From a virus, in IMG/VR virus record IMGVR_UViG_3300043411_001497, positions 1-29,629 of that record: a stretch of 29,629 nucleotides of DNA. The stretch is one strand, 5' to 3'. Positions 1 to 29,629 of this stretch are shown here, piece after piece. The notes under the pieces are model-generated. The model saw nothing but the letters and a program-made list of their open reading frames with translations, ran no database searches and was not told the origin of the DNA. Each line of letters starts with the position of its first letter. Within the stretch, counting starts at the first letter, position 1. The position numbers were made by a program, and so were the translations under genes.

Positions 1-6
1 CGTCAT
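1..6 (-). CDS. 5' end of a gene leaving the window
   Basis: Only the first two codons (ATG ACG) lie inside the window. The start is inferred from the leader at 7-25 (plus strand), which reads ACGAAAGACGACCCTC before the ATG on the minus strand. This is almost the same leader as the one in front of the gene starting at 24523. No product can be assigned. Confidence 0.4.
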
Positions 7-63
7 GAGGGTCGTCTTTCGTTCAGTTCTTAAGTTTCGCTTAATAGCTGCGCATTTCGTTCA
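7..63 (-). promoter_or_regulatory. leader with two TGAACGAA motifs
   Basis: Read on the minus strand, the stop codon of the upstream 44-aa gene begins TGAACGAA and runs directly into an ATG. That ATG opens a four-codon mini-ORF (M-R-S-Y-stop, 41-55). A second TGAACGAAAGACG follows just before the ATG at 4-6. The motif is the intercistronic signal seen repeatedly at 24.3-26.5 kb. The mini-ORF could be a leader peptide or chance. Confidence 0.4.
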
Positions 64-195
64 GTTGACCACCGGCACTTCCCTGCGTCGCGCCTCCGCA
101 TAGTATTTCTTCATGCGGCGGTTATTTTTAGAAAGCTGCTTGAGACGGCTTGTGCGCTTTGGGCGTTCCAGTGGGACGGTGTAGTTTGGGTTCAT
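61..195 (-). CDS. small basic protein, 44 aa
   Basis: The 44-codon frame begins MNPNYTVPLERPKR and is strongly basic, with many Arg and Lys residues, and ends EVPVVN. Its ATG overlaps the stop of the upstream DUF7352-like gene as ATGA at 192-195, the coupling arrangement used throughout this block. The size and charge fit a nucleic-acid-binding phage accessory protein, but no family is recognised. The stop codon at 61-63 is the TGA of a TGAACGAA motif. Confidence comes from the junction geometry and the charge bias, not from homology. Confidence 0.55.
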   Translation of the reverse strand: MNPNYTVPLERPKRTSRLKQLSKNNRRMKKYYAEARRREVPVVN

Positions 196-473
196 ACAAA
201 AATATGCCAGACAAATGGGGATTGGACAAACGTGCCAACGTGGGTGCGCCCAAAGAAGGAATCATCCATTGGCTGTCCGGTTCCCACCAAGATAAACTTG
301 GTCATGATGAGCGGCGTCTTGGGGTCGATTAGTGCCCACACGCAAGGAGTTCCATTTGAGTCCAGTCCTGCTTTAATAAATTTACGGCTCTCGGGGACCA
401 AGTGCGCATAAACAGACGATCCAAATTCGGTTTCGTGTTTCGCGATGATTGGGTATTTGTAAATAGTTGTCAT
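192..473 (-). CDS. DUF7352-like phage protein
   Basis: The 93-residue product has the layout of a small conserved phage family: an N-terminal TIYKYPI strand, a central PCVWALIDP segment, then FILVGTGQPMDD and a C-terminal TFVQSPFVWHIFV. In the DUF7352-type proteins I recall, the same blocks occur in the same order (CLWALVDP, GTGHP, GTF, WHVF). No catalytic residues are apparent and the function is unknown. The gene lies directly downstream of the DUF2800 nuclease and overlaps it by ATGA at 470-473, so it is probably co-translated with the recombination module. The family assignment is from memory of the motif pattern. Confidence 0.75.
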   Translation of the reverse strand: MTTIYKYPIIAKHETEFGSSVYAHLVPESRKFIKAGLDSNGTPCVWALIDPKTPLIMTKFILVGTGQPMDDSFFGRTHVGTFVQSPFVWHIFV

Positions 474-1627
474 AGGAATTGCATTACGACTCGCTCGCCT
501 TGGGTGACATGCGAGCGCACCTTGGCATCGAATACTGTTTCACTGGTGATAGCAGCCTTTCCGGTCTTCGGGATATTCATATGCTCCGCAATCCCGTCGC
601 GAATCCTCGTCATCGACCAATCCGCCGCCATTGCCAGCTTATCCTCCGGCAGCAGCTCGTGCAGCGTGGCCCAGAGCCCAGCAGGGTCGGTGACTTCGTA
701 CGCGCCCTTCTGCACCTTCTGCGTCACCTGAGTCCCATCACTGGCAACAATCGCCCCCATGGCCTTGATACGCTCCTTGGCGTATTCCTTCGCATCCTTC
801 AGCGGACGGTCGATAACCTTCCCGGCCACGAGCCAATCAGCCAGCGTGGTATCGTCCGGCTGGCGCTTGATGGCGGAAATATGTTCGTCGGTCAGGGTCA
901 TTTTCATAAGTTCACGTTCTGCGATTACGGCGGGGCACTGCCTCGCTACAGGGCACCAGTTGCACTGCTTGCGGCCTGAGTTCAATGAGCGCGGATTATC
1001 CAGCGATACGCCCATGCGAGCATCCAGCGACGGCGCTGCGTTGCTGAGCCGAGAGCCCGCCAGCACCGACGTGGACACCCGCTGAAATCCATCGTCTTCC
1101 GAGACGAGCGGCTGACATATTTCAAACTCCACCTCCTCCACGCTCGGCCACTCATGCTTGATGAGCGTTTCGTAGGAGAGCACCTGTTCATTCTCGTCAG
1201 CCGGGTCCACGGGGTCGCGGCCTGTCTTCCAGTCGATGCCCTTCGCCTGCCTTCCGTTTGGGCTGAATGCCACGATGTCGGCGTGGCCCTTGTTCGTCCA
1301 GCGACCGTAGGCGTGTTCCATCTCCACTTCGACCATGATGGACCAGTCCGCAGGGATGGTTTCTAGGACGTGGCGCACGGCCCAGTCCACGAGCCATGCG
1401 GTAAACGGATTCGGCTTGTACGTGGGCGGGACGTTGGCAGGCGGCAGTCCACCCTCTGGCGGAATCGCACCGTGCAGGCGGATGAGGCGGTCGGCTATTT
1501 GATGATGTACCCAGGTGCCCTCGTGCCCCTCATCTCCGTTGCGCGGGTCCACCAGCAACTCTAGGCCGATGCTGGCAGGGCATGATAGGGCGCGGTCCAT
1601 TGATGAACTCCGGATCAACAGGGTCAT
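470..1627 (-). CDS. DUF2800 Cas4/RecB-type PD-(D/E)XK nuclease
   Basis: This 385-residue protein carries the signature of phage DUF2800 nucleases. It has an N-terminal SCPAS (Cys16), G-x-AD at 114-117 (GHADIVAF), the catalytic D-x-K at 132-134 (GIDWKTG), and the Q-x3-Y motif at 148-152. A C-terminal cluster has Cys222, Cys225 and Cys231. The four cysteines are placed as in Cas4/AddB proteins that hold a 4Fe-4S cluster. Family knowledge suggests single-strand or end-processing nuclease activity beside an annealing protein, and RecT is indeed encoded upstream at 3188-4357. The start ATG at 1627 overlaps the preceding stop as ATGA. The protein appears full length and intact. Confidence 0.88.
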   Translation of the reverse strand: MTLLIRSSSMDRALSCPASIGLELLVDPRNGDEGHEGTWVHHQIADRLIRLHGAIPPEGGLPPANVPPTYKPNPFTAWLVDWAVRHVLETIPADWSIMVEVEMEHAYGRWTNKGHADIVAFSPNGRQAKGIDWKTGRDPVDPADENEQVLSYETLIKHEWPSVEEVEFEICQPLVSEDDGFQRVSTSVLAGSRLSNAAPSLDARMGVSLDNPRSLNSGRKQCNWCPVARQCPAVIAERELMKMTLTDEHISAIKRQPDDTTLADWLVAGKVIDRPLKDAKEYAKERIKAMGAIVASDGTQVTQKVQKGAYEVTDPAGLWATLHELLPEDKLAMAADWSMTRIRDGIAEHMNIPKTGKAAITSETVFDAKVRSHVTQGERVVMQFL

Positions 1628-1857
1628 GATGTGGTGCGTGCCTCAAACAGCTTCGCATCAGGCCCGCATGCGCCGCCTACAGCGCGCCGCACATGACACT
1701 GCTGAAGCGTTGGTGAGACAATGTTTCCAGAAACAGGATCGTACTCGATTGGAGGCAACTCGCACCACCAGTGCAGTGCACGCCCATTCGGCCACCCCGG
1801 AGGAGGCGTTGACTTCTTTCCAAGGTCGCAGTGTTTGCAGTCGCGGCAGAAGATCAT
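1624..1857 (-). CDS. small Cys-rich (zinc-ribbon-like) protein
   Basis: The start at 1857 is preferred over an in-frame ATG at 1881 because it overlaps the upstream stop as ATGA and has GGAGG four bases upstream. The 77-residue product begins MIFCRDCKHCDLGKK and contains further cysteines in WWCELPP, QQCHVRR and GGACGPD. The paired Cys spacing suggests a metal-binding knuckle. It lies inside the recombination module, between the nuclease and a conserved phage protein. The molecular role is unknown; DNA or RNA binding is only an inference. Confidence 0.65.
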   Translation of the reverse strand: MIFCRDCKHCDLGKKSTPPPGWPNGRALHWWCELPPIEYDPVSGNIVSPTLQQCHVRRAVGGACGPDAKLFEARTTS

Positions 1858-2198
1858 ATCGCCTCCGTCAGAATCCGCCACGAACTGAGCATGTTGCCGT
1901 TGAACTCAACCTCCACGGGAGTGCCGCGCAATTCAGCGACCGTGGTCTTTCCCGCTTCCTTCAGCAGCTTGCCGATAAGCGCCATAGTATCCGAGTAGCC
2001 GTTGAGGCGGTCAGATTCGGTCCACTTCGTGCTCTCGGTGCGCTCAATGTCAGGACCCCAGAAGCCCTTGAAATCATTCACGCACCACGAGCCCTTTGTG
2101 CTTTCCAGCTTCACCGAGAGTCCGAGCATGACGCCTTGGTAGCCGCCTAGACCAACTGAGATTTCGCTAATTTTACCGATCCGTTTCTCGAAGTTCAT
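1854..2198 (-). CDS. conserved phage protein of the recombination module
   Basis: The 114-residue product resembles a widespread phage protein of unknown function. It begins MNFEKRIGKIS, continues with GLGGYQGVMLGLSVKL and NDFKGFWGP, and ends with a PVEVEFNGNMLSSWRIL block. The KIS-x-GLGGYQ and SWRILTE elements are the parts I recognise as conserved. The ATG at 2198 is chosen over one at 2246, which would lie inside the upstream coding sequence; it sits just after that gene's TGA at 2200-2202. The neighbouring nuclease and RecT genes suggest a part in recombination or replication, but no motif shows it. Confidence 0.7.
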   Translation of the reverse strand: MNFEKRIGKISEISVGLGGYQGVMLGLSVKLESTKGSWCVNDFKGFWGPDIERTESTKWTESDRLNGYSDTMALIGKLLKEAGKTTVAELRGTPVEVEFNGNMLSSWRILTEAI

Positions 2199-2199
2199 A

Positions 2200-3003
2200 T
2201 CAAAACACCGCCCTTCCGCTAGACATAGGTTGTTTGTCGATTTCAAACGTCACGCCGGGAACTTCCGGAATGGCGTCGTTTTCTTTCCAGCCGACCGTGT
2301 AGAGCTGGCGCAGCTTGGTCATGTCGGCGGTGCGGATGACGAACGGCTCCGGCAACTTCGCAACGTCCACGTCTTTGATGCGCAGCTTCACCGACCACCG
2401 TTCGCCAATCACCTTTACCACTGGAGCCGGTGCCGTAACCTTAACCCGCTCCAGCGCCAGCTCCGTCTCGGTCTTCTGCGGTCCGTACTCGATGGTGCCG
2501 GGCGGGTCGTCGTCTATCACGAGCATGTCCGCCTGAACCGCAGCCGCAGCGTCGGCCAGTTCCTTCGCCTTTCGGTCGCGCTCTGCCTGCTCGGCCTTGG
2601 CCTGCTTTTCGAGGCGGGCGATTTCCGCTCGGCGCGCCGCTTCCTCCGCCGCTACCCGCTCCCGTTCCGCAGTATCAAAGTCCGTCCGCTTGCGCTTGAT
2701 GAGCGCCTTGGCGTCTTCGATACGCTTCGAGGGGGCTCGGGCCGCGTCGTCGATCTGCCGGCCTATGGCGAGGTACGGAGCCTTCAGGTCGGTGCGGACC
2801 TTCTCAAGCTGACTGCCGGCCGAGGTGAGCCGCTGGAGGATGTTCGCTGCCGCCTGCGCAGACTGGCTATCCGTGATGGCGATGTGCGCCACCTCGCGCT
2901 CGACCTGACTCAGCGTGTTCAGAAACCCTGGACTGCATAGGACCAGCGGGGCTGGGGGAAGCGTCGGCGTGAGGGTGATCGATTGGGATATGGCGTCGCT
3001 CAT
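2200..3003 (-). CDS. coiled-coil phage protein of the recombination module
   Basis: The 267-residue protein has a Pro-rich N-terminus, a helical region, then a long Lys/Glu/Ala/Arg-rich coiled coil at about residues 85-155. A compact C-terminal domain contains GERWSVKLRIKDVDVAKLPEP-type sequence. The layout resembles phage proteins sitting beside RecT or Bet (DUF1351-like), but I cannot confirm the family. The start ATG at 3003 overlaps the preceding stop as ATGA. It may hold recombination proteins together or bind DNA; that is inference from position and coiled coil only. Confidence 0.7.
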   Translation of the reverse strand: MSDAISQSITLTPTLPPAPLVLCSPGFLNTLSQVEREVAHIAITDSQSAQAAANILQRLTSAGSQLEKVRTDLKAPYLAIGRQIDDAARAPSKRIEDAKALIKRKRTDFDTAERERVAAEEAARRAEIARLEKQAKAEQAERDRKAKELADAAAAVQADMLVIDDDPPGTIEYGPQKTETELALERVKVTAPAPVVKVIGERWSVKLRIKDVDVAKLPEPFVIRTADMTKLRQLYTVGWKENDAIPEVPGVTFEIDKQPMSSGRAVF

Positions 3004-3191
3004 TTGGATGCCTCCCGTGCGGCGAGCATGGCGTCGGCTATTTGATAGGCTTCTTTGCAGAACTGAGAGATTGGTCCTGCCGTGCAGGGACAGGCGTACA
3101 GGCCAGCCACGACATGCCCCGCGAACCAGTCGCGCAGGGTCATGTCGGCGCAGTGCGGATTATCCGCCTTCTTCTCGGTGCTATCACTCAC
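3000..3191 (-). CDS. small MTLRDWFA-type phage protein
   Basis: This is a 63-residue protein with a GTG start that overlaps the RecT stop as GTGA (3188-3191). Its core MTLRDWFAGHVVAGLYA, followed by a helical AYQIADAMLAARE tail, is a pattern common in short phage proteins of unknown function. A related copy (MTLRQWYAGLALQGLLA) is encoded at 23434-23631, so the window holds two members of the family. The gene is translationally coupled to RecT and precedes the coiled-coil gene. No catalytic motif is visible. Confidence 0.75.
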   Translation of the reverse strand: MSDSTEKKADNPHCADMTLRDWFAGHVVAGLYACPCTAGPISQFCKEAYQIADAMLAAREASK

Positions 3192-4357
3192 TCCACGTCC
3201 ATCGCCGGGTTCGCCGGAGACGCCTCGATGGCCTTCACTTCGTCAACGCGCACCAGCACCTTGCCACCGCTGGCGGGATTGGCCTTGCCGCGCAGTGAAA
3301 CCAGCACGGTTGCGCCGGGAGCCCACGGAACGTTCGGCGTGAGCTTGTCGGGGGCGCCGGAAGCGCCGCCGATGTGGAGCGCCGGCCCGATGTATTCGCC
3401 GCCTAGCGTGAGGCTGACCGATGGCGTCGGCGTGCCCTTAAAATTGACCATGAGCGTCGTGACCTCCTTCACCGTGCATTTGACCTGCACGGCCTCGCCG
3501 TCTTTCAGGAAGGCGCGGGCGGTAGGGGTGTTGGTGGGAGCGGGTTCGGCGGCGGGCGTCTCGGCAACCGGAGCAGGCTTCACGGGCTCGACCACCTTCG
3601 GCTCAACCTTCGCCGGCTCAACCTTCGGAGCGTCCGGCACGATTTCAGCCTCGATGGCGGCAGGCTTCGTGTCCGGCACCGTAGCCGCACCCTTCTTGGC
3701 ACGCGCAGGGGCGGCGGCACGCTGGACTTGGGGTTCGGCGGGCGCAGTAGCCTGCTCCGTAACCGTATCCGTGACGTTGACCATCTCGCCCAGCTTGTGC
3801 TCGTCGGAATCCATCGGGAGTCCGTGAATCACCATGCGACCCACCTGCTTCAAGGCGCGGATTTCGGCCATGTGGTGACGGCGCGTTGCCCAGTTCGGAT
3901 TTGACGAAACGATCCACTCGTTGACCCAGATGGTTTTCTTGAGGAGCCCCTTGGTCCGGTGGTTGATGTATCCGGTGCAAGTGTCATTCACCTGCTCGGG
4001 CGCGGCGTGGTACTCGGTCCAGAACGCCGGACCGCCATCCTTCTGCGCAACCACATCGGGGTGATTCGAGAGGAGCGTGAACACGCCATCCGGCCCGATC
4101 ATCACAGTCACGGAGCCATTACGGTCCGGGTACGGATACATTTGACCAGGAAGCAGCGGATTCAGCTTCAGCGCGTTGGCTACGCTGATGTACGTGGCGA
4201 GCTGCGCATCGGTGACTTCTTCAGGGCGCTTACCCTTGAAGCATTGAGCCTTGATCGTGTCGATCATGGCAGACCGCTCCATCCCGAGGAAAGAGCTGAG
4301 TTCGTCGCTGGCTTTGATGAGCGGGCGAGGCGTGGTAACGGCTAGTTGTTCAGACAT
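3188..4357 (-). CDS. RecT/Bet-family single-strand annealing protein with C-terminal extension
   Basis: Residues about 20-190 match the RecT/Bet annealing fold. Recognisable blocks are KAQCFKGKRPEEVTDAQL, then SVANALKLNPLLPGQMYPYP, then TVMIGPDGVFTLLSNHP, and a helical HHMAEIRALKQVGRM. Such proteins anneal complementary single strands during phage recombination and usually pair with a nuclease, here DUF2800. At 389 residues it is longer than typical Bet proteins of about 260. After an Ala/Pro/Glu/Lys linker (about 205-285) it has a separate beta-rich domain (about 285-385). There is no SD; the leader is A/C-rich. It is the first gene of its coupled cluster, and the preceding small membrane gene lies 25 bases away. 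Confidence 0.85.
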   Translation of the reverse strand: MSEQLAVTTPRPLIKASDELSSFLGMERSAMIDTIKAQCFKGKRPEEVTDAQLATYISVANALKLNPLLPGQMYPYPDRNGSVTVMIGPDGVFTLLSNHPDVVAQKDGGPAFWTEYHAAPEQVNDTCTGYINHRTKGLLKKTIWVNEWIVSSNPNWATRRHHMAEIRALKQVGRMVIHGLPMDSDEHKLGEMVNVTDTVTEQATAPAEPQVQRAAAPARAKKGAATVPDTKPAAIEAEIVPDAPKVEPAKVEPKVVEPVKPAPVAETPAAEPAPTNTPTARAFLKDGEAVQVKCTVKEVTTLMVNFKGTPTPSVSLTLGGEYIGPALHIGGASGAPDKLTPNVPWAPGATVLVSLRGKANPASGGKVLVRVDEVKAIEASPANPAMDVE

Positions 4358-4382
4358 ATATTTTGTGTGTTGGGAGTGAAAA

Positions 4383-4499
4383 TCAAATCATGCGTCCGAC
4401 CATGCGGACAATGTGGTAGAGGCCGTAGGCGGCGAAGTAGGCGGCAAAGCCGGCGCAGAGGACTACGACGGCGAAGATGCTAGCGAGCACGAATCTCAT
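4383..4499 (-). CDS. tiny membrane protein, 38 aa
   Basis: The product is 38 residues: a short N-terminal MRF, one hydrophobic helix (VLASIFAVVVLCAGFAAYFA) and a basic tail with VRMVGRM. It is almost entirely one membrane span, probably with the C-terminus in the cytoplasm because of its Arg residues. The ATG overlaps the stop of the 88-aa frame at 4496-4762 as ATGA. Small inner-membrane proteins of this size occur in phage early regions, with roles that vary. No family is recognised. Confidence 0.6.
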   Translation of the reverse strand: MRFVLASIFAVVVLCAGFAAYFAAYGLYHIVRMVGRMI

Positions 4500-4680
4500 T
4501 GTGCCATGCCAGACGCCGCTCCTCGGTTGCGGTTGCGTACCAGTCGGGCCACCACGGGACGGGACTGTGATTGCAGGTGGGGCCGTTGAGTGGGGCGATC
4601 ACGTTTTGGGAAAGGCATGCGGGACACAACGCAGCGGACCGCGCCGAATGCGTACCGGAGATCGTCGCTGTTGTTTGCAT
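4480..4680 (-). CDS. candidate Cys/Trp-rich small protein in an overlapping frame
   Basis: This 66-residue frame contains ALCPACLSQN, a further Cys in GPTCNHS, a Trp-rich PWWPDWYATA and a helical EERRLAWHNEI tail. It looks protein-like and could bind zinc. However, almost all of it overlaps the 88-residue frame at 4496-4762, whose junctions on both sides are ATGA. Both frames may be used, only one may be real, or a frameshift may join the N-terminal part of one to the C-terminal part of the other. The frame stops inside the next small membrane gene. Confidence 0.4.
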   Translation of the reverse strand: MQTTATISGTHSARSAALCPACLSQNVIAPLNGPTCNHSPVPWWPDWYATATEERRLAWHNEIRAR

Positions 4681-4762
4681 AGAAAGCACGCTGTCCAATC
4701 GTCAGCACCAACCTCGGCTGCTTCGGCGTGACCTTGGCGTAGATTCCGAAGCGGCGGGTCAT
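4496..4762 (-). CDS. hypothetical 88-aa protein
   Basis: The start overlaps the upstream stop as ATGA (4759-4762) and the stop overlaps the downstream start as ATGA (4496-4499), so the junctions are ideal for this genome. The N-terminal half (GIYAKVTPKQPRLVLTIGQRA) looks like folded beta-rich protein. The C-terminal half is Arg/Pro/Gln-rich and resembles a shadow of the other frame at 4480-4680. No function is recognised. The oddity is discussed as a finding. Confidence 0.55.
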   Translation of the reverse strand: MTRRFGIYAKVTPKQPRLVLTIGQRAFYANNSDDLRYAFGAVRCVVSRMPFPKRDRPTQRPHLQSQSRPVVARLVRNRNRGAASGMAQ

Positions 4763-4992
4763 GGTTGCTCCTGTTTGGGCAATGCCGCAATCCATGCAAT
4801 AGCCTCCTGAAGCGCGGCGATTGCCTCGGCCTTGGTGCAGCGTTTGTAGAAAAATCCGTCGCATCCTTCGCGGATGTCGATAAGGCCGCATTCTGCCAAC
4901 GTAATGCTGACGGTCCTGTTTAGGTCTTCATCAATCAGGTTGATACCCGGCGATTGCATTTCCTGCGATTGTTCAGCCTTCCAGTGCTTCAT
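4759..4992 (-). CDS. hypothetical acidic 77-aa protein
   Basis: The start at 4992 is chosen because it overlaps the upstream TGA as ATGA; a longer in-frame start at 5121 would lie deep inside that gene. The product has an N-terminal MKHWKAEQSQEM segment, a central LAECGLIDIREGCDGFFYKRC stretch with two Cys, and a helical C-terminus ending LPKQEQP. It is acidic, soluble and without membrane segments. No family is recognised. Confidence 0.6.
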   Translation of the reverse strand: MKHWKAEQSQEMQSPGINLIDEDLNRTVSITLAECGLIDIREGCDGFFYKRCTKAEAIAALQEAIAWIAALPKQEQP

Positions 4993-5300
4993 GACTTCCT
5001 CCGTTTCGGCAGGACGCCAAGGGCGGTGAGGGCTTCTGCGGCTATATTGCGCCAACCCTGCTGAGCAACACCGGGTAGCGACTTCCATTTGGTGTAGCTC
5101 TTTGAGAAAGTGCGCCCGCAAATCGCCGCGGCCACCACCTCAATCAACGCCGCCTCATCCGACACGTCGATGACGGCGACGGGGTGCGTTACGCACACCA
5201 ACTTGTTGTTAAAGCAAACTATGTCACCTTTGGGTATGGAGACAAAATGGGGATTAGCCCACATCCTGCGCGCCTTGGGTTTCTTGGGTTTCGTGCTCAT
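4989..5300 (-). CDS. hypothetical 103-aa protein
   Basis: This is one of the few genes here with an obvious SD: AAGAAGGA lies three bases before the ATG at 5300, and the start also overlaps the upstream TGA as ATGA. The N-terminus is basic (STKPKKPKARR). It is followed by a beta-rich core with PKGDIVCFNNKLVCVTHPVAVIDVSDE and a helical C-terminal half ending ALGVLPKRRKS. The product is probably soluble. No known domain is recognised. Confidence 0.65.
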   Translation of the reverse strand: MSTKPKKPKARRMWANPHFVSIPKGDIVCFNNKLVCVTHPVAVIDVSDEAALIEVVAAAICGRTFSKSYTKWKSLPGVAQQGWRNIAAEALTALGVLPKRRKS

Positions 5301-5617
5301 AAATCCTTCTTTCTAGCCGCGTCGATTGCGGCGCGGATGGTGTTTTCGTAGTTCTCGCAGTAGCCGCGAACAAGTGCCCACTTCTTGTCCTTGTTTGGCG
5401 CGGCAAACGGGTAGTGACCAAGCGACACGTCTCCGCCCCTCGTTTCCTGCTCCAACCAATCCAACCGCGCACCATCCTCCGTCTCCTTTGGCGCGTGGGC
5501 GGCGATGATGCGGGCGAGGGCTTCAGCCTTGGCCGCTTTTCCAGCACCATCACAGGTGAGTAAGATTTTCGCGTCCTTGGCATCAACGGCCCACTGCGGT
5601 ACGGGTGGTGTGGTCAT
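5297..5617 (-). CDS. hypothetical phage protein, RLDWLE type
   Basis: The start MTTPPVPQW at 5617 is chosen over a longer start at 5662 that would overlap the upstream membrane-protein gene. The 106-residue product has a helical middle (AKAEALARIIAAHA), then the phrase ARLDWLEQETRGG and a C-terminal NTIRAAIDAARKKDL. RLDWLE plus IRAAIDAA is a pattern I associate with common small phage proteins of unknown role. The stop overlaps the next start as ATGA. Confidence 0.7.
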   Translation of the reverse strand: MTTPPVPQWAVDAKDAKILLTCDGAGKAAKAEALARIIAAHAPKETEDGARLDWLEQETRGGDVSLGHYPFAAPNKDKKWALVRGYCENYENTIRAAIDAARKKDL

Positions 5618-5621
5618 GGGG

Positions 5622-5930
5622 TTAGTTATTACGCTCGCACATGCGCCAAACCTTGCGGACAAAACGGTATGTAGAAATTGCGGCTATGACAAAGAGGGCC
5701 ACCAAGAGGGCGGAAACGCATGTAAGGAAACCTAGCCCGATAGTGGGCAGATCGGCGGGTGCGTCCGTGGCTAGTCTTGAAATAAAGCCCACCACCCACA
5801 GCAGTGAAAACAGCAGCAGTCCAATGACGGCCACTCCGAGCACCAGTACGGCACACTCCAAGACCTGCCGCCACAGCCACGAGGCCAGCGTCTTTGCAAA
5901 GCACTTCAACTGCTTAGTAGTCGCACTCAC
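5622..5930 (-). CDS. two-span membrane protein
   Basis: The 102-residue protein starts with GTG at 5930, overlapping the upstream stop as GTGA. It has an amphipathic N-terminus, a first hydrophobic span (VLECAVLVLGVAVIGLLLFS and onward, about residues 23-50), a short hydrophilic loop (TDAPADLPT), and a second span (GFLTCVSALLVALFVIAAIS, about 68-88). A basic tail follows (RKVWRMCERNN). Both ends are probably cytoplasmic. No holin or other family is assigned; two short spans with a charged tail would fit a holin-like protein, but no lysis genes are nearby. Confidence 0.65.
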   Translation of the reverse strand: MSATTKQLKCFAKTLASWLWRQVLECAVLVLGVAVIGLLLFSLLWVVGFISRLATDAPADLPTIGLGFLTCVSALLVALFVIAAISTYRFVRKVWRMCERNN

Positions 5931-6475
5931 TTCTTCCCCTCCGTTGCGCGGTAGGCTTGAATCGCCTGATCTATTTTGATCAGCCAGTCTGGATAATCCG
6001 GCTTATAACCCGGCTCATAGTCGGGCGAACTGGCGGTCAGCTTGGCCCAATCAATGTAATCGGTGCGGCCGAGATGAACGAGCGTGCTGATATTCCGCAT
6101 CTGCCCATCCGCCGCCTCCACCCGTCGCCGCAACCGCTCAATCTCGCCGCGCAGGTCGGCCTCGCGTTCGCCGCTCATGCCGAGGAGTCGGGCTTGCTCT
6201 TGGGATTCGGTGCGCAGGAGGTTTCGCTCATCCTCGATCTTTACCGCCTCGGCCAGTGTTTCGGCGTTCTCGGAATCGCGTTGCTTCAAAAGCGTCTGCA
6301 ACAACTGCACTTCCTCCTTCGCGGCGGTCAGCTCGCGTTCGAGTTGGCGGGCGAAGTCGGCCGGAAACGCTAGCCCCTGCCTCTCCTCCCAGTCGCCATC
6401 GCTAATTTCAACCATGATAGGATAGGTAAATACCTGCTCAGTCGTCCTCGGCGTCGGTGTGTCGGGTGTGTTCAC
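5927..6475 (-). CDS. coiled-coil phage protein
   Basis: The 182-residue protein begins with GTG, with GGAG four bases upstream and a GTGA overlap with the preceding small gene. The N-terminus NTPDTPTPRTTEQV recalls the PRTD-type opening of many phage early proteins. The segment FPADFARQLERELTAAKEEV leads into a long coiled coil (about residues 45-125). The C-terminal part is Tyr/Pro/Asp-rich (YEPGYKPDYPDW). No enzymatic motif is visible. A shorter protein with a similar opening is encoded at 24767-25015. Confidence 0.7.
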   Translation of the reverse strand: MNTPDTPTPRTTEQVFTYPIMVEISDGDWEERQGLAFPADFARQLERELTAAKEEVQLLQTLLKQRDSENAETLAEAVKIEDERNLLRTESQEQARLLGMSGEREADLRGEIERLRRRVEAADGQMRNISTLVHLGRTDYIDWAKLTASSPDYEPGYKPDYPDWLIKIDQAIQAYRATEGKK

Positions 6476-6630
6476 TTCGCTCCACGCGCCTTACGGCCCG
6501 CCCCTCCGACACACCGACGGTTGACAACTTCCCACATTTTCGCACCCGTGGCGCGCATTTCCTTGCGGATGCCTGCCAGCGTGGTTTTCGGCAGTTCCAT
6601 GAACACGCCTTGTCGTAGTTTTCTGTTCAT
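6472..6630 (-). CDS. small basic protein, 52 aa
   Basis: The product begins MNRKLRQGVFMELPKTTLAG and ends in a basic CVGGAGRKARGAK tail. GAGGA lies eight bases before the ATG, a respectable SD. The stop overlaps the next GTG start as GTGA, which supports real coding. It is Lys/Arg-rich and without membrane segments, consistent with nucleic-acid binding, though nothing shows this directly. No family is recognised. Confidence 0.6.
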   Translation of the reverse strand: MNRKLRQGVFMELPKTTLAGIRKEMRATGAKMWEVVNRRCVGGAGRKARGAK

Positions 6631-6641
6631 ATAATATTCCT

Positions 6642-6833
6642 CTATGATTCCACTGTGCTCGTCAAGCTAGTATTTTCAGTTTCTTTGTTCCACCAGTAAA
6701 TGCCAGGTTGAGTCCTATTACTCCGCGCCTTCCGCTTCGCTGCCCCACGTCGGCCCAGCTCGGCGCAACAGCGGGAGTAATCCCAAGACGGATTCTTGCG
6801 CCTAACCTCTTCAACTTTCTGCGAGAAGGTCAT
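6642..6833 (-). CDS. small phage protein with SQKVEEVRRKNPSWDY core
   Basis: The start at 6833 is chosen over an upstream in-frame start at 6896 because the longer form would overlap the preceding gene much further. The 63-residue protein has a helical N-terminus, a central DYSRCCAELGRRGAAKRK and a polar tail. Proteins with this kind of RRxNPxWDYxRCCAELGRRG segment are familiar from phage early regions. It overlaps the upstream gene by 23 bases in another frame and lacks an SD. Function unknown. Confidence 0.6.
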   Translation of the reverse strand: MTFSQKVEEVRRKNPSWDYSRCCAELGRRGAAKRKARSNRTQPGIYWWNKETENTSLTSTVES

Positions 6834-7188
6834 ACGCCCGCACGCTCTCGGCCAGTTTCCGCGTTTGCTCGGCCAGCGTCTCACGTCGCACGGCATCGGT
6901 GATCGTCACGCGCTTCTCTCCCGGACGGTCTAGAACCCATGTGATGCGACCAAGCGCCTGCACCTTGCGTGCGCTCCAGCCGGCAAGGTACAGCGTGAGC
7001 CACTTCTGCGCCCGTGCAGGTGTCATCCACCAGACGCGCGGACCGGGACAGAAGCGGCCGTCCATCGCCTGCGCCAGCCCATCGCCGCGCCCTGGTTGGT
7101 TGTCGGGTGTGCGATATGTCACACGCACGTCCCATTTGCCGACGTATTCAAGTTCAACCGTGTCGTCGGTGTTGGTTTGGATGGTCAT
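6811..7188 (-). CDS. hypothetical 125-aa protein
   Basis: The start overlaps the upstream stop as ATGA. The N-terminal half is beta-rich (DTVELEYVGKWDVRVTYRT). The middle contains CPGPRVWWMTPARAQKW, and the C-terminal half is helical with a run of Arg and Glu residues. The protein is soluble and without metal motifs. I do not recognise a family, and its role in the early region is unknown. Confidence 0.6.
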   Translation of the reverse strand: MTIQTNTDDTVELEYVGKWDVRVTYRTPDNQPGRGDGLAQAMDGRFCPGPRVWWMTPARAQKWLTLYLAGWSARKVQALGRITWVLDRPGEKRVTITDAVRRETLAEQTRKLAESVRAYDLLAES

Positions 7189-7298
7189 TTCTTCAGGCTC
7201 CGTCTAAGCATTTCCGCCAGCGCAACCGCCAGCGCGTTGTAACCGCTTTCGCGTGCGCGTTGCACGGCGATGGCGAGTGATAGTTGTTCGGTGGTCAT
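7185..7298 (-). CDS. small helical protein, 37 aa
   Basis: The 37-residue frame is predicted to be one long amphipathic helix with a basic end (LRRSLKK). It is joined to both neighbours by ATGA overlaps: its start with the stop of the S26-like gene (7295-7298), and its stop with the start of the next gene (7185-7188). This double coupling is the main reason for calling it a gene. No family is recognised. Confidence 0.5.
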   Translation of the reverse strand: MTTEQLSLAIAVQRARESGYNALAVALAEMLRRSLKK

Positions 7299-7654
7299 TT
7301 GATTATGATTCTGCCTAAATACTGCTGCGCCGTCACGACTTCCGTTGCGCGTTCATTGTCACCCCGCGTGACCACGTAGCGCCGACCATCTGCCGACGTG
7401 CGGACCGAAACAACCCGGTGCGCGTACAGCGTCCAACCTTGGCGGAATTTGATCACGTCGCCTTCCTTTAGGTCTAGGAATGGCACCGAACGGTCAACTG
7501 TGACCACTGCGCCGTCCGGTATGGCTGGGGCCATGCAATCGCCTCGAATCTCAAGCAAGGGAGCGGCGCAGAGGGTGGCGCAGAGCAGGGCGGAGAGCGT
7601 TGCGACTAGCGGACCCGATATAGCGCGGGATGTGTTGTGGTGGCCGGTGGTCAT
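7295..7654 (-). CDS. membrane-anchored S26/S24-like peptidase with Cys at the nucleophile position
   Basis: The 119-residue protein has an N-terminal hydrophobic segment (about residues 14-32) and then the signature of signal-peptidase-like S26/S24 proteins. GDCMAPAIPDG (38-48) sits where GxSMxPxxxxG is usual. It is followed by LKEGDVIKF (62-70), AHRVV (78-82) and TRGDN (96-100). This layout is closest to the SipW type, which uses Ser, His and Asp; here the Ser position is Cys40, with His79 and Asp99 in the expected places. It may be a cysteine peptidase or an inactive relative. The start at 7654 is set by an ATGA overlap. Confidence 0.72.
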   Translation of the reverse strand: MTTGHHNTSRAISGPLVATLSALLCATLCAAPLLEIRGDCMAPAIPDGAVVTVDRSVPFLDLKEGDVIKFRQGWTLYAHRVVSVRTSADGRRYVVTRGDNERATEVVTAQQYLGRIIIK

Positions 7655-7857
7655 GATGCGTCGCACGCCTCCTGCCAGCAATCCTCGCCCTTCATGTGCG
7701 CAGCGGTGAGCATGGCCTTGCGTCCGCTGTAGCCGAACTCGTCCATGAGGGCCAAGGAGATTTCCCCTTGCTCAAACTGTTTCGCCTCGCGCTTCGCCCA
7801 ACTGAGGTTTCCGTTTATGTACCCCTCGATCAATTCGGTTACGGTTGTGTGATTCAT
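7651..7857 (-). CDS. small phage protein with VTELIEGYINGNLS motif
   Basis: This is a 68-residue helical protein. Its opening MNHTTVTELIEGYINGNLSW is a familiar start among short phage early proteins of unknown function. The rest is acidic and helical, ending KGEDCWQEACDAS. The start at 7857 is preferred to an in-frame one at 7878, which would run into the preceding gene. There is no SD; the leader is ACTGAATCCACC. The stop overlaps the next start as ATGA. Confidence 0.65.
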   Translation of the reverse strand: MNHTTVTELIEGYINGNLSWAKREAKQFEQGEISLALMDEFGYSGRKAMLTAAHMKGEDCWQEACDAS

Positions 7858-7868
7858 GGTGGATTCAG

Positions 7869-8297
7869 TTAAACGCACACGCCAAACCCGCGCGAGTAAT
7901 AGGAGCCAATATCAGAGCCGGCCGGCACGTCAGACGCGCGCACAAGGTACAGCGAGCAACCGCGCGGATCGCCCTGGTGATACATGCGCAGCGGTTCAGC
8001 TTCGCGTGCATTGCGAGCATCGACCACGGCTTGCGCACGCTTCAGCGCGCCTGTCTCGCGGTCAGGACACGGCCACGCATGGCGCTTATCATTTCGACCA
8101 TTGAGCCACGCCTGCGAAACGCGCTCGGGCTTGCCAGTCTTTTCATTGCGCTCAATTTCACCGTTGCACTCAGCTTCCGACCAGCGGGAAAGCGTCATTT
8201 GCGCCCGCCGCAGCGTTTCCGTCTCGGCATAGCTGAAACCCATTTTGCTCATTGTGTCGTAAAACTGACCAATCCGCATTGCTTTTGTGTATTTCAT
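7869..8297 (-). CDS. conserved phage protein, MRIGQFYDTMSKMGFSY type
   Basis: The 142-residue protein opens with KAMRIGQFYDTMSKMGFSY and then has AEAECNGEIERNEKTGKP. The middle includes RHAWPCPDRETGALKRAQAVV, and the C-terminal part (YHQGDPRGCSLYLVRASDV) looks like a small beta domain. I recognise this combination from phage early regions, where it has no assigned function. It is soluble, with no clear metal site. The leader GCGGAAAATAAT has only weak SD resemblance. Confidence 0.75.
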   Translation of the reverse strand: MKYTKAMRIGQFYDTMSKMGFSYAETETLRRAQMTLSRWSEAECNGEIERNEKTGKPERVSQAWLNGRNDKRHAWPCPDRETGALKRAQAVVDARNAREAEPLRMYHQGDPRGCSLYLVRASDVPAGSDIGSYYSRGFGVCV

Positions 8298-8338
8298 ATT
8301 ATTTTCCGCCCATCAAAGCCGGGCGCGCTTGTTATTGT

Positions 8339-8599
8339 TTACTCTTTCCAGGTAAGACGGGCGCGTATCTCGCGGCAGATGGCGCGGAATTTATCGGCTT
8401 TTGTCGGCACAGGCGGTTGGCCAGCGTTCACGGAAATTACCTGCTCGTGAAAAATGGCATCCTCCCATTGATCCATCGTTTCGCCGTCCGACGTGATAGC
8501 CTTGGGCCACTGCCCCGCCTTGGGAGGTGTGCGATAGAGCCAGCGAGCCAGAGCGAAACCGGCGACTAGGCCGGCCATTGTGCATATTGTGGTGGTCAT
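8339..8599 (-). CDS. single-span membrane protein
   Basis: The 86-residue protein begins TTTICTMAGLVAGFALARWLY, an N-terminal hydrophobic helix that is either a membrane anchor or an uncleaved signal. A polar domain follows, ending ICREIRARLTWKE. Its leader on the minus strand reads CCTGAACGCAAACACAT before the ATG, with no SD and some resemblance to the TGAACGAA leaders near 25 kb. Function unknown. Confidence 0.6.
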   Translation of the reverse strand: MTTTICTMAGLVAGFALARWLYRTPPKAGQWPKAITSDGETMDQWEDAIFHEQVISVNAGQPPVPTKADKFRAICREIRARLTWKE

Positions 8600-8626
8600 A
8601 TGTGTTTGCGTTCAGGAAACCAAATA

Positions 8627-8650
8627 GAGCCCACCCCGCAGAATGGGCTC
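8627..8650 (-). terminator. intercistronic hairpin GAGCCCA/TGGGCTC
   Basis: A perfect 7-bp inverted repeat (8627-8633 with 8644-8650) encloses a 10-base loop, between the gene ending at 8664 and the gene starting at 8599. On the minus strand it is followed by TATTTGG, so it could be a weak terminator or an RNA-processing element. A very similar hairpin lies at 9594-9618. Confidence 0.45.
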
Positions 8651-8663
8651 GATGGGTCGCCGT

Positions 8664-8930
8664 TTACTGGCCCTTGGCGCGGGCGACGGCGGCACGGGCA
8701 TGTGCCATACGGTCTGCGTTAATAGGGTCGGCCAGGTACTTGTCGGCCAACAGCTCCTCCAACGCATCCAGCAACTCAGCGTGTCCGGTTTCATCGTTTA
8801 TCGTTTCAACAAATTCGGCGACCAAATCATCGCTCGGTTTCGGTCCTGGAAAGCAGGCGGAGATGCGGCGTGCTGCCCGCTCTGCTCCCTTCGTGTGCCC
8901 TGCCGCTGTGCTTTTGTTTTGTGTGTGCAT
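8664..8930 (-). CDS. conserved phage protein, LLADKYLADPINADRM type
   Basis: The 88-residue protein has a polar N-terminus and a helical C-terminal half containing ELLDALEELLADKYLADPIN, then NADRMAHARAAVARAKGQ. The LLADKYLADPIN-x-DRM string recurs, as far as I know, in many phage early proteins of unknown function. The minus-strand leader is A/C-rich (AACACCACACAACATCACAC) and has no SD. No catalytic motif is visible. Confidence 0.72.
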   Translation of the reverse strand: MHTQNKSTAAGHTKGAERAARRISACFPGPKPSDDLVAEFVETINDETGHAELLDALEELLADKYLADPINADRMAHARAAVARAKGQ

Positions 8931-8964
8931 TGGGTGTGATGTTGTGTGGTGTTATCGCTAATCA

Positions 8965-8990
8965 AAAGAGTGCCGCCCGGCGGGAAGCAC
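8965..8990 (-). terminator. weak GC-rich hairpin with short T-run
   Basis: On the minus strand a compact CCCGCCGGGCGG stem is followed by CACTCTTTTG. It sits just downstream of the clamp-like gene, which ends at 9007, so it may end that transcript. The loop is very short and the T-run is only four bases, so confidence is low. Confidence 0.28.
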
Positions 8991-9006
8991 GATTTGACGA
9001 GGCGAT

Positions 9007-9564
9007 CTATTTGGCCTTCTGACTAACCGGCATGAGGACGCCTTTAGCACCTTCGCAGGCAAAGCCCACCGCATCGCCAAAGGTCCCGCACTTATGCGGG
9101 CCGACCAGGATGGGCTTGTTCGCATCGGCCGTCTGGAGATTAAGCAAGACGCCTTGCGTCCCCATGGCCTGCGCAAGCTCCCAAAGCAGCTTTGCGTCAA
9201 TGGCCACGGTGAAATTGTAGCCGTCCGGTTCCGGCACAACCTGCCGCCAGTTAGGGAACTTCTCATTACGGCCAACGCCCTCGCGTGGCATTGTGGCACC
9301 GTTGGTCAGCGTTGCCACGCCGTTAGCTTCTAGCACCACGTCCTGACGTGTCAGCTTGCGTCCAGCCTTCAGGCACTCGCCGGACAGGAATCCCGATGCG
9401 TCCTTGTCGGTCACTTCTACCGGGACAATGGCCATTGCCTTGCCGTTAGTGGAGACGAGGAATCCGGCACCGTCCTTAACGTCCAGATAGGGTTCACTGA
9501 TAGCCGGGCGATGCGCGTCTTTAGATGCGGTCAGTTCAACTTTGCAGTCTTTGTGGATTTTCAT
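9007..9564 (-). CDS. sliding-clamp-like protein (short)
   Basis: The 185-residue protein carries beta-clamp-like features in order: a strand-turn LVSTNGKAMAIVPVEV (compare DGRxLAxxxV in DnaN), then EANGVATLTNG, FPNWRQVVPEP, a helix AKLLWELAQAMG, PILVGP, and a C-terminal GVLMPV resembling the VMPM end of DnaN. Clamps tether polymerases to DNA. DnaN has about 366 residues in three domains; this would be only two domains or one and a half, so it may form larger rings or be a divergent relative. AAAGGA lies seven to eight bases before the ATG. The assignment is by motif pattern only. Confidence 0.55.
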   Translation of the reverse strand: MKIHKDCKVELTASKDAHRPAISEPYLDVKDGAGFLVSTNGKAMAIVPVEVTDKDASGFLSGECLKAGRKLTRQDVVLEANGVATLTNGATMPREGVGRNEKFPNWRQVVPEPDGYNFTVAIDAKLLWELAQAMGTQGVLLNLQTADANKPILVGPHKCGTFGDAVGFACEGAKGVLMPVSQKAK

Positions 9565-9593
9565 GTATGTGTCCTTTGTTTAACTACTCATCG

Positions 9594-9618
9594 CAGCCCA
9601 CTCGCACGGAATGGGCTG
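9594..9618 (-). terminator. second intercistronic hairpin CAGCCCA/TGGGCTG
   Basis: A perfect 7-bp inverted repeat (9594-9600 with 9612-9618) has an 11-base loop between the GGQ-domain gene (ends 9628) and the clamp-like gene (starts 9564). It shares AGCCCAC...GAATGGGCT with the hairpin at 8627-8650. There is no convincing T-run, so it may be a processing or attenuation element rather than a terminator. Confidence 0.42.
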
Positions 9619-9627
9619 AGGGAGGGG

Positions 9628-9837
9628 TTAATCAGTCCAGCCCATTTCAGACAGCGCCCACTCGATCATTTCCGTTGCTATGCGCTTGTTGCGGATTCGG
9701 CTCCTGCTCATCTCGCAAACGGCAACTGTGCGGGTTGGAAGGTGTTCGACGCGAACCGCCGGGTTCGGCAGCCCCGCCTGTTGGCCCCCCTTGTCTGCGG
9801 GGTAAACCAGCTCAATCTTTAGATGTTCGGCCTTCAT
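9628..9837 (-). CDS. stand-alone GGQ (release-factor-like) domain protein
   Basis: The 69-residue protein aligns by eye with the catalytic domain of class I release factors. It has GGQ at residues 17-19, then PNPAVRVEHLPTRTVAVC (25-41), where RF1 has AxRxTHLPTGIVVEC, then a MSRSRIRNKRIATEMI stretch matching the RSQxxNKxxA motif. In RF1, YaeJ/ArfB and ICT1 this domain hydrolyses the peptidyl-tRNA ester. Codon-reading domains are absent, and there is no long basic tail like that of ArfB. It could be a ribosome-rescue factor or could alter termination. No SD; it lies 12 bases after the upstream gene. Confidence 0.68.
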   Translation of the reverse strand: MKAEHLKIELVYPADKGGQQAGLPNPAVRVEHLPTRTVAVCEMSRSRIRNKRIATEMIEWALSEMGWTD

Positions 9838-9849
9838 CGGGGGCGACCG

Positions 9850-10116
9850 TTAAAACCGAGCAATACTATAAGCCTTGCGGATTGCGCGCACGCGGATGCG
9901 TAAATAGTCCTCTCTCGACTGATAAGCACGGCGCTCCGCGAGTTGGTCGGCCAACCACTCCAAATCCTCGGCTTTTGATTTAGCGTAAGCGTCGCGGCCA
10001 GCCTTTGCCGATTCCTTTGTTGCACCGGGCTCCGCGAGTAAATCGCGGTGCATGGTCTCAACGTCAATAATGTCGCCGTGGATCATTTCGTCTAGCGTCT
10101 GTGCCTGTGTGTCCAT
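9850..10116 (-). CDS. hypothetical helical 88-aa protein
   Basis: The protein begins MDTQAQTLDEMIHGD and is acidic and helical, with KAEDLEWLADQLAERRAYQ in the middle and a basic end. Its first residues and its leader are near-duplicates of those of the gene at 10284-10523 (MDTKAQT), suggesting that the 5' end of one gene was copied to the other. The leader is A/C-rich (AACACCCCAAACACCCC) with no SD. Function unknown. Confidence 0.62.
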   Translation of the reverse strand: MDTQAQTLDEMIHGDIIDVETMHRDLLAEPGATKESAKAGRDAYAKSKAEDLEWLADQLAERRAYQSREDYLRIRVRAIRKAYSIARF

Positions 10117-10140
10117 ATGATTGGGGTGTTTGGGGTGTTA
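10097..10140 (-). repeat. duplicated leader plus start region, copy 1
   Basis: About 44 bp, covering the C/A-rich leader, the ATG and the first codons of the gene at 9850-10116, is repeated nearly exactly at 10504-10548 ahead of another gene. The shared leader reads TAACACCCCAAACACCCC on the minus strand. Confidence 0.6.
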
Positions 10141-10287
10141 GCGGCGGAAGGTGGCGTGCGCGTCATACCGGGCGCGGCGGCGATTAGGCGGGCGTCTTGT
10201 GCGGATGCTCCGAAGCCATCTAGTGCAACGGCAACAGGCGCATCGTTTTTCCCGGTCAAGTAGCATCGAGAGCGAGGAAGGGGTCAT
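10138..10287 (-). CDS. small basic Cys-rich protein, 49 aa
   Basis: This 49-residue frame begins MTPSSLSMLLDREK, continues CACCRCTRWLRS, and ends in an Arg-rich tail. Its ATG at 10287 overlaps the upstream stop as ATGA and its TAA lies in the leader of the next gene, so it neatly fills the gap. The CxCCxC-like cluster could bind metal. Composition alone would be weak evidence; the coupling junction raises it. No family is recognised. Confidence 0.42.
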   Translation of the reverse strand: MTPSSLSMLLDREKRCACCRCTRWLRSIRTRRPPNRRRARYDAHATFRR

Positions 10288-10523
10288 ACGGAAGCAGCTA
10301 GGCGCATGGCGCGATTGCGCTCGGCAATGATTAGCTTACGCGCACCGTCGGCCGCGTCGTGATAGTAGGCGTAAAACTTGCCATTGAACCGGAATCCGCG
10401 ACTGCGCGTTGTCTTAGCGGAAACGATAAGTCCGCGCCGATACACTTCGGCGTCTATCAGTTCAAGGTCCTCGGCTGAAACCGAAAACAGAGTGAGTCCC
10501 GCCGTCTGTGCTTTTGTGTCCAT
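10284..10523 (-). CDS. hypothetical 79-aa protein
   Basis: The protein begins MDTKAQTAGLTLFSVSAED, sharing its opening and leader with the gene at 9850-10116. Its middle contains RRGLIVSAKTTRSRGFRFNGKF, a likely beta hairpin, followed by a helical GARKLIIAERNRAMRLA segment. It is basic and soluble, with an A/C-rich leader and no SD. No family is recognised. Confidence 0.6.
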   Translation of the reverse strand: MDTKAQTAGLTLFSVSAEDLELIDAEVYRRGLIVSAKTTRSRGFRFNGKFYAYYHDAADGARKLIIAERNRAMRLAASV

Positions 10524-10548
10524 GTGATTAGGGGTGTTTGGGGTGTTA
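10504..10548 (-). repeat. duplicated leader plus start region, copy 2
   Basis: This is the second copy of the approximately 45-bp leader and start segment described at 10097-10140. It carries TAACACCCCAAACACCCC ahead of the ATG at 10523. The copies differ by a few bases and one short indel. Confidence 0.6.
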
Positions 10549-10764
10549 GGAGGCTGACGCGGGTTGCGCAGTAATGACCAACGCCCCGCGTCGGCGCGCA
10601 GACTCCCCGGCCGCTCGCATGAGCGCGGCTGAATAATGCGGCGAAGACATCACAAACTCACCGCAGAAGCGGAGAACGAAGCGCGCATCGGCATGGCCGC
10701 AGAACTCGCGGCGAATCGTATAGCGTGCATCGGATTTCACGGGGCGGACTGTGTTCGTTTCCAT
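10546..10764 (-). CDS. small conserved phage protein, YTIRREFCGH type
   Basis: The 72-residue protein contains ARYTIRREFCGHADARFVLRF, then CGEFVMSSPHYSAALMRAAG and RRGALVITAQPA. The paired FCGH and FCGE phrases, followed by a helix and a final strand, are a pattern I recognise from phage early regions without known function. Cys and His residues could bind metal. The leader is A-rich (CCGCAAAAACCAATCCC) and lacks an SD. Confidence 0.68.
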   Translation of the reverse strand: METNTVRPVKSDARYTIRREFCGHADARFVLRFCGEFVMSSPHYSAALMRAAGESARRRGALVITAQPASAS

Positions 10765-10790
10765 GGGATTGGTTTTTGCGGTTAGAACTG

Positions 10791-11003
10791 TCAGCGACTA
10801 GCTACGGCATAGTCCGGCTCATAGCTCCAATCCTTGCAGTCAGGCAGGGAAATGCTTGCGACTTGGTTCGCGCCATAACCAGCACGCGCCAACGCTCTGC
10901 CGAATGTTTCGCACGGCGCGACGTAGAGAGTGATATTTTTACCGTCGCACAAAGATACGGCATGAAGCGTGACCGATGAAGGGACTGAATTACGGGTTTT
11001 CAT
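10791..11003 (-). CDS. hypothetical 70-aa protein
   Basis: The protein begins MKTRNSVPSSVTLHAVSL and has a beta strand KNITLYVAP, then a helix ETFGRALARAGYGAN and a polar end WSYEPDYAVASR. It is neutral and soluble. No domain is recognised and no SD is present. It lies 23 bases after the upstream gene and is in the same leftward unit. Confidence 0.58.
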   Translation of the reverse strand: MKTRNSVPSSVTLHAVSLCDGKNITLYVAPCETFGRALARAGYGANQVASISLPDCKDWSYEPDYAVASR

Positions 11004-11026
11004 TTGAAACGGTTTTGCGTGGCCAA

Positions 11027-11344
11027 TTACTGCGCAGTGTTAAACGCCACCCAGAGATTGCGCGTGAGCGGATGTTTCTCGCGCAATTCAATCATGGCTT
11101 CGTTTACAATGTCCGTCCGGCTTCCCGCGCGCGGGAACGTCGCATAACGCGTCTTGGGCGCAATCGTGAGAGTCGATCCGTCAGCCAGCACATAGCGTGT
11201 GCTGTGGGAGACGCGCACAACGGCGAAAACCTTTGCTTTGAGATAGGCCGCCCCGTGCGGACAGCATAGGCCGTTGTGGTAACTAACCGTGAATTGCGAC
11301 GCAATCGCGTGCTTCGCTTCCTGCTGTGTGTTGTTCGTTTCCAT
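11027..11344 (-). CDS. first gene of the leftward early unit, 105 aa
   Basis: The start METNNTQQ at 11344 is preferred to a GTG two codons upstream. The protein has a beta-rich centre with SQFTVSYHNGLCCPHGAAYL, then VFAVVRVSHSTRYVL and a polar C-terminus. CCPHG could be part of a metal site. It is the promoter-proximal gene of the leftward block that ends near position 61, so it may be transcribed first. Function unknown. Confidence 0.62.
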   Translation of the reverse strand: METNNTQQEAKHAIASQFTVSYHNGLCCPHGAAYLKAKVFAVVRVSHSTRYVLADGSTLTIAPKTRYATFPRAGSRTDIVNEAMIELREKHPLTRNLWVAFNTAQ

Positions 11345-11503
11345 GCCCACACCCTACCACATCCCACTAGCATTACTAGCATTTTCTTTCTTACAACTTC
11401 CATCCAACTTCCACACCAACCGTTTACAATTTGTTTTTGTTTTCTACTTACCGCACGCACGGCCCGCTTTACTCCCTCGCACCATCCGCGCACACTCCAG
11501 CCC
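11345..11503. promoter_or_regulatory. divergent control region with tandem repeats
   Basis: This A/T- and C-rich spacer separates the leftward early unit from the rightward 203-aa gene. It holds two perfect tandem copies of ACTAGCATT (11366-11374 and 11375-11383) and two copies of CAACTTCC (11394-11401 and 11405-11412). A rightward TTTACA (11423-11428) lies 16 bases before TACTTA (11445-11450), a weak promoter-like pair. Regulator binding at the repeats is inference. Confidence 0.5.
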
Positions 11504-12115
11504 ATGCACTCCGATGAAATGCTGACGGTGGATGATGACGGCCCCGCTTCCGTACCGGCACCCAAACTCACGAAGTCAGGCCAGCCAGACCAACGCTCGG
11601 CCCGCAGCCCGCAGCGTCTCGCGGCGAACAAGAACAACGCCAAAACAGCCGGCATCCCGAAAGGCCTTGAGTTTCCGCACAAGCGCACGCTGATTCACCA
11701 GCAAGAGAAGGCCATTGAAGCAATCGCAACGTCTGTCCTTGAGAAAGGGGAGACCGGCATCCGCAATTCGCCGACCCTCGGCCCAGTGACCGAGAAGGAT
11801 CGCCGCGTTGTCGCTCGCGTGCTCGGCATGCCGGCCGAGGATTTCCAATCCCGCATCGCAACCAAGCTAGAAGAAATCGCCGACAAGGTGGCAGCTCGTA
11901 TGCAGGAGAAACTTGACGCCGACCTGTACAAGCCGGCCGAATTGAACATGGCGCTGGCGATCAGTCTGGACAAGCATGCCGCTGTTTCGGGCAGAAATGC
12001 CCTTAAGGGCGCTTCCGTGAACATTCAGGTCAATAACTACGGGGAAACCAGCAAAGAGGCTCTAATTGCCGAAATTCGCGGCGCAATGGGCATTGCTGAG
12101 GCGGTCAAGGTGTGA
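11504..12115 (+). CDS. hypothetical helical protein, possibly packaging related
   Basis: The 203-residue protein has a disordered basic N-terminus (about residues 1-55), then a helical region with EKAIEAIATSVLEKG and VTEKDRRVVARVLGMPAED. A long amphipathic helix follows (KLEEIADKVAARMQEKLDAD), then LNMALAISLDKHAAVSG and a final SVNIQVNNYGETSKEAL strand-helix. The LAISLDKHAAVSG-type helix followed by a VNIQVNNYG strand faintly recalls some small-terminase-like proteins, but I would not name it. No SD; an alternative start lies five codons downstream. It is transcribed away from the early unit. Confidence 0.62.
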   Translation: MHSDEMLTVDDDGPASVPAPKLTKSGQPDQRSARSPQRLAANKNNAKTAGIPKGLEFPHKRTLIHQQEKAIEAIATSVLEKGETGIRNSPTLGPVTEKDRRVVARVLGMPAEDFQSRIATKLEEIADKVAARMQEKLDADLYKPAELNMALAISLDKHAAVSGRNALKGASVNIQVNNYGETSKEALIAEIRGAMGIAEAVKV

Positions 12116-12269
12116 GACGGACGGCCACTAGTTGAGACTGAGTCTCAAGAAGCGTTATTGAGACTGAGTCGCAGATGGTTTCGCGGACCACCCGCGTTTC
12201 CCGCAGTCCGCCAGCTGCGCAGAATCGTGCAAATTGCACGAAAGCCAGGGCGGAAAGCGTGGTAGTCAT
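12105..12269 (-). CDS. possible small leftward gene, 54 aa
   Basis: The frame begins MTTTLSALAFVQFARFCAAGG and ends TQSQLVAVRLTP. A purine-rich AAAGGGGGGG lies about seven bases before the ATG, a possible SD. Its 3' end overlaps the end of the convergent rightward gene by 11 bases, and its coding region contains both copies of the TTGAGACTGAGTC element. The palindromes may be the real function of this DNA, so coding is uncertain. Confidence 0.33.
   Translation of the reverse strand: MTTTLSALAFVQFARFCAAGGLRETRVVRETICDSVSITLLETQSQLVAVRLTP
12132..12173. repeat. 17-bp palindrome plus degenerate second copy
   Basis: TTGAGACT-G-AGTCTCAA is a perfect 8+1+8 inverted repeat at 12132-12148. TTGAGACTGAGTC recurs at 12158-12170, 26 bp downstream start to start, followed by GCA instead of the matching arm. 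Perfect arms, odd symmetry and a spaced repeat fit an operator for a dimeric protein. Confidence 0.6.
12225..12241. repeat. second 17-bp palindrome
   Basis: TCGTGCAA-A-TTGCACGA is a perfect 8+1+8 inverted repeat with the same geometry as the element at 12132-12148 but a different sequence. It lies in the same gene-poor stretch. It may be a binding site for a different dimeric regulator or a recombinase site. Confidence 0.55.
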
Positions 12270-12629
12270 TGCAAATCCCCCCCTTTCCTGTCCCGATTGC
12301 GTGCCGGTCACTTTGCAACGCCTACTGTGCCATAGGAGAACGCGCCTAGAAGGCGTCAAATTCCGCTTTTACGGGCCGATCTAGGCTTGGTGCGTCCACT
12401 GACCCGCAGTACAGGCCGAAAACGGCAAGGCGTGGCGCAAATCCGGCCGAAAAGCGCCGTCAGCTCGCCAGACGGCACCCACCGGGGGGGGGGATCGGCC
12501 GGGGCGGGGGCACTCGAAGTTCTAATACATTACGGGTGTATTACAAAATTTTGCAGTAGTGTTTTTTTGCATTTTCCAGAAACTACCCACTCATCCAATT
12601 CGGTCACGCATCCTCAAGAAGGTTTGGTC
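12270..12629. other. structured gene-poor region, origin-proximal
   Basis: No convincing gene is visible. The stretch holds a GCCGTC/GACGGC hairpin (12456-12461 with 12471-12476), a run of ten G (12484-12493) and then GGGG and GGGGG blocks. A TAATACA/TGTATTA hairpin (12523-12529 with 12537-12543) and the palindrome CAAAATTTTG (12544-12553) follow. From about 12520 the DNA turns AT-rich. Together with the repeats at 12599-12758 this looks like a control or origin region. Confidence 0.45.
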
Positions 12630-12758
12630 ATGTCACGGAACCAGACAAATTCGGTCATGCGAATTCGATTTTCCCTCCCCGGGAAAAATCGAGCATTCGT
12701 GACCGATTTTGTCACGCGGTCATCAATGACTGAAATTGAAGCATACGTGACCAACATG
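12599..12758. repeat. array of GGTCAYG repeats, candidate replication origin
   Basis: At least five copies of a T-x-GGTCA-(C/T)-G word occur. Forward copies are TTCGGTCACGC at 12599, TTTGGTCATG near 12624 and TTCGGTCATGC near 12650. Inverted copies are CGTGACCGA near 12698 and CGTGACCAA near 12746. Extra GTCAC and GGTCATC half-copies lie between them. The interval is AT-rich and includes a near-perfect hairpin TCGATTTTCCC/GGGAAAAATCGA at about 12665-12692. Iterated sites plus AT-rich DNA near a helicase gene fit an iteron-type origin or a repressor array. A 44-codon frame overlaps it. Confidence 0.5.
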
Positions 12759-12764
12759 ACATGA
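12630..12764 (+). CDS. possible 44-aa peptide overlapping the repeat array
   Basis: The frame begins MSRNQTNSVMRIRFSLPGKN and ends with a helical TEIEAYVTNMT. AGAAGG lies seven bases before the ATG, a reasonable SD, and its stop overlaps a following ATG as ATGA. It coincides with the GGTCAYG array, so part of its sequence is set by those repeats. It may be a genuine small gene, a leader peptide or chance. Confidence 0.38.
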   Translation: MSRNQTNSVMRIRFSLPGKNRAFVTDFVTRSSMTEIEAYVTNMT

Positions 12765-12830
12765 TTAAAATACTAAACCGTTACGAAAGGTGCTTGACTG
12801 CTGGTAAGAGAAACACCACAAAAACCGCGT

Positions 12831-13073
12831 ATGAAAAAAGGTCGTTTCAAAAGGTGTATCTCCAAGATGCCTCCATTAAGGCATTCTTTTCCATACAAGC
12901 CGTTCAGTTTCGCCGAAAGCGAAGTCGTGAAGTGGCTGCTTTCTCAGCCTGAATGCTTGGAGCGGATATTTCAGGAGGCATACGATTCCGACCAGATCGT
13001 GTACGAGAAAGAAAGTGGTCTATGGACCGGCATGGACTTCAACATCGATGGGGAGGTCGTGGTCGATGAATAA
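12831..13073 (+). CDS. hypothetical 80-aa protein upstream of recombinase
   Basis: The protein has a basic N-terminus (MKKGRFKRCISK) and then FSFAESEVVKWLLSQPECLERIFQEAYDSD-type helical sequence and an acidic end (DFNIDGEVVVDE). A shorter start at 12867, preceded by AAGGTG, is possible and would give 68 residues. The recombinase ATG lies inside its last codons, so the two are probably co-translated. TTGACT at 12793-12798 might be a -35 element. No family is recognised. Confidence 0.6.
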   Translation: MKKGRFKRCISKMPPLRHSFPYKPFSFAESEVVKWLLSQPECLERIFQEAYDSDQIVYEKESGLWTGMDFNIDGEVVVDE

Positions 13074-13719
13074 GCCTCCACAGAAAGTCGCAATTTATTG
13101 CCGGGTAAGCACACAGGACCAGTCGTGTGAGGCGCAACTGCTGGAACTCCGGGCGATTGCTGCCCAGCGCGGGCTTGTCGTCGCTCACGAGATTTCTGAT
13201 GTCATCTCAGGATCGAAGTCGTCGCGAGAGGGACTGGACCGTTTGATGGCGATGATTCGCTCGGGCGAGATTGATACCGTGCTGGTTGTGAAGATTGACC
13301 GGCTGGCGCGTTCGCTGGCCCATTTTGCCCAGCTGATTGCGGAGTTCAACGCCCGGCGCGTGGCACTCATTGTGCCCGGTCAGAATATCGACACGTCCGA
13401 GTCGAACCCGGCTTCCAGGTTCATGATCACGGTGCTGGCGGCGGTGGCTGAACTGGAGCGGGACCTGATTAGGGAGCGGACGCGGGCCGGGCTGGCAGTG
13501 GCTCGGGCGAAGGGGAAAGTGCTGGGCCGGCCGTCGCCAAAGATGGTTGGGGTGGACCGGGAGAAGGCTGTCCGGAAGTGGCTGGCGGAGACAGGTGGCG
13601 GAAACTACGCTCGGCTGGGCGAGATGCTCGGCGGCGTCTCGGCGGCTACGGCGTGGCGAGTTGCGCGGAGGGCGGTGCCGGTAGCGCAGGAGGCCGGCAC
13701 TGTCACCGTAGACGACTAG
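13066..13719 (+). CDS. small serine recombinase (resolvase/invertase family)
   Basis: The 217-residue protein has the resolvase catalytic domain: VAIYCRVSTQDQ with nucleophile Ser15, then VISGSKSSREGLDRLM, then VVKIDRLARSLAHF with the conserved Arg residues. The long E-helix is AAVAELERDLIRERTRAGL. A C-terminal helix-turn-helix lies at about residues 170-205. At this length it resembles Tn3/Hin-type resolvases, not large phage integrases, so it may resolve multimers, invert a segment or move an element. GGAGG lies nine bases before the ATG at 13066. Crossover-site candidates are the palindromes in the 12.1-12.7 kb region. Confidence 0.9.
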   Translation: MNKPPQKVAIYCRVSTQDQSCEAQLLELRAIAAQRGLVVAHEISDVISGSKSSREGLDRLMAMIRSGEIDTVLVVKIDRLARSLAHFAQLIAEFNARRVALIVPGQNIDTSESNPASRFMITVLAAVAELERDLIRERTRAGLAVARAKGKVLGRPSPKMVGVDREKAVRKWLAETGGGNYARLGEMLGGVSAATAWRVARRAVPVAQEAGTVTVDD

Positions 13720-15413
13720 TACGCCAGTCGGTAGAGGTGGATGCCGTTCTTGTCGATGACGCGCTCCACCTCTCCATCCTCCACGAATCGCTGCACGAGG
13801 TTAAAGAAGGCGCGGTTCGTTCCCACTGGCACGCTCTGAATGACGGCTTGGTAGATCGGTGACAGCCGCAGGGGTGTGGCGGCGTGCGCCGGGAACGAGG
13901 ATCGGAACTGGTCGATGGTGTACTTGCGGTTGGCTCCGCCGCGCTTGGATTCGGGCTTCTCCTCGGGGGCAGTAGCCTCGCGCTCCTCCCAGAAAATCGC
14001 ACGCATGGGCCGTTTGCGGCCGGGGACGTGGATGGTCTCGCGGGAGTGCTTCAGCGGAATTGAGGTCTGAAGTTCAATGCGCGTATTCAGCCCATCCTCA
14101 ATGCGCTTCTCGATGCCCGCCCGTGTTCCGCGTTTGGCTAGCTCAAGCGTGAACTCGCCCTTCTCTGGCGTGGCCCGTAGTGACATGATAGCCCGCGCCC
14201 AGTTGATGATTTCCGCTCCTCCTGCCATGTCGTACATCACCTCGTGCCACTGGCGGTCGTTGCGGTCTTTTCCGGTTGATGGTTTGGTGGTGTGGTGGAC
14301 GATGAAGTAGCCGAAGGTTGCCGGCTCGTTCAGGGAGTTCAGTCCTTCGCGGAGGAATTTGCCGAGGTCCTGTGAGTCGGTCACGTCGCCGTCGATGAAC
14401 GCCTGGAGTGGATTGAGCCACACGAGGTCGGGCTTGGTGGTACGAATCAGGGAGCGCAGCCGTGCGATGAGGCGCGGCCCGCGCGAGGTGCGGTCAGAGA
14501 CGATGTGTAGGCGCTTCTGGACTGCCAAAATGTCCTCGTCGGTGAGGGCGAGGCAGTGGCGCAGTGATTCCCATACCTCAGCCACGTCGCCGTCGCTGTC
14601 CTCGGACTGGATGATGAGGGATGTCAGCGGTCCGTTCGGTCGGATGCCAAATGCAGGACGGCCCAGCGCCCACAGGACGGCCATCTGAAGCGATAGCGAT
14701 GACTTGCCCATGCCGGAGGTGGATGAAAGCACGGCACCATCGCCTCGGTTCAAGTAGCGGTCGCCAAGTAGAACGGATGGGTCGCCGTCCGGAGGAACGG
14801 AAAAGTCGGTCAGGGAGCGGGTCGGTGAAGTTACGTCCCTGCCAATCGTGGAAATTTTGAACGATGATTCCGAAATGACGGAATTTATTTCCTCGGTGGC
14901 ATCCCGTGCGCGCGCCGAGATTTCGTTGGCCACCGCCATCAGTGCACGTCTGATCTCAAGGTCTCTGACTGTCCGAATGAAGTAGCTGGCCTGCGCCGTT
15001 GTAGGGATGCGCTGCGAAATCTGGGTCAGCATCGGAACTCCGCCGACGTAGAACAGTTTCCCGACGCGGGTAAGTTCCTCGGCCACTACACCGATGTCCG
15101 TTGGCTCGCCCCGACGGTGAAGGTCGATGACCACGCCAAGAATGCAGGCGAGTTTCGGGTCGGAAAGTGATGCGGATGTGATGCCAGACGTGAGAACAGA
15201 CGGAATAACCGCAGGACCATCCATCATGCAGCAGGCGATCAACTGCTCCTCTGCATTTGAAGAAGAGGGCGCATCGGCGCGGGGGGCTGGGGTTTGGGGT
15301 GGGGTCGGCTTTCTTACACCATTCACCGGAATTGCCGTCTCAAACGACTCCACTGCCGGCATCATCGGTTTGGATACATCATCATCCCAGTCCACTGTCA
15401 GCGCGTCGGTCAT
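13716..15413 (-). CDS. replicative helicase: DnaB N-domain plus RepA-type ATPase
   Basis: The 565-residue protein has a disordered N-terminus, then a DnaB N-terminal-like domain (about 54-175: EEQLIACCMMD, GVPMLTQISQRIPT). A RecA-fold ATPase follows, with Walker A SSTSGMGKSS at 230-239, a Walker B-like strand DLVWLNPLQ at 329-337, and HHTTKP at 373-378. The core resembles AAA_25/RepA hexameric helicases. The C-terminus (about 490-565) looks like a winged helix. Such proteins unwind origin DNA. The Walker B strand has Asn where Asp is usual. The start overlaps the preceding stop as ATGA. Its stop shares CTAG with the convergent recombinase stop. Confidence 0.87.
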   Translation of the reverse strand: MTDALTVDWDDDVSKPMMPAVESFETAIPVNGVRKPTPPQTPAPRADAPSSSNAEEQLIACCMMDGPAVIPSVLTSGITSASLSDPKLACILGVVIDLHRRGEPTDIGVVAEELTRVGKLFYVGGVPMLTQISQRIPTTAQASYFIRTVRDLEIRRALMAVANEISARARDATEEINSVISESSFKISTIGRDVTSPTRSLTDFSVPPDGDPSVLLGDRYLNRGDGAVLSSTSGMGKSSLSLQMAVLWALGRPAFGIRPNGPLTSLIIQSEDSDGDVAEVWESLRHCLALTDEDILAVQKRLHIVSDRTSRGPRLIARLRSLIRTTKPDLVWLNPLQAFIDGDVTDSQDLGKFLREGLNSLNEPATFGYFIVHHTTKPSTGKDRNDRQWHEVMYDMAGGAEIINWARAIMSLRATPEKGEFTLELAKRGTRAGIEKRIEDGLNTRIELQTSIPLKHSRETIHVPGRKRPMRAIFWEEREATAPEEKPESKRGGANRKYTIDQFRSSFPAHAATPLRLSPIYQAVIQSVPVGTNRAFFNLVQRFVEDGEVERVIDKNGIHLYRLAY

Positions 15414-15658
15414 GAGCGGTAGCGCCTGTAGCGTTCAACGCAGGAGTCGCGGTGCGCTTGTTGAGCTGGCGTCAGTGGGCCGATGAAGAAGCGGTCGCCG
15501 GGCCGGTGCGACTTGTGCCGGTACGTCTGATAGCGCCAGCGGCGGTTGTAGTCGGCATGGTAGCCGGGGTGTTCGGCGCGCCACTTCTTCAGGTACTCGC
15601 GCATGTACTCGGCGCGGGGGTCGGCGGGACTGGCGGGGTCGGCGGGGGTAATGCTCAT
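15410..15658 (-). CDS. small basic protein, 82 aa
   Basis: The protein has a Pro/Ala/Asp N-terminus, then RAEYMREYLKKWRAEHPGYH, a pattern typical of small phage proteins with repeated EYxREY/KRW helices, followed by an Arg/Tyr-rich region ending VERYRRYRS. It is strongly basic and may bind nucleic acid. It is coupled on both sides by ATGA, to the methyltransferase upstream and the helicase downstream, so a replication-linked role is plausible but unproven. Confidence 0.65.
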   Translation of the reverse strand: MSITPADPASPADPRAEYMREYLKKWRAEHPGYHADYNRRWRYQTYRHKSHRPGDRFFIGPLTPAQQAHRDSCVERYRRYRS

Positions 15659-16410
15659 AGGTCGTCGATGACCAACATTTCAGGTTGCGTGGACTGGATG
15701 CGCTCAGTCGCGATTTTGAAATACTCCGGGTCGCGTTCTATGCCGATGAAGCGTCGGTTGGACTTCACGCACGCAACGCCGGTCGTTCCGCTGCCCATGG
15801 TATTATCAAGGACCACCTCGCCCTCGTTGGTGTACGTGCGGATCAGGTACTCCATTAGGGCGACTGGTTTTTGGGTGGGGTGGAGGCCGGTCTCGCGCGG
15901 AAATCGCAGCACGCTTTGCGGGTAACGCTCACCACTGTTTTCTGTGTCTGTGCGCTGCTTTATAGCGCCATAGCAATCGCCACTGTCATCCTTTCCAGAC
16001 CGCTTAACCTTGTACGGCTTTCCGGCCGACATTTGCGGATTGTACGTCGCTTTCTCCTGTGCGAACAAAATCACATTCTCATGAATCTGGAGGTGCTGTT
16101 TCTTGGCGTTCAGAAAGTTGGACGCACAATTCTTCTCCCATACCAGCGTCTGCCTCCACGCCTCCATATTTGAGCTAACCAATACGGACGAGAATGGGTC
16201 CGCCGCCGTCAGCACAATCGCCGCGCTCGGCTTGCACACGCGCCGATACGCCGCCCAAAGCGGCTCCAGCGGTATCACTGAATCCCACTTGTTCTGCGTC
16301 GTGCCGTAAGGTAAATCGCACATCACCATATCCACGGAACCGTCTGGAATTTCCTTCATGCGCTCAAGGCAGTTGCCGAGCAGAAGGGAGTAGCGCGGAT
16401 CGTCGCTCAT
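15655..16410 (-). CDS. DNA N6-adenine (or N4-cytosine) methyltransferase
   Basis: The 251-residue enzyme has amino-methyltransferase motifs in the beta order. Motif IV DLPYG is at 32-36. HPTQKPVALMEYLI follows near residue 185, then the SAM-binding motif LDNTMGSGTTGVACV and the RRFIGIERD strand. It would transfer a methyl group from SAM to adenine N6, or less likely cytosine N4, protecting DNA or regulating it. No partner restriction gene is seen, so it appears to be an orphan. The start at 16410 is set by GGAGG nine bases upstream and an ATGA overlap; longer frames from 16419 or 16449 are less likely. Confidence 0.88.
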   Translation of the reverse strand: MSDDPRYSLLLGNCLERMKEIPDGSVDMVMCDLPYGTTQNKWDSVIPLEPLWAAYRRVCKPSAAIVLTAADPFSSVLVSSNMEAWRQTLVWEKNCASNFLNAKKQHLQIHENVILFAQEKATYNPQMSAGKPYKVKRSGKDDSGDCYGAIKQRTDTENSGERYPQSVLRFPRETGLHPTQKPVALMEYLIRTYTNEGEVVLDNTMGSGTTGVACVKSNRRFIGIERDPEYFKIATERIQSTQPEMLVIDDL

Positions 16411-16555
16411 TGTCCCCATCCTCCCAGCTTCCGCAGCACCGACCGGCACCAGAAGAACAAGCGGGGTTTGTCGGTATGGAAGGCGTACTCCGATATGGAC
16501 CGTACGACCACGATGGCGCGGAGGCGGAGGCAGTGGGGGAGGATAAGCGGAAGCA
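16407..16555 (-). CDS. 49-aa basic peptide between ATP-grasp and methyltransferase
   Basis: The frame begins MLPLILPHCLRLRAIVVVRS and ends CRSVLRKLGGWGQ. It fills the gap between the ATP-grasp stop (16561) and the methyltransferase start, and its stop overlaps that start as ATGA. It is hydrophobic at the N-terminus and basic throughout, with a conserved-looking RSISEYAFHTDKPRLFFWCR centre. The position next to a predicted peptide-ligating ATP-grasp makes it a candidate partner or substrate, but that is conjecture. Confidence 0.5.
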
Positions 16556-16560
16556 TGGGG

Positions 16561-17217
16561 TTAGGAGCTGCTGAGGTTCTGCCATCCAGCCACGAGCCAG
16601 TTGGCGTAGGTTTCGTACTCGGATAACGGCCCGTACCAGCCGCACGCAAAAGCCGGGTGGCACTCGATAAGCGCAAGCTGCCCATCGCTGAACGTGCCGA
16701 AGTCAGCCGTGCCGTAAAATGTATCCGGGAATGGGATGCTGAGTTCCGGAGCATCGGGCGTGTTCACGTCGTCGCCCCAGTACCATTTGCCAGCCACAAT
16801 CTGGCCGGCTGTAATGTAGTAGCGCCATTCGTTGGTGAATTTAACGACTTCCGAGCAGACAAATGGGCCTTTCTTTTTGCCCTTGTAGGTGCCGCTCGTG
16901 ACAAAGCCTGTAAACCGCTTGTGCTGGTCGGCGGGCTTGATGAAGCACTTTCTTAGCGGCCATTTTGACGTGTGCCACGTCGTGCGCTTCACCCAGCCAT
17001 TTAGGAATCCAGGGAAGTAGTCGGGGACAACCGTACGGCCAAGCACCGACTCAACCCACGGGACAGTTCCCGATGGCATCCATCCGGCCGGAACGTCCTT
17101 GGCCTTTCGGAACTGACGGTACGGCACCTTGTACGCGTTGCACCACAGCGCGAGCGTACTTGTCTCGTGGTCGTTGCTTCCGATGTGGAAGGCGATTCCT
17201 GCTGGTGGCGGTTTCAT
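16561..17217 (-). CDS. R2K-type ATP-grasp domain protein (DUF4343-like)
   Basis: The 218-residue protein has the order expected of the CDC123/R2K ATP-grasp clade. FIKPADQHKRFTGFV is at 92-106 (nucleotide-binding Lys), EVVKFTNEWRYYI at 123-135 (the E-W-R strand) and TADFGTFSDGQLALIE at 170-185. ECHPAFACGWYG follows, ending in the G-x-YG typical of the group. ATP-grasp enzymes form amide bonds through acyl phosphates; the phage R2K members are predicted peptide or protein modifiers with unknown targets. ATG 17217 is chosen over a GTG at 17271. No SD. The clade assignment is by motif pattern from memory. Confidence 0.66.
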   Translation of the reverse strand: MKPPPAGIAFHIGSNDHETSTLALWCNAYKVPYRQFRKAKDVPAGWMPSGTVPWVESVLGRTVVPDYFPGFLNGWVKRTTWHTSKWPLRKCFIKPADQHKRFTGFVTSGTYKGKKKGPFVCSEVVKFTNEWRYYITAGQIVAGKWYWGDDVNTPDAPELSIPFPDTFYGTADFGTFSDGQLALIECHPAFACGWYGPLSEYETYANWLVAGWQNLSSS

Positions 17218-17538
17218 GTTGAAATTGTTGCCGCGCACCCGAGCACGAAAGAAAGTTCCCCCTTCATCCACCTACGGCATAGCCGTGGCTGGTGAAGCAG
17301 TTTTCGTCTCGGATGCGCGGCGTGAGGTCTGGAGACCCCAAGTGAAGAGTCGGAAGCGGAGTGAAAGGACGGGGAAACGTCGGCGCTGTTCAGGTGTCTG
17401 AAAAATGTTCCGCTTCTGCAAGCAAAATCAGAAAATCCCCACCATGGTATTTGGGGGGGGCAATGACGCTTCACGCCGTGGCCATTATCAGCTTTACCAA
17501 GTTTCGTAATTAATTTATGGAAAACCGCACATACTTCG
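17218..17538. promoter_or_regulatory. divergent intergenic region with short hairpins
   Basis: No credible gene. On the plus strand it holds ACGGC-ATA-GCCGT (around 17273-17285), GGTCT-GG-AGACC (around 17326-17337), an A/G-rich stretch, a run of eight G (17453-17460), and AT-rich DNA near 17500-17515. It separates the leftward ATP-grasp unit from the rightward structural genes, so it should carry promoters both ways. The stems could belong to a leader RNA. No consensus promoter is clear. Confidence 0.4.
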
Positions 17539-17730
17539 ATGGGCGAATTCGGCAAAGCATACGAAAAAGTAGAACCGGAAAAGAAGCGCGTTAAAATGGG
17601 CGGATCGCCCACCGGACTTTTTGTGCCTGCTCGTCCAAGAACGGATTTATATTCAACATATTTTCGGCCGGATGGTATCTCTTCTTTTTTTCGCCCTGAT
17701 GGAGCTTCCGTCTACGTGCGGCCCGAATAA
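17539..17730 (+). CDS. small protein with tandem FRPDG repeats
   Basis: The 63-residue product has a charged N-terminus (YEKVEPEKKRVK) and a C-terminus made of nine-residue repeats: YFRPDGISS (41-49), FFRPDGASV (50-58) and a partial YVRPE (59-63). It precedes a tail-fibre-like gene by 12 bases, so it is probably a virion-associated or scaffold-type peptide. The start is uncertain: an in-frame ATG at 17596 with AAGAAG nine bases upstream would give a 44-residue protein, leaving room for a 25-codon ORF beginning at 17514-17517. No family is recognised. Confidence 0.55.
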   Translation: MGEFGKAYEKVEPEKKRVKMGGSPTGLFVPARPRTDLYSTYFRPDGISSFFRPDGASVYVRPE

Positions 17731-17742
17731 CATGACATCACC

Positions 17743-18450
17743 ATGGCCAATTTAGTCGTCTCCACTGCGGTTGATACGATGATGCAGGCCAGTAATGCTG
17801 CCGGCATTGCCACGGCTGCGGGAGTGGGCACCGGCGACAGCCCGACGTTCACTGCTGCGACGTTGAGCGGCGGCACGCTGACGGGCGGGGCTGCTGGGCT
17901 GACGATGGCGGCGGGCGGGACGAATCAGAATATCACGCTTACGCCGAGTGGGACGGGGGCTGTTAAGATTGCTGCGGGCATCGTCACAAACGTGGGTTTG
18001 ATATTGGGCAACACAACTGACGGGTGGTATTCGCCGGCTGCTGGTCAATTTACTTGGGCTTCAGCCAACAATGCCTTTTTCAATTTTATATCGTCTCAAT
18101 TTCGTCTGGCATCGGGTGCGTCGCTGCGGTGGTCCGACAATACGAGCGTCATCGCAGGCAGCATAGACACCGGCCTCGCCCGCGTCGGCCCCGCCGAAAT
18201 CGAAGCGAACACGGGCACGGCAGGGGTTAAGGGTGACATTTCGCTACGCAACCTGAAGCCAACGGGCGGTAACGGCAACGCCGTTGTCACAGTGGGCACG
18301 CTTCCAACTACAGCGGCGACCGGGCGCTACACTGGCGCTGGCTTCACAGTGACGGACGCCCTTACACCCGTTCAGGGGTCGGCTGTCACGGGCGGTGGTG
18401 GTGTCTTTACGGATGTGCGCTGGGATTCTGCTGCGTGGATCGTAATGTAA
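17743..18450 (+). CDS. tail-fibre-like structural protein
   Basis: The 235-residue product is rich in Gly, Thr, Ala, Ser and Asn. Its segments, such as SPTFTAATLSGGTLTGGAAG and NQNITLTPSGTGAVKI, are typical of beta-rich fibre and appendage proteins in phages. The LTPSGTGAVKI phrase recurs widely in tail-fibre or collagen-like phage proteins. The C-terminus (GGGGVFTDVRWDSAAWIVM) may be a short capping domain. There is no SD before the ATG (ACATGACATCACC). It is co-directional with the FRPDG peptide and the next gene, forming a small structural cluster. Confidence 0.66.
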   Translation: MANLVVSTAVDTMMQASNAAGIATAAGVGTGDSPTFTAATLSGGTLTGGAAGLTMAAGGTNQNITLTPSGTGAVKIAAGIVTNVGLILGNTTDGWYSPAAGQFTWASANNAFFNFISSQFRLASGASLRWSDNTSVIAGSIDTGLARVGPAEIEANTGTAGVKGDISLRNLKPTGGNGNAVVTVGTLPTTAATGRYTGAGFTVTDALTPVQGSAVTGGGGVFTDVRWDSAAWIVM

Positions 18451-18468
18451 CTTTAACGACAAACTAAA

Positions 18469-18843
18469 ATGGCCATTCTCAATCGAATCGTAATTCAGAT
18501 GGACGATGCGGGCACGGGCATCCTCGGCATCTCTCGTCAGGACCGAGACGGAAAACCGATGCCGCTAACCGGCACTGCATTTGCCGCACTGTTTCCCGGT
18601 CTGAACGCCGCCGCACTGGATACGATTGATGCCAAAAATAATGAACTTTCAGTGGCGCTCTCCGCCCACGATCAGATCGAAAGCCTGCTCGCCGACGCCG
18701 CACCCGAAGACGCCAAGGCCGCTGCGATTCTAGAAAAGGTTCGCGAGGGCAAGCAGTCGGCCAACGACAAGGAGCTTCAGGCGGCACTTGCCCGTAAGGC
18801 CGAGATCGAGGCGCTGATCGATAAGCTCAGCGGCGGCAAATAA
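18469..18843 (+). CDS. helical protein downstream of the fibre-like gene
   Basis: The 124-residue protein starts with a beta strand MAILNRIVIQMDDAG, then GISRQDRDGKPMPLTG, and has a mostly helical Ala-rich C-terminal half (ELSVALSAHDQIES, EDAKAAAILEKVREG). The position suggests a fibre accessory or chaperone-like protein, but no motif shows that. The leader ACGACAAACTAAA lacks an SD. It ends one base before the stop of a convergent small membrane gene. Confidence 0.62.
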   Translation: MAILNRIVIQMDDAGTGILGISRQDRDGKPMPLTGTAFAALFPGLNAAALDTIDAKNNELSVALSAHDQIESLLADAAPEDAKAAAILEKVREGKQSANDKELQAALARKAEIEALIDKLSGGK

Positions 18844-18936
18844 TCAATCGTCCTTCGGCAGCACGGCCATCAGCCGGCAGAATGCGGCGGTGGCGAGAAG
18901 GGAGAGGGCGAGGTAGGTTAGGAGGTAGGGGAGCAT
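18844..18936 (-). CDS. tiny membrane peptide, 30 aa
   Basis: The 30-residue frame MLPYLLTYLALSLLATAAF plus a short tail (CRLMAVLPKDD) is nearly all one hydrophobic helix. It follows the methyltransferase-like gene by two bases and ends directly against the convergent rightward gene. Its membrane pattern supports coding, but the length is minimal and there is no SD. Similar tiny membrane frames are at 4383-4499 and 26028-26192. Confidence 0.4.
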   Translation of the reverse strand: MLPYLLTYLALSLLATAAFCRLMAVLPKDD

Positions 18937-18938
18937 AA

Positions 18939-19564
18939 TTATGCGGAGACGGTGAGCATGGACTGTCCGCCCCACTGCGCTGCCATCGCATCGGCAATTC
19001 CTTGGAACGTACGACTGCGCTCGTGCGCGCGATTCTCGCCTGGAGCCATATTCCATATGCGCTGTTCGCGGCCTGCGACTATATTTGTCGGCTGAAGCGG
19101 CGGAAGGTTTTTTAGCCATAGCCACGTTGTCTTTTGCTCACCATGTCCGAACTGCCACGGGTGAATGACCTGCGATTTAGGGGCGACGAGCGTGCTTGCC
19201 ATCGACATTGGGTTCTCAAGGCAGATGCGTTCAATGGGCGCATTCCACAGTGCGCGAAAGAATGTGACGGCTTCATCGCGTGCCGCGCGCTTCTTAGACC
19301 CATCATGCCAGCGGTCGCCTTTCTTGCGCCGAACCCAGTGGTCGGTAAGCCAGCGAGCGCCAGACAGCGAAAGATGTGTGCATGGTGGGTGGGGCCGATC
19401 AGCAGGTCCCATCCGTGGTCGAGAATGGTCAGCGCGTCGCCTGTGATGTGGTGCTCGCTGCCGTCCTCTGCTGGAAGGATGTCACATGACCACGCATCAT
19501 GACCAAGTGCACGAAATGCCCAGCGAACGGTGCCGCTGAACTCGCAAGCCACAAGCACTCTCAC
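18939..19564 (-). pseudogene. C5-cytosine methyltransferase-like gene split by a frameshift
   Basis: The N-terminal frame (from a GTG at 19564) encodes the SAM-binding start VLVACEFSGTVRWAFRALGH followed by DAWSCDILPAEDG and LTILDHGWDLLIG. The C-terminal frame supplies PHPPCTHLSLSGARWL with the catalytic Pro-Cys, then CLENPMSMAST (ENP) and the end TFQGIADAMAAQWGG. Together they match a familiar phage cytosine-methyltransferase-like family of about 200 residues. The two halves are in different frames and meet at a C-run (GGCCCCACCC on the coding strand) near 19385-19400. This may be a real disruption, a programmed -1 shift, or a sequencing indel. Confidence 0.72.
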
Positions 19565-19902
19565 GCCGCCCTCCTAGCAATCTGCATCAACTCCGGCACG
19601 TACTTCGATCTGGACGGCAGGCCGGATGATAGGCGGCGAAGGATACGGAGGATATTCTGACGACGCACGCGAGTATCTGGTCCACCGCGCCGTGTGCCGC
19701 GCGAGCTTGGGTTCGCGTAGCAGAGCTTTGAATACCAAGGTGGGTTTTTATCGGCGACGCACCTCTTGCAACCACCCTCATTGTAATTCCGCAGACGCGG
19801 ATTCAGAGGCACCAGGATTACGTGCAGGCGATGGGATTCTAAGTCTGAAAGTAAAGTTACTAGTCCTTCTGTAAGGGAACAAGGTGAATGATGGAGTCCC
19901 AT
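19561..19902 (-). CDS. small zinc-finger-like protein, start uncertain
   Basis: The frame has a recognisable body: NPRLRNYNEGGCKRCVADKN, then WYSKLCYANPSSRGTRRGG and a basic helical C-terminus RQNILRILRRLSSGLPSRSKY. Three Cys residues fit a metal knuckle. The stop overlaps the methyltransferase GTG start as GTGA. The only ATG start (19902) lies 43 bases inside the HNH gene; a GTG near 19813 would avoid this. The N-terminus may have been altered when the HNH gene arrived. Confidence 0.55.
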   Translation of the reverse strand: MGLHHSPCSLTEGLVTLLSDLESHRLHVILVPLNPRLRNYNEGGCKRCVADKNPPWYSKLCYANPSSRGTRRGGPDTRVRRQNILRILRRLSSGLPSRSKYVPELMQIARRAA

Positions 19903-20498
19903 GGCTTGAATCTTTTATGAAGCAGCGCCGGCTTCTTGTTAGTGCGCGCATTTATTGTGTTATGGGCTGGTGGCACATGGATATCTTTTCTCATTCCTGC
20001 ATGAATTTCCCTGTGACAGTTGGAGCACACTAATATGCATGTAGATAGCTCAATGACTTGTTTTTCCCATGGCCATTTAAGCCATTGCGTTGAATTTCCT
20101 GATTTTATGCTTGGGTCTTTATGATGAAACTCTAATGCAGCAATGCATTTATTGTATCCACAGCCAACGCAGGTTCCTCCCATGAAATCAACCGCACGTT
20201 TCTTTTTCTGAAAAAGATATCTTTTAGCCGTAAGTTTTGCCTTTTCAGAATTGTTTGTTCTCCACTTAAGACCGTATGCCTTTTGCTTTTCCGTATTTGC
20301 CAAATACCACCTAGCGTCCCACACCTTCTTCAATTCGGCCCCTTTTTCTGTAGATATAAAAGACTTAAGATCATTGGTCCTGCATTTTCTGCATTTTCCT
20401 CTCCTGTAGCGACCGCATTTTATTGGCTCAAACATGAGAATATCTCGAACCTCTCCACATTTTGAGCACACGCGCTCCTTCTCTGGGTCGATTTTCAC
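19860..20498 (-). CDS. HNH homing-type endonuclease
   Basis: The 212-residue protein starts at a GTG with GGAGG seven bases upstream and a GTGA overlap at 20495-20498. It has an N-terminal zinc knuckle (CSKC at 11-14 and CRKC at 36-39), then a helical part with QKAYGLKWRTNNSEKAKLTA. The HNH core follows: CVGCG (110-114), LEFHHKDP (122-129) and ILVCSNCHREIHAG (155-168). HNH nucleases nick or cut DNA and often act as mobile genes in phages. The coding DNA is visibly more AT-rich than its neighbours, suggesting recent acquisition. A longer frame up to 21011 overlaps three other genes and is not used. Confidence 0.82.
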   Translation of the reverse strand: MKIDPEKERVCSKCGEVRDILMFEPIKCGRYRRGKCRKCRTNDLKSFISTEKGAELKKVWDARWYLANTEKQKAYGLKWRTNNSEKAKLTAKRYLFQKKKRAVDFMGGTCVGCGYNKCIAALEFHHKDPSIKSGNSTQWLKWPWEKQVIELSTCILVCSNCHREIHAGMRKDIHVPPAHNTINARTNKKPALLHKRFKPWDSIIHLVPLQKD

Positions 20499-20830
20499 AG
20501 CACCACCTCCCACTTGCAGGCGTCGGCCGGTTTTTTCATGTACTTTAAATGCCGCGAAAAATCCCACTGATACCATGCCGCGTTGATAGCCGCTTGCTTC
20601 GTGCTGTAGCGGCTGTCGTCTTGAAAGCGAACATCGCCGTAGCGCATGTGCCGGTGGAGCGGCATGTCGTACACGTACGTTTCGCTGTCGTGGCATTTGA
20701 GAATGCGCCATCCAGCGGGCGGAGCTGAAATGCCGTCTTGGTACGGCGATGGCATGTCTGGGGTAATCAGGAGCACCACGAGTGAAACAAGTGCGCAGCC
20801 TGTAGCTGTAATTAGAATTGAGTTTTTCAT
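20495..20830 (-). CDS. exported or membrane-anchored protein, 111 aa
   Basis: The start at 20830 overlaps the upstream stop as ATGA. The protein begins MKNSILITATGCALVSLVVL, a typical signal anchor or signal peptide, with a Cys at residue 12 that might suggest a lipoprotein, though no clear lipobox follows. The rest is polar, with APPAGWRILKCHDSETYVYD and a C-terminal KPADACKWEVVL. It probably has a periplasmic domain. No family is recognised. Confidence 0.62.
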   Translation of the reverse strand: MKNSILITATGCALVSLVVLLITPDMPSPYQDGISAPPAGWRILKCHDSETYVYDMPLHRHMRYGDVRFQDDSRYSTKQAAINAAWYQWDFSRHLKYMKKPADACKWEVVL

Positions 20831-21036
20831 GTTTGCGGCAACTCCACCCTCCCCTCCAGCACCCGATTCGCCGCCTCGCGCATTTCCTTGTCGGGGGATG
20901 GTGCGCGGCGGCGCTGGACGGCGGATTCGCGGCCCATGGTTCCGATGCGGGGCGAGGTGAAGGCTTCGGAGAAGCCGCCGGGCTGGATGTGCGGCCACCA
21001 GTTGCGTCCAATTATTGCGGGGCAGGATGATCTCAT
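20827..21036 (-). CDS. hypothetical basic 69-aa protein
   Basis: The product begins MRSSCPAIIGRNWWPHIQPGG, then GFSEAFTSPRIGT and a helical EMREAANRVLEGRVELPQT. An in-frame ATG at 21057 would add seven residues but overlap the upstream gene by 20 bases; the start at 21036 lies just after that gene's TAA. The stop overlaps the next start as ATGA. No SD. Function unknown. Confidence 0.55.
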   Translation of the reverse strand: MRSSCPAIIGRNWWPHIQPGGFSEAFTSPRIGTMGRESAVQRRRAPSPDKEMREAANRVLEGRVELPQT

Positions 21037-21037
21037 G

Positions 21038-21376
21038 TTAAAGCATGATATGGTCATTTACGACCGCGATGCGGCTTCGAAGTATGGATACTTCGGCGTT
21101 CACTTTCTCAAGCGCGCCAAGGATTCCGTTGCTGTACGGGCGAGGTGTCTCACAGGGGTCGCATTGGCGAGATTCCTCCGGCCTCAGCACGGACTGAAGC
21201 CTTTCCTCAAGGGAAGAGACACAATTATTGGCGTACTCCAGCTCCTTCATGATTGCATCGATCTGGTTGGGAATCTCGGACGTGCGCTTCGCTATCGGAA
21301 CTTCTCTTTCCTGTACTGGCTTGCTCATGCCGCTCGATGCGGGATTATTTTTGTGTGTAGGCGTTGGGTATTTCAT
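21038..21376 (-). CDS. coiled-coil hypothetical protein
   Basis: The 112-residue protein has a polar N-terminus, then a helical coiled coil: EIPNQIDAIMKELEYANNC, SSLEERLQSVLRPEES and a second helix (LGALEKVNAEVSILRSRI). It contains two Cys in QCDPCETP. It is probably an oligomeric helical bundle. The start overlaps the upstream stop as ATGA. No enzyme motif is visible and the family is unknown. Confidence 0.62.
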   Translation of the reverse strand: MKYPTPTHKNNPASSGMSKPVQEREVPIAKRTSEIPNQIDAIMKELEYANNCVSSLEERLQSVLRPEESRQCDPCETPRPYSNGILGALEKVNAEVSILRSRIAVVNDHIML

Positions 21377-21615
21377 GCGTGCTGTCTCCTCATTTCAGTT
21401 TTGCTGATCTTCTTGGGCGCGAGTTGCGCTAGGTAAGTTCTCAAGCGGGATGCGTCTGTCTCGGCTTCGGCGAGGACGCTGTGAGAGAATCGAATGTCGG
21501 GGATTGGCGGCGCACGGAACAGGCGCGGTCCGCACGGCATCGGCCGCATCCGCTCATCCGCGCACATGAGGTCGTAGCGGTCCCAGTCGGAATCGTACTG
21601 GACGAAGATGGTCAT
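21373..21615 (-). CDS. hypothetical 80-aa protein
   Basis: The start at 21615 is set by an ATGA overlap; the in-frame extension to 21876 is an antisense-looking Arg-rich shadow inside the upstream gene. The protein begins MTIFVQYDSDWDRYDLMCAD, continues PCGPRLFRAPPIPDIRFSHS, and has a basic C-terminus. It is soluble. No domain is recognised. Confidence 0.58.
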   Translation of the reverse strand: MTIFVQYDSDWDRYDLMCADERMRPMPCGPRLFRAPPIPDIRFSHSVLAEAETDASRLRTYLAQLAPKKISKTEMRRQHA

Positions 21616-22049
21616 GGCCGTGCGAAATAAACATGCGTCGTATCGCCAGACTGCTCGACCGAATGACCTTCGACCGCGAGGGCTATGGCGATGTCGCAAT
21701 CGAGGATCAGTTGTGACACCAGTGGCGGAGATTCGCCGCGCACGACATCGAAAAGCGACGAGCCAAACCATGCGGCGCAGAGGGCGAGTGTGACGCTGCT
21801 GTACGCGTTCGCCCCATAGCTCACGACCACGACGAACATCGCGTACGTAAGTCCGGTTGATAGTCCCAGCATCCATCCACGGCGCTTATTCACCCGCTTT
21901 CGCTCCCGGCCAAGATCGTATCTCACGCACATCAAAATCCCAGTGCCCGCCGACGCCGGCTCCGTGCTGAACATCACCCCCACGTCGTTCCGCTCGCACA
22001 CCGCACGGATGATTTCACAGATGCGGTGCTCTTGTTGTTCGATGTTCAT
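21612..22049 (-). CDS. two-span membrane protein, 145 aa
   Basis: The protein has a soluble N-terminal part (about residues 1-55), a basic KRVNKRRG segment, and then two hydrophobic stretches: MLGLSTGLTYAMFVVVVSYG and SSVTLALCAAWFGSSLF. A C-terminal polar domain follows. The positive-inside rule places the basic segment in the cytoplasm. It is coupled by ATGA on both sides. The N-terminal ICEIIRAVCERNDVGVMF region may be a small cytoplasmic domain. No family is recognised. Confidence 0.62.
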   Translation of the reverse strand: MNIEQQEHRICEIIRAVCERNDVGVMFSTEPASAGTGILMCVRYDLGRERKRVNKRRGWMLGLSTGLTYAMFVVVVSYGANAYSSVTLALCAAWFGSSLFDVVRGESPPLVSQLILDCDIAIALAVEGHSVEQSGDTTHVYFARP

Positions 22050-22261
22050 GTGCCCTCCGTATAATGTTTCAACTTATGCTTCACGCAGAAATCCGAAATG
22101 GCGTCGTCCTCGGATTCGCCGCGCCCTTCGTTTGAGTCGTCCAAGTGGCAGACGTAGCGCCCGTTTTCAAGGCGGCGCGTGACGAGTCCGTGTCGCTCAA
22201 GCCACTTCAGACGCGGCGAGAGACTGGCGACGGAGGCTTCAGGGAATAGCTCGTCACTCAT
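22046..22261 (-). CDS. small winged-helix-like protein
   Basis: The start at 22261 is preferred to 22528, which would run inside the upstream gene. The 71-residue protein contains SPRLKWLERHGLVTRRLENG, then RYVCHLDDSNEG, which looks like the recognition helix and wing of a winged-helix fold, followed by an acidic linker and a helical AISDFCVKHKLKHY end. It overlaps the upstream stop by eight bases. DNA binding is an inference from this short motif. Confidence 0.5.
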   Translation of the reverse strand: MSDELFPEASVASLSPRLKWLERHGLVTRRLENGRYVCHLDDSNEGRGESEDDAISDFCVKHKLKHYTEGT

Positions 22262-22664
22262 GGGTTTTGCCCTCCGCTTTGCGCCACACGACCACGCCGT
22301 CAGAGCGCAGGCCGATTTCAGTTTCGATGTCTGCGCCGTAGTTGTGCCACCCGGCCAATGCGTGGGTAACGCGATTGCCATTTTCATCGACGACATACGC
22401 ACCGGGCTCAAACGGCTTGGATTCGATAAAACCGGCGTAAACGATGCGTCCGGCTTTCCATTCGACCGAAAGCGTTGGCGTGCTCCATGTGGCACTTGAT
22501 GGAAAGTGAAAAGTTCCGCTGCCGCCAAGGCCAGCTTTCGGAACGGGCAACTCGCGCTGCGCAGTTACTTTCCTGCCGTACCAGTGTCCCGTCGCGCCGG
22601 ACACGCAAATAATTCCGAGCACCGCTAGAATTGCGGGAGTTCTGTTTTGCACGCCCAAATTCAT
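22254..22664 (-). CDS. exported or anchored protein, 136 aa
   Basis: The first gene of this leftward unit begins NLGVQNRTPAILAVLGIICVSGATGHW, a signal anchor or signal peptide. It then has a beta-rich part with TPTLSVEWKAGRIVYAGFIE and YVVDENGNRVTHALAGWHN. The C-terminus (DGVVVWRKAEGKTHE) is polar. It is likely periplasmic. No family is recognised. Its promoter would lie in the divergent region shared with the Xre regulator. Confidence 0.6.
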   Translation of the reverse strand: MNLGVQNRTPAILAVLGIICVSGATGHWYGRKVTAQRELPVPKAGLGGSGTFHFPSSATWSTPTLSVEWKAGRIVYAGFIESKPFEPGAYVVDENGNRVTHALAGWHNYGADIETEIGLRSDGVVVWRKAEGKTHE

Positions 22665-22736
22665 CCTACACTCCGTACACCGCAGTCAACAACAAAACTA
22701 GCTTGACTACCAAATAAAATGAAATAACTTCGCGCC
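22665..22736. promoter_or_regulatory. divergent promoter region with inverted TTGACT pair
   Basis: AGTCAA (22684-22689) and TTGACT (22703-22708) form an inverted pair 13 bases apart, so each strand carries a TTGACT -35-like box pointing outward. Rightward, TAACTT lies 16 bases downstream; leftward, TAGGAT lies about 15 bases downstream and overlaps the ATG at 22664. The -10 boxes are weak. The inverted repeat could equally be an operator for the adjacent Xre protein. Confidence 0.45.
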
Positions 22737-22952
22737 ATGGTAAAACAACAGCCACTCCTGAAGGAGAAAAAGCGCATCGGCGCGGAGATTAAGAAGCGCC
22801 GACTTGAGCGCGAGTTTGACCGCAAGGACTTGGCCTCTGCCGTTGGCGTGACCGTTGGCATGATCGGGCACATCGAGCGCGGGCTTTACTGGCCAAGCAT
22901 GCCGGTCTACATTCTCATTTGCCGCGTGCTGGGGATGGAGGAGCCGAAGTAA
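22737..22952 (+). CDS. Xre-family helix-turn-helix regulator
   Basis: The 71-residue protein has a helix-turn-helix of the Cro/C1 type: IGAEIKKRRLEREFDRKDLA leads to the turn and recognition helix AVGVTVGMIGHIERG, then PSMPVYILICRVLGM. It is a single-domain repressor or Cro-like protein. It is divergent from the exported-protein gene and directly upstream of SSB, so it may control both units. The inverted TTGACT pair just before it is an operator candidate. There is no SD in its leader. Confidence 0.82.
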   Translation: MVKQQPLLKEKKRIGAEIKKRRLEREFDRKDLASAVGVTVGMIGHIERGLYWPSMPVYILICRVLGMEEPK

Positions 22953-22957
22953 AATTT

Positions 22958-23371
22958 ATGCCAAATCTAAACAAGGTACTTATTATTGGGAATTTGACGC
23001 GCGATCCTGAAATCCGCGTTACGCCGAAGGGCACGTCCATTTGCCAGTTTGCGCTTGCCGTGAACCGCGAGTGGAAGTCCGAGTCTGGTGAAAAGCAGAC
23101 CGAGGTGGTTTACATTGACGTGGAAGCGTGGGGAAAGCAGGGCGAGACGATTGCGAAGTATATGGTCAAGGGTCGCCCGCTTTACGTGGAAGGCCGGCTG
23201 AAGCTCGACCAGTGGGAGGACAAGAACACGAAGGAAAAGCGCAGCCGCATGAAGGTCGTGCTTGAGCAGTTCCAGTTCTTGGGCTCGGCGCAGGATGCGA
23301 AACCGGCTGCGCCTGCTGGGGTGGCTCCAGCGACGGCGACGCAGGGCAGCGATCTCGATGTTCCATACTGA
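22958..23371 (+). CDS. ssb: single-stranded DNA-binding protein
   Basis: The 137-residue protein has the OB-fold of bacterial and phage SSB: NKVLIIGNLTRDPEIRVTPKG, FALAVNREWKSE, VYIDVEAWGKQGETIAKYMV, and GRPLYVEGRLKLDQWEDK. A Pro/Ala linker leads to a C-terminal acidic tip DLDVPY, comparable to the DDDIPF tip that recruits replication proteins. It coats single-stranded DNA for replication and recombination and should work with RecT and the helicase. A purine-rich GAAG lies eight bases before the ATG. It sits five bases after the Xre gene. Confidence 0.93.
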   Translation: MPNLNKVLIIGNLTRDPEIRVTPKGTSICQFALAVNREWKSESGEKQTEVVYIDVEAWGKQGETIAKYMVKGRPLYVEGRLKLDQWEDKNTKEKRSRMKVVLEQFQFLGSAQDAKPAAPAGVAPATATQGSDLDVPY

Positions 23372-23433
23372 TCTCGACTGTGAGATGCCAATTGGTCGTT
23401 AAAGTCTGCATCCGTCTGGCCCACGATACGGGC
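23372..23433. terminator. convergent spacer with weak hairpin
   Basis: Between SSB (rightward) and the small gene at 23434-23631 (leftward) lies GCCC-ACGATAC-GGGC followed on the plus strand by TTACTTTCC. The stem is only four to five base pairs and the T-run is broken, so a bidirectional terminator is only a possibility. Confidence 0.25.
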
Positions 23434-23631
23434 TTACTTTCCCAGCCTGCGAATCAGCTCGTCTGCATGCTCGACTGCCAGCCGCGCAACAGCCTCGCAG
23501 CATGATTCGTCGGCCATGCACTCGTCTTCGCGGTCTTTAGTGTCTGCCAGCAATCCCTGCAACGCCAGCCCAGCGTACCACTGGCGCAGCGTCATTCCTT
23601 CAGGCTGCTCGGCTTGGTCTTCGTTTTCCAT
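23434..23631 (-). CDS. small MTLRQWYA-type phage protein, second copy
   Basis: The start at 23631 gives a 65-residue protein beginning MENEDQAEQPEGMTLRQWYA. The core GMTLRQWYAGLALQGLLAD and a helical tail (AVARLAVEHADELIRRLGK) resemble the gene at 3000-3191 (MTLRDWFAGHVVAGLYA and AYQIADAMLAARE). The two are probably distant paralogues. An acidic, Cys-containing loop (ECMADESCCE) lies between. Function unknown. Confidence 0.7.
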   Translation of the reverse strand: MENEDQAEQPEGMTLRQWYAGLALQGLLADTKDREDECMADESCCEAVARLAVEHADELIRRLGK

Positions 23632-23676
23632 GCGGCGACGTGTAGCGCCATGCCGGAAATACTGCAACACTGTTTG

Positions 23677-24003
23677 CTACGACCAGTCCGGGTAAAAAAC
23701 AATCCCGCGCCGGGTTTCGGCCACCAGGATTTCAACCGCTGCAACGCGCCCGACCGAGACGATGGATAGCGCGATTTGTTTCACGAGTTCTTCCTTGGTC
23801 TTTGCTGTCAGCGGGTTTTTGAACTTCTGCACAACTTGGGCGAAGTCCTGCGGGTCGCTCATTGCAAACGGCTCGTCCTCGGTCCGCCAAATCCGCACGC
23901 GGTACACGCCCATGTCGGTGTGCAATTCGAGCGGGATAATTGACTCGTAGGCAGGGTTGACTTTGCGGTGCGTTGGAACGAGCGGAATCTGTGGTGTGTC
24001 CAT
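23677..24003 (-). CDS. hypothetical 108-aa protein
   Basis: The protein begins MDTPQIPLVPTHRKVNPAYE and has a beta-rich middle MGVYRVRIWRTEDEPFAM, then helical KTKEELVKQIALSIVSV, and a final strand VEILVAETRRGIVFYPDW. It may be a small alpha/beta protein. The 58-base leader contains no SD but carries an upstream TGAACGAAAA, as at other junctions. No family is recognised. Confidence 0.62.
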   Translation of the reverse strand: MDTPQIPLVPTHRKVNPAYESIIPLELHTDMGVYRVRIWRTEDEPFAMSDPQDFAQVVQKFKNPLTAKTKEELVKQIALSIVSVGRVAAVEILVAETRRGIVFYPDWS

Positions 24004-24061
24004 AAATGGCGACTATGTGGCGGAAGATTGTAAAAGTGCTGTGGGGAAACGCTGTTTTCGT

Positions 24062-24370
24062 TCACCGCTCTACGGTTTCGAGCATTTCGCCCACGGCCAG
24101 AGATATGCCGTCCGGGTCGGCGTTGAAGTCGTAGCCCGAGTGAACGCGGATGTTGAGCCGGGCCAGCAACGATTCGACCGCGATCAATCGCAGCTCGGTC
24201 TTGTCGAGCCGGTCAGCCGCGTCACGCAGCCCAAGGATTTCGCGCTTCTCCTCACGCTCACTCTCCGCGTCGAAATAGCCGAGCGCGTGAACCATTTCCT
24301 CTTTGTCGTCAGCCATGGCACGAAGCCACGCGGGGCCGCCGAGCGGCAGTTTTGTGATGTCGGTTGGCAT
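24062..24370 (-). CDS. hypothetical helical 102-aa protein
   Basis: The protein begins MPTDITKLPLGGPAWLRAMA and has a charged helix (AESEREEKREILGLRDAADR) continuing into LRLIAVESLLARLNIRVHSG. A C-terminal acidic helix follows. It is acidic, soluble and probably partly coiled. The start is preceded by TGAACGAACACC, the junction motif, in which TGA is the stop of the gene at 24380-24523. No family is recognised. Confidence 0.62.
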   Translation of the reverse strand: MPTDITKLPLGGPAWLRAMADDKEEMVHALGYFDAESEREEKREILGLRDAADRLDKTELRLIAVESLLARLNIRVHSGYDFNADPDGISLAVGEMLETVER

Positions 24371-24382
24371 GGTGTTCGTTCA
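24371..24382 (-). promoter_or_regulatory. TGAACGAA junction motif
   Basis: The minus strand reads TGA-ACGAACACC-ATG. The TGA ends the 47-aa gene and the ATG begins the 102-aa gene. There is no SD. It is one of several such junctions in this cluster. Confidence 0.5.
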
Positions 24383-24523
24383 CCGCCGCAGCCGCGTCAC
24401 GCGACTGTAGGCGAGGTCGTACAGGTTGATTTCAGACTTGGTGCAGCCCTTGGCGCGAAGCCGGGCCATTTCAGCGCGCACGAGCGGGCCGAGGTTGCGG
24501 GTGTAAGTTTCTCCGGTTGGCAT
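24380..24523 (-). CDS. small helical protein, 47 aa
   Basis: The 47-residue frame begins MPTGETYTRNLGPLVRAEMA and ends YDLAYSRVTRLRR. It is a basic helical peptide. The leader GAACGAAAGACGACCC is nearly the same as that of the gene starting at position 6. The stop TGA is the first codon of the next TGAACGAA junction. Both neighbours fit exactly, which supports a real gene. No family is recognised. Confidence 0.55.
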   Translation of the reverse strand: MPTGETYTRNLGPLVRAEMARLRAKGCTKSEINLYDLAYSRVTRLRR

Positions 24524-24544
24524 GGGTCGTCTTTCGTTCTGTCA
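24524..24544 (-). promoter_or_regulatory. GAACGAAAGACGACCC leader
   Basis: On the minus strand the stop TGA of the zinc-site gene is followed by CAGAACGAAAGACGACCC and the ATG at 24523. The same GAACGAAAGACGACC(C) occurs before the gene at the left edge of the window. Confidence 0.5.
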
Positions 24545-24754
24545 GGTTTTGATGGGCCAGAATTTCATGTAGTGGCCGGGACACATGCAGTGCCGTCGGC
24601 GCTCTACCTCGTGGTGCTTCTCCCACACCATTTCGGCGAGATGGTCGGGGGCTATCGGAAACCGCACTTGGATCGTGCCAGTGCCGGCGCATTCGGGACA
24701 TTGCCATGCGAACGGCATTTCAGACGGGATGCTTGTGTCGGTTGGGGCGTCCAT
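24542..24754 (-). CDS. DnaJ-like zinc-finger small protein
   Basis: The 70-residue protein contains WQCPECAGTGTIQV and a second Cys site in RHCMCPGHYM. CxxCxGxG is the DnaJ-type zinc knuckle seen in many small phage proteins. Here the second half is CxC followed by PGH, so it is a variant. GAGGAG lies eight bases before the ATG, a proper SD, although the leader also contains AACGAATC. It probably binds zinc; its partner is unknown. Confidence 0.68.
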   Translation of the reverse strand: MDAPTDTSIPSEMPFAWQCPECAGTGTIQVRFPIAPDHLAEMVWEKHHEVERRRHCMCPGHYMKFWPIKT

Positions 24755-24766
24755 GATTCGTTCTCC

Positions 24767-25015
24767 TCAGTATTTGCCCAGCCGGTAGCCGAGCCCGGTC
24801 AGGATTGAGTTGTAGGCCCGCACGGTGACTTTATAATCACCCTCATCGAACACGCGGGAAAGGACGGCCATGACCTGCCGTCGCGTCATTCTCTTCCGCT
24901 TCAATCGCGCAAGCTCGTGCTCCATCTTCTCGCAAAGCTTGCGCAGCGCGTACGCCCGTCTAACCGGGTCGTCCACACTACAAAATACCGCATCGGTGCG
25001 TGGGGTGTTGCTCAT
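24767..25015 (-). CDS. PRTDA-type helical phage protein
   Basis: The 82-residue protein begins MSNTPRTDAVFCSVDDPVRR, the PRTD opening common in short phage proteins, then has a helical MEHELARLKRKRMTRRQVM and a C-terminal helix-turn with YNSILTGLGYRLGKY. The start ATG at 25015 is preceded by TGAACGAAAGATT, in which TGA is the upstream stop. The C-terminal RRQVMAVLSRVFDEG may be helix-turn-helix-like. Function unknown. Confidence 0.65.
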   Translation of the reverse strand: MSNTPRTDAVFCSVDDPVRRAYALRKLCEKMEHELARLKRKRMTRRQVMAVLSRVFDEGDYKVTVRAYNSILTGLGYRLGKY

Positions 25016-25028
25016 AATCTTTCGTTCA
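25016..25028 (-). promoter_or_regulatory. TGAACGAAAGATT junction motif
   Basis: The minus strand reads TGA-ACGAAAGATT-ATG. The TGA is the stop of the gene at 25026-25316 and the ATG starts the gene ending at 25015. Identical copies occur at 25317-25329 and 26455-26467. Confidence 0.6.
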
Positions 25029-25316
25029 CTCGATTCCGAGTGCTTGTTTCATTTCGAGGGCAGCGAGCGCACGTTGCGCACCTTCGGCCTCGTGCGGACA
25101 CGCTTTCAGGAGTTTCAATCCGGCCTCGCGCAGCTTGGCGTTCTCGGCATCGGCCGCACGCAGCCGGCGAGCCGCCTCCCGCGTCAGTCCGGCCGCCTGT
25201 ATCGGGGTGCAGCCAAAGTTCACTGGACTCAGCGGCATCCGGTTGAGCGCGAGAACAAGCTCGTCGGTGCTCAGTTTTTCCGGCGCTTCAAATGCGTTGG
25301 GGTGTATCGGTGCCAT
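25026..25316 (-). CDS. hypothetical 96-aa protein
   Basis: The start at 25316 is set by the TGAACGAAAGATT leader; the longer frame to 25340 runs into the upstream gene. The protein begins MAPIHPNAFEAPEKLSTDEL, continues with VNFGCTPIQAAGLTREAARR, and has a helical C-terminal half rich in Ala, Glu and Arg (LRAADAENAKLREAGLKLL), probably a coiled coil. It is soluble, with no metal motif. Function unknown. Confidence 0.65.
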   Translation of the reverse strand: MAPIHPNAFEAPEKLSTDELVLALNRMPLSPVNFGCTPIQAAGLTREAARRLRAADAENAKLREAGLKLLKACPHEAEGAQRALAALEMKQALGIE

Positions 25317-25329
25317 AATCTTTCGTTCA
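25317..25329 (-). promoter_or_regulatory. TGAACGAAAGATT junction motif
   Basis: The minus strand reads TGA-ACGAAAGATT-ATG, joining the stop of the coiled-coil gene at 25327-25581 to the next start. It is base-for-base the same as the junction at 25016-25028. Confidence 0.6.
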
Positions 25330-25581
25330 GGCATCGCCACACATGCGGCTGAGTTTGATTTTCAGTTGCTCGTTTTCGCGCTTCAGCCGGTCGATCTCAC
25401 GGCGCATTTCGGCTTCGTGGTTCTCCATCGGGTTCGTCAGGAAGTGGTCGGGGTCTATTGGCCCGACGGCGCGATGGGTCGCGATGGCTTCGTCAATGGC
25501 CGCAAACTCTGTCTCTCTGCGGCCTTTCAATTCAGCCGAAGCAGCGCGTAGTTCCGACAGCTTTTGCTCGTGGGTTTTCAT
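25327..25581 (-). CDS. coiled-coil protein, 84 aa
   Basis: The protein begins MKTHEQKLSELRAASAELKG, has a short interruption (VGPIDPDHFLTNP), and a second coiled coil (MRREIDRLKRENEQLKIKL). It resembles short helical phage proteins that form dimers or trimers. The leader CGACGAAAGCCCG contains ACGAAAG, a relaxed form of the junction motif. Function unknown. Confidence 0.62.
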   Translation of the reverse strand: MKTHEQKLSELRAASAELKGRRETEFAAIDEAIATHRAVGPIDPDHFLTNPMENHEAEMRREIDRLKRENEQLKIKLSRMCGDA

Positions 25582-25595
25582 CGGGCTTTCGTCGA

Positions 25596-25805
25596 TTAGG
25601 TTTTTGCGTATCTGAAGCGGGCAAAATCAATGGCGTCTCGCGCTGTCGCGTACTCCGTTGTGCGAGGCGGGTGGGACCGGAAATCAATCAGCAACCACTT
25701 GCCATCGTCGGCCCGGCTCACGTCGATGTTCAATTCAAGCAGCGCATCTAGGCGCTCCTTGTCGCGCAACAACTCGGCGCACTGGTGTCCTTCGTAGGTG
25801 ATCAT
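25596..25805 (-). CDS. hypothetical 69-aa alpha/beta protein
   Basis: The protein begins MITYEGHQCAELLRDKERLD and has strands around LNIDVSRADDGKWLLIDFRS, ending with TTEYATARDAIDFARFRYA. It lies one base after the stop of the upstream zinc-finger gene. The pattern is that of a small alpha/beta fold with no obvious catalytic residues. Function unknown. Confidence 0.6.
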   Translation of the reverse strand: MITYEGHQCAELLRDKERLDALLELNIDVSRADDGKWLLIDFRSHPPRTTEYATARDAIDFARFRYAKT

Positions 25806-25806
25806 G

Positions 25807-26007
25807 TCAGCGATGCTTGCCGGTTCCGTTGCAGGCCCGGCAGGTGATGAGGTGATTGATTTCGCTGGGGCAATCCTCGCCCCAATCGCTTCCGTCCCCG
25901 TCGTTGTATTCGATCATGCCGTCGCCGCCGCAGCGGTCGCACACGCCAAAATCCGGGTCGGCTTCGAGCATTTGCTGCTCCTCTTCGGGGGTTGGTTTCG
26001 GGTCCAT
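25807..26007 (-). CDS. DnaJ-type zinc-finger small protein
   Basis: The start at 26007 is preferred to a longer frame to 26148 that overlaps the upstream membrane gene. The 66-residue acidic protein has two CxxCxGxG knuckles, CDRCGGDG and CRACNGTG, separated by an acidic loop, as in DnaJ-like zinc domains. The leader GAACGAATAGGCGATCT contains the AACGAA word. Zinc binding is likely; a chaperone role is not implied, because the J domain is absent. Confidence 0.75.
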   Translation of the reverse strand: MDPKPTPEEEQQMLEADPDFGVCDRCGGDGMIEYNDGDGSDWGEDCPSEINHLITCRACNGTGKHR

Positions 26008-26027
26008 AGATCGCCTATTCGTTCGGG

Positions 26028-26192
26028 TTAGCGGTGGGTGGTATCGAAGATGGCCCAGCTCACGGCCACGATGCTGGCAACAATCAGCGCGAACCAGATT
26101 TCCCGGCCGTCTGGATTTCCGATCAGGTAGCCGATTCGGACCGCGCACATGGCCAGTACGGGAAGGGCGAAGCGTTTGCCGTAGATGCTCAT
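26028..26192 (-). CDS. two-span small membrane protein, 54 aa
   Basis: The product begins MSIYGKRFALPVLAMCAVRI, has a short loop (GNPDGREI), and a second span (WFALIVASIVAVSWAIF), ending DTTHR. Both spans are typical inner-membrane helices. The ATG at 26192 is preceded by TGAACGA, where TGA is the stop of the gene at 26197-26454. No family is recognised. Confidence 0.58.
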   Translation of the reverse strand: MSIYGKRFALPVLAMCAVRIGYLIGNPDGREIWFALIVASIVAVSWAIFDTTHR

Positions 26193-26199
26193 TCGTTCA
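26193..26199 (-). promoter_or_regulatory. short TGAACGA junction
   Basis: The minus strand reads TGA-ACGA-ATG, the shortest form of the junction motif, leaving only four bases between stop and start. Confidence 0.45.
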
Positions 26200-26454
26200 G
26201 TCGTAGATCAGGGATTCAAGCAGCACCTCAACCGGACCATCGACAATGAAGGTCCAGTCATTGGCCCAGCCTTCTACCCGGTCTTCCGCTTGCACAGGGC
26301 GACATGGAGAGACGCACGGTTTGAAGCCGTCGTCTGGGTCGCCCCAGTACGCGAGTGCTTCCAGTATTGCCTCGTCCTTGGTTGCGTGCGGCCCATTCCA
26401 GTGCTCTGAGTCGGGGTGGTTAGCAAAAGCCCACTGCTGCGGTTCGGTACTCAT
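26197..26454 (-). CDS. hypothetical 85-aa protein
   Basis: The protein begins MSTEPQQWAFANHPDSEHWN and contains GPHATKDEAILEALAYWGDP, then CVSPCRPVQAEDRVEGWAND and an acidic end (VDGPVEVLLESLIYD). It has paired Cys in CVSPC. The overall look, with EALAYWG and a DG-rich C-terminus, is that of a small alpha/beta phage protein. The start is preceded by TGAACGAAAGATT. Function unknown. Confidence 0.65.
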   Translation of the reverse strand: MSTEPQQWAFANHPDSEHWNGPHATKDEAILEALAYWGDPDDGFKPCVSPCRPVQAEDRVEGWANDWTFIVDGPVEVLLESLIYD

Positions 26455-26467
26455 AATCTTTCGTTCA
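26455..26467 (-). promoter_or_regulatory. TGAACGAAAGATT junction motif
   Basis: The minus strand reads TGA-ACGAAAGATT-ATG, linking the stop of the gene at 26465-26911 to the next start. It is identical to the junctions at 25016-25028 and 25317-25329. Confidence 0.6.
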
Positions 26468-26911
26468 GCAAACCCGATAAATCGGATCGCCCTCCATTTT
26501 TTCGAGTTTAACCGACACGCGAGCGCCGACTTTCCAAGGGCGCACGCCGGTATTCCACATGGAGGCGATGCGGTTGTTGGCGAGGCGGATGACCACGAGG
26601 CGTTTGTTGACGCACTTGCGGATGATTTCGCCGGTGGTGCGCAGGGGCCAGCCGGAGGGCGACGTATCGGGCGCTGCGGGTTCTTCCGGTGTCGGTGCTT
26701 CGTCCACAGTGATCATTTCCGCTGGGGCCGGCGTAATCGCATCCTGGAGCGACTTTGGAAACGGCAACGTGTCGCCACGCTTTGAAATCCAATACTTCTT
26801 CGCCTTCTCAATCTCGCCCCAGCCCACGAGCAAGTTTACGTGGTTCGTCTGCTGCTCAAGTTTGAGCTGCGCCATGACTTCGGGTGTGCGTTCGGGTTTG
26901 GTGGGTGGCAT
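26465..26911 (-). CDS. hypothetical 148-aa protein
   Basis: The protein has a helical N-terminus (TPEVMAQLKLEQQTNHVNLL), then EIEKAKKYWISKRGDTLPFP, an acidic Pro-rich linker, and a beta-rich C-terminal domain with RLVVIRLANNRIASMWNTGV and ARVSVKLEKMEGDPIYRV. The C-terminal part could be a small SH3- or OB-like fold. Its stop is part of the next TGAACGAAAGATT junction. Function unknown. Confidence 0.65.
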   Translation of the reverse strand: MPPTKPERTPEVMAQLKLEQQTNHVNLLVGWGEIEKAKKYWISKRGDTLPFPKSLQDAITPAPAEMITVDEAPTPEEPAAPDTSPSGWPLRTTGEIIRKCVNKRLVVIRLANNRIASMWNTGVRPWKVGARVSVKLEKMEGDPIYRVC

Positions 26912-26912
26912 G

Positions 26913-27185
26913 TTAAATTATGCGCCACCATGGGCGCTTTGGTTGTTCTGGTGCAGCAGCCGGGGCTTGTGCTAGTTGATTGCTCCCATTCAGCCGCTCA
27001 AGCAGCCTTTGGTTTTCGAGCATCAGGCGTGTCATCGCCTCTTGCACGACTACGGTGCGTGAATCGTTCTCTTGCCGCTCTTGCAGCAGCCGTGAGTACG
27101 TGAGCGAGCATTCAGTGCGCAACTTTTGCACCACATCCTCGTAGTGCTTGATGATTTCACCAAGCGTTGAGTTTTCGTGGATCAT
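26913..27185 (-). CDS. coiled-coil protein, 90 aa
   Basis: The protein begins MIHENSTLGEIIKHYEDVVQ and is a nearly continuous coiled coil to about residue 65, with LLQERQENDSRTVVVQEAMT and ENQRLLERLNGS. An Ala/Pro linker then leads to a basic aromatic end (KRPWWRII). It may associate with the membrane through that end. It lies one base downstream of the glycosyltransferase stop. Function unknown. Confidence 0.62.
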   Translation of the reverse strand: MIHENSTLGEIIKHYEDVVQKLRTECSLTYSRLLQERQENDSRTVVVQEAMTRLMLENQRLLERLNGSNQLAQAPAAAPEQPKRPWWRII

Positions 27186-27186
27186 A

Positions 27187-28020
27187 TTACCCCTCCTCCG
27201 CCATAGGCAGCACCATCGGAGCGCCGGGGGTGAATCCGACCATTTCTGGGGTGATGGGGTAGGCGACGTGGCCGACGTGCGGAATCACGGGCAGGCCAAG
27301 GTCGATGTAGATTTTCATGCCGGCGCGGCGAACGAGGTCAGAAAAGTAGTAGTCCTCGCCTTTTAGGGTGCCTGCGGGGTGTGCCTCAGAAATGGCCAAC
27401 TGTATGTCCGCAATCATGTCTGAGTCCGGATAGTCTACGATGCTTTGTGTTTTGCTGCGCAGTAAAATATCACGCACAGCATCCAATCTCGCCTCCGCCG
27501 TCCTCGGCCCAGTAACGCCCATTGGAAACCAGTTGCAACGCGTGACCACCGCCTCATCCGGCTTATCCTGCGCCAGAAACTCCAGCTCAGGAAACGCGGC
27601 CCGCATTTTCGTGAGCGCGGAAACCTTGATAGATATGAGCCCCGTGGCCACGCGCACGCATTCGAGCATGCCATTTGCCTGCACCGTTGCGCCTTTCAGC
27701 GGCACGAAAAGGTAGTTCGGCTTTCCCGGCCGGCGCTTGCAGTACGGACCAGCCACCACGTCAACGTCGTGCGAAATGATGCGCAGGAAGTTTTCGGGCG
27801 TGTAGAGATTGTCATCGTCGGCCATGACGACTTTATCGAAGCCGCCGCGTTCAGCCTCGAATGCGATGTCATTTCGGGCGAAAGAAATGCAGCCTGTGTC
27901 GGAAACCATGTAATCCAGATGGACGCCGGGTAGTTTTGCCGTCAGCATTCCGCAGAGCGTGCGGATATAGTTGGAATCTGCGCCGGATGCGCTGAGGGGA
28001 GTGGCGAGGAGGACTTTCAT
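27187..28020 (-). CDS. GT-A-type glycosyltransferase
   Basis: The 277-residue protein begins MKVLLATPLSASGADSNYIR and continues ISFARNDIAFEAERG, then the acidic DxD site VVMADDDNLYTPENFL (aspartates 68-70). Further features are VDVVAGPYCKRRPGKPNYLF and, near the C-terminus, GEDYYFSDLVRRAGMKIYID, a familiar GEDxxF acceptor-side motif. Such enzymes transfer sugars from nucleotide donors, in phages often to phage DNA or host surface polymers; the target is unknown here. The start at 28020 overlaps the upstream stop as ATGA. A longer frame to 28158 is a shadow inside the upstream gene. Confidence 0.82.
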   Translation of the reverse strand: MKVLLATPLSASGADSNYIRTLCGMLTAKLPGVHLDYMVSDTGCISFARNDIAFEAERGGFDKVVMADDDNLYTPENFLRIISHDVDVVAGPYCKRRPGKPNYLFVPLKGATVQANGMLECVRVATGLISIKVSALTKMRAAFPELEFLAQDKPDEAVVTRCNWFPMGVTGPRTAEARLDAVRDILLRSKTQSIVDYPDSDMIADIQLAISEAHPAGTLKGEDYYFSDLVRRAGMKIYIDLGLPVIPHVGHVAYPITPEMVGFTPGAPMVLPMAEEG

Positions 28021-28415
28021 GCTTTCATCTCCGGCAGTTTCTTGTCGTCGGCGGTCCATGGGTCTTCGGTGGAGTTCATGAGGGCCATGGCGCGGCAGTA
28101 GAGGTATTTCAGGAGAGCCATTTCCATTTTGAATGAGTTGGCTCCGCAAAGATGGCACTCGTGGCGCTCAACGTGGGAGCAGCCATCCCATTTGATGTAG
28201 CCTTCGGCGTAAATCTCGGCATCCGCTACAGACGGCACCAAATCCATCGAGTCCGGCTGGTCCTTGCGCCGAAACACCGGACCATCGTCGTCGTGGGACG
28301 CAAGTGCATAAACTTTGAAATCGCACCAGTGAGGCAAATACTCCCACACTACCCGAAACCCAAACATGCCGCCAACGTCCTCGGTGAGCGTTTTCTTTTC
28401 TGGTTCTGTGGTCAT
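28017..28415 (-). CDS. hypothetical protein with possible zinc site
   Basis: The 132-residue protein has a beta-rich N-terminal half (FGFRVVWEYLPHWCDFKVYA) and YIKWDGCSHVERHECHLCG, where Cys and His residues lie close together as in a zinc site. A helical end follows (ALLKYLYCRAMALMNS). Gly/Asp-rich loops separate these. It is coupled to the glycosyltransferase by ATGA and to the Arc-like gene upstream by ATGA, so all three are likely expressed together. Function unknown. Confidence 0.65.
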   Translation of the reverse strand: MTTEPEKKTLTEDVGGMFGFRVVWEYLPHWCDFKVYALASHDDDGPVFRRKDQPDSMDLVPSVADAEIYAEGYIKWDGCSHVERHECHLCGANSFKMEMALLKYLYCRAMALMNSTEDPWTADDKKLPEMKA

Positions 28416-28618
28416 AGCAGTGATGTGCCGATGGAGCGTTTGAGTTTGTTGATCGCGTCCTGCGTACCGGCCTGTGAGTACGGCTCCTCATACGCCTTCC
28501 TCAACCTGAAATTCACCTCGGCCGGAATCGACCGAGACTGTTCCTTCGCGTGCTGCCTCACAAGCGGGCGCAGGTCCGAATCGATGCGTACCTGCATTTT
28601 TTCTTTTTGTCGCGCCAT
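28412..28618 (-). CDS. Arc-like ribbon-helix-helix repressor
   Basis: The 68-residue protein begins MARQKEKMQVRIDSDLRPLV and continues RQHAKEQSRSIPAEVNFRLR, the strand-helix-helix pattern of Arc-family DNA-binding proteins (the MQVRID strand pairs in the dimer). A C-terminal helical tail follows. Such repressors bind operators as tetramers or dimers. The operator-rich divergent spacer at 28619-28678 is the likely target, giving autoregulation plus control of the rightward terminase unit. It is the first gene of the leftward unit ending at 23434. Confidence 0.8.
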   Translation of the reverse strand: MARQKEKMQVRIDSDLRPLVRQHAKEQSRSIPAEVNFRLRKAYEEPYSQAGTQDAINKLKRSIGTSLL

Positions 28619-28678
28619 TGTGCTTGACTTGTTGGGGCATTGTGGGGCACAACGCAAGCACGAAATTCAAATTTCCCC
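28619..28678. promoter_or_regulatory. divergent operator region beside the Arc-like gene
   Basis: The spacer holds several symmetric elements. GTGCTTG (28620-28626) pairs with CAAGCAC (28655-28661). TTGTG-GGG-CACAA (28640-28652) is an inverted repeat. TGGGGCA occurs twice with a 10-base period (28632-28638 and 28642-28648). GAAATT-CA-AATTTC (28662-28675) lies just before the rightward ATG. TTGACT near 28624 may be a -35 box. A dense operator for the Arc-like protein is the natural reading. Confidence 0.55.
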
Positions 28679-29014
28679 ATGAACAACAAACTAAAACCCG
28701 CCGCCATCGTTGCGGTTCTTGCGCTGACCTTCGGGCTTGGCGCTTTGTCGGACAACCTCGTGCAGCAGGCCACGAATGAGTTTCTGTATCGCAGTGACCG
28801 TGCGGCCAACTGGCGCGATATGTTCTCGTCGTGGCCCACGGCTGGCGCGTACTTTGCCGGCATGTCGGACGGTCACTACATGAGCGCGCAACTGCTCCAA
28901 AAGGGCGTGCGCCCCATGGTAGAGACGCCCGAGTACTGGCAGGGGCTCGCCTACGCGCTGCAACTGGATTCGCAGCTTATGGCCACGGTGGCGAATGAGG
29001 GGGTTGTGCCTTAA
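28679..29014 (+). CDS. exported or anchored small protein upstream of terminase
   Basis: The 111-residue protein begins MNNKLKPAAIVAVLALTFGL, a signal peptide or anchor, followed by a polar domain with QQATNEFLYRSDRAANWRDM and AYFAGMSDGHYMSAQLLQKG. It precedes the terminase large-subunit gene by three bases. A gene in this place is often the small terminase, but this one has a signal-like N-terminus and no visible DNA-binding motif. Its role is unknown. Confidence 0.62.
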   Translation: MNNKLKPAAIVAVLALTFGLGALSDNLVQQATNEFLYRSDRAANWRDMFSSWPTAGAYFAGMSDGHYMSAQLLQKGVRPMVETPEYWQGLAYALQLDSQLMATVANEGVVP

Positions 29015-29017
29015 CGC

Positions 29018-29629
29018 ATGGCCAAACAAATTCAGTTCGCCGACCAGTTTCAGCCCGATTTCGGCATCCCATGGACCCCCGTGCTATCCGAGGAGCGCCT
29101 GCGTCAAATGACCGTGGAGCAGCTTCAGCGGTATCGCGACGCACGGAAGTATGTCGAGCGCCGGAATGAGGAGAATCCGGTGGGAGCTGGGTGGACGCTT
29201 CCGATTTGGCCGAAGGTGATGGCGAATTGGCGTCGCGCCAACTTCCACGTAGTTTTGGGCGGAAACCAGAGCGGCAAAACCACCCTCGGTGCCCGCATGA
29301 CCGTCTGGGCCGCAGCCACGATTCCAGAGGCCGAGGTGTACTGTTTTCATGTATCCGAAAAGCGGAGCATCGATGACCAGCAGCGGTTTGTTTACGAGTC
29401 GTTGCCGAACACGATCAAGGCGATTCAGACGAAGAAGGGCATCCATCACTCCCTCCAGTACAGCCAGAAAAACGGCTTCACCGATTCAGTCTGCATTTTG
29501 CCACCGCATCCGGGGCACTATCGTGGTGGTTCGATCAATTTTTACAATTATCAGCAGTATTCCCAGAACGACCAGATCATAGAAGGAATTAAGGCTCACA
29601 TGGTGTGGGCAGATGAGAAAGTCCCACTA
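29018..29629 (+). CDS. terL: terminase large subunit, partial at the 3' end
   Basis: The first 204 residues are present. The ATPase Walker A motif GGNQSGKT lies at 81-88 and a Walker B-like strand MVWADE with the DE pair at 199-200. Other conserved-looking parts are ANFHVVLGGN, EVYCFHVSEKRSIDDQQRF and GGSINFYNYQQY. The protein cuts and drives phage DNA into capsids; the nuclease half lies beyond the window. The ATG at 29018 follows the upstream gene by three bases with no clear SD. Headful or cohesive-end type cannot be told from this part. Confidence 0.85.
   Translation, partial: MAKQIQFADQFQPDFGIPWTPVLSEERLRQMTVEQLQRYRDARKYVERRNEENPVGAGWTLPIWPKVMANWRRANFHVVLGGNQSGKTTLGARMTVWAAATIPEAEVYCFHVSEKRSIDDQQRFVYESLPNTIKAIQTKKGIHHSLQYSQKNGFTDSVCILPPHPGHYRGGSINFYNYQQYSQNDQIIEGIKAHMVWADEKVPL

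Follow-up and report, generated by a model that had tools for sequence, protein, structure and literature searches.

The junctions between successive small genes of an uncultured phage share the short word GAACGAA close to the start codon, which raises the question whether this word serves the initiation of translation, has another function or is a by-product of the way in which the genes were put together. The window analysed here is an entire IMG/VR contig (29,629 nt, 58% GC), most genes of which are encoded on the minus strand. Gene starts were called with a simple codon-usage script and by eye. A search for Rfam families and tRNAs found none.

The phage encodes a RecT protein, an exonuclease, a DnaB-type helicase and an N4/N6 methyltransferase. 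Since genes for an HTH_3 protein (22737-22952) and a serine resolvase (13015-13719) were detected as well, the phage may be temperate.

The ORFs of the motif-bearing array (Table 1) gave only weak PHROG matches of unknown function and otherwise no confident family match. The array is regarded as accessory, since no homologs of its ORFs were found in the syntenic relative L018/G006. Promoters were not in excess in the array region and terminator-like sites occurred at the level of shuffled sequence.

Structure of the gene junctions

Ten of the 11 gene junctions at 24,003-26,467 on the minus strand carry GAACGAA, in one case as the variant CGACGAA, and in nine of the 11 the core lies no more than 10 nt from the ATG. 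Measured from the last core base, the distance to the start codon at these nine junctions ranges from -1 to 10 nt. The core often has its GA supplied by the TGA stop codon of the upstream gene, and the three TGAACGAAAGATTATG junctions are identical over 16 nt.

Table 1. Motif-bearing array, its stop-start junctions, the copies at the contig edge and a second pair of repeated leaders.
Feature	Position	Strand	Remarks
Small-ORF array (47-102 aa), motif-bearing	24062..26454	-	ORFs co-directional
TGA-ACGAAAGATT-ATG (TGAACGAAAGATTATG), copy 1 of 3	26452..26467	-	Between genes 26465-26911 (148 aa) and 26197-26454 (85 aa); gap 10 nt
TGA-ACGA-ATG	26190..26199	-	Core overlaps start codon; between genes 26197-26454 and 26028-26192; gap 4 nt
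TAA-CCCGAACGAATAGGCGATCT-ATG (TAACCCGAACGAATAGGCGATCT-ATG)	26005..26030	-	Between genes 26028-26192 and 25807-26007; gap 20 nt, core 10 nt from ATG
TGA-C-ATG	25803..25809	-	Sole block junction without motif; gap 1 nt
TAA-TCGACGAAAGCCCG-ATG (TAATCGACGAAAGCCCG-ATG)	25579..25598	-	Variant core CGACGAA; gap 14 nt
TGA-ACGAAAGATT-ATG, copy 2 of 3	25314..25329	-	Identical to TGAACGAAAGATTATG
TGA-ACGAAAGATT-ATG, copy 3 of 3	25013..25028	-	Identical to TGAACGAAAGATTATG
TGA-GGAGAACGAATC-ATG (TGAGGAGAACGAATC-ATG)	24752..24769	-	Sole block leader with SD-like GGAG
TGA-CAGAACGAAAGACGACCC-ATG (TGACAGAACGAAAGACGACCC-ATG)	24521..24544	-	
TGA-ACGAACACC-ATG (TGAACGAACACC-ATG)	24368..24382	-	
TGAACGAA just after stop TGA of 24062-24370	24057..24064	-	58-nt junction; next called start (24003) 53 nt away
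Two cores at left contig edge (18-25, 56-63)	18..63	-	10-codon degenerate frame ATGCGCAGCTATTAAGCGAAACTTAAGAACTGA between them
Second repeated leader TAACACCCCAAACACCCCAATCAT-ATG	10114..10141	-	Gene 9850-10116
Second repeated leader CTAACACCCCAAACACCCCTAATCAC-ATG	10521..10549	-	Gene 10284-10523

An earlier note on this DNA had listed the three identical junctions, the two shorter forms (TGAACGA-ATG and TGAACGAACACC-ATG), the related leaders containing TGACAGAACGAAAGACGACCC and TAACCCGAACGAATAGGCGATCT and the two copies near the left edge; all of these read as described, but three further copies had escaped it (24769-24752, 25598-25579 and the one after the stop at 24064). In five cases it had also taken the TGA to be the genuine stop of the preceding gene. 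This holds for seven of the eight TGAACGAA copies, the copy at 25-18 being the exception, and its count was thus too low.

True TGA stops, together with stop-start gaps that are often 9-12 nt, would suit a terminating ribosome that reads the TGA and the short spacer and restarts at the next ATG, as the earlier note had considered. However, the gaps at the motif junctions amount to 4, 9, 10, 10, 10, 12, 14, 18, 20 and 58 nt, the core being found also at 14, 18 and 20 nt and after TAA, and the single block junction that has a gap of 1 nt (TGA-C-ATG at 25805) is free of the motif, for which it offers no room. In published reporter tests coupling was almost abolished at a distance of about 20 nt, the usual coupled forms being overlaps of -4 and -1 nt (PMC10666635). 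Because the gaps vary between 4 and 20 nt and some of the stops are TAA, a pure termination-reinitiation signal fits poorly, and we consider it distinctly unlikely.

Occurrence compared with chance

The octamer TGAACGAA was found eight times on the contig, always on the minus strand, compared with 1.0 expected and a maximum of 4 in shuffled sequences. GAACGAA itself occurs 13 times; 11 of these copies lie at array junctions or at the left edge, the remaining two at 10674 (+) and 13816 (-). ACGAA was present in the leaders of nine of the 11 block starts and in none of the 38 other minus-strand starts. When the set of leaders was slid 20,000 times, the observed count was reached in 0.035% of the shifts, a figure that includes near-zero shifts recreating the observed set. 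When starts were called automatically and coding windows served as background, AACGAA was detected in six of 37 leaders where 0.27 were expected (p 3e-7).

All 12-mers that occur three times on the contig derive from the GAACGAA element. Since a multiplicity of three was reached in 6 of 60 simulated runs, such a repeat does not decide the matter by itself; decisive is the position of the element. Mismatches amount to 2 of 84 bases in the core and 31 of 60 in the five bases that follow, a comparison that is partly circular as all but one of the copies were found by their core. Free of this search bias is the observation that the element is present at all block junctions long enough to hold it.

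Shine-Dalgarno sequences and predicted structure

Shine-Dalgarno (SD) tetramers were detected in 22% of the leaders in the window and in 11% of coding windows; with leaders at twice the coding rate, some genes of the phage may use SD. In nine related viral contigs they were present in 0-17% of the leaders at a coding background of 10-16%. Leaders are enriched in A and depleted in G both in the window and in most of the related contigs. The proposal that the motif stands locally in place of SD is therefore unsupported, since SD is scarce throughout the contig and close to background in most relatives. A Sulfuritalea MAG contig (L028) was considered as a proxy for the host and rejected; SD was found in 44% of its leaders, unlike in the other relatives.

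The motif could also be an ordinary SD that is read by an unusual anti-SD of the host, since pairing of AAAG with 16S tails that end in CCUUUCU is conceivable. With such a tail the mean duplex energy was -6.1 for the block and -4.6 for random positions, but the other leaders of the contig, which lack the motif, score equally (-6.0), and with two 16S tails, perhaps not those of the host, the block paired no better than the other starts. The 16S comparison called for by the earlier note was made with E. coli, which may not represent the kind of host concerned; its 16S rRNA contains no TTCGTT, TCGTTC or TTCGTTC and hence no complementary site. Taking furthermore into account that the spacing to the ATG is not fixed (-1 to 10 nt), an ordinary SD is most improbable. 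What stands of the earlier description is that an element lacking SD character is repeated in association with starts, lies at real stop-start junctions and is explained by no pairing to the 16S tail.

The sequence around the block starts is predicted to be weakly structured. Over 40 nt the mean minimum free energy was -4.3 for the block, -5.5 for other starts and -7.9 for random positions of the same strand.

Relatives and other repeated leaders

A megablast search of INPHARED for close relatives gave no match, and scans of IMG/VR with genes 26465, 27187 and 470 found no relative. With the helicase, 20 distant relatives (39-55% identical) were found in IMG/VR, and a single bacterial MAG contig was obtained besides. 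Among the relatives, L018/G006 shows the best synteny, with matches to window genes 27187, 26465, 22046, 21373, 19561, the helicase, 13015, 11276, 7869 and 7651.

A signal common to related phages is not supported, and the earlier note had itself named a lack of enrichment there as the result that would count against it. This lack is what was found for the exact word: TGAACGAA matched 22 times in the 15 relatives found first, compared with 19 matches of reversed-pattern controls, GAACGAA was present in none of the leaders of ten relative loci checked singly, and in whole-contig counts AACGAA..ATG was not enriched. The leaders of the relatives differ. Only G014, which has several AACGAAA..ATG sites of its own in a small-gene block, shows a similarity, as judged by eye.

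Elsewhere in IMG/VR the 16-mer TGAACGAAAGATTATG was found once in each of nine contigs, in only one of which the TGA closes an upstream ORF of substantial length (64 aa, followed by an 11-codon frame). Matches to GAACGAAAGACGACCC and TAACACCCCAAACACCCC were restricted to contigs without homologs of window genes. These exact-word matches look like chance.

The repetition of leaders is more widespread than the word. In the window, a second pair of leaders (TAACACCCCAAACACCCC..ATGGACACA) precedes the genes starting at 10116 and 10523, and its similarity extends into the first codons (ATGGACACA..GCACAGACG). The repeated leader of 24370 and 24523 likewise crosses the start into coding sequence (ATGCCAACCG). 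Three relatives (G006, G014 and L023) also repeat leaders, each with its own sequences, and the repeats often extend into the first codons. G006 carries CTGTCCGCTCTAA..ATGCAAACC at two starts, and its repeated leader at 10024 and 10335 continues across the start codon into coding sequence. G014 contains the leader pairs ACAAAACCAAAAAxCCAACG..ATG and TTAGxCTxCCGATTTTATGACC as well as a 106-nt duplication, 94% identical, which spans leader, ATG and first codons, and in L023 a near-identical 35-nt leader is found at two starts. Seven of 12,623 within-genome pairs of start windows scored at least 16, compared with none of 13,008 pairs of coding windows; the seven are spread over the window contig, G014 and G006. 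Judged by these comparisons, the GAACGAA word is private to this phage and the habit of repeating leaders is not.

Leader repeats that cross the start codon are what would be expected of non-functional recombination linkers, that is, footprints of the duplication, swap and deletion of small genes by RecT-type recombination, which would leave leaders that are merely tolerated. The RecT/exonuclease pair encoded by the phage and the variation of the words among phages and among blocks are in agreement with this, as is the degenerate frame at the left edge, which might be read as the remains of a gene flanked by two elements. On the other hand, ahead of the TGA no similarity is evident among the three 16-nt copies, which precede unrelated proteins, and the persistence of the core while the spacer varies from -1 to 10 nt is not predicted by neutral copying alone, although this comparison is partly circular. 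Linkers of this kind are possible, though in our view rather improbable.

Proposed role of the element

In summary of what is observed, GAACGAA lies at gene starts in a single orientation, is confined to the array and the left edge, has no SD character and is accompanied by weak predicted structure, and leader repeats recur in relatives with other words. We give about an even chance to the reading that GAACGAA is a lineage-specific, SD-free, start-associated sequence which was multiplied by leader duplication in the accessory array and is retained as an A-rich, weakly structured initiation leader. Duplication or recombination would have carried copies of the leader from one junction to the next, alongside the turnover of genes in the array, and the relatives appear to copy their own leaders likewise. 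It may have been retained for offering the 30S subunit an open, purine- and A-rich landing site where the SD would otherwise lie, in an SD-poor context of host or phage; that the host is SD-poor is presumed because the leaders are. Where gaps are shorter, coupling to the translation of the preceding gene may contribute to some extent. Against this reading speaks the lack of enrichment of the exact word in relatives, so that the comparison does not prove selection on GAACGAA.

In a stronger version, a phage protein or a host factor would recognise GAACGAA in trans as an initiation element independent of SD, the array would thereby be marked for coordinated translation, and each relative would have evolved its own word for its own array; this version seems to us to have little probability.

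Comparison with known systems

The closest known kind of element would be the start-associated sequence (SAS) of Cluster K mycobacteriophages, the function of which is also unproven (Pope et al. 2011, PMC3203893; PMC12699233). The SAS is a 13-bp sequence, GGGATAGGAGCCC, with the SD core AGGAG, is present in 11-19 copies per genome, is conserved across subclusters and is often accompanied by the ESAS, 17-bp imperfect inverted repeats located upstream (PMC3203893; PMC12699233). Both elements are short asymmetric repeats a few nucleotides before the starts, mostly ATG, of non-structural genes in one orientation, in both the upstream stop sometimes falls inside the element, and both are rare beyond their own lineage. 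The position is comparable at the nine junctions with a close core, which lie in a region of RecT, helicase and small genes. However, the GAACGAA core measures 7 nt, contains no SD, belongs to this phage alone and is limited to a single array. The block leaders lack AGGAG and the consensus GGGATAGGAGCCC, and GAACGAA was not conserved in the relatives examined; since both the SD-containing consensus and the conservation across relatives fail, the element was not assigned to the SAS.

Boundary or linker sequences of mosaic phages are similar in that a short common sequence lies at gene boundaries and could serve recombination (PMC3029335). These linkers are shared between phages at module borders, whereas the present copies lie at successive junctions of one genome.

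The stoperators of Cluster A mycobacteriophages are asymmetric, intergenic and in one orientation (PMC3029335), as are the copies described here, and the element could accordingly be conceived as an operator- or stoperator-like site in the DNA for a phage repressor, for which the HTH_3 protein and the serine resolvase of a possibly temperate phage might be taken as support. Yet stoperators measure 13 bp, are distributed genome-wide and are bound by the immunity repressor (PMC3029335), whereas the core has 7 bp and its copies are restricted to the array and the left end of the contig. Moreover, GAACGAA is absent from the putative control region at 22665-22736, which separates the HTH gene from the adjacent divergent gene and in which operators of the HTH protein itself would be expected. 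A site acting at the DNA level thus seems very unlikely.

SD-independent, A-rich leaders are found in Bacteroidota and in SD-scarce Verrucomicrobiota (PMC10783764). They resemble the leaders of this phage in the low use of SD and the enrichment of A before the ATG and differ from them in being compositional preferences rather than repeated words. Bacteria in which SD is scarce exist, some Verrucomicrobiota among them (PMC10783764), and a host of this kind would fit the leaders of the phage.

Translation initiation without a Shine-Dalgarno sequence is a poorly understood process, for which a phage family that repeatedly equips small genes with copies of its SD-free leaders would provide a natural candidate set of minimal initiation leaders. 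The repeated leaders could furthermore show how new small phage genes gain working start sites. If they reflect copying only, they would still illustrate how an accessory gene array is constructed.

Repeated leaders and duplicated genes

Besides the start-site leader word GAACGAA (the core), the window carries a second repeated leader, whose likeness extends into the first codons of the genes that follow (MDTQAQT and MDTKAQT). At the left edge (18-63) a degenerate frame of 10 codons (MRSY*AKLKN*) lies between two cores and, judged by its sequence, resembles the remnant of a reduced gene with a junction on either side.

Features of the window and of the related IMG/VR contig L023
Feature	Location	Strand
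Repeated leader TAACACCCCAAACACCCC..ATGGACACA (n=2)	window 10096-10141 and 10503-10552	minus (genes)
Leader of 35 nt, almost the same upstream of two ATG starts: ccagtcgccgcgaaaaccattaactcaaaaca(a/g)cc	L023, strand offsets 3165 and 3485	minus
Serine resolvase	window 13015-13719	+ (minority)
HTH_3 regulator	window 22737-22952	+ (minority)

Among the other IMG/VR contigs related via the helicase, L031 contains a 106-nt duplication (13154-13259 and 15171-15276; 94% identical) spanning the leader, the ATG and the first codons of small genes. An intergenic repeat family of the CGCTCGGGGCCGTTGGCTCTGGCGCGTGGTT type with 5-6 diverged copies was also detected in L031 (9504-19191), and short words of the CTCCGACTGCTCCG type in L022 and of the TTCACGATGGAG type in L005 occur in 20-24 copies (joint range). 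At 2496-4735, L018 encodes two diverged copies of a gene related to window gene 27187-28158, between which the homolog of window gene 26465-26911 is located.

Lifestyle and Shine-Dalgarno use

The HTH_3 regulator and the serine resolvase on the minority strand suggest that the phage is temperate. Since the Sulfuritalea MAG contig L028, with a Shine-Dalgarno sequence in 44% of its leaders, is the sole relative with clearly raised use of this signal, Shine-Dalgarno use may track the host within the phage family of the window.
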